NCBI GenBank assembly: GCA_016938835.1
Contig: JAFGTW010000008.1
Location: forward strand, 1-51,017
DNA: 51,017 nt
Direction of reading: 5' to 3'
From: Patescibacteria group bacterium
Lineage (GTDB): Bacteria; Patescibacteriota; Patescibacteriia; Patescibacteriales; UBA12465
Part shown: positions 1 to 51,017 of the stretch, piece after piece
Position numbering within the stretch: position 1 is the first letter of the stretch
How the letters are laid out: every line of letters begins with the position of its first letter
Made by a program: the position numbers and the translations under genes
The notes under the pieces: model-generated
What the model saw: the letters and a program-made list of their open reading frames with translations, nothing else
Database searches by the model: none
Told to the model about the DNA's origin: nothing

Positions 1-81
1 GACGAAGGTAAGACCGATGACAGGGACGAAGTCGTAACAAGGCATCCGTAGCGGAAGCTGTGGATGGATCACCTCCTTTCT
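1..81 (+). rRNA. rrs: 16S rRNA, 3' end (partial, cut by window start)
   Basis: Conserved 3' segment GAAGTCGTAACAAGG...GGATCACCTCCTTTCT including the anti-Shine-Dalgarno CCTCC. Confidence 0.95.
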
Positions 82-232
82 AGGGAGTATTTATCTCCTT
101 CATCATTGATGAAGAAAGATAATAGTCGACACTACACTTAGTGTAGTGAGTGTTATCGCAAGATAACACAAAAATATTATTCGAATCGGTGCCGATTAGA
201 CTCAAAATTTCGTCAAGCAAAACAGTTCAAAA

Positions 233-262
233 AAATCGCCTTTTTAGGCGGTTTTTTTTGTG
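233..262 (+). terminator. Rho-independent terminator after 16S/ITS
   Basis: AAAAAATCGCCtttttaGGCGGTTTTTTTT stem followed by T-run. Confidence 0.8.
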
Positions 263-347
263 CAAAAAAGACAGAATATAAAAAAGAGGGCTCTTTTATT
301 AAAGTCCTCTTTTTTCATATCCAAAAATTGTTTTTACTCAAGAAATA

Positions 348-1337
348 TTATCTCACACCAATTGCCTGTCGTATCTTTTTCATCTTCTCTTCGGCAATAG
401 CTAGAGCTCTATTTTTGCCATCCTCCAAAACTTTTTCCGCCTCTTCATCACTAATGCTATTAAATTTTTCTTGGAAATTCTCCAAGAAATTAACCACCAC
501 ATCGGCTAAAGCCTTCTTAAACTCGCCATAGCCTTTTCCCTTATTATCTTTCACTAAACGATGAATTTCGCGATTACCTAAACGAGCATAGATGGTCAAT
601 AAATTAGCCAAAGCAGGTCGATTAATCGGATCATAATCAATATCATCTCCAGAATCAGTAACCGCTTTCATAATTTTTTTCCTAGCCACTTCCGGACTAT
701 CAAGTAAAGCAATGTACCCAAACTTACTCTCATCACTCTTAGCCATTTTCTTAGTTGGATCACTTAAACTCATTACTCTTGCCCCCTCTTTATGAACCCT
801 AGCTTCTGGTATAGTAAAGATTGCACCATATTCATTATTAAAGCGTTTAGCAATATCGCGAGTTAGTTCCACGTGTTGTTTTTGATCTTCGCCAACTGGC
901 ACAATTTGAGCATCATAAAGCAGAATATCAGCGGCCATTAATACTGGATAATCGAAGAGACCGACGGAGACACCGTCCTGTTTATCACCAGCTTTATCTT
1001 TATACTGTGTCATTTTCTTTAAATCAGCCATATTAGTGCCTGTGCAATTAAGTATCCAGGCTAACTCTGTATGAGCGGGAATTTGCGACTGCTGAAAGAT
1101 AATTGATTTTTTTGGGTCAATGCCGGCGGCCAAATAAGTTTTAGTAATATCAAGAATGCGCCGACGCAAATCAGCTGGGCTTTGTTTTACCGTAATAGCA
1201 TGATAGTCAACAATAGAAAAAACGCATTCGTTATCTTTTTGTATATCTACCCACTGACTAATAGCGCCAATGTAGTTGCCAATAGTTAAATCGCCACTAG
1301 GTTTAATGCCGGAAAATATTTTAGTCTCTTTTTTCAT
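348..1337 (-). CDS. trpS: Tryptophanyl-tRNA synthetase
   Basis: ORF 329 aa; class I aaRS motifs (SGIKPSGDLTIGNYIGA, KMAKS). Confidence 0.95.
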   Translation of the reverse strand: MKKETKIFSGIKPSGDLTIGNYIGAISQWVDIQKDNECVFSIVDYHAITVKQSPADLRRRILDITKTYLAAGIDPKKSIIFQQSQIPAHTELAWILNCTGTNMADLKKMTQYKDKAGDKQDGVSVGLFDYPVLMAADILLYDAQIVPVGEDQKQHVELTRDIAKRFNNEYGAIFTIPEARVHKEGARVMSLSDPTKKMAKSDESKFGYIALLDSPEVARKKIMKAVTDSGDDIDYDPINRPALANLLTIYARLGNREIHRLVKDNKGKGYGEFKKALADVVVNFLENFQEKFNSISDEEAEKVLEDGKNRALAIAEEKMKKIRQAIGVR

Positions 1338-1371
1338 AGATTTTGTAATAAGATAATACTTCCCTAATATT

Positions 1372-2592
1372 TTACTTTAATCCGCCTTCAAAAGCAATTT
1401 CTGGAAATTCTTGAACGGCATAATCAATATCCTTATCACCACGGCCAGATAGATTAACTACAATCACATCTTCAGGGCTTAAAGTAGAAGCAAGGCGATA
1501 GGCATAGGCTAAAGCATGCGAGCTTTCAAGGGCAGGAATAATGCCTTCGCGCTTACTGGTGTAGGCAAAAGCCTTAATTGCCTCTTTATCACTAGCGCTC
1601 ACATATTCCACTCTTTTCTCATCTTTTAAGTAAGCATGGAAGGGACCAATACCAGGATAATCAAGCCCAGAAGCGATGGAATGAACCGCTGAAGGACTAC
1701 CATCCTCATTCTGCAAGACATAGGTTTGCATACCGTGAATTGCCCCAGGCTTACCCAATGTCAAGGTAGCGGCATGCTGGCCGCTATCAAGCCCTTTCCC
1801 ACTCGGTTCAACACCAATCAATTTAACATCTTCTTCATCCAAAAAGTCATGAAAAAGACCAAGAGCGTTAGAACCACCACCAACACAGGCAATTAAATAA
1901 TTTGGCAATTGTCCAAGCTTTTTCTGACTCTGCTCACGCACTTCTCGACCAATAATACTTTGAAAATAAGCAACCATGGCCGGATAGGGATGAGGGCCAA
2001 CAACTGAACCAATCGCAAAGAAAGTATCTTCATACTCCTGCATATAAACACCAAAGGCACTATCAACAGCTTCTTTTAAAGAACGTCCGCCTTCTTTAAC
2101 GGCTACCACCTTCGCTCCCAAAAGCTTCATTTTTGCTACATTATCAGCTTGTTTAGCAATATCAATTTCACCCATATAAATTTCACATTCGAGTCCGACA
2201 ACAGCAGCTGCAGTTGCTAAGGCCACTCCATGTTGTCCTGCCCCCGTTTCTGCCATCATCTTTTTTTTGCCCAAACGCTTAGCCAACAAAGCCTCGCCCA
2301 AGCAATGATTAATTTTATGAGCGCCAGTGTGATTTAAGTCTTCTCTCTTAAAATATATTTTCGCACCACCTAAATCTGAACTGATATTTTTAGCTAAATA
2401 TAGAGGTGATGGCCTTCCCGCAAAATCTTGCAAAAGTCTCTTGTACTCTTGCTGAAAAGAGGTATCTTCTTTAATTTCATTAAAAGCAACTTCCACTTCT
2501 TTTAAAGCTTTCTCCAGAACTGGAGGGACAAGGCGACCGCCATAGCTACCATAAAAGCCATTTTTATCAGGTAAATTTTTGTAATTAGACAT
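1372..2592 (-). CDS. trpB: Tryptophan synthase beta chain
   Basis: ORF 406 aa; PLP-lysine motif [31 protein letters not shown]. Confidence 0.95.
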
Positions 2593-2735
2593 ATGTTTTT
2601 ATATACATTAATTTGCTTAAAAACAAATTAAATAAATATTAAATAAATAAAATAAAAATACTAACGATAATTAGAATCGCCAATATTCAGAACATCGATT
2701 GTAGAATATAAAATTTTTCATAAATTTAACAATAA

Positions 2736-2980
2736 AAAAATCCCGTCTTCTCTGCCAAATATAAATTTAGCAGAAAGGACGGGATCTCCCGCGGTACCAC
2801 CTTTCTTATTTCAAGACTTACGCCTTCAAATCTCTTTCAACCTCTCTATCATAATATATGATGACAAGGTCTAAGCTATGATTACGGAGCTAGCCGGACA
2901 AGCACTAACGCACTTATCATCCTATGCGAATACGCATAAATTTATGCCCAACCCCGGCAATATTTACCGGGACATAAATA
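2736..2980 (-). promoter_or_regulatory. T-box riboswitch (transcriptional), trpB-trpS leader
   Basis: Minus strand AGAAAGG-TGGTACC-GCGGG-AGAT-CCCGT-CCTTTCT forms the classic antiterminator with 7-nt UGGNACC bulge. It is mutually exclusive with terminator ATCCCGTCCTTTCTGC...GCAGAGAAGACGGGATTTTTTT. An upstream hairpin has UGG in its 3'-side internal loop. Confidence 0.9.
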
Positions 2981-3012
2981 TGAATTTTAAGATTGGCAAA
3001 GAATCAATGACA

Positions 3013-3041
3013 ATAGTAGCAAAAATTTAAACAAAAGTCAA
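3013..3041 (-). promoter_or_regulatory. Sigma70-type promoter of T-box/trpB/trpS
   Basis: Minus strand TTGACT (3041-3036), 17-nt spacer, TACTAT (3018-3013). Confidence 0.7.
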
Positions 3042-3050
3042 AAGGAAAAA

Positions 3051-3743
3051 CTAAATAACTTTCTTCAGATAAGCTAGCCAATAATTTCTTTTATACGACT
3101 GCTTTTTAAACTTAGCATAATTTGTTTTTTTCTCTAAGAACTGAATTTTAAAATATTTAGAATAAGTATTAATAAAATCTTCTCTTGAAAAAACTCTTTC
3201 CGTTAAACCCATGTCTTTATTTATATATGTATCATATTCTTTTCCTGGGTGTTGTTTTAATAAGACTTTGGCGTTATCATCACCATCCTTACACAGAGCT
3301 CTAACAAAAAAATGAGCACCATTTTTTAAAATGCGCTGAACCTCTTTTAAATAAATAGCTCGTTCCTTTTCATGTAAAGAATTGGAAGACATTATATCAA
3401 TCACTAAATCAAAATTATCATTTTCAAAAGGATATTTTGCCCCAATATCTGCAACTCGATAATCAACACTTATTCCTAATGATTTAGCTTGTTCTCGAGC
3501 AAGTCTAACTGCGGTCAATGATATATCAAAACCAAACACTTCATTATCTCCCATTTGTGCCAAGTAGTTTGAATGCTTACCGTTACCAGAGCCAAGATCT
3601 AAAATCTTTAAACCATCAAAAACCACGTGTTCATTTTTCTTTAAAAACTTGATGTATCTTTTGAGATCATTACGTGGCTCTTGACTAATTTGAATCAGCT
3701 GAGGTTTATTATATTCTTGTTCCCAAGTCTTTTTTTGTGACAT
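3051..3743 (-). CDS. Class I SAM-dependent methyltransferase
   Basis: ORF 230 aa; motif I ILDLGSGNGKHSNYL, VDYRVADIG. Confidence 0.8.
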   Translation of the reverse strand: MSQKKTWEQEYNKPQLIQISQEPRNDLKRYIKFLKKNEHVVFDGLKILDLGSGNGKHSNYLAQMGDNEVFGFDISLTAVRLAREQAKSLGISVDYRVADIGAKYPFENDNFDLVIDIMSSNSLHEKERAIYLKEVQRILKNGAHFFVRALCKDGDDNAKVLLKQHPGKEYDTYINKDMGLTERVFSREDFINTYSKYFKIQFLEKKTNYAKFKKQSYKRNYWLAYLKKVI

Positions 3744-3858
3744 ATATTATTTAATATAAGAATAAAATCTTTAATATTTTAACACAGTAAATTTTTTATA
3801 TAAATAAGAGATTAATTCCTAAAAATAAAAAAACCGCGATTATACATATCGCGGCTTG

Positions 3859-3931
3859 CGAGGCGTAAAGGGCTCGAACCTCTAACCAAAGCCTTAAAAG
3901 GGCTCTGCTCTGCCAATTAAGCTAACGCCCC
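3859..3931 (-). tRNA. tRNA-Lys(TTT)
   Basis: Cloverleaf on minus strand GGGGCGT...anticodon loop CTTTTAA...TTCGAGC; CCA not encoded. Confidence 0.9.
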
Positions 3932-4077
3932 ATTTCAAATGAACTTAATCTATCTTATTAAATTGATTACATATTGTCAAGTTAACATAAATCAGTAATG
4001 ACTAATGATTTTTTTTCATATTTAAAAATTATTTGACTAATTAATGGAATGTTCATACACTATTGCTATCTAAATAA

Positions 4078-4148
4078 CGGGGTGTAGTATAGAGGTAGTA
4101 CGCATGCATGGGGTGCATGTATCCCGGGTTCGATTCCCGGCACCCCGA
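4078..4148 (+). tRNA. tRNA-Pro(GGG)
   Basis: Acceptor CGGGGTG/CACCCCG, anticodon loop ATGGGGT, T-arm CCGGGTTCGATTCCCGG, A73. Confidence 0.9.
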
Positions 4149-4309
4149 CAAGTGAAACGAGGAGAGGTGAACAGACCGACTACTCGGTCTGTGTTCGGAA
4201 TCGAAATTCGCCAGTTGGCGGACGGCGAATCAGAGCAGCCCGACTCTGATCTCTTAATAATTTTTACCAAGATAAAACAAAAAAAATCGTCATCTGACGG
4301 TTTTTTTTG
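4149..4309 (+). ncRNA. Structured tRNA-Pro 3' tail or candidate ncRNA ending in an intrinsic terminator
   Basis: CAGACCGA-ctac-TCGGTCTG, ATTCGCC...GGCGAAT, ATCAGAG...CTCTGAT hairpins, then AAAATCGTCatctGACGGTTTTTTTT. Confidence 0.5.
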
Positions 4310-4401
4310 AATAGTTGCTAAAACAGATAATAATCATTATAATAAAGTAAGAAAAATATATCCGATTCAAGACCATGAGGTTATTGAATTTTTTAATATT
4401 T

Positions 4402-5892
4402 ATGATTGATTTTAAGCAAAAATTAGAGGAAAGTGATCCAAATATTTATAAGCAATCACAACTTGAAGAAAACCAAGTTATTTTAGATAAACTCAAGAAA
4501 CACCGTAAAGCAAAAAATTACTTTATCGCTTTGTTAGTTCTAGCTATTGTTTTTTCTGGAAAAATCATGATTTCTAGTTCAGGTGCTAGCCAATGGTTAA
4601 ATAATAATCCAATTATTAATTTAGTTAGCCATTTAGGTCAAAACTCTGATAATAAATTACAAGGAGAAGATAGAGATAAAATTAATATTTTATTATTAGG
4701 CATGGGCGGATCAAATCACGAAGGAGGCTATTTAGCTGACACTATTATGCTAATAAGTCTACAGCCCTCCAGTAAAAAAGTAGCTATGACATCTATTCCT
4801 CGCGACTTAACTGTGCCCACTGCTAACGGCTCTTGGCGTAAGGTTAATTCTATTCATGCTACTGCCGAAGCACAAGAAGAAGGGCAAGGTGGACCAACTA
4901 TGGCGGAAACACTCAGTTCAGTCCTTGATCTTAAAATTGATTATTATATACGTATAGATTTTGATGGTTTTATTAAAATTATTGATGAACTTGGAGGCGT
5001 CGATGTTGATGTTGAAAATACTTTAGATGATTATAGTTATCCAATTAGAGGAGAAGAAGAAAACCCTGATTATTTCGCTCGTTTTGAACATCTGCACATT
5101 GAAGCTGGGCAGCAGCATATGAATGGCTCCCTAGCCTTAAAATATGCCCGTAGTCGCCACGCTTATGGAGTTGAAGGTTCTGATTTTGCTCGCGCGAAAA
5201 GACAACAATTGATTTTAGAAGCTGCAAAAGATAAATTGCTATCAAAAAATAATCTTCTAAAACCAGGCATGTTAAGTCGCATTATTGCTGAACTTAATCG
5301 TAACATTAAAACTAACTTAGACGTTTGGGCCATGCTAAAACTATGGAACGATTATAAAGATGTCCAGCGAGAACAGATATCCAACACTGTTTTAAGTGAT
5401 GGCCCTGGTGGCTTCTTAATTGCCGGACGCGGAGAAGATGGCGCTTACATTCTAATCCCTCAAACTGGAAATTTTAATAAAATCCAAGAAATGCTTAAAA
5501 ATATTTTCGGAAATAATGAAAGCGTCTCTAATAATAATCAAACAAATAATAAAATAGAAACTCAAACATCAATTATTCAAATTGAAAAAATTGATAAAGA
5601 AATAAAAGTGGCTGTCTTAAATGGCACTTGGGTTAGTGGCCTAGCTGCTAACACTGCTATCAATTTACAAGAATACGGATTCAAAATCATAGAAACCGCT
5701 AATGCTCCTACAAGAGAATATACCGAATCCGTTATCTATGATCTTGGTTACGGCAAAGAATTAAAGGCTTTAGAAATTCTACAAGCAGCTGCTGATGCTA
5801 AGCTTGTTTACGATGCCCCTTCTTGGCTCGAGACCTATAAAAATAGTCCTGAACATCCTGACTTCATCTTAATCATCGGTTCTAATAAATAA
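4402..5892 (+). CDS. LytR-CpsA-Psr (LCP) family cell-envelope transferase
   Basis: Single N-terminal TM; DKINILLLGMGG, DTIMLISLQPSSKKVAMTSIPRDL, LALKYARSRHA; C-terminal LytR_C-like region. Start moved to internal Met at 4402. Confidence 0.85.
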   Translation: MIDFKQKLEESDPNIYKQSQLEENQVILDKLKKHRKAKNYFIALLVLAIVFSGKIMISSSGASQWLNNNPIINLVSHLGQNSDNKLQGEDRDKINILLLGMGGSNHEGGYLADTIMLISLQPSSKKVAMTSIPRDLTVPTANGSWRKVNSIHATAEAQEEGQGGPTMAETLSSVLDLKIDYYIRIDFDGFIKIIDELGGVDVDVENTLDDYSYPIRGEEENPDYFARFEHLHIEAGQQHMNGSLALKYARSRHAYGVEGSDFARAKRQQLILEAAKDKLLSKNNLLKPGMLSRIIAELNRNIKTNLDVWAMLKLWNDYKDVQREQISNTVLSDGPGGFLIAGRGEDGAYILIPQTGNFNKIQEMLKNIFGNNESVSNNNQTNNKIETQTSIIQIEKIDKEIKVAVLNGTWVSGLAANTAINLQEYGFKIIETANAPTREYTESVIYDLGYGKELKALEILQAAADAKLVYDAPSWLETYKNSPEHPDFILIIGSNK

Positions 5893-5902
5893 TCTTAGAA
5901 AA

Positions 5903-7294
5903 ATGAAAAACGATACAGACAATCTACCTATAGTCGCTATTTGCGGACGAACCAATGTCGGTAAGTCGACTTTATTTAATCGTCTAACCGAAAAAAAACA
6001 AGCCTTAGTTTCAAAAATAGAGGGAACGACTAGGGACTGTAATATTGGTTTAGTATATTGGGATCGCAAAGTTTTTCGTCTAGTAGACACGGCGGGGCTA
6101 ATTGACGCTAATATTATTAGTGAGCGCAAAAAAACAAGTAGCGATATTGACGTGCTTGCGCAGCAACAAGCTTTAAATTATTTAAAACAAGCCCAACTTT
6201 TGTTATTTGTTGTTGATGGCAAAACCGGTTTAATGCCAGAAGACAGAGAGCTGGCTAGAGTGTTACGCCGTCAGCCTCGTTATGCAAATAAAATATTAAT
6301 GGTCGCTAATAAAATTGACAGCGGTAAACTTCGGAGTGAGGCCGCAATTTTTAATAAGCTAGGATTAGGCGAGCCTTGTTCACTCTCTGCTCAGACTGGT
6401 GCTGGTACCGGTGATTTATTAGATACTATTTTTCAAAAAATTGACTCAGTGGTTGATGATAATGCTGAAGACAAAAAAGAAATTGTAGCCAAGATGGCTA
6501 TAGTTGGTAAACCAAATGTAGGTAAATCTTCTTTACTTAATGCTCTACTTGGTTATCAAAGAGTTATTGTTAGTGATCAGCCTCACACCACCAGAGAATC
6601 CCAAGACATCGAACTGGAACGGGACGGTAAAATTGTTCACTTAATTGATACCGCCGGAATTTCTCGTCACGGACATAAAGGTAAGGGTCTAGAAAAAGAA
6701 GGTATTGCCTTATCTCTACAAAGCTTACAAAGAGCAGATATTGCTCTATTAGTACTTGATTTAGCGGAAACTCTAACTCATCAAGATGCTAAAATGGTAG
6801 AAGAAATTGTTAATCGTGGTAAAAGTTTAATTATTATTGCTAATAAATGGGACAAGATTGAAAATAAAAACCCTAAGCACTGGAAAGATGTAGTACAAGA
6901 TAAACTTCCGTTTGCTACTTGGGCTCCGATTATCTTTGTATCAGCTAAGACAGGCTCAAAGGTAGACAAAATTCTTGAAATTGCCCTTGAAGTAGCTGAA
7001 GCGCGTAAAGTTGAAATTAGTGAAACTCAATTAAAGAAATTTCTAAGTAGGGTAGTAAAAATTCATTTACCTGCTAAAGGCAAGGGTTTAAAAGCTCCTC
7101 ATATTTATGAAATCGCACAAAAGCGCTCCAACCCACCGGTATTTACCGTGCGTATTGGCTCTCGTGATGACTTACATTTTTCCTATGTTCGCTTCCTTGA
7201 AAATCGTTTACGTGAACAATATAGCTACATTGGCACGCCCGTACGAATGCATGTAATTAAGAATAAAAAGAAGCACGGCGTTAGAGAAGTTTAA
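5903..7294 (+). CDS. der: GTPase Der (double-Era ribosome assembly GTPase)
   Basis: ORF 463 aa; two G domains GRTNVGKSTLFNRL and GKPNVGKSSLLNAL, KH-like C-terminus. Confidence 0.95.
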   Translation: MKNDTDNLPIVAICGRTNVGKSTLFNRLTEKKQALVSKIEGTTRDCNIGLVYWDRKVFRLVDTAGLIDANIISERKKTSSDIDVLAQQQALNYLKQAQLLLFVVDGKTGLMPEDRELARVLRRQPRYANKILMVANKIDSGKLRSEAAIFNKLGLGEPCSLSAQTGAGTGDLLDTIFQKIDSVVDDNAEDKKEIVAKMAIVGKPNVGKSSLLNALLGYQRVIVSDQPHTTRESQDIELERDGKIVHLIDTAGISRHGHKGKGLEKEGIALSLQSLQRADIALLVLDLAETLTHQDAKMVEEIVNRGKSLIIIANKWDKIENKNPKHWKDVVQDKLPFATWAPIIFVSAKTGSKVDKILEIALEVAEARKVEISETQLKKFLSRVVKIHLPAKGKGLKAPHIYEIAQKRSNPPVFTVRIGSRDDLHFSYVRFLENRLREQYSYIGTPVRMHVIKNKKKHGVREV

Positions 7295-7415
7295 ATTATT
7301 TAAAAAAATTTTATTACCATTTTAAAATGTCCGCAAACAGCGGATATTTTTATTTTATCGTCATTTCAGCCTGAATGCGCTATAATAAATATAATTAATT
7401 TCTATTCTATTATTT

Positions 7416-7970
7416 ATGCAAATTATTATCGGTCTGGGTAATCCCGGCACAAAATACGCTCTTACGCGTCACAACGCTGGCTGGATCGCCTTAGATTTAT
7501 TGGCGGGCAGTGAGGACTGGAAAGAAGAAAAAAGATTTAATTCTCTAATTAAGGAGACTCCGGGATACTTATATATAAAGCCCCTTAGTTTTATGAATCA
7601 CTCCGGCGAAAGTGTATACAAAGCTCTTAATTTTTACAGATTAATTGAAAAGCACTTTTTAAAGGGCGTAAAAAAAGAACAGAACTTGCAGGACTGTCTT
7701 TATGTTATTCAAGATGATTTAGATTTGGACTTAGGGACCTGGAAAATCAGTCAGGACTCAAGTAGTGGCGGACATAAAGGTATTCAATCAATTATAAGCC
7801 ATGTTAAAACACAAAAATTTACCCGTCTTCGCCTTGGTATTAAAACCGAATTATTACGAAATCCTTTGCCAGCCGATAAATTTGTCTTACAAAGATTTAG
7901 CGATCAAGAACTAAAAACTTTAAAGACAACAATTGAGCAAGCCTCACCCGATTTTAAAGCCTTATTATAA
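7416..7970 (+). CDS. pth: Peptidyl-tRNA hydrolase
   Basis: ORF 184 aa; IIGLGNPGTKYALTRHNAGW, SSSGGHKGIQSI. Confidence 0.95.
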   Translation: MQIIIGLGNPGTKYALTRHNAGWIALDLLAGSEDWKEEKRFNSLIKETPGYLYIKPLSFMNHSGESVYKALNFYRLIEKHFLKGVKKEQNLQDCLYVIQDDLDLDLGTWKISQDSSSGGHKGIQSIISHVKTQKFTRLRLGIKTELLRNPLPADKFVLQRFSDQELKTLKTTIEQASPDFKALL

Positions 7971-7986
7971 GCAACCATATACAATA

Positions 7987-8089
7987 AAATCCCCTTAACT
8001 GCTCATACAAAAAGTTTAGAAGCGTCAATCTGCTAGGAGGAAAGCAAAAAAACACTAAACATTTGTACAAGCAGCCAAGGGGATTTTTT
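7987..8089. ncRNA. Long structured intergenic hairpin, candidate ncRNA or elaborate terminator (strand uncertain)
   Basis: AAATCCCCTT...AAGGGGATTT, CTGCT/AGCAG, TACAAA/TTTGTA, GTTTAG/CTAAAC nested stems; apical TGCT-AGGAGGAA-AGCA. Confidence 0.5.
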
Positions 8090-8119
8090 AACTTTCAAGC
8101 TTATACAATATAGCCATTT

Positions 8120-9241
8120 ATGTCAAGTTTAGAAAAAAATACAAGCGAAAACTTATATTTAGCGGCGCTTAGCTCAATTACCGGCTTAGGGCCGAAACGT
8201 TTGCAAAAATTAAAGCAAGTGCTTAAAACTTGGCAAAATATTTGGGAATCTAATACTAATATATGGCAACAACTTAAAATACCTCCTAAAACACAACAAC
8301 TGTGGCAGAAAAAGAGAGAAACATTTAATTTTTCCCTCCTAGAAACATCCTTAGAAAATAATCAGATAACTTTAATCGATCAACAACATCCCAACTACCC
8401 AATAGCTCTAATGGATTTAGAATCTCCACCCTTATTGCTCTACGCTCAAGGCACTTGGCCAAAATCTAAAAAACAAATTACCATCATCGGTTCACGTCAA
8501 CCTAGTCCTTATGGTGAAGAAGCTTTAAAGATGATTGCTATACCTTTAATTAAAGCTGGATATAGTACGGTCAGCGGGCTTGCTCTCGGCCTAGACTCAC
8601 TCGCACATCGCCTAAGCTTAAAATACGGAGGGCATACCACTGCCATCATCGGCTCCGGTCTTAACAATATTTACCCACGTGAAAATAAGAATCTAGCTCA
8701 AGATATTATTAAACAAGGTGGTTTAATTTTATCCGAGTACTACTTAAATGCACCGCCGATAAAGGCAAATTTTATTTTGCGTAATCGCCTATTAGCCGCT
8801 ATTTCACCAAGCACCCTTCTCGTTGAAGCTAATCTAAAATCTGGCTCAATGATAACTGCTCGCCATACTCAAAAATTAAAACGAAAACTATATGCTGTGC
8901 CAGGAAATATTTTCAACCAACAAGCAGCCGGTTGTCATCAGTTAATTCAAAATGGCGCAATTTTATGTAATCAAGCTAGTGAGATTTTAGGCGTTAACTC
9001 CATGGAAACAAATATCCAGGCAGAAAATTATCTTAATCTTGAACCAGTTGCCTTAAGCATTATTAAACTGTTAAAAAAACAACGCTCCTCATTTTCAGAA
9101 TTAAGCGCCGATCAAATATCAGCGCTGCTTAAACTTGACACCGTGAGCACAAATAGTACACTAAGTATATTGGAAATGAAAAAATACATCACTCAACGTC
9201 AAGGTCGTTATTCAATAAACTCTAAAACGACCGAATATTAG
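8120..9241 (+). CDS. dprA: DNA processing protein DprA/Smf
   Basis: ORF 373 aa; ITIIGSRQPSPYGEEA, SGLALGLDSLAHR, IGSGLNNIYPREN, SGSMITARHT. Confidence 0.93.
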   Translation: MSSLEKNTSENLYLAALSSITGLGPKRLQKLKQVLKTWQNIWESNTNIWQQLKIPPKTQQLWQKKRETFNFSLLETSLENNQITLIDQQHPNYPIALMDLESPPLLLYAQGTWPKSKKQITIIGSRQPSPYGEEALKMIAIPLIKAGYSTVSGLALGLDSLAHRLSLKYGGHTTAIIGSGLNNIYPRENKNLAQDIIKQGGLILSEYYLNAPPIKANFILRNRLLAAISPSTLLVEANLKSGSMITARHTQKLKRKLYAVPGNIFNQQAAGCHQLIQNGAILCNQASEILGVNSMETNIQAENYLNLEPVALSIIKLLKKQRSSFSELSADQISALLKLDTVSTNSTLSILEMKKYITQRQGRYSINSKTTEY

Positions 9242-9260
9242 GTAATAAAAATACAAAGAT

Positions 9261-11480
9261 ATGAAACTGATAATCGTCGAGTCGCCAACAAAAGCCAAAA
9301 CAATCAGCAAATTCTTAAATAAGGACTACCAAATTGAGTCCTCTTTTGGACATGTCAGGGATTTACCCGCCAAGGAAATGGGTATCGATATTGAAAATAA
9401 TTTTGAACCAAAATACGTTACTCCAACTAAGGCTAAAAAAACTGTTAGCACTTTAAAGGCGGCAGCGACTAAAGCAGACGAAGTTATTCTCGCCTCCGAC
9501 GAAGACCGTGAAGGAGAAGCCATTGCTTGGCACCTAGCGCAAGTACTAAAACTAAAACCAGAAAAAACTCAGCGCATTGTTTTTCATGAAATCACCAAGC
9601 CAGCAATTTTAGAAGCCTTAGAACATCCTCGCTTTATTAAACAGTCGCTAGTTGATGCTCAGCAAGCTAGAAGAATCTTAGATCGTCTGGTTGGTTATGA
9701 GCTATCCCCCTTCTTGTGGAAGAAGGTAGCTAAAGGTTTATCTGCTGGAAGAGTACAAAGCGTCGCCATTAGATTAATTGTAGAAAGAGAAAGAGAAATA
9801 CTTGCTTTTGACGCTAAAGAATACTGGACAGTAGCAATAAAACTAAACTCTGAGCACAACAATACAAATTTCCAGGCTGATTTATTTAGACTAAACGGAA
9901 AGACTTTTGATAAGCTGGATATCTCTGCCGAAAAAGCTGAAGAATTAAAAAATGAACTAAAAGGAGCAACTTGCAATATAATTAAAATTGAACAGAAAAA
10001 TGTTAGCAAGAATCCTGGTAACCCTTTCACAACTTCCACACTCCAACAAGCTGCCAATAGAATGCTTGGCTTTAGCGCCAAACAAACTATGACTCTCGCT
10101 CAGAAACTTTATGAACAAGGTTTCATTACTTACATGCGTACTGATTCTTTAAATCTCTCTCCTCAGTTTTTAAATGATGCCAAAGATTATTTACAAGCGA
10201 CTCTAGGTAAAGATTACACCCTTGAGGAGCCAAGAATATTTAAGACTAAAGGCAAGAATGCCCAAGAAGCTCATGAAGCCGTCAGACCGACTTTAGTCGC
10301 AAACACTCCTGATAATATTAAAGATAAAGTGGATAAGAGCACCTTCCGTCTCTATCAATTAATCTGGCAACGCAGCGTTGCCACACAAATGCCAGCCGCC
10401 AAATTCAGTGCCAGCGCTATTAACACTGAAGCCACCTGCACAAACGACGTTAAACATCTCTTCCGCACTAGTGGTCAAGTATTATTGTTTGATGGTTACC
10501 TAAAAATTTACCCAGAAAAAACCAGCGAACAACAACTGCCGCAATTAAAAGAAGGTGAAGAAGTAAAACTGTTAGATATTAACACTGAACAACACTCCAC
10601 TAAACCACCCGCACGTTATAGTGACGCTGGGCTAGTTAAAGAATTGGAAAAATACGGTATTGGCCGACCATCAACCTACGCTCCGACTATTAATACCATT
10701 CTCACACGCAACTACGTAGAAAGAGGAGATGATAAGCGCCTCAAGCCAACCGATATTGCCCTGGTAGTTAATGACTTACTGGTAGAACACTTCAATAAAA
10801 TTGTAGATTACAACTTTACCGCCGGCATGGAAGACGACCTTGATGCCGTCGCCAACAATGAAAAAACTTGGCAACCGGTAATTGCCGATTTCTATCATGA
10901 CTTTCATGATAATTTAGAAAAAAAATACGAAGATATTAAAAAAAGTGATATTATGCCTGAAGAAAAATCCAACGAAATATGTGACAAGTGTAAATCTCCA
11001 ATGATTATTAAAACTGGACGTTACGGTAAGTTCTTAGCTTGTAGCGGTTACCCTGATTGTCGCAATATCAAGAAACTTAACGGCGAAACTACTGTCAAAC
11101 AAGACAATCCAGAAGTAAAAGCCCTGCAAGAAAAATACAAAGGTACTAATTGTGATAAATGTGGAGCAGAGATGATTGTTCGTTCGGGTAAATACGGGCC
11201 TTTCTTGGCCTGCAGCGCTTATCCAAAGTGTAAGAATATAAAAAATATTGAAGAAGATGGCGCTAAAAAAATCACATGTCCATCCTGTAAGACAGGAAAC
11301 ATCGTGAAAAAATTTAGTAAACGTGGCGCTTTCTATGCCTGTGACAACTATCCTGATTGTAAAAATGCCTACTGGGGTAAACCAACCGGTGATAAATGCC
11401 CTGACTGCGAATCTTTATTAATTCAAGATAAAGAAGGTCAGATTGTTTGCAGTGATAAAGGTTGCGGTTATAAGAAATAA
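9261..11480 (+). CDS. topA: DNA topoisomerase I
   Basis: ORF 739 aa; LIIVESPTKAKTI, SDEDREGEAIAWHL, YMRTDS; three C-terminal Cys4 zinc ribbons. Confidence 0.97.
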   Translation: MKLIIVESPTKAKTISKFLNKDYQIESSFGHVRDLPAKEMGIDIENNFEPKYVTPTKAKKTVSTLKAAATKADEVILASDEDREGEAIAWHLAQVLKLKPEKTQRIVFHEITKPAILEALEHPRFIKQSLVDAQQARRILDRLVGYELSPFLWKKVAKGLSAGRVQSVAIRLIVEREREILAFDAKEYWTVAIKLNSEHNNTNFQADLFRLNGKTFDKLDISAEKAEELKNELKGATCNIIKIEQKNVSKNPGNPFTTSTLQQAANRMLGFSAKQTMTLAQKLYEQGFITYMRTDSLNLSPQFLNDAKDYLQATLGKDYTLEEPRIFKTKGKNAQEAHEAVRPTLVANTPDNIKDKVDKSTFRLYQLIWQRSVATQMPAAKFSASAINTEATCTNDVKHLFRTSGQVLLFDGYLKIYPEKTSEQQLPQLKEGEEVKLLDINTEQHSTKPPARYSDAGLVKELEKYGIGRPSTYAPTINTILTRNYVERGDDKRLKPTDIALVVNDLLVEHFNKIVDYNFTAGMEDDLDAVANNEKTWQPVIADFYHDFHDNLEKKYEDIKKSDIMPEEKSNEICDKCKSPMIIKTGRYGKFLACSGYPDCRNIKKLNGETTVKQDNPEVKALQEKYKGTNCDKCGAEMIVRSGKYGPFLACSAYPKCKNIKNIEEDGAKKITCPSCKTGNIVKKFSKRGAFYACDNYPDCKNAYWGKPTGDKCPDCESLLIQDKEGQIVCSDKGCGYKK

Positions 11481-11495
11481 AATTTCAACTCATAT

Positions 11496-11534
11496 AAAAA
11501 CAGACCCCTGATTAAATAGGGGTCTGTTTTTATA
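11496..11534. terminator. Bidirectional terminator between topA and 11542 ORF
   Basis: AAAACAGACCCCtgattaaataGGGGTCTGTTTTT. Confidence 0.85.
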
Positions 11535-11541
11535 TCTATAT

Positions 11542-11868
11542 TTATTTTTTCTTCGTTTTGCCACGTCCATTTTTAGCACCACCTTCTTCATCATCGTTCT
11601 TCTGTTGATGATCTTTAGCAAATTCTATTCCTCGTTTTAATAACTCTCCAAATACAGCTAGATAGGCAGTGCTACTGGAAATCTTCTCCTTAATTAAATC
11701 TATTAAATTTTCCGCTTTATTAACTCCAATTTCCATCTGCTTAATCAAGCGATAAATCCTCTGAACACTAGCTATAAAATAATACAGAGCCCAGCACAAG
11801 AAAAAAACTAAGACACCGCTTGATGCGGCTAAAACCCAATTAAGGATGTCGCGTGAAGTTTCAAACAT
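11542..11868 (-). CDS. Small membrane protein of unknown function
   Basis: ORF 108 aa; one TM helix, basic C-terminal tail. Confidence 0.65.
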   Translation of the reverse strand: MFETSRDILNWVLAASSGVLVFFLCWALYYFIASVQRIYRLIKQMEIGVNKAENLIDLIKEKISSSTAYLAVFGELLKRGIEFAKDHQQKNDDEEGGAKNGRGKTKKK

Positions 11869-11923
11869 AATTTTATCTTAGCCCAGAGAATAGCCGTCCT
11901 CCCTCGGCTTTATTTATTAATAA

Positions 11924-14344
11924 TTAAAAATCTCTTACTTGAGCTTCAAATCTATCATGACAAGCCTGAATTAAATCTTTTTGAATTAAATCTACTTCCT
12001 CAGCAGTTAAAGTTTTGTCAGTTGCCTGATAAGTTAAATGAAAAGCCCAACTTTTTTTATCCTCACCCAAAGCTTTACCCTGATAGACATCAAACAATTC
12101 TGCTTTAACTAAGAGGGGGTGAAAATTTACTAACAACCTCCAGAAATCATTATATAATATTTTCTCATCTACTACAAAAGAGATGTCGCGCACAACCGCT
12201 GGATACTTAGGTGATTCTTTATATTGATTCACTGGCACACTATTATCTAATAAAAGTAAATCCTTAAAATTTATTTCTGCAAAAGCCACCTTAGTTTTTA
12301 AGCCAAAATTATTTGCAAGCTTATTATCTACAACTCCAATCACACCAACTTCTTTGCCGTGGCAATAAATAGCGGCCACTTGCCCTTCTTTTGCCCAAGC
12401 TGGCATATTTTCTAAAGCAGTATACTCTAATTTAATTTGTGACCACAAAGAACTAAACAATAAGTCTAAATATGACTTTAGCTGATCAAAATTTTTATTT
12501 TCATCTACCCCTGAAACCACTAATCCTAAACGTTTTCCTTGATAAGGCAAGAAGTCTCCCTTTTCATCCTTTACGTATTCTCCAGGAGAAGATAAAAATA
12601 TTCGACCAAGCTCAAATAAACCAAAATCTGAATAATTAAATTGGTTTAGACGTAAATTTTGTAATAAGCCAGGAAGCAAACTTTGTCTTAAAAGAGCTTG
12701 TTGTTCTGAAATAGGATTTACTAATTTCAAATAACGACTAGGATCAATATTTAGCTTGGATAAAGCCACTTCACTAACAAATGAATAATTGTAAACCTCT
12801 AGTAAACGCCCACTTCCACTTAAAATATCTTGAATTTTACGCTCTAACAATAATTCTCTGTTTTCTGGCAAAAAAGACAGGGTGCTATTAGGAGTAACAG
12901 CTGGAATATTGTCATAACCAATAACTCTGGCAATTTCTTCTAAAACATCCTCCTTAATGGTAACGTCTTTTACAGCTCGCCAAGATGGTGGAGTTACTAT
13001 TAATAAATTTTTATTTATTTCTACTTGAAAACCAAGACGTTCCAAAATACTTTGTACCTCTTTACGGCTTATTTGCTTGCCAATTTTTTTCTTTAGCCAA
13101 GAAAAGTCTAAAGGAATGGCTTTAATTTCTAAATCAAAATTTTGCACATCCACAACTTCACCAGCTATCTCCGCCTCAGGAAATATTTCTTTGATTAATT
13201 GCCAGGCCCTTTGCCAAGCCATTTCTGGCAAGTTTGGATCAAGTGTTTTTTCAAAACGCATAGAAGCATCCGTACGTAAGTTTAATCTCTGTGAGGCTTT
13301 ACGCACATAAACAGCATTAAAAGTAGCCGCTTCTAAGATAACGCTAGTAGTATTTTCATTAACAGCACTATTGGCTCCACCCATAATACCAGCAACAGCT
13401 ATTGCGTCTGATCCATCACTAATAACAATCGTCTCTTTTGGCAATAAGCGCTCTTTACCATCCAGTGTTTCCAGGCTTTCATCGTCTTTAGATAAACGGA
13501 CGGTAATTTTCTGAATCTTGTCCGCTTCAAAAACGTGCAATGGCTGACCAGATTCAAACATTACATAATTGGTAATATCAACCAACGCATTAATTGGACG
13601 CACATTAACAGCTGTTAAACGCTCTTTTAACCAACTAGGCGACTCAGTGTTCTTAACATTATTTATTTTAACCGCAATATAACGAGAGCAAATATTTTTA
13701 TCCTCTATTTTAACCGCAATTTTTTCTTTACCACTTGGTATTAATATTTTTTCATCTATTTTTAAGTATGGTAGCAGTGGCGTCTTAAGCAGAGTGCTAA
13801 TTTCACGCGCCATGCCATAATGTCCCCAAAGATCACCACGGTTAGATAAAGATTTATTATCAATTTCTAAAATAATATCATTTAAAAGTAAGTGAGAAGA
13901 AAAACTTTGACCAACTTTAGCATGCTTAGCTAAAACCATAATTCCTTCATGATCATTACCTAGTCCTAATTCATCTTCAGCGCAAATCATACCAGAAGAT
14001 TGCTCACCTCTAATCTCGGTATCTTTAATTACTAAACCATTAGGCAGGGTTGCGCCCACTAAGGCAACAGCCACGCGTTGACCAGCGGCTACATTAGGAG
14101 CGCCACAAACAATAGATAAAATTTCTTTCTTAACGTCAACCTTAGTTAATCGTAATCTATCTGCATTAGGATGAGGCTCAACAGATAAAACATTACCGAC
14201 AACCACCTTATCAAAAGATGCACTTTGAGCGCGCCAAGATTCCACTTCAACTGTATGTAAAGTTAAAAGCTGGGCCAGTTCTTCCGGCTTCATTTTGCTC
14301 GGTATTTTAACAAAGTCTTTTAGCCAATTTAAAGATAAATACAT
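11924..14344 (-). CDS. pheT: Phenylalanyl-tRNA synthetase beta subunit
   Basis: ORF 806 aa; tRNA_bind N-terminus, B3/B4, B5 and FDX-ACB C-terminus. Confidence 0.96.
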   Translation of the reverse strand: MYLSLNWLKDFVKIPSKMKPEELAQLLTLHTVEVESWRAQSASFDKVVVGNVLSVEPHPNADRLRLTKVDVKKEILSIVCGAPNVAAGQRVAVALVGATLPNGLVIKDTEIRGEQSSGMICAEDELGLGNDHEGIMVLAKHAKVGQSFSSHLLLNDIILEIDNKSLSNRGDLWGHYGMAREISTLLKTPLLPYLKIDEKILIPSGKEKIAVKIEDKNICSRYIAVKINNVKNTESPSWLKERLTAVNVRPINALVDITNYVMFESGQPLHVFEADKIQKITVRLSKDDESLETLDGKERLLPKETIVISDGSDAIAVAGIMGGANSAVNENTTSVILEAATFNAVYVRKASQRLNLRTDASMRFEKTLDPNLPEMAWQRAWQLIKEIFPEAEIAGEVVDVQNFDLEIKAIPLDFSWLKKKIGKQISRKEVQSILERLGFQVEINKNLLIVTPPSWRAVKDVTIKEDVLEEIARVIGYDNIPAVTPNSTLSFLPENRELLLERKIQDILSGSGRLLEVYNYSFVSEVALSKLNIDPSRYLKLVNPISEQQALLRQSLLPGLLQNLRLNQFNYSDFGLFELGRIFLSSPGEYVKDEKGDFLPYQGKRLGLVVSGVDENKNFDQLKSYLDLLFSSLWSQIKLEYTALENMPAWAKEGQVAAIYCHGKEVGVIGVVDNKLANNFGLKTKVAFAEINFKDLLLLDNSVPVNQYKESPKYPAVVRDISFVVDEKILYNDFWRLLVNFHPLLVKAELFDVYQGKALGEDKKSWAFHLTYQATDKTLTAEEVDLIQKDLIQACHDRFEAQVRDF

Positions 14345-14356
14345 AATATCAACAGA

Positions 14357-15385
14357 TTAAAATTGTTTAAGGAAGCGCATGTCGCCACTATTAAATAAAC
14401 GAACATCGTCAATGCCATATTTTAACATAGCTAAACGATTTAAACCGAAACCAAAAGCAAAACCAGAATATTTTTCTGGATCAATACCACCGGCACGCAA
14501 GACATTAGGATGAATGAGACCGCAGCCAAGAATTTCTAACCATCCTGAATATTTACAAACACGACAACCTTGTCCCTGACAAAGAAAGCAAGTATATTCA
14601 CCATTAGAGCCCGGCTCCACAAAAGGATAAAATTTTGGACGCATGCGTAATTTGGTTTCTGGTCCATACAACTTTTTTCCAACCAACTCCAAAATATTTT
14701 TCATATGAGCAAAATTGATATCTTTACCAATCATCATCCCTTCTAATTGATAGAAGGTGTGCTCGTGCCTAGAATCAGTTGATTCGCTACGAAAAACTCT
14801 CCCGGGCATAATCATACGCAAAGGAGCTCCATATTTCTGCATAGCTCTCACTTGGGTATTTGAAGTTTGAGAACGCATAGCTAAATCATATTCTCCATCT
14901 TTGTTTTTTATATCCACATAAAAAGTGTCTTGCATGTCTCTAGCTGGATGATGAGGGGGTACATTTAAAGCTTCAAAATTATAAAATTCACTTTCTAGTT
15001 CTGGCCCGTCCATTACTTGAAATCCAAGTGTAGCAAAAAAATCTTCCAATTCCCGTTTTAATAAAGTCAGTGGGTGCAAATGCCCTCTCTCTATTTTTCC
15101 TCCAGGAATAGTCGGATCTAATTGCTTATTGGAATCATGCTTTTTTTCTATGTCTACTTTAGTTTCGCTAAACCTCATTTGCAGCTCTTGCTTAACAACA
15201 TTAGCTAATTCCCCAACTTCTTTTCTTAAATCAAGACTTAAATCCTTCAATTCTCCCAAAATATTACTAAGCTCACCCTTACGAGAAAGGTATTTTATTT
15301 CTAGATCACGTAAAGTCGATAAATCCGTAACTTTGTCTAAAGCAGATAAAAATTCTTCACGTAATTTTTGTAATTTATTTTTCAT
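14357..15385 (-). CDS. pheS: Phenylalanyl-tRNA synthetase alpha subunit
   Basis: ORF 342 aa; class II motifs (RSQTSNTQVRAM, GFAFGFGLNRLAMLKYGIDDVR). Confidence 0.96.
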   Translation of the reverse strand: MKNKLQKLREEFLSALDKVTDLSTLRDLEIKYLSRKGELSNILGELKDLSLDLRKEVGELANVVKQELQMRFSETKVDIEKKHDSNKQLDPTIPGGKIERGHLHPLTLLKRELEDFFATLGFQVMDGPELESEFYNFEALNVPPHHPARDMQDTFYVDIKNKDGEYDLAMRSQTSNTQVRAMQKYGAPLRMIMPGRVFRSESTDSRHEHTFYQLEGMMIGKDINFAHMKNILELVGKKLYGPETKLRMRPKFYPFVEPGSNGEYTCFLCQGQGCRVCKYSGWLEILGCGLIHPNVLRAGGIDPEKYSGFAFGFGLNRLAMLKYGIDDVRLFNSGDMRFLKQF

Positions 15386-15386
15386 A

Positions 15387-15773
15387 TTATTTTATACGAC
15401 TTTTTTTATAGCTAGCCACAAATAATTCTAATATAGCAAAAATTATTAATAATAGAGAAACATTTAACCAAGTAAAAAGATTATTAGATAAAAGGAATAA
15501 AGATATGACAATAAATAAAGCAAATAAAAAAGATTGGCGAAAAGCGGTAGAAACAGCATAAAAAACTAAATCTCTTTTTAAAGCTACAAAACGGATAATA
15601 AAACCTAACAAAGCGGCTGTTCCAGATAAAGCTAAAAATAAGGCAACATAAAAAAACATGAAACCAAGCCAATTAGTAGCAGTTGGGTCAATTAGATTTA
15701 GCATTAGAGCAAAAATACCCCAACAAAGTAAAGTCATTGTTCCCATCACCCAAAGATAATGTTTTAAAGTCAT
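15387..15773 (-). CDS. Multi-TM membrane protein of unknown function
   Basis: ORF 128 aa, hydrophobic, between pheS and valS on the same strand. Confidence 0.65.
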   Translation of the reverse strand: MTLKHYLWVMGTMTLLCWGIFALMLNLIDPTATNWLGFMFFYVALFLALSGTAALLGFIIRFVALKRDLVFYAVSTAFRQSFLFALFIVISLFLLSNNLFTWLNVSLLLIIFAILELFVASYKKSRIK

Positions 15774-15790
15774 AATTGCGAAAATTAAAT

Positions 15791-18463
15791 TTAAAGTTTA
15801 AGCGCTTCATTAATATTTGCCAATTCTGTTTTATAGCGATCAAGTTTTTCTGTTTCAGTAGCCACGATATTAGCTGGAGCCCGAGAAACGAACTCTTTAT
15901 TATCTAAACGTTGACTTAAATTACTAATCAACCCTTCTAAGTTGGATTTTTCTTTTACAAGGCGCTCTCTTTCCTTTTCTGGGTCAATGGCACCCAATAA
16001 ATATATTTCCGTGCCAGCTAAGCTTATTTTAATAGCCTTTTCAGTTGGCGTTGCAGTTGTTATTTCAAGTGATTCCACTCCAGTTCGTAAAGATTTAATT
16101 AAGGCTTCTTGTTCTTTCAATGAAATCGCTCTTTCGCCGCTAACAAGCGCCTGCACTTTACGAGTTGGCTCAATTTTATTAACACTGCGGGCGTTACGAA
16201 TAGCAATAATTGTTTCTTGAATAAAAGAAAAATTATTTCCATCTTTTTCGGACACAGAAACCCAAAAATTCAGCTTGTCTTTCCATTTTGGCCACTGTTC
16301 AATCATTAATAAATTATCATTAAAGCTAGACCAAATGGCTTCAGTAACGTAAGGAATAAAAGGGTGCCACATAATCAAGACATTCTTTAGGATATAAATC
16401 AGAATTACTCCTTTATTTTTTTCAACTTTGGCAATTTCTAAATACCAATCAGCCAGCTTATTCCAAGTGAAGTCATACAAGGCTTCCGCGCCGATAGAAT
16501 AGTTAAAGTCAGCAAAAGAAGCGTCTAAAATTTTACGCACACTTAACAATTCACTTAATATCCATCGGTCCGCTAAAGTAGTGGCTACAGGCAAAACGCT
16601 AGCACTGGTGTTTAAATCATCCTTGCTAGCGTCGCTTAAAATAAAGCGAGATATATTCCAAAGCTTATTAATAAAATTTCTCTTAGCTTCTATCTTTTCT
16701 TCATTATAACGAGCATCATTACCTGGAGTTGAACCCATCAGCAAAGATAAACGAACCGCATCGGCACCATATTTAGAAATAACCTCTAAAGGATCAATCC
16801 CGTTACCTTTAGACTTGGACATCTTCTTGCCCTTCTCATCTAAAATCGTGCCATGTAAATAAACATGAGAAAAAGGTTTCTCTCCTAAAGCAAATAGAGA
16901 CATCATCATCATGCGTGAAACCCACAAAGTTAAAATTTCATAGCCAGTTTCTAAGACCTGAATAGGATGAAACCGAGCCAGGTCACCAGTTTTCTGTCCG
17001 TCCTTAAAATTCTCTGGCCAGCCAAGAGTGGAAAAAGTCCACATTCCAGAAGAAAACCAAGTATCAAGCGTGTCTTCATCTTTAATCCAATCATCTCCAG
17101 CTGGGGATTCTTCTCCAACAAAAACTTCATCACCACGATACCAGGCAGGAATACTATGTCCAAACCAAATCTGCCGAGAAATACACCAGTCATGCAGATT
17201 CTCCATCCAATCACAATAGCGTTTATTAAACCTCTCTGGCAAAAACTTAACCTCCTCCGTTTTAGCTAGTTCAAGGGCGGCCTCTTTTAAAGACTTACCT
17301 TTTAAGCGAGCTACTGGAGTATCAACGGCAATAAACCACTGCTTTGAAGGTAGTGGCTCAATTGGACTATCACAACGATAACAACAAGAAAGATTATTAA
17401 TAATTTCTTCTTCTTTAAGAATTAATTTTTGTTGACCTAAATGTTCAACAATTACTTGTCTAGCGGCAATCGCCGTTAATCCTGAATACTCACCAAAACC
17501 TTCTTTAATTAAACCATTCTCATCAATAACTTTAATAATAGCTAAATCATTTTCTTCGGCCATATGCCAATCAATCGCTGAATGAGCCGGAGTTACACCC
17601 AGGGCACCAGTACCAAATTCCATTTCAACATTACGATCGGCAATAATTTTAATCTTTAAATCTTGACCACAAAAATTTACTTTATACTCCTTACCAATAA
17701 ATTTCTTATAGCGCTCGTCTTTGGGATTAACTGCCACCGCCGTATCTCCTAGTTTTGTTTCTGGGCGCGTAGTGGAAATAGCGATAGGGAAATCGGAACT
17801 ATATTTAAAAGTATACAACTTAGCTGTCTGCTCTTTATATTCAACTTCATCATCAGCTAAAGTAGAGTGACAACGAGGGCACCAATTAACTATTCTTTCT
17901 CCTCGATAAATAATGCCCTCGCGATGCATGTCTAAAAACATTCTCTTAACTGCAAATTGACGCTCATCATCAAGGGTAAAGGCAAGGCGTGACCAATCAA
18001 GCGAAGCTCCCATTTTACGTGTTTGCCCTAAAATAGTAGCCTGAGTCTCAGCCACAAACTTTTGCACCTCAACTAAAAACTGTTCTCGTCCTAAATCATG
18101 CCGAGTCTTACCACTTTCCGCAAAAATTTTCTTTTCTACCATATTTTGGGTAGCAATAGCGGCATGATCAGTGCCAGGCAGCCATAAAGTACGATAACCA
18201 TTTTGACGACGATAACGTACCATTAAATCCTCAATGGCTAACATGGCACTATGCCCCAAATGAAGTTTTGCGGTAATATTAGGCGGAGGAAGTATAACTG
18301 TATAAGCAGGAGCATTATCTGGTAAATCAAGGTTATCTGGATTAAAAAAACCAGAATTTTCCCATTTTTGATAAATATCATCTTCAAATATCTCCGGATT
18401 ATAAATTTTTTCTAATTCACTTTTCATACCTTTAAAATTACCAAAAATATGCCTTTGCGTCAA
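15791..18463 (-). CDS. valS: Valyl-tRNA synthetase
   Basis: ORF 890 aa; PPPNITAKLHLGHS, KMSKSKGNGIDP; true start probably MKSELEKIYN. Confidence 0.95.
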   Translation of the reverse strand: MTQRHIFGNFKGMKSELEKIYNPEIFEDDIYQKWENSGFFNPDNLDLPDNAPAYTVILPPPNITAKLHLGHSAMLAIEDLMVRYRRQNGYRTLWLPGTDHAAIATQNMVEKKIFAESGKTRHDLGREQFLVEVQKFVAETQATILGQTRKMGASLDWSRLAFTLDDERQFAVKRMFLDMHREGIIYRGERIVNWCPRCHSTLADDEVEYKEQTAKLYTFKYSSDFPIAISTTRPETKLGDTAVAVNPKDERYKKFIGKEYKVNFCGQDLKIKIIADRNVEMEFGTGALGVTPAHSAIDWHMAEENDLAIIKVIDENGLIKEGFGEYSGLTAIAARQVIVEHLGQQKLILKEEEIINNLSCCYRCDSPIEPLPSKQWFIAVDTPVARLKGKSLKEAALELAKTEEVKFLPERFNKRYCDWMENLHDWCISRQIWFGHSIPAWYRGDEVFVGEESPAGDDWIKDEDTLDTWFSSGMWTFSTLGWPENFKDGQKTGDLARFHPIQVLETGYEILTLWVSRMMMMSLFALGEKPFSHVYLHGTILDEKGKKMSKSKGNGIDPLEVISKYGADAVRLSLLMGSTPGNDARYNEEKIEAKRNFINKLWNISRFILSDASKDDLNTSASVLPVATTLADRWILSELLSVRKILDASFADFNYSIGAEALYDFTWNKLADWYLEIAKVEKNKGVILIYILKNVLIMWHPFIPYVTEAIWSSFNDNLLMIEQWPKWKDKLNFWVSVSEKDGNNFSFIQETIIAIRNARSVNKIEPTRKVQALVSGERAISLKEQEALIKSLRTGVESLEITTATPTEKAIKISLAGTEIYLLGAIDPEKERERLVKEKSNLEGLISNLSQRLDNKEFVSRAPANIVATETEKLDRYKTELANINEALKL

Positions 18464-18550
18464 CCTTAAATTACCTTGACTCTAGCCAAAATTAATTATA
18501 TATTGAATGGTTAGATTATATATAATACTTACTAATCACACAATTACAGA

Positions 18551-19714
18551 ATGCTTACTTTAGAACAACAAATATTTAGACAGATTGAAAAATCGGGTAA
18601 AATCCTGATTTCTTTTGCTGCCGACTGGAATGGCGATGCCGTTGCCTCATCCTTGGCTTTATTTTTGTTTTTAAAAAAACTAGGCAAAGAAGTTGAAATT
18701 GCCGCCCATCTTAATACAAAGGATATTAGTAAAAAAAATGAAAAAGAACGTTGGCGCTTTCTACCTGCCTACGACCAACTACAAACCTCTCTTAAAAATC
18801 TACGTAAGTTCATAGTTTCACTTGATATTAGTCAAGCTGCCATCAGTCAAATTAAATATACCATTGATGAAAAGAAATTAAACTTTATCATCTCCCCAGA
18901 AAAAGGCTGGTTTAGCTCTAAAGACATAAGTAGCTCATCTAGTGGTTTTAAGTATGACTTAATAATTTGTCTTGATACAACCGACCTAGAATCTTTGGCT
19001 ACTATTTATGATAATAATGTGGAATTTTTTTACAAAAATACCATCATTAATATTGATCATCATGCCGGCAATGAAGAGTATGGACAAATTAATCTCATTG
19101 ACCTCAATCTTGTTTCTACATCAGAATTAGTTTTTAATTTACTTAAACACCGTGATTATAATTTAATTGATGAAGATATTGCTACTTGTTTACTAGCGGG
19201 TATAATTAGCAAAACTAATAATTATAAAAACAACACACTCACTCCACGTACTCTCTTAACTAGCTCAAAATTAATTAGCTTAGGCGCTCGTCGAGAAGAG
19301 ATTATTAATCAATTATACCGCTCTCGACCATTATCCGTTTTGAAACTGTGGGGAAAAATATTAAACAATCTACAAACAAATATCGACAAGCAACTTATTT
19401 GGTCACTTTTAGACAAACAAGATTCTTCTCTACTTTTAAAAGAAGGTCTTGACATCAAAGAAATAGTTGAAGAAATAAGTACAAGCGTGCCAGAATCAAA
19501 ATTGATATTAATTGCCCTGATACCAAGCGATGGACAAGGATTAGAGCTACATGCTTATACTAATAAAGGGGTATCAGCAATTGAGATGCTTAAGCCCTGG
19601 AATGCGAGCGGGAACAACAAAACGGCCAAAGCCGTCACTTCGATTACACCCAACGAAATATTAAAAAAAATAATTGAACCAATACAACAGATGCTTGATA
19701 AAATTAACGGCTAA
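18551..19714 (+). CDS. DHH-family phosphoesterase (NrnA/RecJ-like)
   Basis: ORF 387 aa; AADWNGDAVASSLAL, CLDTTDLESL, NIDHHAGN, DHHA1-like C-terminus. Confidence 0.85.
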   Translation: MLTLEQQIFRQIEKSGKILISFAADWNGDAVASSLALFLFLKKLGKEVEIAAHLNTKDISKKNEKERWRFLPAYDQLQTSLKNLRKFIVSLDISQAAISQIKYTIDEKKLNFIISPEKGWFSSKDISSSSSGFKYDLIICLDTTDLESLATIYDNNVEFFYKNTIINIDHHAGNEEYGQINLIDLNLVSTSELVFNLLKHRDYNLIDEDIATCLLAGIISKTNNYKNNTLTPRTLLTSSKLISLGARREEIINQLYRSRPLSVLKLWGKILNNLQTNIDKQLIWSLLDKQDSSLLLKEGLDIKEIVEEISTSVPESKLILIALIPSDGQGLELHAYTNKGVSAIEMLKPWNASGNNKTAKAVTSITPNEILKKIIEPIQQMLDKING

Positions 19715-19747
19715 TGATATAAATTAAATGGTTAAAATGAAAGATAT

Positions 19748-19778
19748 GAGCCAATAATCAAGCAAAGGCTCGTTTTTC
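19748..19778 (+). terminator. Intrinsic terminator
   Basis: GAGCCaataatcaagcaaaGGCTCGTTTTT. Confidence 0.7.
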
Positions 19779-19785
19779 ATTATTG

Positions 19786-19862
19786 CGCCTATAGCTCAGG
19801 TGGTTAGAGCACAGCTCTTATAAAGCTGGGGTCGATGGTTCAAGTCCATCTAGGCGCACCAA
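19786..19862 (+). tRNA. tRNA-Ile(TAT), CCA encoded
   Basis: GCGCCTA/TAGGCGC acceptor, anticodon arm CAGCT-CTTATAA-AGCTG, ACCA end. Confidence 0.88.
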
Positions 19863-20013
19863 ATAAAATACTTTTGACGAAAATCTTCTCAGTATCTGTC
19901 ACGTCATAAACATAACACAACCTCACTAAAAATTTTATTCATCTCTTGAACTACCAATTCAAGCTATGTTTGTATTGCCAACTTTACCCCTATACAATAT
20001 AATAAGAAAATAA

Positions 20014-20087
20014 GGGCTCGTAGCTCAGCTGGTTAGAGCGTTACGTTGACATCGTAAAGGTCGCCCGTTCGAGTCGGGCCGAGCCCA
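20014..20087 (+). tRNA. tRNA-Val(GAC)
   Basis: GGGCTCG/CGAGCCC acceptor, TTACG-TTGACAT-CGTAA anticodon arm. Confidence 0.92.
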
Positions 20088-20105
20088 CATTATTTTTTTA
20101 CTTTT

Positions 20106-20522
20106 ATGTTAAATTTTTTTTCAGCACGTAAAAACAAACTAATCATTAACGAAGAAACATCTGCTGTTAATGACTGGATAGAAAAAGAAGGCATCTCTGA
20201 GGGACAGCTGTCTATTGATGTCTATCACACTGATAAAAAGATTATCATTCAATCAACTATTGCCGGAGCGCAGCCAGAAGATTTAAAAATATCTCTTCAC
20301 CATGATCTTTTAACCATTCATGGTACAAGGAAACAACCACAAACAGTTAATGAAGACCAATATTTATACCGAGAATGCTACTGGGGACCATTTTCTCGCT
20401 CCATTATTCTTCCGGCCCAAGTTGACAACCGTAAAGTTGAAGCTATTATTGAAAACGGCGTTTTAACAATTACACTGACAAAAGTGGAAAGTGAAAACAT
20501 TACTGTTAATTTCAAATCCTAA
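20106..20522 (+). CDS. Hsp20/alpha-crystallin family small heat-shock protein
   Basis: ORF 138 aa; beta-sandwich IIIQSTIAGAQPEDLKISL, ENGVLTITL. Confidence 0.9.
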   Translation: MLNFFSARKNKLIINEETSAVNDWIEKEGISEGQLSIDVYHTDKKIIIQSTIAGAQPEDLKISLHHDLLTIHGTRKQPQTVNEDQYLYRECYWGPFSRSIILPAQVDNRKVEAIIENGVLTITLTKVESENITVNFKS

Positions 20523-20523
20523 T

Positions 20524-20715
20524 ATGAATTACGAACTTACAGTAATCGATTTCAAGGACGATGAAGTAATTCTTCAAGATAAAGAGAACAGATTAATTTA
20601 TTGGCCTAAAGATAAACTACTACAAATACCAGAGATTGGACAAACTTTAATTTTTTCCATTGGCGACAATAACAAGGCAGAGTTACTTAATGAACTCCTA
20701 GGTATGGAAAATTAA
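20524..20715 (+). CDS. Small conserved-type hypothetical protein
   Basis: MNYELTVIDFKDDEVILQDKENRLIYWPKDKLL...; ATG 20524 preferred over the annotated upstream start, which overlaps hsp20. Confidence 0.65.
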   Translation: MNYELTVIDFKDDEVILQDKENRLIYWPKDKLLQIPEIGQTLIFSIGDNNKAELLNELLGMEN

Positions 20716-20725
20716 CGCTTATCAT

Positions 20726-22558
20726 ATGAAAAAACCTAAACTAATTATAATTACCACGATTGCTTTAGTTGTGGTTTTTTTATTTATTGTCTTAATTTTA
20801 AACGAACAAAATAAAACATCTACCAATATTCTACAAGACAATCTATACTATGGCTCTTTAGATATTAGCTCTATAGATTTAAGTACGGCTGAAGCAAAAA
20901 TAAGAAAGGCCACAAATGAACGCGAAAATCTTGGCTTAATAATTAATTATGGTACAGAAAATCTAAACATTCCTGCAACTGCATCTTCTTTTGACTCTGA
21001 TTTATCTTATTTTAATTTCAGATATAATTTAGAAAACATTAAATCAACTTTAGCTAACTACAAACAAAAAAATTCCCTAAATCGTTGGTGGCGGAAATAC
21101 ATTAGTAGACAAATTACAGTCATTCAACCTGAACTAGAGATAAATGAAGAACATCTAAAAACATTAGTCAAAGATTCATTCACAGATATTACTATTCAAG
21201 CCATTGACGCTGCTTTTATTTTTAGGGATGATACTATAACTATTAGTGAAGAGCGACCAGGTAAAACTGTTGATTGGCTATATTTTTTTGACTCAATTAA
21301 TCAAAATTTAAGTGATATAAATACTGACGCCATTAATGTTCGCACTAAAACAGCCTATCCAGAAATTTATCAGCAAGATCTTAACGGAGAAGAAGAAACT
21401 GCCCGTCAATTAACTAATAAAAATTTATCTTTAAAATATGAAGATAGAATTTGGAATGTAAATCGCGAAACGATTGCTTCCTGGCTTAGCGTTAATAAAA
21501 ATGGCGATAAAATTGAATTAAATTTTAATCCTGATCGTATTGCTAAATATTTAGAAGAAATAATATCACCCGATGTGAATGTCCCCCCTCAGGAACCACG
21601 TTTTGAAGTCAAGGATAATAAAGTTTCCAGTTGGCAGCTTGGTAAAGATGGATATGAACTAAACCTCAATCAAAGTGCCCAATTAATAATCAATGGTTAC
21701 ACTAAAAATGCTACAAATAATGAAGTTGAGTTGGCTATTAATATTATTAAACCGACAGAAGCTAATGCTCTTGAAATTAAAGAAATTATTGGAACTGGGT
21801 CATCTAACTTTGCCGGCTCACCTAGCAACCGTCGTCATAATATAGCTACTGGTGCCGCCGCTGTACATGGACTCATTATTAAGCCTGGTGAAGAATTTTC
21901 TTTAGTTGAAAACCTAGGTGAAATTGATGAAAATAGCGGATATTTACCAGAGCTAGTTATAAAAGATAATAAAACTATACCTGAATACGGTGGTGGCCTT
22001 TGTCAAGTTGCCACTACTATTTTTCGAGCCGCTCTAGCTACTGGTCTACCAATAACAGCTAGAAGCAATCATTCTTATCGGGTGTCATATTATGAACCAG
22101 CCGGCACAGATGCCTCTGTTTATGACCCCTGGCCAGACATTCGTTTTGTTAATGATTCCCCAACAAATATTTTAATCCAATCGCGAATAGAGGGTAATGA
22201 AATATTTTTTGATTTCTGGGGAGAGGAAGATGGTCGCGTCGCCACTACTACTGATCCTGTTATTTATAATATTACCCCGCCACAGCCAACAAAAATAATT
22301 GAGACCGATGAGCTGGCACCAGGAGAGAAAAAATGCACTGAAAAAGCTCATAACGGTGCTGATGCTTATTTCGACTACACCGTTACTTATCCAGAGGGAG
22401 CAACGAGCTCACCATTAGAAAAAATTAAACGCTTCTCATCTCACTACGTTCCTTGGCAAGAAGTTTGTCTAGTCGGTAGAGAGGCCACTTCAACTCCAGA
22501 TATAATTAGTAGTAGCACTACCCCAATTCTAGATATTATTCCCGCACTTCAACCATAA
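20726..22558 (+). CDS. VanW-family protein with peptidoglycan-binding repeats
   Basis: ORF 610 aa; N-terminal TM; GSGSSNFAGSPSNRRHNIATGAAAVHGLIIKPGEEFSLVENLG, GGGLCQVATTIFRAAL. Confidence 0.9.
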   Translation: MKKPKLIIITTIALVVVFLFIVLILNEQNKTSTNILQDNLYYGSLDISSIDLSTAEAKIRKATNERENLGLIINYGTENLNIPATASSFDSDLSYFNFRYNLENIKSTLANYKQKNSLNRWWRKYISRQITVIQPELEINEEHLKTLVKDSFTDITIQAIDAAFIFRDDTITISEERPGKTVDWLYFFDSINQNLSDINTDAINVRTKTAYPEIYQQDLNGEEETARQLTNKNLSLKYEDRIWNVNRETIASWLSVNKNGDKIELNFNPDRIAKYLEEIISPDVNVPPQEPRFEVKDNKVSSWQLGKDGYELNLNQSAQLIINGYTKNATNNEVELAINIIKPTEANALEIKEIIGTGSSNFAGSPSNRRHNIATGAAAVHGLIIKPGEEFSLVENLGEIDENSGYLPELVIKDNKTIPEYGGGLCQVATTIFRAALATGLPITARSNHSYRVSYYEPAGTDASVYDPWPDIRFVNDSPTNILIQSRIEGNEIFFDFWGEEDGRVATTTDPVIYNITPPQPTKIIETDELAPGEKKCTEKAHNGADAYFDYTVTYPEGATSSPLEKIKRFSSHYVPWQEVCLVGREATSTPDIISSSTTPILDIIPALQP

Positions 22559-22582
22559 AAAAATAATAAAAAATACAAATAA

Positions 22583-22610
22583 AAAACCTCTTTTTATAAA
22601 AGAGGTTTTT
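22583..22610 (+). terminator. Terminator of vanW-like gene
   Basis: AAAAAACCTCTtttataAAAGAGGTTTTTT. Confidence 0.85.
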
Positions 22611-22787
22611 AAAATAAAAAGACCATCTCAAACGGGTAGGCAAGAAAATATCTTCTAGGAGCTACCGAGCCAACCATTAATGCCTCTTTATAAAGCAACA
22701 ATGGTAGGCCCAAAAACCCTAGGAAGAAAATCCCCATGCTTGTCGTGCCTGACCCGTTTCAAATGGCCTTTTATTTTTTTAAGCAAC
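22610..22787 (-). ncRNA. Rod-like ~175-nt structured RNA (possible 6S-like RNA)
   Basis: Perfect upstream promoter. Nested stems AAAAG/CTTTT, CCAT/ATGG, AAACGGGT/ACCCGTTT, AGGCA/TGCCT, CCTAG/CTAGG-type, ACCATT/AATGGT with internal bubbles; U-run end GGTCTTTTTATTTT. Confidence 0.6.
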
Positions 22788-22792
22788 TATTT

Positions 22793-22821
22793 AATATATC
22801 ACACATAAAATGCTTTGTCAA
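22793..22821 (-). promoter_or_regulatory. Consensus sigma70 promoter for 22610-22787 RNA
   Basis: Minus strand TTGACA (22821-22816), 17-nt spacer, TATATT (22798-22793). Confidence 0.75.
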
Positions 22822-22854
22822 TAGTGTTGTCCACAACTTAACCAACAAACAAAC

Positions 22855-23685
22855 CTAAGGGCCTTTATTAAGATATATTTTCTTATTATTAGCATAAATT
22901 ATAAGTGAGCCTAGTTCGTCACTTCGCCATATTTTTAAAGCGAACATCCTCAACTGTGTTAAAGTGCTTTTTGCCGGATGATTATAAGAATTATTAGCTC
23001 CCACTGAAATAAATGCCAAATATGGAGAAACTGCCTTAATAAAAGAAGCTGAACTAGCTGAAGCAGATCCATGATGAGAAATTTTTAAAATCTGAGCTTG
23101 CCAATTAAAATTATTGCGTAATAAAGATTCTTCTCTTTTCTTGTTAGCATCACCGGCGGCCACGAGACTTAGACCATCACATTGAAAATGCAGAGCAATA
23201 GATAAATCATTTTTATCCTTACTGTTAATAAAGTCTTGATCTGGAGGAAAAAGGCAAAGCATACAATCTTGACCTAAGTTATAACAACGATTTGTGCTTA
23301 ACTGCTCACTAATAACATTATTATTTTCAGCTGCCTTAAGCAATGCAACTGAACTCTGACTGCTTAAACCAGTTGGCATAATTAACTTATCTACTTGATA
23401 GCGTTCTAATATTTCCGGCAAAGCGGTAAGATGATCTTCATGATCATGACTAAGAATAATCATATTAATATGATTGACGCCAAATCCAAGCCAATGGCCA
23501 AGTCCATTTAAACTATCCCAATTTGGTCCACCATCAACCACAATTATTTTTCCAGTCGTAGTTTTTAAAGCAAAAGAATCACCCTGGCCAACGTCAAAAA
23601 AAATAATTTCAGCTCTAGACATTGGTTGAAAAATATAATAAGAAAAGAAACTAACAATAAAAATTAAAAAGATTAGGTAACGCAT
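22855..23685 (-). CDS. ComEC-C-like metallo-beta-lactamase-fold protein, N-terminal TM
   Basis: FFDVGQGDSFAL, SHDHEDHLTALPEIL, KISHHGSASASS. The 310-aa ORF start overlaps an upstream terminator, so MRYLIFLIF (23685) is preferred. Confidence 0.85.
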   Translation of the reverse strand: MRYLIFLIFIVSFFSYYIFQPMSRAEIIFFDVGQGDSFALKTTTGKIIVVDGGPNWDSLNGLGHWLGFGVNHINMIILSHDHEDHLTALPEILERYQVDKLIMPTGLSSQSSVALLKAAENNNVISEQLSTNRCYNLGQDCMLCLFPPDQDFINSKDKNDLSIALHFQCDGLSLVAAGDANKKREESLLRNNFNWQAQILKISHHGSASASSASFIKAVSPYLAFISVGANNSYNHPAKSTLTQLRMFALKIWRSDELGSLIIYANNKKIYLNKGP

Positions 23686-23816
23686 CTTATAATTATAACG
23701 AGTAGCAGATAAACAAAAGATAATCACAAAATAATCTTTTTCTATACAAAAACCACCCAAAAAGGGCGGTCTTTGTATAATTTTCAAAATTAATAAAATT
23801 TCAAAATTTCAAAATT

Positions 23817-23975
23817 TTATTTCTTTTTCTTTGCAACCTTCTTCACAGCTTTCTTAACAACTTTTTTAGGAGCTGCCTTCTTAACTGCTTTCTTTGCAAC
23901 CTTCTTCACAGCTTTCTTAACAACTTTTTTAGGAGCTGCCTTCTTAACTGCTTTTTTTACTTTTTTAGTAGCCAT
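23817..23975 (-). CDS. Histone H1-like Lys/Ala/Val-rich protein, 52 aa
   Basis: Not in supplied ORF list (below length cutoff): MATKKVKKAVKKAAPKKVVKKAVKKVAKKAVKKAAPKKVVKKAVKKVAKKKK. Perfect SD AGGAGG and TTGCTA-17-TATAAT promoter. Confidence 0.85.
   Translation of the reverse strand: MATKKVKKAVKKAAPKKVVKKAVKKVAKKAVKKAAPKKVVKKAVKKVAKKKK
23825..23955. repeat. Perfect 63-bp direct tandem repeat (about 2 copies) inside H1-like gene
   Basis: TCTTTGCAACCTTCTTCACAGCTTTCTTAACAACTTTTTTAGGAGCTGCCTTCTTAACTGCTT repeated head to tail. Confidence 0.9.
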
Positions 23976-24180
23976 ATATTTCACCTCCTTTCTGGGAAAT
24001 TTCCCATTTATTTTTTCTAAATAAATTAAAATAATTTTTTTAGAAATAATTTTTATTAATTACTAATATTATACCTCGCGGTAAAATTTATAGCAATAGT
24101 TTTTAGTACAAAAAATAAAAAAAATAAAAAAGAGTTAAAACTCTTTTTTAAAAAAATTATTTATCTTCTAAAATTTTTCT

Positions 24181-25569
24181 TTATAGCCTTTCTTGAAAAT
24201 ATTTTTTTACTTCATCTGCTTTAATTTGTACTTGTTCCATTGTGTCGCGATCGCGCACTGTCACTAATCCTTTTTCTAAAGTATCAAAATCAATTGTTAA
24301 ACAATAAGGCGTACCAATTTCGTCCTGACGGCGATAACGCTTGCCAATATTACCATTATCATCAAACTCACAACGCCAATCTTGCTTCAAGTCATCAAAA
24401 AATTCTTTGGCCTTAGTTACTAACTCCGGCTTATTTTTTAATAATGGAAAGACGGCGATCTTAATTGGTGCTAATTTTACTGGTAAGGCTAAGACTGTTC
24501 TAACATCATCAGCAATTTTTTCTTCACGATAGCTTTCGGTTAAAACTGCCAAGAAAGTTCTGCCCACCCCAGCTGAAGTTTCAACAATATGAGGAATATA
24601 TTTTTCATTATTAGCTTGATCAAGATAATTTAAATCAATTCCCGATGCCTTAGCGTGCACTGACAAGTCATAATCTCCACGTGCATGAACGCCTTCAAGT
24701 TCTTTAAAGCCGAAAGGAAATTTATATTCAATGTCGTAAGCTTCTTTAGCATAAAAAACTAAATTCTCATGCTTATGCCACTGTAAATTCTCTTCCTTAA
24801 TTCCTAAACTTAAATAAAATTGCCAACGAATATCTCGCCACTGCTCAAAATACTTCATATCATCACCTGGCTTCACAAAATATTGCATTTCCATCTGTTC
24901 AAATTCACGAGTACGAAAAATAAACTGACGAGCAGTAATTTCATTACGAAAAGCTTTGCCAATTTGAGCAATGCCAAAAGGAATCTTAACTCGAGTAGAA
25001 TCTAAAACATTTTTATAATTTGAATAAATACCTTGACAAGTCTCTCCACGTAAATAAGTGGGTTCTTTAGTCCAGTCACCAGTAAAGTTTCCTAAATTTG
25101 ATTGCACTAAAAGATTAAAATTCTTAGCAGGGGTGAAATCATTAGCGCCACAAGTTGGACACTTAATTTTTTCTTTATTTTTTTCAAAAATTTCATTAAT
25201 TTCTTCTTCGCTCATTTTTTCATCAGCAAAAACACCCGCTTCCTCTAACAAACTGTCTAAACGTAACCGACTATGACATTTACGACATTCAGTTAATGGA
25301 TCAGAAAAACCTTTAACATGACCGGAAGCTTGCCAAATTTTAGGACTCATAAAAATGGCGGAATCCAAACCAACAACATCATCACGCAACTGCGTCATTG
25401 CCTTCCACCATTCTTTTTTAATATTGTTAGCCAGCTCAACTCCATAAGGGCCAAAGTCATACACAGCCGTAAAGCCATCATAAATTTCCGAAGAAGGAAA
25501 AACAAAGCCACGACGCTTACAAAGCGATACGATCTTTTCTAAAACATTATTCTGTTCTTTTTTATTCAT
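24181..25569 (-). CDS. glyS: Glycyl-tRNA synthetase (alpha2 type)
   Basis: ORF 462 aa; RGFVFPSSEIYDGFTAVYDFGPYG, TARQFIFRTREFEQMEMQYF. Confidence 0.95.
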   Translation of the reverse strand: MNKKEQNNVLEKIVSLCKRRGFVFPSSEIYDGFTAVYDFGPYGVELANNIKKEWWKAMTQLRDDVVGLDSAIFMSPKIWQASGHVKGFSDPLTECRKCHSRLRLDSLLEEAGVFADEKMSEEEINEIFEKNKEKIKCPTCGANDFTPAKNFNLLVQSNLGNFTGDWTKEPTYLRGETCQGIYSNYKNVLDSTRVKIPFGIAQIGKAFRNEITARQFIFRTREFEQMEMQYFVKPGDDMKYFEQWRDIRWQFYLSLGIKEENLQWHKHENLVFYAKEAYDIEYKFPFGFKELEGVHARGDYDLSVHAKASGIDLNYLDQANNEKYIPHIVETSAGVGRTFLAVLTESYREEKIADDVRTVLALPVKLAPIKIAVFPLLKNKPELVTKAKEFFDDLKQDWRCEFDDNGNIGKRYRRQDEIGTPYCLTIDFDTLEKGLVTVRDRDTMEQVQIKADEVKKYFQERL

Positions 25570-25587
25570 AAAATTATTAATATCAAA

Positions 25588-27294
25588 TTACATTTCTTCC
25601 AAATAATTTATACCCAACAATGAAAAGCCATTCTTAAAAACCTGCTGAATAGCTTGAAGTAAGGCTAGTCTAGCTAAAACAAGGTTTGCTTCTGCTTTTA
25701 AAACTGGAACTTCATGATAGTAGTCATTGAACTGCTGCGCCAATTCAAATAAATAACGAGAAATGACAGCTGGATCCTTTTGTTCGCCAGCCTTTAAAAC
25801 GCTATCTGCAAATCTTTCTAGAAAAACGGCCAGGCTTTTTTCTTTAACATGACTTAATAAAGATAAATCAGCCTTTTTAACATTACTTGCTCCTTTACGC
25901 AAAATACTAGCTAAGCGAGCGCCGCTATATTGCAAATAAGCAGCTGTGTAGCCCTCAAAACGCAAGGCCTCATCAATATCAAAGGTAATTACCTTGTCAG
26001 CGCTAACTTTTAACATCTCAAATTTTAAAGCGGCTATTGCTAGAGAATTAGCGGTCTCTTTAATTTGAATCTCTGTCCAATCTTCATGGCGGCTAGCAAC
26101 TTCTTTTTCTGCTCGAGCATAAGCTTCCTCCCAAACTTGATTATAAGTAATAACATTACCACTACGAGAAGACATCATACCGCTTTTTAAAGCCACAAAA
26201 TCATAGCCAAGATGAGATATACGTGTTTTTTCACCAGCTAATTCAAATATTTTAGCTAACTGCTTAAAATATAATCCCTGACGAATATCAACAACATAAA
26301 TAGATTCTTCAATTTTATAATCATTAAATTTTTTTTTCGCTAAAGCTAAATCAGCCACAGGATAAAGAGCGGTGCCATCAGACCTAACAATTGGCAATAC
26401 GCCTAAATCATATTTTTCTAAATCAGCAATAATAGCTCCTTGGCTTTTTTTGAATATTCCTTTGTTTAAAAATTCTTGAACCAATCTTAAACCGTCATCA
26501 ATAACTTCGCTTTCATAAAAAATATGTTCAAATTGAATATTAAAATGTTTATATATTGCATCGAAATACGCAATACTCCAAGCACGAGTATCTTCCCATA
26601 ATTTATAATTTACCCCATTCCGACTCTCTATTTCTTTCATAATAGCCACAATTTCATCTTTTTTCTCGGGTGATTCAGTTAATTCCCTATTGGCATCAGC
26701 ATAACACTGTCCCAATAAATATCCCTTATCTTGAACGCTCTTGCTTAGCTCTTGATAGTGAAATTTATTTTGACCTTTTTGAAAAGCCCACAAAGTTTTA
26801 GCTACATGAATACCAAAATCATTAATATAAGAAACGGGAATAGCATGATAATTACAAAAATTTAATATTTTAGTAACAGAGTCGCCATAAAAAAGATTAC
26901 GTAAGTGGCCAATATGATATTCCTTATGCGTGTTAGCATTAGAGTATTCTACCATTACGCCGTTATTAGAACCGTTATCTTGTTGACCAAAATTATTACC
27001 ATTAACCTGAATATCGTTAATAACTCCGGCTAACAACGACTCTGTTTGCAAATAGAAATTTAAATAAGGACCAACAGCTCTTACCTCAATAATATACTGT
27101 TTCAGATTAATATCATTATTTAATTTTTGAGATAACTCTTGAGCTAAATTAACTGGATTTAACCCACGACTCTTAGCCAAAGCAAATAAAGGCAAGCTTA
27201 GCTCTCCCATCTCTATTTGAGGCGGATATACAAAATCTAAAGCGGCCACTCCTAATATTTCACCTAATTTATTTTTTATTTCCTCTAAATACAT
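25588..27294 (-). CDS. argS: Arginyl-tRNA synthetase
   Basis: ORF 568 aa; VEYSNANTHKEYHIGHLRN, DALR anticodon-binding C-terminus. Confidence 0.96.
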   Translation of the reverse strand: MYLEEIKNKLGEILGVAALDFVYPPQIEMGELSLPLFALAKSRGLNPVNLAQELSQKLNNDINLKQYIIEVRAVGPYLNFYLQTESLLAGVINDIQVNGNNFGQQDNGSNNGVMVEYSNANTHKEYHIGHLRNLFYGDSVTKILNFCNYHAIPVSYINDFGIHVAKTLWAFQKGQNKFHYQELSKSVQDKGYLLGQCYADANRELTESPEKKDEIVAIMKEIESRNGVNYKLWEDTRAWSIAYFDAIYKHFNIQFEHIFYESEVIDDGLRLVQEFLNKGIFKKSQGAIIADLEKYDLGVLPIVRSDGTALYPVADLALAKKKFNDYKIEESIYVVDIRQGLYFKQLAKIFELAGEKTRISHLGYDFVALKSGMMSSRSGNVITYNQVWEEAYARAEKEVASRHEDWTEIQIKETANSLAIAALKFEMLKVSADKVITFDIDEALRFEGYTAAYLQYSGARLASILRKGASNVKKADLSLLSHVKEKSLAVFLERFADSVLKAGEQKDPAVISRYLFELAQQFNDYYHEVPVLKAEANLVLARLALLQAIQQVFKNGFSLLGINYLEEM

Positions 27295-27296
27295 AC

Positions 27297-28526
27297 TTAT
27301 TTAACTAGAAGCTTTACAAACTGACGCTTACCTCTTTGAATAATTAAATTTGATACAACTTTAATTTCTGCTTGGGTGTCTTTAATAGTAGTCAATCCAT
27401 TAATTGGACCTACTTTTACACCACCCTGTTCAATTACTCGCTTAGCTTCGCCTCGGCTAGAGCTTAAGCCGAGTAACGAAACTAAATCAATTAATTTATA
27501 TTCACCTGGTTCAACCTCTTTTACCTCAACATCTTCAGGTACCTCTTTATTTTGTATGGTTTTAATAAAATTATCTTGTGCGGCATTAGCGTTTTTCTCT
27601 CCATGATTAATGGCCGTAATCTCCCAAGCCAAACGCATTTTAGCGTCACGAGGACTTAATTCTCCATTGGCTATATTACTATTAATGCTTTTAACTTCAT
27701 CCCAAGGTAAATTAGTGCATAATTCAAAAGCGGATGTTAAAACTCCGTCTGCCCAAGACATAACCTTGCCATACATATCATTAGCATTTTCATCAAGCAT
27801 AACAATGTTACCCTCGCTCTTTCCCATTTTTTTACCATCATTGTCAGTTAACAATTTCATGGTCAAAACATTTTTATCCTTGCCTTTGGTGGCCTTTAAT
27901 AAATCACGCCCACACATCATATTAAACATCTGATCATTTCCGCCAACCTCTACATCAACATCAAGTGCTACGCTATCATAGGCTTGAGCTAAAGGATATA
28001 AAAATTCATGTAAAAAAATTGGTTTTTCTTCAGATAAACGTTTCTGAAACATGTCCCTCTGAATCATTTGTTGAACGGTAAAATTGGCAGATAATTCAAT
28101 TAAGTCTTTAAAGCTTAGTTTATCGTGCCATTCGTTATTATAACGCAATTCAGCTGGATTATTGCCATCAAAATCTAAATAAGCTTTTGCTTGTTGATGA
28201 AAATTAGTAGCATTACTCATTACTTCTTCACGAGTCAATTGTTTGCGTGCAGCACTTTTGTCTGTAGGATCTCCAATCATGCCAGTAAAGCCACCAATTA
28301 AAAAAATCACTTTATGTCCCAATCTCTGAAACTGAGATAGCTTAGATAAGGCAATAGCATTACCTATATGCAAGGAAGATGCGCTGGGATCAAAGCCACA
28401 ATATATGCGCAAAACTTTACCAGCTAAAAGCTTTTTTTCTAGTTCATTTTTTACAGGATAGACTTTCTCTACACCTCTTTCTAAAATTTCTGTAATTAAT
28501 TTTTTGTCAGCATTTATTTTTGCCAT
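27297..28526 (-). CDS. tyrS: Tyrosyl-tRNA synthetase
   Basis: ORF 409 aa; YCGFDPSASSLHIGNAIAL, KKMGKS, C-terminal S4 domain. Confidence 0.96.
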   Translation of the reverse strand: MAKINADKKLITEILERGVEKVYPVKNELEKKLLAGKVLRIYCGFDPSASSLHIGNAIALSKLSQFQRLGHKVIFLIGGFTGMIGDPTDKSAARKQLTREEVMSNATNFHQQAKAYLDFDGNNPAELRYNNEWHDKLSFKDLIELSANFTVQQMIQRDMFQKRLSEEKPIFLHEFLYPLAQAYDSVALDVDVEVGGNDQMFNMMCGRDLLKATKGKDKNVLTMKLLTDNDGKKMGKSEGNIVMLDENANDMYGKVMSWADGVLTSAFELCTNLPWDEVKSINSNIANGELSPRDAKMRLAWEITAINHGEKNANAAQDNFIKTIQNKEVPEDVEVKEVEPGEYKLIDLVSLLGLSSSRGEAKRVIEQGGVKVGPINGLTTIKDTQAEIKVVSNLIIQRGKRQFVKLLVK

Positions 28527-28644
28527 AAATACTTGGTAATAATTTATTAAATATGATACAATAATAGCAAACCTAAGTTAATTTTTCAATCTAAAAAGAT
28601 TTAATTTTTATTATATTTATAATAGTTAATTTTAATATAACTTT

Positions 28645-29616
28645 ATGTTCTCTTATCGCATTTTTCTCAAACAAGCTTGGATTATTACCAAAAAATATAA
28701 ACATCTTTGGTTCTTTGGTATTTTTGCCTCATTAACTGCTATTGGTGGTGAATATCAGCTTATTACTCAAGGTTTCAATGCTCGTCCAGGCGGACACTTC
28801 GTTGATAACGGAATCCTCATTATTTATAACCTTTTTAACCCTACATTTTATAGCAGCTTAGGTCAACTAGCAACTACAAACATTTCCGCTTTCTGGTCTT
28901 TAATTAGCGTTATTGTCTTAGCTATATTATTGATACTAATCATGATTTATCTGGCTATTACTTCTCAAGCTGCCTTAGTTGAACAAAGTGCTCGTTTAAT
29001 GTTAAGCAAAAAAAAGAACGAAAAGTTAGGTATTAATGAGGGAATAATTTTTGGACGTCGCCATTTTTGGCCAGTTTTAGGTTTAAATCTTAGCAATAAC
29101 TTTATTATTAGCGCCTGTCTATTAATTGTAAGTTTACCCTTGATTTTCTTATTAATAACTGATTCTGTTGCTATTAATTTAACATATTCCGCCTTATTTA
29201 TTATATTTGTACCAATTGCTCTAGCTATTTCCCTGATTATGAAATACGCCATAGCCGCACAAGTTTTAGAAAACAATAGCTTTATTACTTCGATTGAAAA
29301 AGCTTGGAAAATATTTTATAAAAATTGGCTAGTTAGCTTAGAAATGGCTATTATTCAATTTTTAATTAGTTTTATCGTGGGCTTAGTAATCTTAATTATA
29401 ATTTCTTTATTTTTTATACCCTTATTACTGTTATCTTTTCAGCTATCCTTGCCATTACTCGCGTCCCTAAGCTTTATTTTAATTATTGCAAGCATGATTA
29501 TAGTCGCTTCGATCTTAAACACTTTCCAAATTTCTACCTGGACTAGTTTATATTTGCACCTCCAACAAAAAAGAGGTATTAGTAAAATAGAACGTTTTTT
29601 CAGGAATAACCGATAA
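28645..29616 (+). CDS. Multi-pass membrane protein of unknown function
   Basis: ORF 323 aa with about 6 hydrophobic segments. Confidence 0.75.
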   Translation: MFSYRIFLKQAWIITKKYKHLWFFGIFASLTAIGGEYQLITQGFNARPGGHFVDNGILIIYNLFNPTFYSSLGQLATTNISAFWSLISVIVLAILLILIMIYLAITSQAALVEQSARLMLSKKKNEKLGINEGIIFGRRHFWPVLGLNLSNNFIISACLLIVSLPLIFLLITDSVAINLTYSALFIIFVPIALAISLIMKYAIAAQVLENNSFITSIEKAWKIFYKNWLVSLEMAIIQFLISFIVGLVILIIISLFFIPLLLLSFQLSLPLLASLSFILIIASMIIVASILNTFQISTWTSLYLHLQQKRGISKIERFFRNNR

Positions 29617-29691
29617 TTTTAAGCTTTTTAAAAGCCGCGGCCAGGGCTGCTAATTTGCGGCAGATTAGCTGCGGCTATTAAATATTTAACT

Positions 29692-32600
29692 ATGAGTGAT
29701 ATTGTTTCAATTGAAAATTTGATTGATCCAGAAGATAGCAAAGACGAGGATAGCATGCAAGGAAAATTTGCGGCTAAACAAAAGGAAATCAAATTAAAAG
29801 AAATAGAAAAAAGCTGTGAACAAAGGGCAAACGCTATTGGTCTGCCTTATGTTAATTTATTTGCCTTCCCTATTAGCCCAGAAGCATTGATGCTGATTCC
29901 AGAAGATTTATGTATTGAATTAGGCATGGTTTGTTTTTTCTATGATGGTAAAAATATTAGAATTGCCTGTGTGGAACCAACTCAAGAAATTGCTGATGAA
30001 ATTGAACGTTTAAATGAAAAATATTTTACTAACACCAAGCTTTATTTAATTTCACAAAATAGTTTTAACCAAGCAATTGACATCTATAAAACTATTCCTA
30101 AAGTAAAAAAGTATGAATCGGGCGTAGAAATTACCGCCGAGAATTTAGAAAAATTTAAACAAGATATTTCTAACTATAAATCACTCAACGATAAGATTAA
30201 TGAAGTAAATGTTAGTGATATTGTAACCCTCATATTAGCTACTGCGATAAAAGTTAATTCTAGTGATATTCACATTGAAGCTGAAGAAAATGGAGTAGCT
30301 GTTCGTTTTCGTATTGATGGCGTTCTTCAAGACGCAGCTACAATTGATAAAGATAAGTGGCGTAAAATAATTACGCGCATGAAGATTCTCGCCAAGGTGA
30401 AAATCAATATTTCCAACAAACCACAAGATGGTCGTTATACTATTCATTTAAGTGATGGCAAAATTGATGTTCGTTCTTCATTTTTACCCACTGCTTTTGG
30501 TGAAAGTGTAGTGATGCGTTTATTAGATTCTAAGACGGCATCACTTGAATTCACTAAACTAGGCATCCGGCCAGAAATATTGAAAAAATTAAACGAAGAA
30601 ATTAGCAAACCAAATGGTCTCATCTTAACAACTGGACCAACTGGATCAGGCAAAACAACCTCTCTGTATGCTATTTTAAATAAACTGAACCAACCAGGAA
30701 CAAAAATAGTTACACTCGAAGATCCAATTGAATATCAACTAAAAGGAATTAACCAAAGTCAAATTGATACTAAACATGGATATTCTTTTTCTGATGGCTT
30801 ACGCTCAATTTTAAGACAAGATCCAAATATTATTATGGTTGGAGAAATTAGAGATTTGGAAACAGCCGAGATATCAGTACAAGCATCTTTAACTGGCCAC
30901 TTAGTATTATCCACCCTTCACACCAATGATGCTGCTGGTGTTATCCCTCGTTTAATTGATATTGGTGTTAAGCCATATTTTTTGGTTCCCTCAATTAATG
31001 CCGTTATCGGACAACGATTAGTTAGAAAGCTTTGCCCGCATTGTCGTCAGGAACACGTTCTTAGCAAGGAGGAAGAAGAACAGGTACAAAAAATACTGGC
31101 TGTTATTTCACCAAAAGCAAATATTGATATTCCTACAAAATTACCACCTATTTATCAACCCTCTCCAAAGGGCTGTAAAGAGTGTAATTTTATTGGCTAT
31201 AAGGGGCGCTTGGGAATATACGAAATTTTTACCATGGATGATAATCTGAAACAATTAACTATTGATAAGGCTCCCGCTTTTAAAATTCTACAGCAGGCTA
31301 TTGAAAATGGCATGATCACTATGCTTCAAGATGGTGTCTTAAAATGTTTAGACGGCATTACTTCTTTAGAGGAAGTTTATCGTGTTGTTGGTAATTTTGA
31401 TTATGTTAACGAGCTTTATGATATTGTAATTTCACAAACACTTGGACGAGGAGTTAAAATAAATCAAGAAGAATTTGAGCGAGCCCAAGCTTTAACTAAA
31501 AATGTCGAAAAAACTATTAATTTAAGTGAGGTTCCTTCTAAAGAAATCATTAAATTAATTATGGCTATGGCGGCCGATAGCCAAGCTGGAGATATTCACA
31601 TTGAACCAAGTGAAAATAGCGTTAAAGTGCGTTTTCGTATTGATGGAGTTATGCATGATATTCTAGAGCTGCCTAAAACAACTTATCTCCCAATTCTTTC
31701 TGAAGTAAAAATTCTAGCCGGTTTTGCCACCAATGTTAAAAGAGCTACACTTGACGGACGATTTGCTATTTATTTACCAAAAAATAAAATTGATTGTCGT
31801 TTATCTATTATTGCGGGTGGTTTTGGCGAAACTATTGTTGTGCGTTTATTAGCAACTTCAGCTGCTAATCTAAATTTAGAAACTTTAGGCATTACTTCTG
31901 TCGCTAAAAAACATCTTGATTTAGCCATGACCAAAACTAAAGGTATTATTATTACTACCGGTCCAACTGGCTCTGGCAAGACTACAACTCTTTATGGTAT
32001 TTTAAATAAACTTAATAAACCAGATGTAAAAATTATTACTGTTGAAGATCCAATTGAGTATCAATTACCAGGAGTTATGCAAACTCAAATTGATACTGAG
32101 CATGGTTATACTTTTGCGGCTGCTATGCGTTCACTCCTCCGTCAAAACCCCAACATTATGATGATTGGTGAAATTAGAGATGAAGAAACTGCTAAAATTG
32201 CCATTGAAGCATCTATGACCGGACACTTAGTTCTTTCTACGATTCATGCCAATAGCGCCGCTGGAGCTATTTCTCGTTTTGTTGGATTAGGAGTAGAAAA
32301 ATCATCCCTAGCTAACTCAATTGAATTTTCCATCGGACAACGTTTAGCTCGCAGAATCTGTCCTCACTGCAAAGTTGAAGATCCTGCCACTCCAGAAAAA
32401 ATTCAACATGCTCAAATAATAATTGATAGCATCAAAAACAGTAATATTGTTATTCCAAAAAATCTAAAATTTTATCGTGGTGCCGGTTGTGAAGAATGTA
32501 AACACATTGGTTATAAAGGACGTGTCGGTTTATACGAAACCATTGCCGTTACTCCAACTATTCAAAAATTAATTCAAGGGAGTGATGCCACGGATCACGA

Positions 32601-32709
32601 CATTGAACAAGAAGCCATCAATGAAGGCACCGTAACTATTGCCCAAGACGGAATCATTAAAGCCTTAGCTGGAGAAACTAGCCTTGATGAAGTATTCCGT
32701 GTTATTTAA
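29692..32709 (+). CDS. Tandem-duplicated type IV pilus/T2SS assembly ATPase (PilB/GspE-PilB/GspE fusion)
   Basis: ORF 1005 aa with two complete N2D + ATPase modules (GPTGSGKTTSLYAIL and GPTGSGKTTTLYGIL; GEIRDLETAEI and GEIRDEETAKI; two CPHC..CxxC zinc sites). One N-terminal MshEN-like domain. Confidence 0.93.
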   Translation: MSDIVSIENLIDPEDSKDEDSMQGKFAAKQKEIKLKEIEKSCEQRANAIGLPYVNLFAFPISPEALMLIPEDLCIELGMVCFFYDGKNIRIACVEPTQEIADEIERLNEKYFTNTKLYLISQNSFNQAIDIYKTIPKVKKYESGVEITAENLEKFKQDISNYKSLNDKINEVNVSDIVTLILATAIKVNSSDIHIEAEENGVAVRFRIDGVLQDAATIDKDKWRKIITRMKILAKVKINISNKPQDGRYTIHLSDGKIDVRSSFLPTAFGESVVMRLLDSKTASLEFTKLGIRPEILKKLNEEISKPNGLILTTGPTGSGKTTSLYAILNKLNQPGTKIVTLEDPIEYQLKGINQSQIDTKHGYSFSDGLRSILRQDPNIIMVGEIRDLETAEISVQASLTGHLVLSTLHTNDAAGVIPRLIDIGVKPYFLVPSINAVIGQRLVRKLCPHCRQEHVLSKEEEEQVQKILAVISPKANIDIPTKLPPIYQPSPKGCKECNFIGYKGRLGIYEIFTMDDNLKQLTIDKAPAFKILQQAIENGMITMLQDGVLKCLDGITSLEEVYRVVGNFDYVNELYDIVISQTLGRGVKINQEEFERAQALTKNVEKTINLSEVPSKEIIKLIMAMAADSQAGDIHIEPSENSVKVRFRIDGVMHDILELPKTTYLPILSEVKILAGFATNVKRATLDGRFAIYLPKNKIDCRLSIIAGGFGETIVVRLLATSAANLNLETLGITSVAKKHLDLAMTKTKGIIITTGPTGSGKTTTLYGILNKLNKPDVKIITVEDPIEYQLPGVMQTQIDTEHGYTFAAAMRSLLRQNPNIMMIGEIRDEETAKIAIEASMTGHLVLSTIHANSAAGAISRFVGLGVEKSSLANSIEFSIGQRLARRICPHCKVEDPATPEKIQHAQIIIDSIKNSNIVIPKNLKFYRGAGCEECKHIGYKGRVGLYETIAVTPTIQKLIQGSDATDHDIEQEAINEGTVTIAQDGIIKALAGETSLDEVFRVI

Positions 32710-32728
32710 ATAATTATTAAAATATTAT

Positions 32729-33304
32729 ATGATCAATAAATCACTCGTTAGTAAACTAAAAGAAAATTACGGACAAAGAGAGAAAGAAAGAAGACAAATC
32801 ATTAGTCGCTCTAATGACGTTCTTTTTCAAGCTAAAAAAACTATTTTTGCTTTACAGCGAGAAGAACTAAAAGAAGGCGAAGAAAAAATAAAAGCCATGG
32901 AAGATTTATTAAAAAAAATGGAAAAAGATTTTGGTTTTATTCGCTTACGTGAAGAAGGGGCCTATCATGCCGCCGCTGAAGAGTATGTTGAAGCTAAAAC
33001 CTTTGCCGCTATTATCTCTGATAAAAACATTACTGAGATTAAAGGTATTAAATTAGGCTACGACAGCTATCTTGGCGGCTTCTGTGACTTAATTGGAGAA
33101 ATGGTTCGCTATGCTACTAATCGGGCTGCCAAAGGTAAATATGAAACCGTAGCCGAAATGAAAGAAAAAGGCGAAGCGATTATGAGCAATTTATTAGATT
33201 TTGATTTAACCGGTTATCTCCGTACTAAATACGATCAAGCTCGAGGACATTTGCGCAAACTTGAGCAAATGGCCTACGAAATTCGTTTACGTAAAGATAA
33301 ATAA
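32729..33304 (+). CDS. Translin-family protein
   Basis: ORF 191 aa, helical; C-terminal GYDSYLGGFCDLIGEMVRYA...FDLTGYLRTKYDQARGHLRKLEQMAYEIRLR resembles translin C-terminus. Confidence 0.75.
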   Translation: MINKSLVSKLKENYGQREKERRQIISRSNDVLFQAKKTIFALQREELKEGEEKIKAMEDLLKKMEKDFGFIRLREEGAYHAAAEEYVEAKTFAAIISDKNITEIKGIKLGYDSYLGGFCDLIGEMVRYATNRAAKGKYETVAEMKEKGEAIMSNLLDFDLTGYLRTKYDQARGHLRKLEQMAYEIRLRKDK

Positions 33305-33309
33305 AAACT

Positions 33310-33804
33310 ATGCTTATTGCCATCGCCTCTGATTTACATGACAATCTTACCAATTGGCAAATATTTAATAACTACTTAAACGAGCAGGGCATCAATACCC
33401 TGCTTTTCTGCGGCGATCTATGTAATAACGAGACCTTACAGCATATCCGACAGGAATTTCCTGGAAAAATATATTTTATCGCTGGTAATCAAGAATTATA
33501 TGATTTTCAGGAAGCAGAAAATTTAAAAAACGCTGAATTTTTAGGCCGCCACGGAGCCATAGAAATAAAAAACATTAAAATTGGCTTAATTCACGAACCA
33601 AATTTTAAAGAAAAACTATTAAGAGAAAGGGATAATCTTAATTTCATTTTTTATGGACACACTCATAAGCCTTGGATAGAAAATGAAGGCTCTTTAGTTG
33701 TTGCCAATCCCGGAACTTTGGGTGGAGTTTTTTATCGAGCTAGTTTTGCTCTTTTAAACACCAAAACAAAAAAACTTGAATTAAAAATTTTAGACCAGCT
33801 ATAG
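33310..33804 (+). CDS. YfcE/MJ0936-type metallophosphoesterase
   Basis: ORF 164 aa; IASDLHDN, FCGDLCN, IAGNQE, GHTHKP, NPGTLGG. Confidence 0.9.
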   Translation: MLIAIASDLHDNLTNWQIFNNYLNEQGINTLLFCGDLCNNETLQHIRQEFPGKIYFIAGNQELYDFQEAENLKNAEFLGRHGAIEIKNIKIGLIHEPNFKEKLLRERDNLNFIFYGHTHKPWIENEGSLVVANPGTLGGVFYRASFALLNTKTKKLELKILDQL

Positions 33805-33856
33805 CCAACAAAAAAAGATCTTCTTTTAGGGAAGGTCTTTTTTAATATATTCAACA

Positions 33857-36325
33857 TTATTTATATAATTCTTGTAAATATTGGCCAGTAATACTTTGCT
33901 TACACTTAATAATGTCTAAAGGTGTTCCTTGCGCCACTACTTGCCCACCTTTAGCGCCACCATCCGGCCCCATATCAATTACCCAATCTACTGATTTAAT
34001 AACATCTAAGTTGTGCTCAATAATTAAAACCGTATTGCCCTGATCAACTAATAAATTTAAAACTTTAAGTAAGCGATCAATATCAGCGAAATGCAAGCCC
34101 GTTGTCGGTTCATCTAAGATATATAAAGTGCGTCCAGTCGCCCGGCGTGATAATTCAGTTGCTAATTTAATGCGCTGTGCTTCACCGCCAGAAAAAGTAG
34201 TGGCCGATTGACCAAGGTGAATGTAGCCAAGGCCAACCTCTTCTAAAGTGGAAAGTTTTTGATACAAGGCTGACTGATCTTTAAAAAATTCTAAAGCTTC
34301 ACTTACAGTTAAATTTAAAACATCAAAAATATTTTTATCCTTATATCTAATATCAAGAATTTTTTGCTGAAATCGCTGGCCATGACAAGCCTCACATTTT
34401 AAATAGACATCATTTAAAAATTGCATCTCTACTTTAATGGCACCATCACCAGAACAGCGCTCGCAACGACCACCGGAAACATTAAAAGAAAAGTGTCCGG
34501 GAGTTAAGCGCTTTAAACGTGATTCCGGTAAAGCTGCAAATAGATCTCTTATATAAGTATATAGTCCCGTGTAGGTGGCTGGATTGGAACGAGGAGTACG
34601 GCCAATCGGAGATTGATTAATATCAATCACTTTATCAATATTATCCAAACCTTTAATTTCTTTATGAGCACCTACCTCTGCCTTTGAACGATAAAATTTA
34701 CGAGTTAAGGCGTTAGCTAGGATATCAGACATTAAGGTTGATTTACCTGAACCAGAAACACCAGTAATTGCCACTAATTTAGCTAAAGGGATATCAACGT
34801 TAATATCTTTTAAATTATGCTCACTAGCCCCAAGCACAGAAATTACTTTACCGTTACCAGGTCGAAAATGCTTTTTATCAGGGATTGATTTTTCTCCTGA
34901 TAAATATGCTCCCGTAATTGATGTCCGGCATTTAGTAATTAATTCTGGTTTGCCAGCAAATAGAATATTGCCACCATGTTCCCCGGCACCAGGACCAACA
35001 TCAACCAAATAATCAGCAGCTTGCATCATTGCAATATCATGTTCAACTACAATCACCGTATTGCCATTATCACGTAAACTTTTAAGCATGGAAATAAGTT
35101 TATCATTATCGCGTTGATGTAAACCAACCGAAGGTTCATCTAAAACATAAAGAACACCACTTAAAGTTGAGCCAACTTGAGCCGCTAAGCGAATACGTTG
35201 AGCCTCTCCGCCAGACAAACTAGCTGCTGGTCTATTTAAAGTTAAGTAAGATAAACCAACTTTTTCTAAAAATTCTAAATTTTTTACCACTTCTTTTAAA
35301 ATAGGACGAATAATACCAGCGGCTGAACCCCAATTTTCTTTTTCTAACCAAGAAAACAAAAGTGCCCTCAAAGAATCAACTGTTTTCTCACCTAAATCAA
35401 AAATATTTAAACCTTTAATCTTTACCGCTAAATATTCTGGTTTTAAGCGAGCGCCAGCACAAGCAGGACAAATAGCTGGTCGCATGCATTTTTCTATTTC
35501 CTGTTTAACAAAATTTGATTTCGTTTCTTCATAGCGAGTTAACAACTCAGTGCTTAAGCCCGTCCATTTCTTGTCTCCGTTTAAAATAGCAGCTCTCTGA
35601 CCAGCTGTTAAAGTTTGCAAGGATTGCTCAAGGGTAAAACCATAGCGTTCACCTAATTGCTTTAGTTGTCCAAACAAAGAACTGTTTTGATTTAAATTAG
35701 CGTGAGATAAAGGTTTAATTGCTCCCTGTAATAAACTTAATTTAAGATTAAAAACTAGTTCTGGATCTATTTCTGTACGTGTGCCAAGTCCACTACAATA
35801 ACTACAGGCGCCGTAGTTTGAATTAAAGGAAAAATGACGAGGCTCCATTTCTGATAAAACATAACTACAATTTGCACAAGCATAAAGATAATGCGGATCA
35901 TCTTTCTTTTTCGTCTTACTGTTTCTTACTGCCTTTTTCAAACGAGTCTTACAATGAGGACAATATGGCCAAGCGACACGAGCATATAATAAACGCAAAT
36001 AATCATAAATTTCTGTCACTGTACCAACAGTAGAACGAGGATTATTTCCAACCGTTCTTTGATCAATGGCAATAGCTGGTGATAAGCCTTCAATTAAATC
36101 AAAATCAGGCTTATCCATTAAGCCTACAAATTGACGAGCATAAGCTGATAAAGATTCAACGTATCGACGCTGACCCTCAGCATAAATAGTATCGAAAGCC
36201 AAAGAAGATTTACCAGAACCGGATAAACCAGTAATAACAATCAGTTGATTACGTGGTAAATCAAGGCTAATATTTTTCAAATTATGAGTACGAGCACCGC
36301 TTATCTTAATCTTATTTTCAAGCAT
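33857..36325 (-). CDS. uvrA: Excinuclease ABC subunit A, lacking the usual UvrB-binding insertion
   Basis: ORF 822 aa; two ABC modules, Walker [15 protein letters not shown] and [14 protein letters not shown], zinc fingers. About 25 aa between CPHC and CANC where about 120 are usual. Confidence 0.92.
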
Positions 36326-36427
36326 GAAGGCAAAAATTAATATTTTTTGAATAGAGTATATTATACAAGCTTTTTACCAAAAAAACAAGGCAGTAAAAAA
36401 CTGCCCTGATTATATACTTCTTAGTAT

Positions 36428-37465
36428 TTAGAAAAATGATAAAAATATTTTAAAAATAGACATCAATATACGTTGAACAAAACTTAAACGTCTAAAACTA
36501 AGCTCCGGCTTTCGTGCTTGAGCTTCCCATTTATTAATAATTTTTATAAGTGTAGCAATCGCCTGTTTTTGCTGAAAAAAAACACCAATTTCAGCATTAA
36601 AACCAAAAGATAAAACATCTAAATTTTGTGAACCAACTAAAGCCTCTCTTTCATCAATTAACATGACCTTGGCATGATTCATGTTTGGCGTAAAATAAAA
36701 TTCAACACCAACTAAAGCCAAGCGGCAAGCATTAAAATAATTAATTTTGTTTAAAACTTTAATATCAGTATCTTCAGGAATAATTATTTTTACCTTAACC
36801 CCTCTTCTAACCGCATCATCCAAAGCCTGCATTAAACGGCGCGGAGGTAATAAATATGGAGTAATAATTTTAATAGACGTTTTGGCTTCAATCAATTTTT
36901 TCAAATAATAATTATTCAAGCGATATTTTTTATCTCCTATCTCCCAAGTGTCTATTACCCATGACTTAATTTTTTTTACTAAAGGTAAACGGCTTTGTTT
37001 TAAAATATTATTATTTTTACCGCCACACTGTTGATATGTATAAGCAAAAGAGCGAAGCAATGGTTTAATAATCTTACCACCTAGCCGCAAATGCAAATCT
37101 TGCCAATTACGTATTTTATTTTCAATATTAACACCACCAATAAAAGCAATCTTACTATCAATAATTACCAATTTACGATGTGTGCGACGCAACCAACGAG
37201 AAAAGAATAATAACTCTACTCCGGCAGAACGTAAATCTTGGATAGATGAAGCTTTTAATTCACTGCTACCATAGGCATCAAGCACCATTACTACTTCCAG
37301 TCCTAATAAAGCCTTAGCTTTCAACTGCCCTAAAAAATCATGTGTTTGTTGAGTGTCTCCCAAAAAAATATACATTTCAATATATATTGATTTTTGAGCT
37401 TGATTAATGGCGGCCATGATTCCATCCCAAGCCTTATCTGAAGTTGTATAAAATTTATAGCGCAT
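36428..37465 (-). CDS. Phospholipase D superfamily protein (cardiolipin synthase-like)
   Basis: ORF 345 aa; two HKD motifs THRKLVIIDSKIAFIGGVNIEN and NHAKVMLIDEREALVGSQNLD. Confidence 0.88.
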   Translation of the reverse strand: MRYKFYTTSDKAWDGIMAAINQAQKSIYIEMYIFLGDTQQTHDFLGQLKAKALLGLEVVMVLDAYGSSELKASSIQDLRSAGVELLFFSRWLRRTHRKLVIIDSKIAFIGGVNIENKIRNWQDLHLRLGGKIIKPLLRSFAYTYQQCGGKNNNILKQSRLPLVKKIKSWVIDTWEIGDKKYRLNNYYLKKLIEAKTSIKIITPYLLPPRRLMQALDDAVRRGVKVKIIIPEDTDIKVLNKINYFNACRLALVGVEFYFTPNMNHAKVMLIDEREALVGSQNLDVLSFGFNAEIGVFFQQKQAIATLIKIINKWEAQARKPELSFRRLSFVQRILMSIFKIFLSFF

Positions 37466-37708
37466 ATATTTATTATATCACGCCTAAGTAAATAGACTTA
37501 ACATAATATTAGCTATTTGTATTTTAGGTTTTTTAACCTGATTAAGCAATGATTGATAAATTTTACTTCACTATAAAAATAAATTAACAGATGAAGAATA
37601 AATTAATTTTAATCTTAGCTGAAGTAGTGGTTTAATCCTATTCAATTCCACAGCCTAAAAGCTGTCTAATTAAAAACAACTCCACAAAAATGAAGTTGTT
37701 TTTAATTA

Positions 37709-37725
37709 GTAGTCCCTAGGGGAGT
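37709..37725 (-). repeat. 17-bp direct repeat copy of tRNA-Glu 3' end
   Basis: GTAGTCCCTAGGGGAGT at 37709-37725 and 37926-37942. Confidence 0.85.
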
Positions 37726-37890
37726 TATCGCGCTCGCTTTTCTTCCGAAAAGCTCACTTGTCCAGAGTTGGCATCCAATATGCCCCCGGCATATTGTCCG
37801 ACATTTGTCTGCATCCTCACCGCTCAACATAGCGGCTCGGATTTGACTCATTTCCAACTTGTTCGACTCCCGCGCCTATGGCGCCATAAA
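37709..37890. ncRNA. Structured element between tRNA-Glu and PLD gene, flanked by a copy of the tRNA-Glu 3' end
   Basis: Minus strand: AGTTGG...CCAACT long-range stem enclosing ATCC[CCGCT-AGCGG]GGAT and CAATATGCC-ggg-GGCATATTG, then GCTTTTC-GGAA-GAAAAGC. Confidence 0.5.
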
Positions 37891-37924
37891 TAAAAGAGCA
37901 GTCATATGACTGCTCTTTTATTTA
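37884..37924. terminator. Perfect-palindrome bidirectional terminator
   Basis: AAATAAAAGAGCAGTCATATGACTGCTCTTTTATTT. Confidence 0.8.
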
Positions 37925-37926
37925 CG

Positions 37927-37998
37927 TAGTCCCTAGGGGAGTCGAACCCCTCTTACCAGGATGAAAACCTGGTGTCCTAACCGATAGACGAAGGGACC
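37927..37998 (-). tRNA. tRNA-Glu(TTC)
   Basis: GGTCCCTTCGTCTATCGGTTAGGAC, anticodon arm CCAGG-TTTTCAT-CCTGG, GGGGTTCGACTCCCC. Upstream promoter TTGACA-17-TACAAT. Confidence 0.93.
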
Positions 37999-38146
37999 AA
38001 GATAAAAAAATAGAACAAAAAAAGTTCTTATTTGCAAAAATATTGTATAGATATTTTTAAGCTTTGTCAAATTAATATTTATCTAATTTAACCTTAGTCT
38101 CACAATAATCTTGCCATTATTTAAAAAAACATTACAATTACTATAT

Positions 38147-39187
38147 ATGTATATATTAGGAATTGAAAGTAGTTGCGATGAAAGTGCCGCCTCTGTTTTA
38201 AAAGCCTCTGGGCAAAAAACGGAGATTTTAAGTAATGTCATTTCTTCACAAATTGATATCCATACTCAATATGGCGGAGTAATTCCAGAAATTGCCGCTC
38301 GCGAACACGTCTTAAATATATTACCAACGATTGAATCAGCTCTAAAAGAGGCAAAAATACAAGCCAAGGACTTAAAGGCAATTGCTGTCACACAAGGACC
38401 AGGGCTATTAAGTTCACTCATTGCTGGTGTTGAAACTGCTAAAGCTTTATCAATTATTTGGCAGAAACCTCTCATACCTACACATCACATTATTGGACAT
38501 ATTTATGCAAACTTTATTAGTACTGAAAAACAGCCTCAATTCCCTTTGCTAGCCTTAGTCGTATCTGGTGGACATAGCAACATCATTTACATGTCTGATC
38601 ACTATAAATTTAAAGTCATTGGTGAGACAAAAGATGATGCCGCTGGTGAAGCTTATGACAAAGCTGCTAAAATGATGGGGCTAAGTTATCCTGGTGGACC
38701 AATTATTGCTAAATATGCCGAAGAGTTTAGATTAAGTGGCAAAAATTGTAAAATTGAGCTACCAAGACCGATGTTAAATTCACCTGATTTTAATTTTTCC
38801 TTTTCTGGACTTAAAACCGCCCTATTATACAAATTACAAAAAGATAAAAAGTGGAAAGACAGAATTCCTGAATACTGTCTTGCCTTTGAAGAGGCGGTTA
38901 TTGACACTTTATCTCATAAAATCATCAAAGCATCTCACAAATACCCAGTAAAAAGTATACTTCTAGCTGGTGGCGTGGCCGCTAACCGTGCCTTAAGAAC
39001 AAAATTAAACACTGAAATTAGTGAAAAATTACCAAATACTAAACTATACTTACCAAATTTAAGCTATACCACTGATAATGCCGCCATGATTGCCTCAGCT
39101 GGATATTTCAATTATTACAAACATAAAAACAAGGCTTTTGCTAATTTCAAAAAATTGAGTGCCAGATGTGATCTAAAGATCTCTTAA
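38147..39187 (+). CDS. tsaD: tRNA N6-threonylcarbamoyladenosine transferase TsaD
   Basis: MYILGIESSCDESAAS, VSGGHSNI; start at 38147 preferred over 38111. Confidence 0.95.
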   Translation: MYILGIESSCDESAASVLKASGQKTEILSNVISSQIDIHTQYGGVIPEIAAREHVLNILPTIESALKEAKIQAKDLKAIAVTQGPGLLSSLIAGVETAKALSIIWQKPLIPTHHIIGHIYANFISTEKQPQFPLLALVVSGGHSNIIYMSDHYKFKVIGETKDDAAGEAYDKAAKMMGLSYPGGPIIAKYAEEFRLSGKNCKIELPRPMLNSPDFNFSFSGLKTALLYKLQKDKKWKDRIPEYCLAFEEAVIDTLSHKIIKASHKYPVKSILLAGGVAANRALRTKLNTEISEKLPNTKLYLPNLSYTTDNAAMIASAGYFNYYKHKNKAFANFKKLSARCDLKIS

Positions 39188-39232
39188 TATTTGCTTTTTT
39201 CCTATCAATCTATTAAAATATTGATACATTAT

Positions 39233-39306
39233 GGCTCGATGGTGAAGTGGTCTAACACTGCAGTTTGCAAAACTGCCATTCGTGGGTTCGACTCCCACTC
39301 GAGCCT
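39233..39306 (+). tRNA. tRNA-Cys(GCA)
   Basis: GGCTCGA/TCGAGCC acceptor, GCAGT-TTGCAAA-ACTGC, U73 as expected for tRNA-Cys. Confidence 0.94.
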
Positions 39307-39368
39307 CAATTAAAAGACTTTGTTAATAAACAAGGTCTTTTTTTATTATTAAAATTAATACTAAGATA

Positions 39369-39519
39369 TGTGGATAACTTGTGTTTTCTGTGTATAAAAT
39401 ATAATTTTTAGTCCACAAATACCTAGACTTAAACTCTAATTATATAATTATTTTAGGCTAATATTAAATTAATTATTTAATATTGGCAATAAATTAACAG
39501 TAATCTTGCCTTATCCACA
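39369..39519. promoter_or_regulatory. Cluster of three perfect DnaA boxes plus AT-rich stretch (candidate oriC or DnaA-regulated region)
   Basis: TGTGGATAA 39369-39377 (-), TGTGTATAA 39389-39397 (-), TTATCCACA 39511-39519 (+), all matching TTATNCACA. AT-rich 39420-39500. Confidence 0.6.
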
Positions 39520-39534
39520 AATACATGCTATAAT
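39506..39534 (+). promoter_or_regulatory. Strong sigma70-type promoter containing a DnaA box
   Basis: TTGCCT (39506-39511), 17-nt spacer, TATAAT (39529-39534); TTATCCACA lies in the spacer. Confidence 0.75.
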
Positions 39535-39540
39535 AGTAAT

Positions 39541-39880
39541 AGTTAAACAAAGTTCCTTTCACTGAGTCTTAGATTATTTGTCGGCGCTAGTACGACAAAA
39601 GAATGGCAAAACAGCCAAAAGGGCAAGAAAAAAGGGCTAATCAAAAAGAAGAAAAAAGCTTAATAAAATCTAAAAAAGTAATTTTATCAAGTTTTTATCC
39701 GAAAATTAGCACAATTAATTAAAACAAACCACATCTTGCAAAGAAACGGTGAAAAGACAAAAGCTTTAAAACTAGCAAAAGCCTCAATAATCCTGGTGTT
39801 AACTAGGATTGGGGCTCAGACGACGGCCTATTACTTGCTTCTTATAGCAAAGAACTGCCCGTTCTGGGCCCCTTTTTTAA
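39541..39880 (+). ncRNA. Uncharacterised ~340-nt transcript upstream of ychF, ending in complex terminator
   Basis: Promoter at 39506-39534; hairpins TTTGTCG...CGACAAA, AATCCTggtgttaactAGGATT; terminal stem GGGGCTCAGA...TCTGGGCCCCTTTTTT. Confidence 0.55.
39603..39722 (+). CDS. Possible 39-aa basic small ORF inside the 39541-39880 transcript
   Basis: MAKQPKGQEKRANQKEEKSLIKSKKVILSSFYPKISTIN*, no SD; may be chance. Confidence 0.25.
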   Translation: MAKQPKGQEKRANQKEEKSLIKSKKVILSSFYPKISTIN

Positions 39881-39957
39881 TACTTAAATTATTTAATTGC
39901 TTTTTAAACTTATTCCTGCTAAAAATATATCGTAATAATGCTTAATCATTTTAATAT

Positions 39958-41022
39958 ATGCCCCTATCTATTGGAATTGTCGGCCTACCTAATGTAGGCA
40001 AATCAAGCCTATTTAATATTCTTACTAAAAAGAGCGTAGAAGCGGCCAATTATCCTTTTTGTACAATTGATCCTAATGTAGGGGTAGTTAAAGTTCCAGA
40101 CCAACGTTTAAATGAGTTAGCAGCAGTCTCAAAACCACTGAAACTTATTCCTACAAGTATTGAATTTGTTGATATCGCTGGTTTAGTGGCTGGGGCGAGT
40201 AAAGGCGAAGGCTTGGGCAATAAATTCCTTTCCCATATCCGAGAATGTGATGCTATTTGTGAGGTTATTCGTAATTTTCAAGATAAAAATATTATTCATG
40301 TAAACGGTGAAATTAATCCAAAGGGTGATAAAGAAACTATTAACCTTGAGTTAATATTAGCTGATTTAGCCAGTATTGAGAAAAGACTAGAAAAAACCCG
40401 GAAAGAAAGCCGGAGTGGTAATAAGGAATTAATTACCCAAACAACTATTTTAGACCGAATATTTAAGCATTTGGAGCAAGGATTAGCTATTCGATCACTT
40501 GAATTCAACGAAGAAGATCTACCCTTTATAAAAGAGCTTAATCTTTTAACCATTAAACCGATTATCTACTTGCTAAATGCCGATGATTTAGAAAATTTGC
40601 CTGATTTAGGTGAAATGGATGGCGAAGTTATTAGTGTTAATGTAAAAATTGAGGAAGAAATTGCCACTCTACCTGAGACAGAGCAAGCTGAATACATTGA
40701 AGCATTAGGATTAAAACAAAGCGGCTTAGATAAATTAATTGCCGCTTCTTACAAACTCCTTGGTCTTGATACTTTTTTTACCACTGGCCCCGATGAGACC
40801 AGGGCTTGGACAATTAAACATAATACTAAAGCACCGGATGCTGCTGGAGTGATCCACACCGACTTTATCAAAGGATTTATCCGGGCTGAAGTTATTCAAT
40901 GGGATAAATTTGTTGAGACGGGCAGCGAAGCAAAGGCGCGCGAACAAGGCTTAATTCGCACTGAAGGAAAAAATTATATTGTTCAGGATGGCGATGTCTG
41001 CAATTTTTTGGTTAATCGTTAA
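39958..41022 (+). CDS. ychF: Redox-regulated ATPase/GTPase YchF
   Basis: ORF 354 aa; GIVGLPNVGKSSLFNILT, NYPFCTIDPNVGVV, C-terminal TGS domain. Confidence 0.96.
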   Translation: MPLSIGIVGLPNVGKSSLFNILTKKSVEAANYPFCTIDPNVGVVKVPDQRLNELAAVSKPLKLIPTSIEFVDIAGLVAGASKGEGLGNKFLSHIRECDAICEVIRNFQDKNIIHVNGEINPKGDKETINLELILADLASIEKRLEKTRKESRSGNKELITQTTILDRIFKHLEQGLAIRSLEFNEEDLPFIKELNLLTIKPIIYLLNADDLENLPDLGEMDGEVISVNVKIEEEIATLPETEQAEYIEALGLKQSGLDKLIAASYKLLGLDTFFTTGPDETRAWTIKHNTKAPDAAGVIHTDFIKGFIRAEVIQWDKFVETGSEAKAREQGLIRTEGKNYIVQDGDVCNFLVNR

Positions 41023-41042
41023 AATAAAGACTCAATATAGCA

Positions 41043-41080
41043 AAAAACCCGTCACACTTTATGCGACGGGTTTTTATAAT
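41043..41080. terminator. Bidirectional terminator
   Basis: AAAAAACCCGTCacactttatGCGACGGGTTTTT. Confidence 0.85.
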
Positions 41081-41089
41081 CAAATTATT

Positions 41090-41656
41090 TTAGCGTGATA
41101 AAGGAATTATTGGCGGACGACTAGACGGAGCTGAATTAGTAAAACCATTATTAAATCCTCCCGCTAGACCAGTAGACCTTACTGGTGCTGTCCTGTTTTG
41201 ATTTCTGGCCTGACTAATAGATACCATTGGTTGCGCCGATTGCTTTAAATTAGACTTAGATAAACCACTTAATCCTGTTATATTAGAACGTGAATTTGCC
41301 TGAGCAAAACCGGGTCGACTCATTTGGATATTATCTTCTTCACGATTAACGCGAGCATGAGAAACAGGGGCGCTCTCCCCTAATCTTTTTAAAACTTTCT
41401 TAACCACCACCGTTTGATGGGCGCTTAATGGAGATTCTGCTTTGATTTTTTTTAAAGCCGTTCTTTGATAAACATGATTAAAATTACCCTTACTAATCAA
41501 ACCACGATAACGATAAACAGCTTTATTAATAGCATCTTGATTATCGGCTACGGCGCTCATGATATGATTATTTTTCACTGCAACCTTAAGCTTTTTCTTA
41601 AAACCAAGATGACTAAATTCTTTGCCGCCTGAAGGCAAAATATCTGTTGCTCCCAT
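41090..41656 (-). CDS. Hypothetical protein with disordered Ser/Asn/Arg-rich C-terminal half
   Basis: ORF 188 aa, no recognised domain. Confidence 0.6.
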   Translation of the reverse strand: MGATDILPSGGKEFSHLGFKKKLKVAVKNNHIMSAVADNQDAINKAVYRYRGLISKGNFNHVYQRTALKKIKAESPLSAHQTVVVKKVLKRLGESAPVSHARVNREEDNIQMSRPGFAQANSRSNITGLSGLSKSNLKQSAQPMVSISQARNQNRTAPVRSTGLAGGFNNGFTNSAPSSRPPIIPLSR

Positions 41657-41662
41657 ATATTT

Positions 41663-42847
41663 TTAATTAATTTTTTCTAAAACAATTAACTCACGCCAAA
41701 CTTTCTGTCCATCCCTATGATATAAAAGAGTTCCGCGTTCACTAATTTTAAGCCAAGGTAAATCAATAAATCTTTCCGGTAAAAGATTTATAATCTGCCA
41801 TTTATCTAATCGTGGTTCAATAAATTCACGGCCAAAAAATACAGGCCAGACCATCACCACCCGACCATTATCTTTTAAAATGCTATAAAAATTATCCAAA
41901 GCCTTAGAATACAATTCTGCTAATTCAACCTGAATGGTAGTAATATCATTTAAATCTCTTTGTGGTCCTAAATATGGCTCAGTTACAATAGTGTCCACAC
42001 TTTTTGGTTTAAGGAATTGAGCCAAACGAGTAGCATTTTTGATGTGAAATTTAGCTCTTGTTTCTAAGCCGTAAAGTTCACGTAGCCATTCTGCATTTAC
42101 CCGACTATCCTTAATTGCTTTCTCTGACAAATCGGTCCCCATCAAATTTGTATAACCCATGAGCATGGCTTCATTAATAACCGTGCCAGAGCCACAAAAA
42201 GGATCAAGTAAAAGACCGTCCGCTGACATTTGCCCAGCAAAATTTATCATCATTTGAGCTAATTTTGGTGGCAACATCCCTGAATGATCATCACGAATAG
42301 GACGACCAAAATCTCGACGAGATAATTCTTTATACGGTTGTATCGCTAAAGTTCGGGCAATAATTAAAGTTTTATCACGGCGAAAGAATATTAATTCAGC
42401 CCCCTTGCTTAGCAATTTATTCTGTCCTACTACTACACTAGAAAGTTCTTTTTCGCGACTAGTAACCAAACGTGAGGATATTTCAGCTGATTTTAGCTCT
42501 TTTTTAATATTTAGTCCTAATTTCTCCACTTCAAAATGACCACCAATTCCCTGGTCCGATAAGCCAAAAATTAATTTACCTTCGCCACGATTAGCCTTGA
42601 CCTGAATTAATTCCGCGCATTTCTTAGCTAAAGTCGGAATAGGCATATTTACTGGCACCTCCATTTCAATTTCAGCAATTTTAAGAGTTCCACCAAGACT
42701 ACTAATAAGATTTTCAGCATTAATTTCCGTATTTTTTTTCACTAAAATACGATCATTTGACCAAGAGACTTCATTATCACCTAAAACGGCCAATAATTCT
42801 GCCACTGACCAGCTTGAATGCGTTCCTAATATAAAAGCATAATTCAT
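41663..42847 (-). CDS. Trm11/TrmG10-like SAM-dependent RNA methyltransferase
   Basis: ORF 394 aa; LLLDPFCGSGTVINEAML, TEPYLGP motif IV. Confidence 0.8.
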   Translation of the reverse strand: MNYAFILGTHSSWSVAELLAVLGDNEVSWSNDRILVKKNTEINAENLISSLGGTLKIAEIEMEVPVNMPIPTLAKKCAELIQVKANRGEGKLIFGLSDQGIGGHFEVEKLGLNIKKELKSAEISSRLVTSREKELSSVVVGQNKLLSKGAELIFFRRDKTLIIARTLAIQPYKELSRRDFGRPIRDDHSGMLPPKLAQMMINFAGQMSADGLLLDPFCGSGTVINEAMLMGYTNLMGTDLSEKAIKDSRVNAEWLRELYGLETRAKFHIKNATRLAQFLKPKSVDTIVTEPYLGPQRDLNDITTIQVELAELYSKALDNFYSILKDNGRVVMVWPVFFGREFIEPRLDKWQIINLLPERFIDLPWLKISERGTLLYHRDGQKVWRELIVLEKIN

Positions 42848-42997
42848 ATAACTATATAATGCCCTAACTCTTGCTTTTTTTCAAGCTTCATGATAAATTA
42901 AAGGCACAAAAAAATATAATACATATCTTTCCCATATTCTAATTTTTATTAGAATAATTCCGTTATAATAAATGGCGGAATTAAAGGTATTCCAAGA

Positions 42998-43029
42998 AAC
43001 CCAAAATCTTTGAATACTTGGGTTTTTGT
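42998..43029 (+). terminator. Leader attenuator-like hairpin upstream of rpsF
   Basis: AAACCCAAaatctttgaatacTTGGGTTTTTG between a TATAAT-containing dyad and rpsF. Confidence 0.55.
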
Positions 43030-43096
43030 TTAATAATCAAGGTAATAAAAATGTTATTTTTTTCTTAATTCATTTTTATCTCCCTTATGCTACATT

Positions 43097-43603
43097 ATGT
43101 CTAAAAGTAAACCATCCGGATTAAGCCGCTATGAGATGCTTTTCATCGTTCCTAATAATTACACGGAAGATGAAGCTAAAAGCATCGTAGAAAAAGTTGA
43201 GAGTATCATTATTGAAAACGGAGCTAATATCGTTTTTCATGAATTCTGGGGAAAAAAGAAATTAGCTTACGTTATCAAACAAAATCACTATGGTTATTAC
43301 AGTCTTTGTGAATTTGATATTGAACGCAACGCTTTAACTAAAATTGATCGTGTTTTACGTCTTTCTAACGAAGTTTTACGTCATCAAATTATTAGCATCC
43401 CTGTTGTTAGCGACGAAGAGCGTTTAACCATCAAAGAAAAACAAACTCAAGCTTCAAAGAAAGAAGAAAAAGAAAAACCAAACAACAAAGAAAAAATTTC
43501 TAAAGTAGCAGAAAGAAAAGAAAAAAAAGATGCCGGTAAGGCAGAATTAAAAGACCTAGATCAGAAGTTAGAGGGCATTATTAGTGCAAAAGACCTCTTA
43601 TAA
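43097..43603 (+). CDS. rpsF: 30S ribosomal protein S6
   Basis: ORF 168 aa; YEMLFIVPNNYTEDEA, GKKKLAYVIKQNHYGYY; long charged C-terminal tail. Confidence 0.94.
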   Translation: MSKSKPSGLSRYEMLFIVPNNYTEDEAKSIVEKVESIIIENGANIVFHEFWGKKKLAYVIKQNHYGYYSLCEFDIERNALTKIDRVLRLSNEVLRHQIISIPVVSDEERLTIKEKQTQASKKEEKEKPNNKEKISKVAERKEKKDAGKAELKDLDQKLEGIISAKDLL

Positions 43604-43654
43604 ACTAATTTTCTTAATTTTATAAGCGCGTTTATAAAGTTAAGTTCTAAATTT

Positions 43655-44107
43655 ATGAACTTAAACAAAGCCATGATTATCGGCAACTTAACCCGCGACC
43701 CTGAAATGAGAACTACACCATCTGGTCAAAACGTTACTTCTTTTAGCGTTGCGACAAGTTTTTCTTGGACAGATAGCGCTGGACAACAACAGAAAAAAAC
43801 TGAGTTTCATAATATTATTGCTTGGAGAAAACTAGCAGAAATTTGTGCTCAATATCTTAAAAAGGGTTCGAAAGTTTATGCTGAAGGTCGCCTCCAAACA
43901 ACTGATTGGACTGGACAAGATGGTGTAAAAAAATATCGCACCGAAATTGTTTTGGAAAATATGATTATGTTGGATAAGGCAGGAAATACTTCTGGTGATA
44001 ACAATTTTACTCCTAGAACTCCAGCCAACAATCAGATTAACGAGGAATTACCAATAATCAACGCTGATGAAGAAGAAGAAATTCGCGTTGAAAATATTCC
44101 TTTCTAA
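43655..44107 (+). CDS. ssb: Single-stranded DNA-binding protein
   Basis: ORF 150 aa; MNLNKAMIIGNLTRDPEMR; acidic C-terminal tip ending IPF. Confidence 0.95.
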   Translation: MNLNKAMIIGNLTRDPEMRTTPSGQNVTSFSVATSFSWTDSAGQQQKKTEFHNIIAWRKLAEICAQYLKKGSKVYAEGRLQTTDWTGQDGVKKYRTEIVLENMIMLDKAGNTSGDNNFTPRTPANNQINEELPIINADEEEEIRVENIPF

Positions 44108-44133
44108 AAAATAAAGATTAATATAAATCTCAT

Positions 44134-44346
44134 ATGAGTAACAAAAAACCAAAAGAATGCTTCTATTGTGTAAATCAACTTGACGTTGATTACAAAGACG
44201 TTCGCACTCTACGTCGCTTTATCAATTTTTATATGAAAATTCTCCCAGGTGATCGCACCGGAGTTTGCGCCTGGCATCAACGTAAATTAACTCAAGCTGT
44301 TAAACGGGCTAGAGTTATGTCACTGCTGGCACCAACTCATAAATAA
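44134..44346 (+). CDS. rpsR: 30S ribosomal protein S18
   Basis: ORF 70 aa; DYKDVRTLRRFI, CAWHQRKLTQAVKRAR. Confidence 0.94.
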   Translation: MSNKKPKECFYCVNQLDVDYKDVRTLRRFINFYMKILPGDRTGVCAWHQRKLTQAVKRARVMSLLAPTHK

Positions 44347-44371
44347 ATTGATAAACTAAGCCGAAGAAAAT

Positions 44372-44932
44372 ATGTTAAATTTTAATGAAATTAAAACCGG
44401 CCGAATTATCCTTTTAAATAACGAGCCGTATATCATTGTAAAAGCTGATCATCATCAGATGGGTCGCGGTGGAGCTGTTTTGAAAGTTAAATGTCGTAAT
44501 TTAATTACCAATAATATTCTAGAAAGAACCTTTCAGGGCGCTGAAAAAGCAGATGAAGCCGAAACTCAAAATAAAAAAGCTGACTTTATGTATAAAGATA
44601 AAGACGAAGCTTATTTTATGGATAATGAAAGCTTTGAACAGTTTAGCTTATCAATTGAAGACATTGGTAATAAAATTGAATTCTTAAAAGAAGGTACAAC
44701 AGTTAATGTTTTCTATTTTAACGGTGCCCCCGTTGCCATTGACTTACCAATTAAGATGGAATTTCAAGTTATCTCTGCTCCGCCCGGGGTTAAAGGTAAT
44801 TCCGCTGGCAACGTTAACAAACAAGTAGAGATTGAAACTGGTGCCAAAATTAATGTCCCAATGTTTATTGAAGAAGGCGATATTATTCGCATTAACACTG
44901 AAACTGGTGAATATGTTGAAAGGGCCAACTAA
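44372..44932 (+). CDS. efp: Elongation factor P
   Basis: ORF 186 aa; KTGRIILLNNEPYIIVKADHHQMGRGGAVLKVKCRNL, INTETGEYVERAN. Confidence 0.95.
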   Translation: MLNFNEIKTGRIILLNNEPYIIVKADHHQMGRGGAVLKVKCRNLITNNILERTFQGAEKADEAETQNKKADFMYKDKDEAYFMDNESFEQFSLSIEDIGNKIEFLKEGTTVNVFYFNGAPVAIDLPIKMEFQVISAPPGVKGNSAGNVNKQVEIETGAKINVPMFIEEGDIIRINTETGEYVERAN

Positions 44933-45031
44933 TTTCTTACGTATACTTATCAAAACCGTCTCTATTTAAGAGGCGGTTTTGTGTATTTAAAGCAATCGAC
45001 AGGCCTAATATTCGTGCTATAATCAATTTAT

Positions 45032-46402
45032 ATGAGTATTTTAGTAATTATCGCTTTGATTTTATTTTTATTCATTGCCATTCTGCGTTTAGACTGGGCT
45101 CTTTTTATTTTACTGGCAACTCTACCAAGCTATTTAATTCGTTTCAACCTAGGACCAATCCCCACCACCTTCCTTGAACTCACACTTCTTATTACATTTG
45201 CTGTTTGGTTTTTTAAAGATAAACCTTGGCAGAAATATAAAAGAAAAGATTGGAAGAATACAAAGCAGCCCTATCCCTATTATTTGGAAATTGCTGGAAT
45301 ATTAATCGCTGCTTGGTTTGGCTTGTTTATTGCTAGTTTTGATAATGGCGCCTTAGGCATATTCAAAGCCTATTTTTTAGAACCAATCATGCTTTATCTA
45401 GTAATAATTAATCGTGGACAAAGATCGGAAAGAAAATTTATTTGGCCATTGGCTATATCAGCTGTAAGTATTAGTCTAATCGCCATCTTTCAGCAAATTA
45501 CTGGTCTCTTTATTTTCAATGACTTCTGGGCTTTAATTTCACAACGTCGCGTTACTTCTGTTTTTGCCTACCCTAACGCCGTTGGTTTATACTTAGCGCC
45601 AATTATCTTTTTGTCCTTTGGACTGCTTTCTTCCTACGCCAGAAAGACTAAACTATTAACTGCTTTAAAAAAGTTATTCTTAATTCTGAGCATAGCATTG
45701 TCTTTAGCGGCTATTGTTTTTGCTCGTTCCGAGGGTGCTTTAATAGCCATTATTGGTTCAAGTTTTATCATTGCTATTTTAGCCAACAAACATAGTCGCC
45801 GTATTGCTCTAAGTCTAATGATTATTGCTATAATTGGTTTTAGTTTATATAACCCAGCGAGAAAATACCTAGAAAAGAAGGTAACTCTAATGGATTTAAG
45901 TGGGCAAATTAGACAACAACAGTGGTTTGAAACTATGGACATGCTCAATCAAGGCAAAATGCTGAGTGGGGCGGGATTAAATAAATACCAAACAGCCGTC
46001 GCCCCCTATCATCAAGAAGGAATATTTGTAAAAAATGATGATCCTGAATTTCAGCGTCATGTTGTTTGGGATGCTGAATATCGTGCTTCTGTTTGGCAGC
46101 CGGTAGAAATTTATTTATACCCTCATAATATTTTTTTAAACTTCTGGACGGAAATTACCTTATTTGGTGCCATTCTTTTTATGTGGCTCATTGGCCGCTA
46201 TTACTACGACGCCCTCGTATTACTAAAAAGTTTAGGCAGAGAAAAAAGAAATTTGGTCCTCGGACTTATCGGAGCTATAAGCACCATCTTTATTCACGGT
46301 CTCGTTGACGTTCCTTATTTTAAAAATGATTTGGCCATTATTTTCTGGCTAATAATTGCTATTCTAGGATTAATTAAAATAAAAAATAAAAAAACTGTAT
46401 GA
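45032..46402 (+). CDS. O-antigen ligase/polymerase-like membrane protein
   Basis: ORF 456 aa, about 10-12 TM; periplasmic loop with PHNIFLNFWTEITLFG. Confidence 0.8.
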   Translation: MSILVIIALILFLFIAILRLDWALFILLATLPSYLIRFNLGPIPTTFLELTLLITFAVWFFKDKPWQKYKRKDWKNTKQPYPYYLEIAGILIAAWFGLFIASFDNGALGIFKAYFLEPIMLYLVIINRGQRSERKFIWPLAISAVSISLIAIFQQITGLFIFNDFWALISQRRVTSVFAYPNAVGLYLAPIIFLSFGLLSSYARKTKLLTALKKLFLILSIALSLAAIVFARSEGALIAIIGSSFIIAILANKHSRRIALSLMIIAIIGFSLYNPARKYLEKKVTLMDLSGQIRQQQWFETMDMLNQGKMLSGAGLNKYQTAVAPYHQEGIFVKNDDPEFQRHVVWDAEYRASVWQPVEIYLYPHNIFLNFWTEITLFGAILFMWLIGRYYYDALVLLKSLGREKRNLVLGLIGAISTIFIHGLVDVPYFKNDLAIIFWLIIAILGLIKIKNKKTV

Positions 46403-47109
46403 TATATTTAACAAAATTCTTAGCTCAAGCTGGTATTGCCAGTCGTCGTAAGGCCGAAGATTTGATTAGAGCTGGTCGCGTAAAAATTAACGGCGAAAGA
46501 GCAGAATTAGGCGTTATGGTTGAAGGCGATGAAAATATTACAGTTAGTGGCAAGGCAGTAAATAATGCTATGGCTCAAGCTCGTGTTATTATCGCCTTTA
46601 ATAAGCCTATTGGTTATACCTGTACCAATAGAAGTTTTCTTAATGAAGATAATATCTTTAGCCTACTCCCTGATCAGTATCGTAATTTAATCATTGCTGG
46701 CCGTCTTGATAAAGATAGCCGCGGCTTAATTCTCTTAACCAATGATGGTAATTTAGCTAATCAAATCACTCATCCCCGTTTTGGACATGATAAGAAATAT
46801 TTAGTGCGTTTTGCCGGCGAAGATAGAATGGAATTAACTGAAAGAAAATTATATGCTCGCGCCAAAGACGGAATTCGTAGTGAAGATGGCGATATCTTAA
46901 CTGCCAAAAGTATTAGACGCGAAGGTGATCGCTGGGCAGTGACTTTAAGTGAAGGTAAAAAAAGACATATCCGTCGTCTTTTTGCTGGCATGGGTTTAAA
47001 AGTAATTGATTTACAAAGAGTTAGTATCAGTGAACTTGGCCTAGGTGGTTTACCTCAGGGAAGCTACAAAATTTTATCGGATAAAGATGTAAAAAAATTA
47101 ATTAAATAA
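46399..47109 (+). CDS. RsuA/RluB/RluF-family pseudouridine synthase
   Basis: ORF 236 aa; N-terminal S4, AGRLDKDSRGLILLTNDG. Confidence 0.9.
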   Translation: MIYLTKFLAQAGIASRRKAEDLIRAGRVKINGERAELGVMVEGDENITVSGKAVNNAMAQARVIIAFNKPIGYTCTNRSFLNEDNIFSLLPDQYRNLIIAGRLDKDSRGLILLTNDGNLANQITHPRFGHDKKYLVRFAGEDRMELTERKLYARAKDGIRSEDGDILTAKSIRREGDRWAVTLSEGKKRHIRRLFAGMGLKVIDLQRVSISELGLGGLPQGSYKILSDKDVKKLIK

Positions 47110-47114
47110 CACCT

Positions 47115-47202
47115 GGAGAGGTGGCTGAGCTGGTTGAAGGCACCGCTCTCGAAAAGCGGCAAGGGTGAAAGCCCTTCGGGAGTTCGAATCTCCCCCTCTC
47201 CG
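47115..47202 (+). tRNA. tRNA-Ser(CGA)
   Basis: GGAGAGG/CCTCTCC, CCGCT-CTCGAAA-AGCGG, long variable arm. Confidence 0.94.
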
Positions 47203-47310
47203 CGAATGAGAAAAGGCGCCATTAGGCGTCTTTTTAAATAAACATAAACATACCCAGTTCAACAGTCTAGACTTAAGTGATATACTAATAAATAATAATA
47301 CTAATAATAT

Positions 47311-48120
47311 ATGACAACAAGAAAGAAAATTGGTTTAGCTCTTGGTTCTGGTGGCGTCCGTGGACTAGCTCATATTGGAGTTCTTAAAGTTTTAGTAGAA
47401 AATAATATTCCCATTGATTATATTGCCGGTTCTAGTGTTGGCGCTTGGGTTGGCGCTCACTATGCTCTTTTTCAAGATATGGATATCTTAAAAGAGTTTA
47501 CCGTTGGCAAAAGACATGAGAAATTATTTAGTTTTTTAGATGCCTCATTTTCTGGAGGCTTGGTAAAAGGTAAAAAGTTAGAAAAATTATTAAACACCTG
47601 GCTTAATAATGCTGATTTTAAAGATTTAAACATTCCTCTCAGTATTGTAGCGACCGATTTAATAAAGGCTGAACCTTATATTTTCAATTCTGGTTCGCTT
47701 GCCTTTGCTGCTCGCGCCAGCATGGCTATTCCAGGGTTTTTTAAACCAATAACTTGGGAAGATAAAGTTTTAGTTGATGGCGGACTAACTAATCCTGTGC
47801 CAGACAATGTTGTTAGCGACATGGGGGCTGACATTGTAATCGCTGTAAATCTTAACAACTTTCAAACTCCAATTCAATTTAAAAGAAAGGAGCCAAGTGT
47901 TAAAGAAGTAACCTTCAGAACGAATGAGGTGATTCAGTGTTACTTAGCCAAATATTCACTTAAATCGGCCAACATTATTATCCAGCCACCTTTAAGAAAA
48001 CACTCCAGTTGGAAAAGATACTTTATAAATGATGAAGGTGACGACCTTGTTAAAATTGGGGAAGAAGCAATGAAAGCTGCCCTGCCTGAATTATTAAAAA
48101 TAATGAATAAAAATGGATAA
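47311..48120 (+). CDS. Patatin-like phospholipase
   Basis: ORF 269 aa; GSGGVRGLAHIGVL, GSSVGAW, VDGGLTNPVP. Confidence 0.92.
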   Translation: MTTRKKIGLALGSGGVRGLAHIGVLKVLVENNIPIDYIAGSSVGAWVGAHYALFQDMDILKEFTVGKRHEKLFSFLDASFSGGLVKGKKLEKLLNTWLNNADFKDLNIPLSIVATDLIKAEPYIFNSGSLAFAARASMAIPGFFKPITWEDKVLVDGGLTNPVPDNVVSDMGADIVIAVNLNNFQTPIQFKRKEPSVKEVTFRTNEVIQCYLAKYSLKSANIIIQPPLRKHSSWKRYFINDEGDDLVKIGEEAMKAALPELLKIMNKNG

Positions 48121-48571
48121 AAAAATGGATAAAAAAATAGAAAAAATCTTAAATATAAAGACTGACAAGCTAGACAAAAGATTGATGAGAAAAATCAGAT
48201 TTTTAATTGTGTTTTTAGTATTAATGAGCGGAGCTTTGATATATGAGATAGCTCTTAGTGAAATCAGTTATCTATTTATTTTAGTCGGTCTTATTATCGG
48301 TATAAGTACAGGAATTGTTGTCGGTCGCATGTTTAACATTGAATGGCACGAAGAAAAAGAACAAGTAATTGCTCGTCTAGATATAATTGGCATTATTATT
48401 CTAGTTATTTACATAGCAGTGTCCATTGCTCGTCATTGGATATTTGCTCATTGGTTTGCGGGTCTAAAATTAACCGCTTTTACCTTTAGCTTCGCCGAGG
48501 GTGTTATGATAGGACGTATTATTAGCTTTCAATTCAACATTAAAAAAGTACTAAAGAGAGAGTGCTCTTGA
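48113..48571 (+). CDS. Small membrane protein of unknown function
   Basis: ORF 152 aa, about 4 TM, overlaps patatin gene by 8 nt. Confidence 0.7.
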   Translation: MDKKMDKKIEKILNIKTDKLDKRLMRKIRFLIVFLVLMSGALIYEIALSEISYLFILVGLIIGISTGIVVGRMFNIEWHEEKEQVIARLDIIGIIILVIYIAVSIARHWIFAHWFAGLKLTAFTFSFAEGVMIGRIISFQFNIKKVLKRECS

Positions 48572-49374
48572 AAAGTATTTTAAATAAATTTATGTCAAAA
48601 AAAATTACTTTAATTACTGGAGCCTCTTCGGGAATCGGACTAGAATTAGCTTGGGTGTGTGCTCGTAATAATCACGACCTACTCTTAATCGCTCGTCATG
48701 AAGACAAATTACAAGAATTAACCAAAGCTATCAAAGAAAAGTATTCAGTGTCGGTAGATTATTTGCCTTATGATTTAAGTGAAATAAAATCAGCTCAAGA
48801 AATATATAATCACTGTCAAGCAAAAGATTTATTTATTGATGTCTTAATTAATAATGCCGGTTTTGGTGATTGGCGCAAATTTATTGACAGTGACATTAAA
48901 AGACAACTAGATATGATTAATGTAAATATATCTACTCTGGTTTATTTAAGCCATCTTTTTATAAAAGACATGAAAAATAATGGTGGTGGCAAAATAATGA
49001 ATATCGCTTCAGCTGCCGCTTTCCAACCAGGTCCACTAATGAGCGTCTATTACGCTACTAAGGCTTTTGTGCTGCATTTTAGTGAAGCCATAGCCAATGA
49101 ATTAAAAGAAAATAATATAACGGTTACAGCTATTTGTCCGGGACCAACAGCCAGCAATTTTAAAAAGAATGCTAATATTGGTAATAGTCGCCTTATGAAG
49201 AAAAGAAATTTACCCAGCTCAAAAAATGTAGCTGAATTTTCTTATAGAGCCATGAAAAAGGGCAAGGTGGTGGCCATACATGGATTGATTAATATAATCA
49301 TGACAAAATTAGTCAATATTATCCCCCGCTCAATTGTGGTAAAAATGGTGCGGAAAATACAAGAAGAATTTTAG
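48562..49374 (+). CDS. Short-chain dehydrogenase/reductase
   Basis: ORF 270 aa; ITGASSGIGLELA, NNAGFG, YYATKAFV; likely start MSKKITLITGASSG. Confidence 0.92.
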   Translation: MLLKSILNKFMSKKITLITGASSGIGLELAWVCARNNHDLLLIARHEDKLQELTKAIKEKYSVSVDYLPYDLSEIKSAQEIYNHCQAKDLFIDVLINNAGFGDWRKFIDSDIKRQLDMINVNISTLVYLSHLFIKDMKNNGGGKIMNIASAAAFQPGPLMSVYYATKAFVLHFSEAIANELKENNITVTAICPGPTASNFKKNANIGNSRLMKKRNLPSSKNVAEFSYRAMKKGKVVAIHGLINIIMTKLVNIIPRSIVVKMVRKIQEEF

Positions 49375-49441
49375 AAAAAAATATTCAAAAAAATCCTCCA
49401 TCATCTGGAGGATTTCTATTTAAGCTTTAACAATTTTTTTC

Positions 49442-49846
49442 TTATTTTTTCTTCTTTTGTAGTTTATATAATTCTTTTGATTTACGCGTAATAACTAGAA
49501 TGGTTAAAACAGCAATATAGGCGGAAATAACTGAGGCTGGTAATTCATAGGCAGCTCCATATATGAAATCTAATGCTAACAAAGTTATAACTATTCCAGT
49601 CCACATAATAACAAAGACTTCTCCAGGGTGACTTTCTTGATGACGATCATACCAACGCTCAAATTCTTTATTACTCACATAAATGGCTAAAATACTAACG
49701 TAAATCGTGGCAATAGCGTTTAAAGCTCCAATATAAGCATTAGCATAGAAAAAGTCAGAGATTATAATAGTAAAAAAAAGAATAGACCAAACATTAATAA
49801 GTCCTCGCCAAAAACGAAATTCATTATTTAAAATATTTAATTTCAT
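49442..49846 (-). CDS. Membrane protein of unknown function
   Basis: ORF 134 aa, about 4 TM. Confidence 0.65.
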   Translation of the reverse strand: MKLNILNNEFRFWRGLINVWSILFFTIIISDFFYANAYIGALNAIATIYVSILAIYVSNKEFERWYDRHQESHPGEVFVIMWTGIVITLLALDFIYGAAYELPASVISAYIAVLTILVITRKSKELYKLQKKKK

Positions 49847-49849
49847 AAA

Positions 49850-50395
49850 TTAAATAGATATTCCTAGCAGGTTTAATAATGGGGTCGCTAAAGGGTCGGC
49901 TGTCAAACCATAAACCATAACACCACCAAGCAAGCCGGTGATAGCAATAGCAATAGCGCCAGCAACCGCTAGTAAAATTAAAATCCAGGTTTGTCCAAAT
50001 AATTTCTTCAACCAAACAACTAAAGGTTTAATGGATTGGAGATATTTTAAATCAAGCCATTCTGGCTTAATAAATATAAGTAATTCAATGATTAATAAAA
50101 TTACATAAATATTAACGGAAGCACCAGCAAAACTTTCATGCATTTCTACTAAACTATGATTAGGATTACTTATATGCTTAGCAATGTCACCAGTGACATT
50201 GGCCAACCAAGCTCCTAATAATCCAACAACCAGCATTATAATTCTCGGTATCTGCCAATCAACTGGTGGAAATTTTTTTGGCCATGGCACTAAACGTAGC
50301 AAAGAATAAAGCAGAAAAAAGGCGATAGGGAAATGTACAAAAATTGGATGTAAATTGTAAGTCATATTTTTTTGATTATAAAAAAATAATAGCAT
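49850..50395 (-). CDS. DUF2231-like membrane protein
   Basis: ORF 181 aa; LHPIFVHFPIAFFLLYSLL. Confidence 0.75.
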   Translation of the reverse strand: MLLFFYNQKNMTYNLHPIFVHFPIAFFLLYSLLRLVPWPKKFPPVDWQIPRIIMLVVGLLGAWLANVTGDIAKHISNPNHSLVEMHESFAGASVNIYVILLIIELLIFIKPEWLDLKYLQSIKPLVVWLKKLFGQTWILILLAVAGAIAIAITGLLGGVMVYGLTADPLATPLLNLLGISI

Positions 50396-50489
50396 AAAAT
50401 CGATGAATTAATCTAGTTAAACATCAAATTGCCTGATATAATTACTTGCTAAATAATAACACCTTAACTATAATTAAACCACAATTTCA

Positions 50490-50561
50490 GCCTCCATAGT
50501 TTAATGGATAGAACGCGAGCTTCCGGAGCTTGAGATAGGGGTTCGATTCCCTTTGGGGGCA
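50490..50561 (+). tRNA. tRNA-Arg(CCG)
   Basis: GCCTCCA/TGGGGGC acceptor, CGAGC-TTCCGGA-GCTTG, A73. Confidence 0.92.
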
Positions 50562-50649
50562 CCTGAATATTATCTGAAAAGACTTTACAAGCTAAAATCT
50601 TTTTGCTAAGATTTTCCCAGTACTGCCATAGCAGTATTATATTAATTTT

Positions 50650-50723
50650 GGATCGGTAGCTCAGTTGGTTAGAGCGCTGCCCTGTCACGGCAGAGGTCGC
50701 GGGTTCGAGTCCCGTCCGTTCCG
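50650..50723 (+). tRNA. tRNA-Asp(GTC)
   Basis: GGATCGG/CCGTTCC acceptor (one T-T mismatch), CTGCC-CTGTCAC-GGCAG, G73. Confidence 0.92.
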
Positions 50724-50846
50724 CACTTATAAAAATCGCTTTTCAGGCGATTTTTTGTTATTATAAAATATATAATTCAAGATAATTACAAATCTAATAA
50801 GTAAAATTTGCTTTTTTTATCAAAATATATAAGAATAGATAAATCA

Positions 50847-50933
50847 GGAGAGATGCCAGAGCGGTCGAATGGAACGGTCTTGAAAACCGTCGTCGGTGAG
50901 AGCCGACCGTGGGTTCGAATCCCACTCTCTCCG
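50847..50933 (+). tRNA. tRNA-Ser(TGA)
   Basis: GGAGAGA/TCTCTCC, ACGGT-CTTGAAA-ACCGT, long variable arm. Confidence 0.94.
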
Positions 50934-51017
50934 CATTAACAAAAATAAGCTATTACTAGCTTATTTTTTGTTATATAGAGCAGGAAAAAATATTTTTATC
51001 ATAATTAAACTATTTAA

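Follow-up and report, generated by a model that had tools for sequence, protein, structure and literature searches.

RESULTS AND DISCUSSION

A probable T-box upstream of trpB and trpS

The leader preceding trpB–trpS in the window, the whole 51,017-nt stretch analysed, which comes from a tiny-genome Patescibacteria bacterium, is very probably a T-box controlling transcription of a tryptophan salvage operon, with the specifier UGG in a reduced Stem I. A sequence-only reading of the same DNA had called a T-box here on the minus strand, and every feature that it listed, including the TTGACT-17-TACTAT promoter, was found in its place (Table 1). RF00230 matched the leader over 2945–2772 with 41.6 bits (E = 7.2e-8 in the 541-nt stretch searched), and on the genome scale (E = 2.6e-8) this was the genome's best T-box match. 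The RF00230 gathering score, 93 bits, lies above that of the leader and is a threshold for annotation, not a biological criterion. Folding of the whole leader, a check that the sequence-only reading had suggested, gave z = −5.67, and 0 of 200 shuffles were equally stable. The part of the leader that begins with Stem I and closes with the terminator is about 240 nt long.

The RRRNG–Stem III–AA segment of T-boxes is present as AAGAG–Stem III–AA. The antiterminator (AGAAAGG/CCUUUCU, bulge UGGUACC, GCGGG/CCCGU) displays the T-box bulge 5'-UGGNACC-3', folds at −12.1 kcal/mol and has both helices flanking the bulge paired in 4/4 genomes. Nucleotides 2772–2785 are common to antiterminator and terminator, making the two structures mutually exclusive; the seven-nucleotide bulge between paired helices and the competing terminator had both been described correctly from the sequence. 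The promoter/terminator scan listed only the A2 hairpin and did not report the terminator of the trpB–trpS leader, which rests on folding. Stem II is present and covarying, and no canonical AGUA/GAA S-turn or GUUGA..GAG K-turn was seen in the leader as judged by eye. A pairing between a leader CCA upstream of Stem I and the UGG of the T-box bulge, seen in the MFE fold, was rejected, as it is absent in locus L007.

Table 1. Coordinates of the trpB–trpS leader, its genes and associated elements (window positions unless another locus is given)
Feature	Position	Strand	Details
trpB–trpS leader	3041–2734	minus	Promoter, Stem I, Stem II, Stem III, antiterminator, terminator
Sigma-70-type promoter	3013–3041	minus	TTGACT 3041–3036, 17-nt spacer, TACTAT 3018–3013
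Reduced Stem I, 38 nt	2941–2978	minus	UUUAUG/CAUAAA outer helix, CCCGG/CCGGG inner helix, 3'-side bulge GUUGGG
Specifier UGG	2950–2948	minus	Within the 3'-side bulge of Stem I
Extra hairpin between Stem I and Stem II	2923–2938	minus	UAUGCG/CGCAUA; folding; kept with different sequence in L007–L009
Stem II, 9 bp	2897–2918	minus	U-G/G-U tandem, GUUA loop; double changes in 3 pairs, with 100% of cells paired
Stem IIA/B-like stretch	2882–2897	minus	CCGGCUAGCUCCGUAA; Rfam alignment; L121, a Trp T-box with long Stem I, has a near-identical stretch
Further hairpin between IIA/B region and Stem III	2840–2870	minus	ACCU...AGGU; folding
AAGAG–Stem III–AA	2806–2837	minus	Double changes in 4 Stem III pairs
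Antiterminator	2772–2806	minus	7-nt bulge UGGUACC at 2799–2793; RF00230 alignment, 4-genome alignment, folding
Intrinsic terminator, then U7	2734–2785	minus	Folding, about −33 kcal/mol, z = −8.05
Conserved short ORF, candidate leader peptide	2671–2721	minus	MKNFIFYNRCSEYWRF; one Trp codon (2680–2682); 4 genomes
Hairpin, then U-rich run; candidate second attenuator	2656–2688	minus	Trp codon of the short ORF in the 5' arm
trpB, tryptophan synthase beta subunit	1372–2592	minus	TIGR00263, 561 bits, cut-off 392 (NCBIfam curated)
trpS, tryptophan–tRNA ligase	348–1337	minus	TIGR00233, 367 bits, cut-off 177 (NCBIfam curated)
thrS T-box of L002	L002 1472–1636 (G000:C48:13784–13948)	plus	Apical-loop specifier CUACCAA, inside outer covarying helix

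The reduced Stem I and its specifier

Stem I is laid out as UUUAUG-U-CCCGG...CCGGG-GUUGGG-CAUAAA, with a single U opposite the bulge. The UGG is cognate to both regulated genes, and the purine that follows it is the arrangement expected for a specifier (TBDB rule). The hairpin of about 38 nt with UGG in a 3'-side loop, and its two helices, thus agree with the sequence-only reading, whereas its label of "ultrashort" names the wrong class: a side bulge between two short helices characterizes an intermediate Stem I (class IV), and an apical-loop specifier an ultrashort one (class III). That reading had also named a canonical long Stem I placed by a covariance model, with another specifier codon, as evidence that would speak against it. 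RF00230 placed no long Stem I in the leader, its alignment stopping at 2945 with 92 model positions skipped there. Only about 30 nt separate the inferred transcription start from the hairpin, leaving no space for a canonical long Stem I, and the long Stem I with a distal IDTM and an internal-loop specifier with a 5' AGUA strand, by which class I is recognized, was not found in the leader.

Conservation was assessed in alignment A2, which comprises the four trpB leaders of the genus (the window, L007, L008 and L009), three of them close and L007, in genome G005, divergent. Scanning named genomes for trpB yielded two Patescibacteria MAGs (G003 and G005) and two distant matches. In A2, 97.8% of cells were paired and 13 pairs were changed on both sides, a number reached in 0 of 500 shuffles, and sliding the partners gave 0–3. 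Three of these pairs lie in Stem I, where 100% of cells were paired: the outer helix contributes A-U to G-C and U-A to C-G, and the inner helix the third. Across the four leaders, the bulge keeps an invariant UUGGG. Promoter hexamers and spacing are identical in L008 and L009, and L007 has TTGACT-17-TATATT. The antiterminator and the inner Stem I helix, both nearly invariant, were therefore hardly tested by covariation.

Taken alone, the Stem I hairpin is the weakest piece of the leader (z = −2.69; 3 of 200 shuffles as stable), and the Stem I remnant aligned by RF00230 lies at 2945 and downstream, not on the hairpin. Both points would fit a genuine T-box whose specifier lies elsewhere, with the 38-nt hairpin incidental and the tRNA recognized by another region. 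Such an arrangement is improbable, however, given that four genomes, including that of the divergent L007, preserve the hairpin through compensatory changes and leave its UUGGG unaltered, that UGG agrees with trpB and trpS, and that independent Trp elements in other families, before trpD-like genes (L138 and L139) and trpB (L167), carry UGG at the corresponding position of an intermediate Stem I.

tRNA-Trp, the regulated genes and a proposed scenario

The tRNAs were located by pattern and RF00005 searches. The discriminator base of tRNA-Trp(CCA) is G73 in the same genome and likewise in four relatives (5/5 genomes). The U of UGGU opposite G73 makes a G-U wobble, and the UGGN of the bulge can thereby pair with N73-CCA of the cognate tRNA; the bulge of L007 has UGGC rather than UGGU, and both are able to pair with G73. 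The sequence-only reading had seen a puzzle in this U, implying either a G-U wobble or an unusual tRNA-Trp with A73. The wobble stands, while the unusual tRNA is rejected by the G73 of 5/5 genomes and the supposed oddity disappears: because U stands opposite G73 in 46% of the Trp T-boxes listed in TBDB (PMC7778990), the same wobble here is ordinary.

No trpA was found in 8/8 genomes of the genus (G000 and seven others), and the same search finds trpA in 14/14 control genomes. Four of the genus genomes carry trpB despite this. Since trpA is absent in the genus, TrpB probably uses external indole and serine, and the operon would probably make tryptophan from imported indole and then charge it.

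We propose the following scenario for the leader. Uncharged tRNA-Trp(CCA) would pair with UGG in the side bulge of Stem I, and its G73-CCA 3' end with UGGU of the antiterminator bulge, stabilizing the antiterminator and allowing RNA polymerase to continue into trpB–trpS. When tRNA-Trp is charged or absent, the terminator would form, so that the operon is predicted to be on when tRNA-Trp is uncharged. As the distal elbow-binding platform (IDTM) is absent, the extra grip on the tRNA would have to come from the Stem II and IIA/B domain, as in classes III and IV.

A short open reading frame ahead of trpB

Between the terminator and trpB, all four trp loci contain a short ORF of 16–17 codons with the common core R-C/S-SEYW. 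Synonymous change exceeds non-synonymous change among the four genomes (pS 0.27–0.61 versus pN 0.05–0.23), and in three of the four loci (L001, L009 and L008) a clear U-tailed hairpin includes the Trp codon of the ORF in its 5' arm. These features would suit a second tier, a leader-peptide attenuator added to the T-box rather than replacing it, through which charged tRNA-Trp would be sensed twice. We regard this as possible but doubtful, considering that the ORF has a single Trp codon and no clear ribosome-binding site, that the hairpin is weak in L007, that a search for the ORF motif in 384 genomes of the phylum found it in the window genome only, and that the comparison comprises four sequences. 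The B. subtilis anti-TRAP operon provides a precedent for sensing by T-box and leader peptide in tandem (Chen and Yanofsky 2003, as cited in PMC11255114). Its rtpA leader resembles the trpB–trpS leader in having a Trp T-box and, after it, a leader peptide that contains Trp codon(s); the trpB–trpS leader differs in the genes regulated and in its one Trp codon, and the second tier here is putative.

Relation to known T-box classes

Four T-box classes have been described: class I with a long Stem I and IDTM, class II (glyQS), class III with a short Stem I whose penta- or hexanucleotide apical loop holds the specifier, and class IV with an intermediate Stem I that has no IDTM and presents the specifier in a side bulge flanked by two helices (PMC10482949). 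Classes I and II generally control transcription, and III and IV mostly translation (PMC10482949). Reviews hold that a long Stem I with IDTM is required if tRNA is to be captured quickly, ahead of the arrival of RNA polymerase at the terminator (PMC7583486). The contrast that the sequence-only reading drew with translational short-Stem-I T-boxes is real in these papers (PMC7583486, PMC10482949).

In its layout, Stem I of the trpB–trpS leader is class IV-like and not class III; the Stem I of class IV is found here, whereas the output that is mostly translational in that class is replaced by a terminator with U7. With the class IV T-box of Actinomyces odontolyticus ileS (PMC10482949), the window element shares the intermediate Stem I without IDTM; it differs in reading Trp, not Ile, in using an intrinsic terminator instead of translation control, in the extra hairpin between Stems I and II, and in that no canonical Stem II S-turn or K-turn was recognized, features that class III and IV structures need, the K-turn of class IV joining Stem II to Stem I. 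Class III elements (Nocardia farcinica and Mycobacterium tuberculosis ileS) likewise have no IDTM and retain the Stem II domain, and their hexanucleotide apical loop (cognate codon and A) is common to other Patescibacteria elements (ileS and aspS). Unlike them, the window element has a side bulge and not an apical loop, and Patescibacteria versions often end in terminators.

With class I Trp T-boxes (L121 and Firmicutes trp operons), the window element shares UGG, the UGGU/UGGC bulge, the IIA/B-like stretch, Stem III and the terminator/antiterminator, but it has neither the long Stem I, with AG bulge and distal loop, nor the 5' AGUA strand of the specifier loop. The T-box L121, found in the bacterial class to which the window belongs, combines a long Stem I and UGG with an IIA/B stretch almost identical to that of the window element, which plausibly derives from such a long-Stem-I form.

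The thrS T-boxes

The second RF00230 match of the same genome precedes thrS (L002). In the family, 33 of 39 genomes have an RF00230 match, none of them (0/39) over the gathering cut-off, and the loci read, apart from the four trp leaders, are thrS leaders. In these, the apical loop that closes a short hairpin contains ACC, in most cases within the heptanucleotide C-N-ACC-AA, and the bulge has UGGA. A pattern search for tRNA-Thr matched only tRNA-Ser variable arms and chance sequences; RF00005 then gave tRNA-Thr(GGU), whose U73 pairs with the A of UGGA.

An outer helix, whose GAUUG...C(U/C)AA junction is conserved, encloses both Stem I and another, variable hairpin, and the element measures about 130–180 nt from outer helix to antiterminator. 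Over ten pairs of Stem I and the outer helix, 93.7% of cells were paired and 70 were double-change cells, compared with 20.2 (sd 3.7) in shuffles and 5–16 in slid versions. With a threshold of E ≤ 0.001, the thrS model R1 found matches in 116 of the 384 genomes of the class, and the 16 high-scoring loci read outside the alignment have the same design, nearly all before recognizable thrS starts. No recognizable Stem II S-turn was seen in the thrS architecture, S-turns being judged by eye. This layout is outside the four described classes.

T-boxes across Patescibacteria

At E ≤ 1e-5, RF00230 matched in 117 of 384 Patescibacteria genomes, only 13 of which were above the Rfam cut-off. Reading about 110 of these loci individually revealed a long Stem I in some (L110–L130 and others) and an ultrashort Stem I in many. 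A cognate C-ending codon followed by A occupied a 5–11-nt apical loop in 22 of 26 short-Stem-I loci, against 3/382 for non-cognate codons; the 26 were picked by eye before the count, with the synthetase family taken from NCBIfam, and it is this contrast that matters, 22/26 being no prevalence estimate. Two of the 22 (L196 and L213) were scored on a hairpin register differing from the preferred drawing. Terminator-like hairpins followed 54/68 loci without and 30/42 with an IDTM-like motif, against 41/330 mononucleotide shuffles; the split, made by a crude regular expression with errors both ways, is a rough one.

The loss of the IDTM, the lack of a recognizable S-turn or K-turn and a Rfam score of only 41.6 bits might also suggest that the trpB–trpS leader is a degenerate T-box, its tRNA response lost and the structure kept as a constitutive attenuator. 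The T-box bulge, Stem III motif and antiterminator are nevertheless intact and constrained in four genomes, and the phylum as a whole conserves short-Stem-I T-boxes whose specifiers are cognate; we consider degeneration very unlikely, even slightly more so than a specifier located elsewhere, and retain a tRNA-responsive T-box as our interpretation. The sequence-only reading had held a transcriptional Trp version to be notable in this lineage. Its reduced Stem I and terminator were upheld, whereas it is no isolated case, as the phylum has many short-Stem-I transcriptional T-boxes.

On balance, Patescibacteria probably run transcription-terminating T-boxes without IDTM, both class III-like and class IV-like, together with the thrS architecture outside the four classes. 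If so, the stated link between a long Stem I and transcriptional control would be broken, and natural transcriptional T-boxes without IDTM would allow the kinetic argument to be tested directly and would provide a compact switch that senses tRNA. The open-access papers searched included none on T-boxes in Patescibacteria. The Rfam cut-off misses about 90% of T-box-carrying Patescibacteria genomes, and tRNA-based control is consequently under-annotated in this large, mostly uncultured group.

Three further observations concern individual loci. In L192 (G300:C13), a T-box at about 251–463 with UGG in the hairpin loop of Stem I lies directly upstream of tRNA-Trp(CCA) at 508–584, and seems to control the gene of the tRNA that it senses. 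The T-boxes before aspS have the specifier AAC (Asn) or GAC (Asp), in the groups L163, L170, L195, L206 and L219 versus L175, L184 and L189; most of these aspS genes are best matched by aspartate–tRNA(Asn) ligase models, and that of L206 by an aspartate–tRNA ligase model. The two specifiers are consistent with one synthetase serving both tRNAs. Finally, L174 and its neighbour form a tandem pair of T-box matches (G227:C3:25376–25700).
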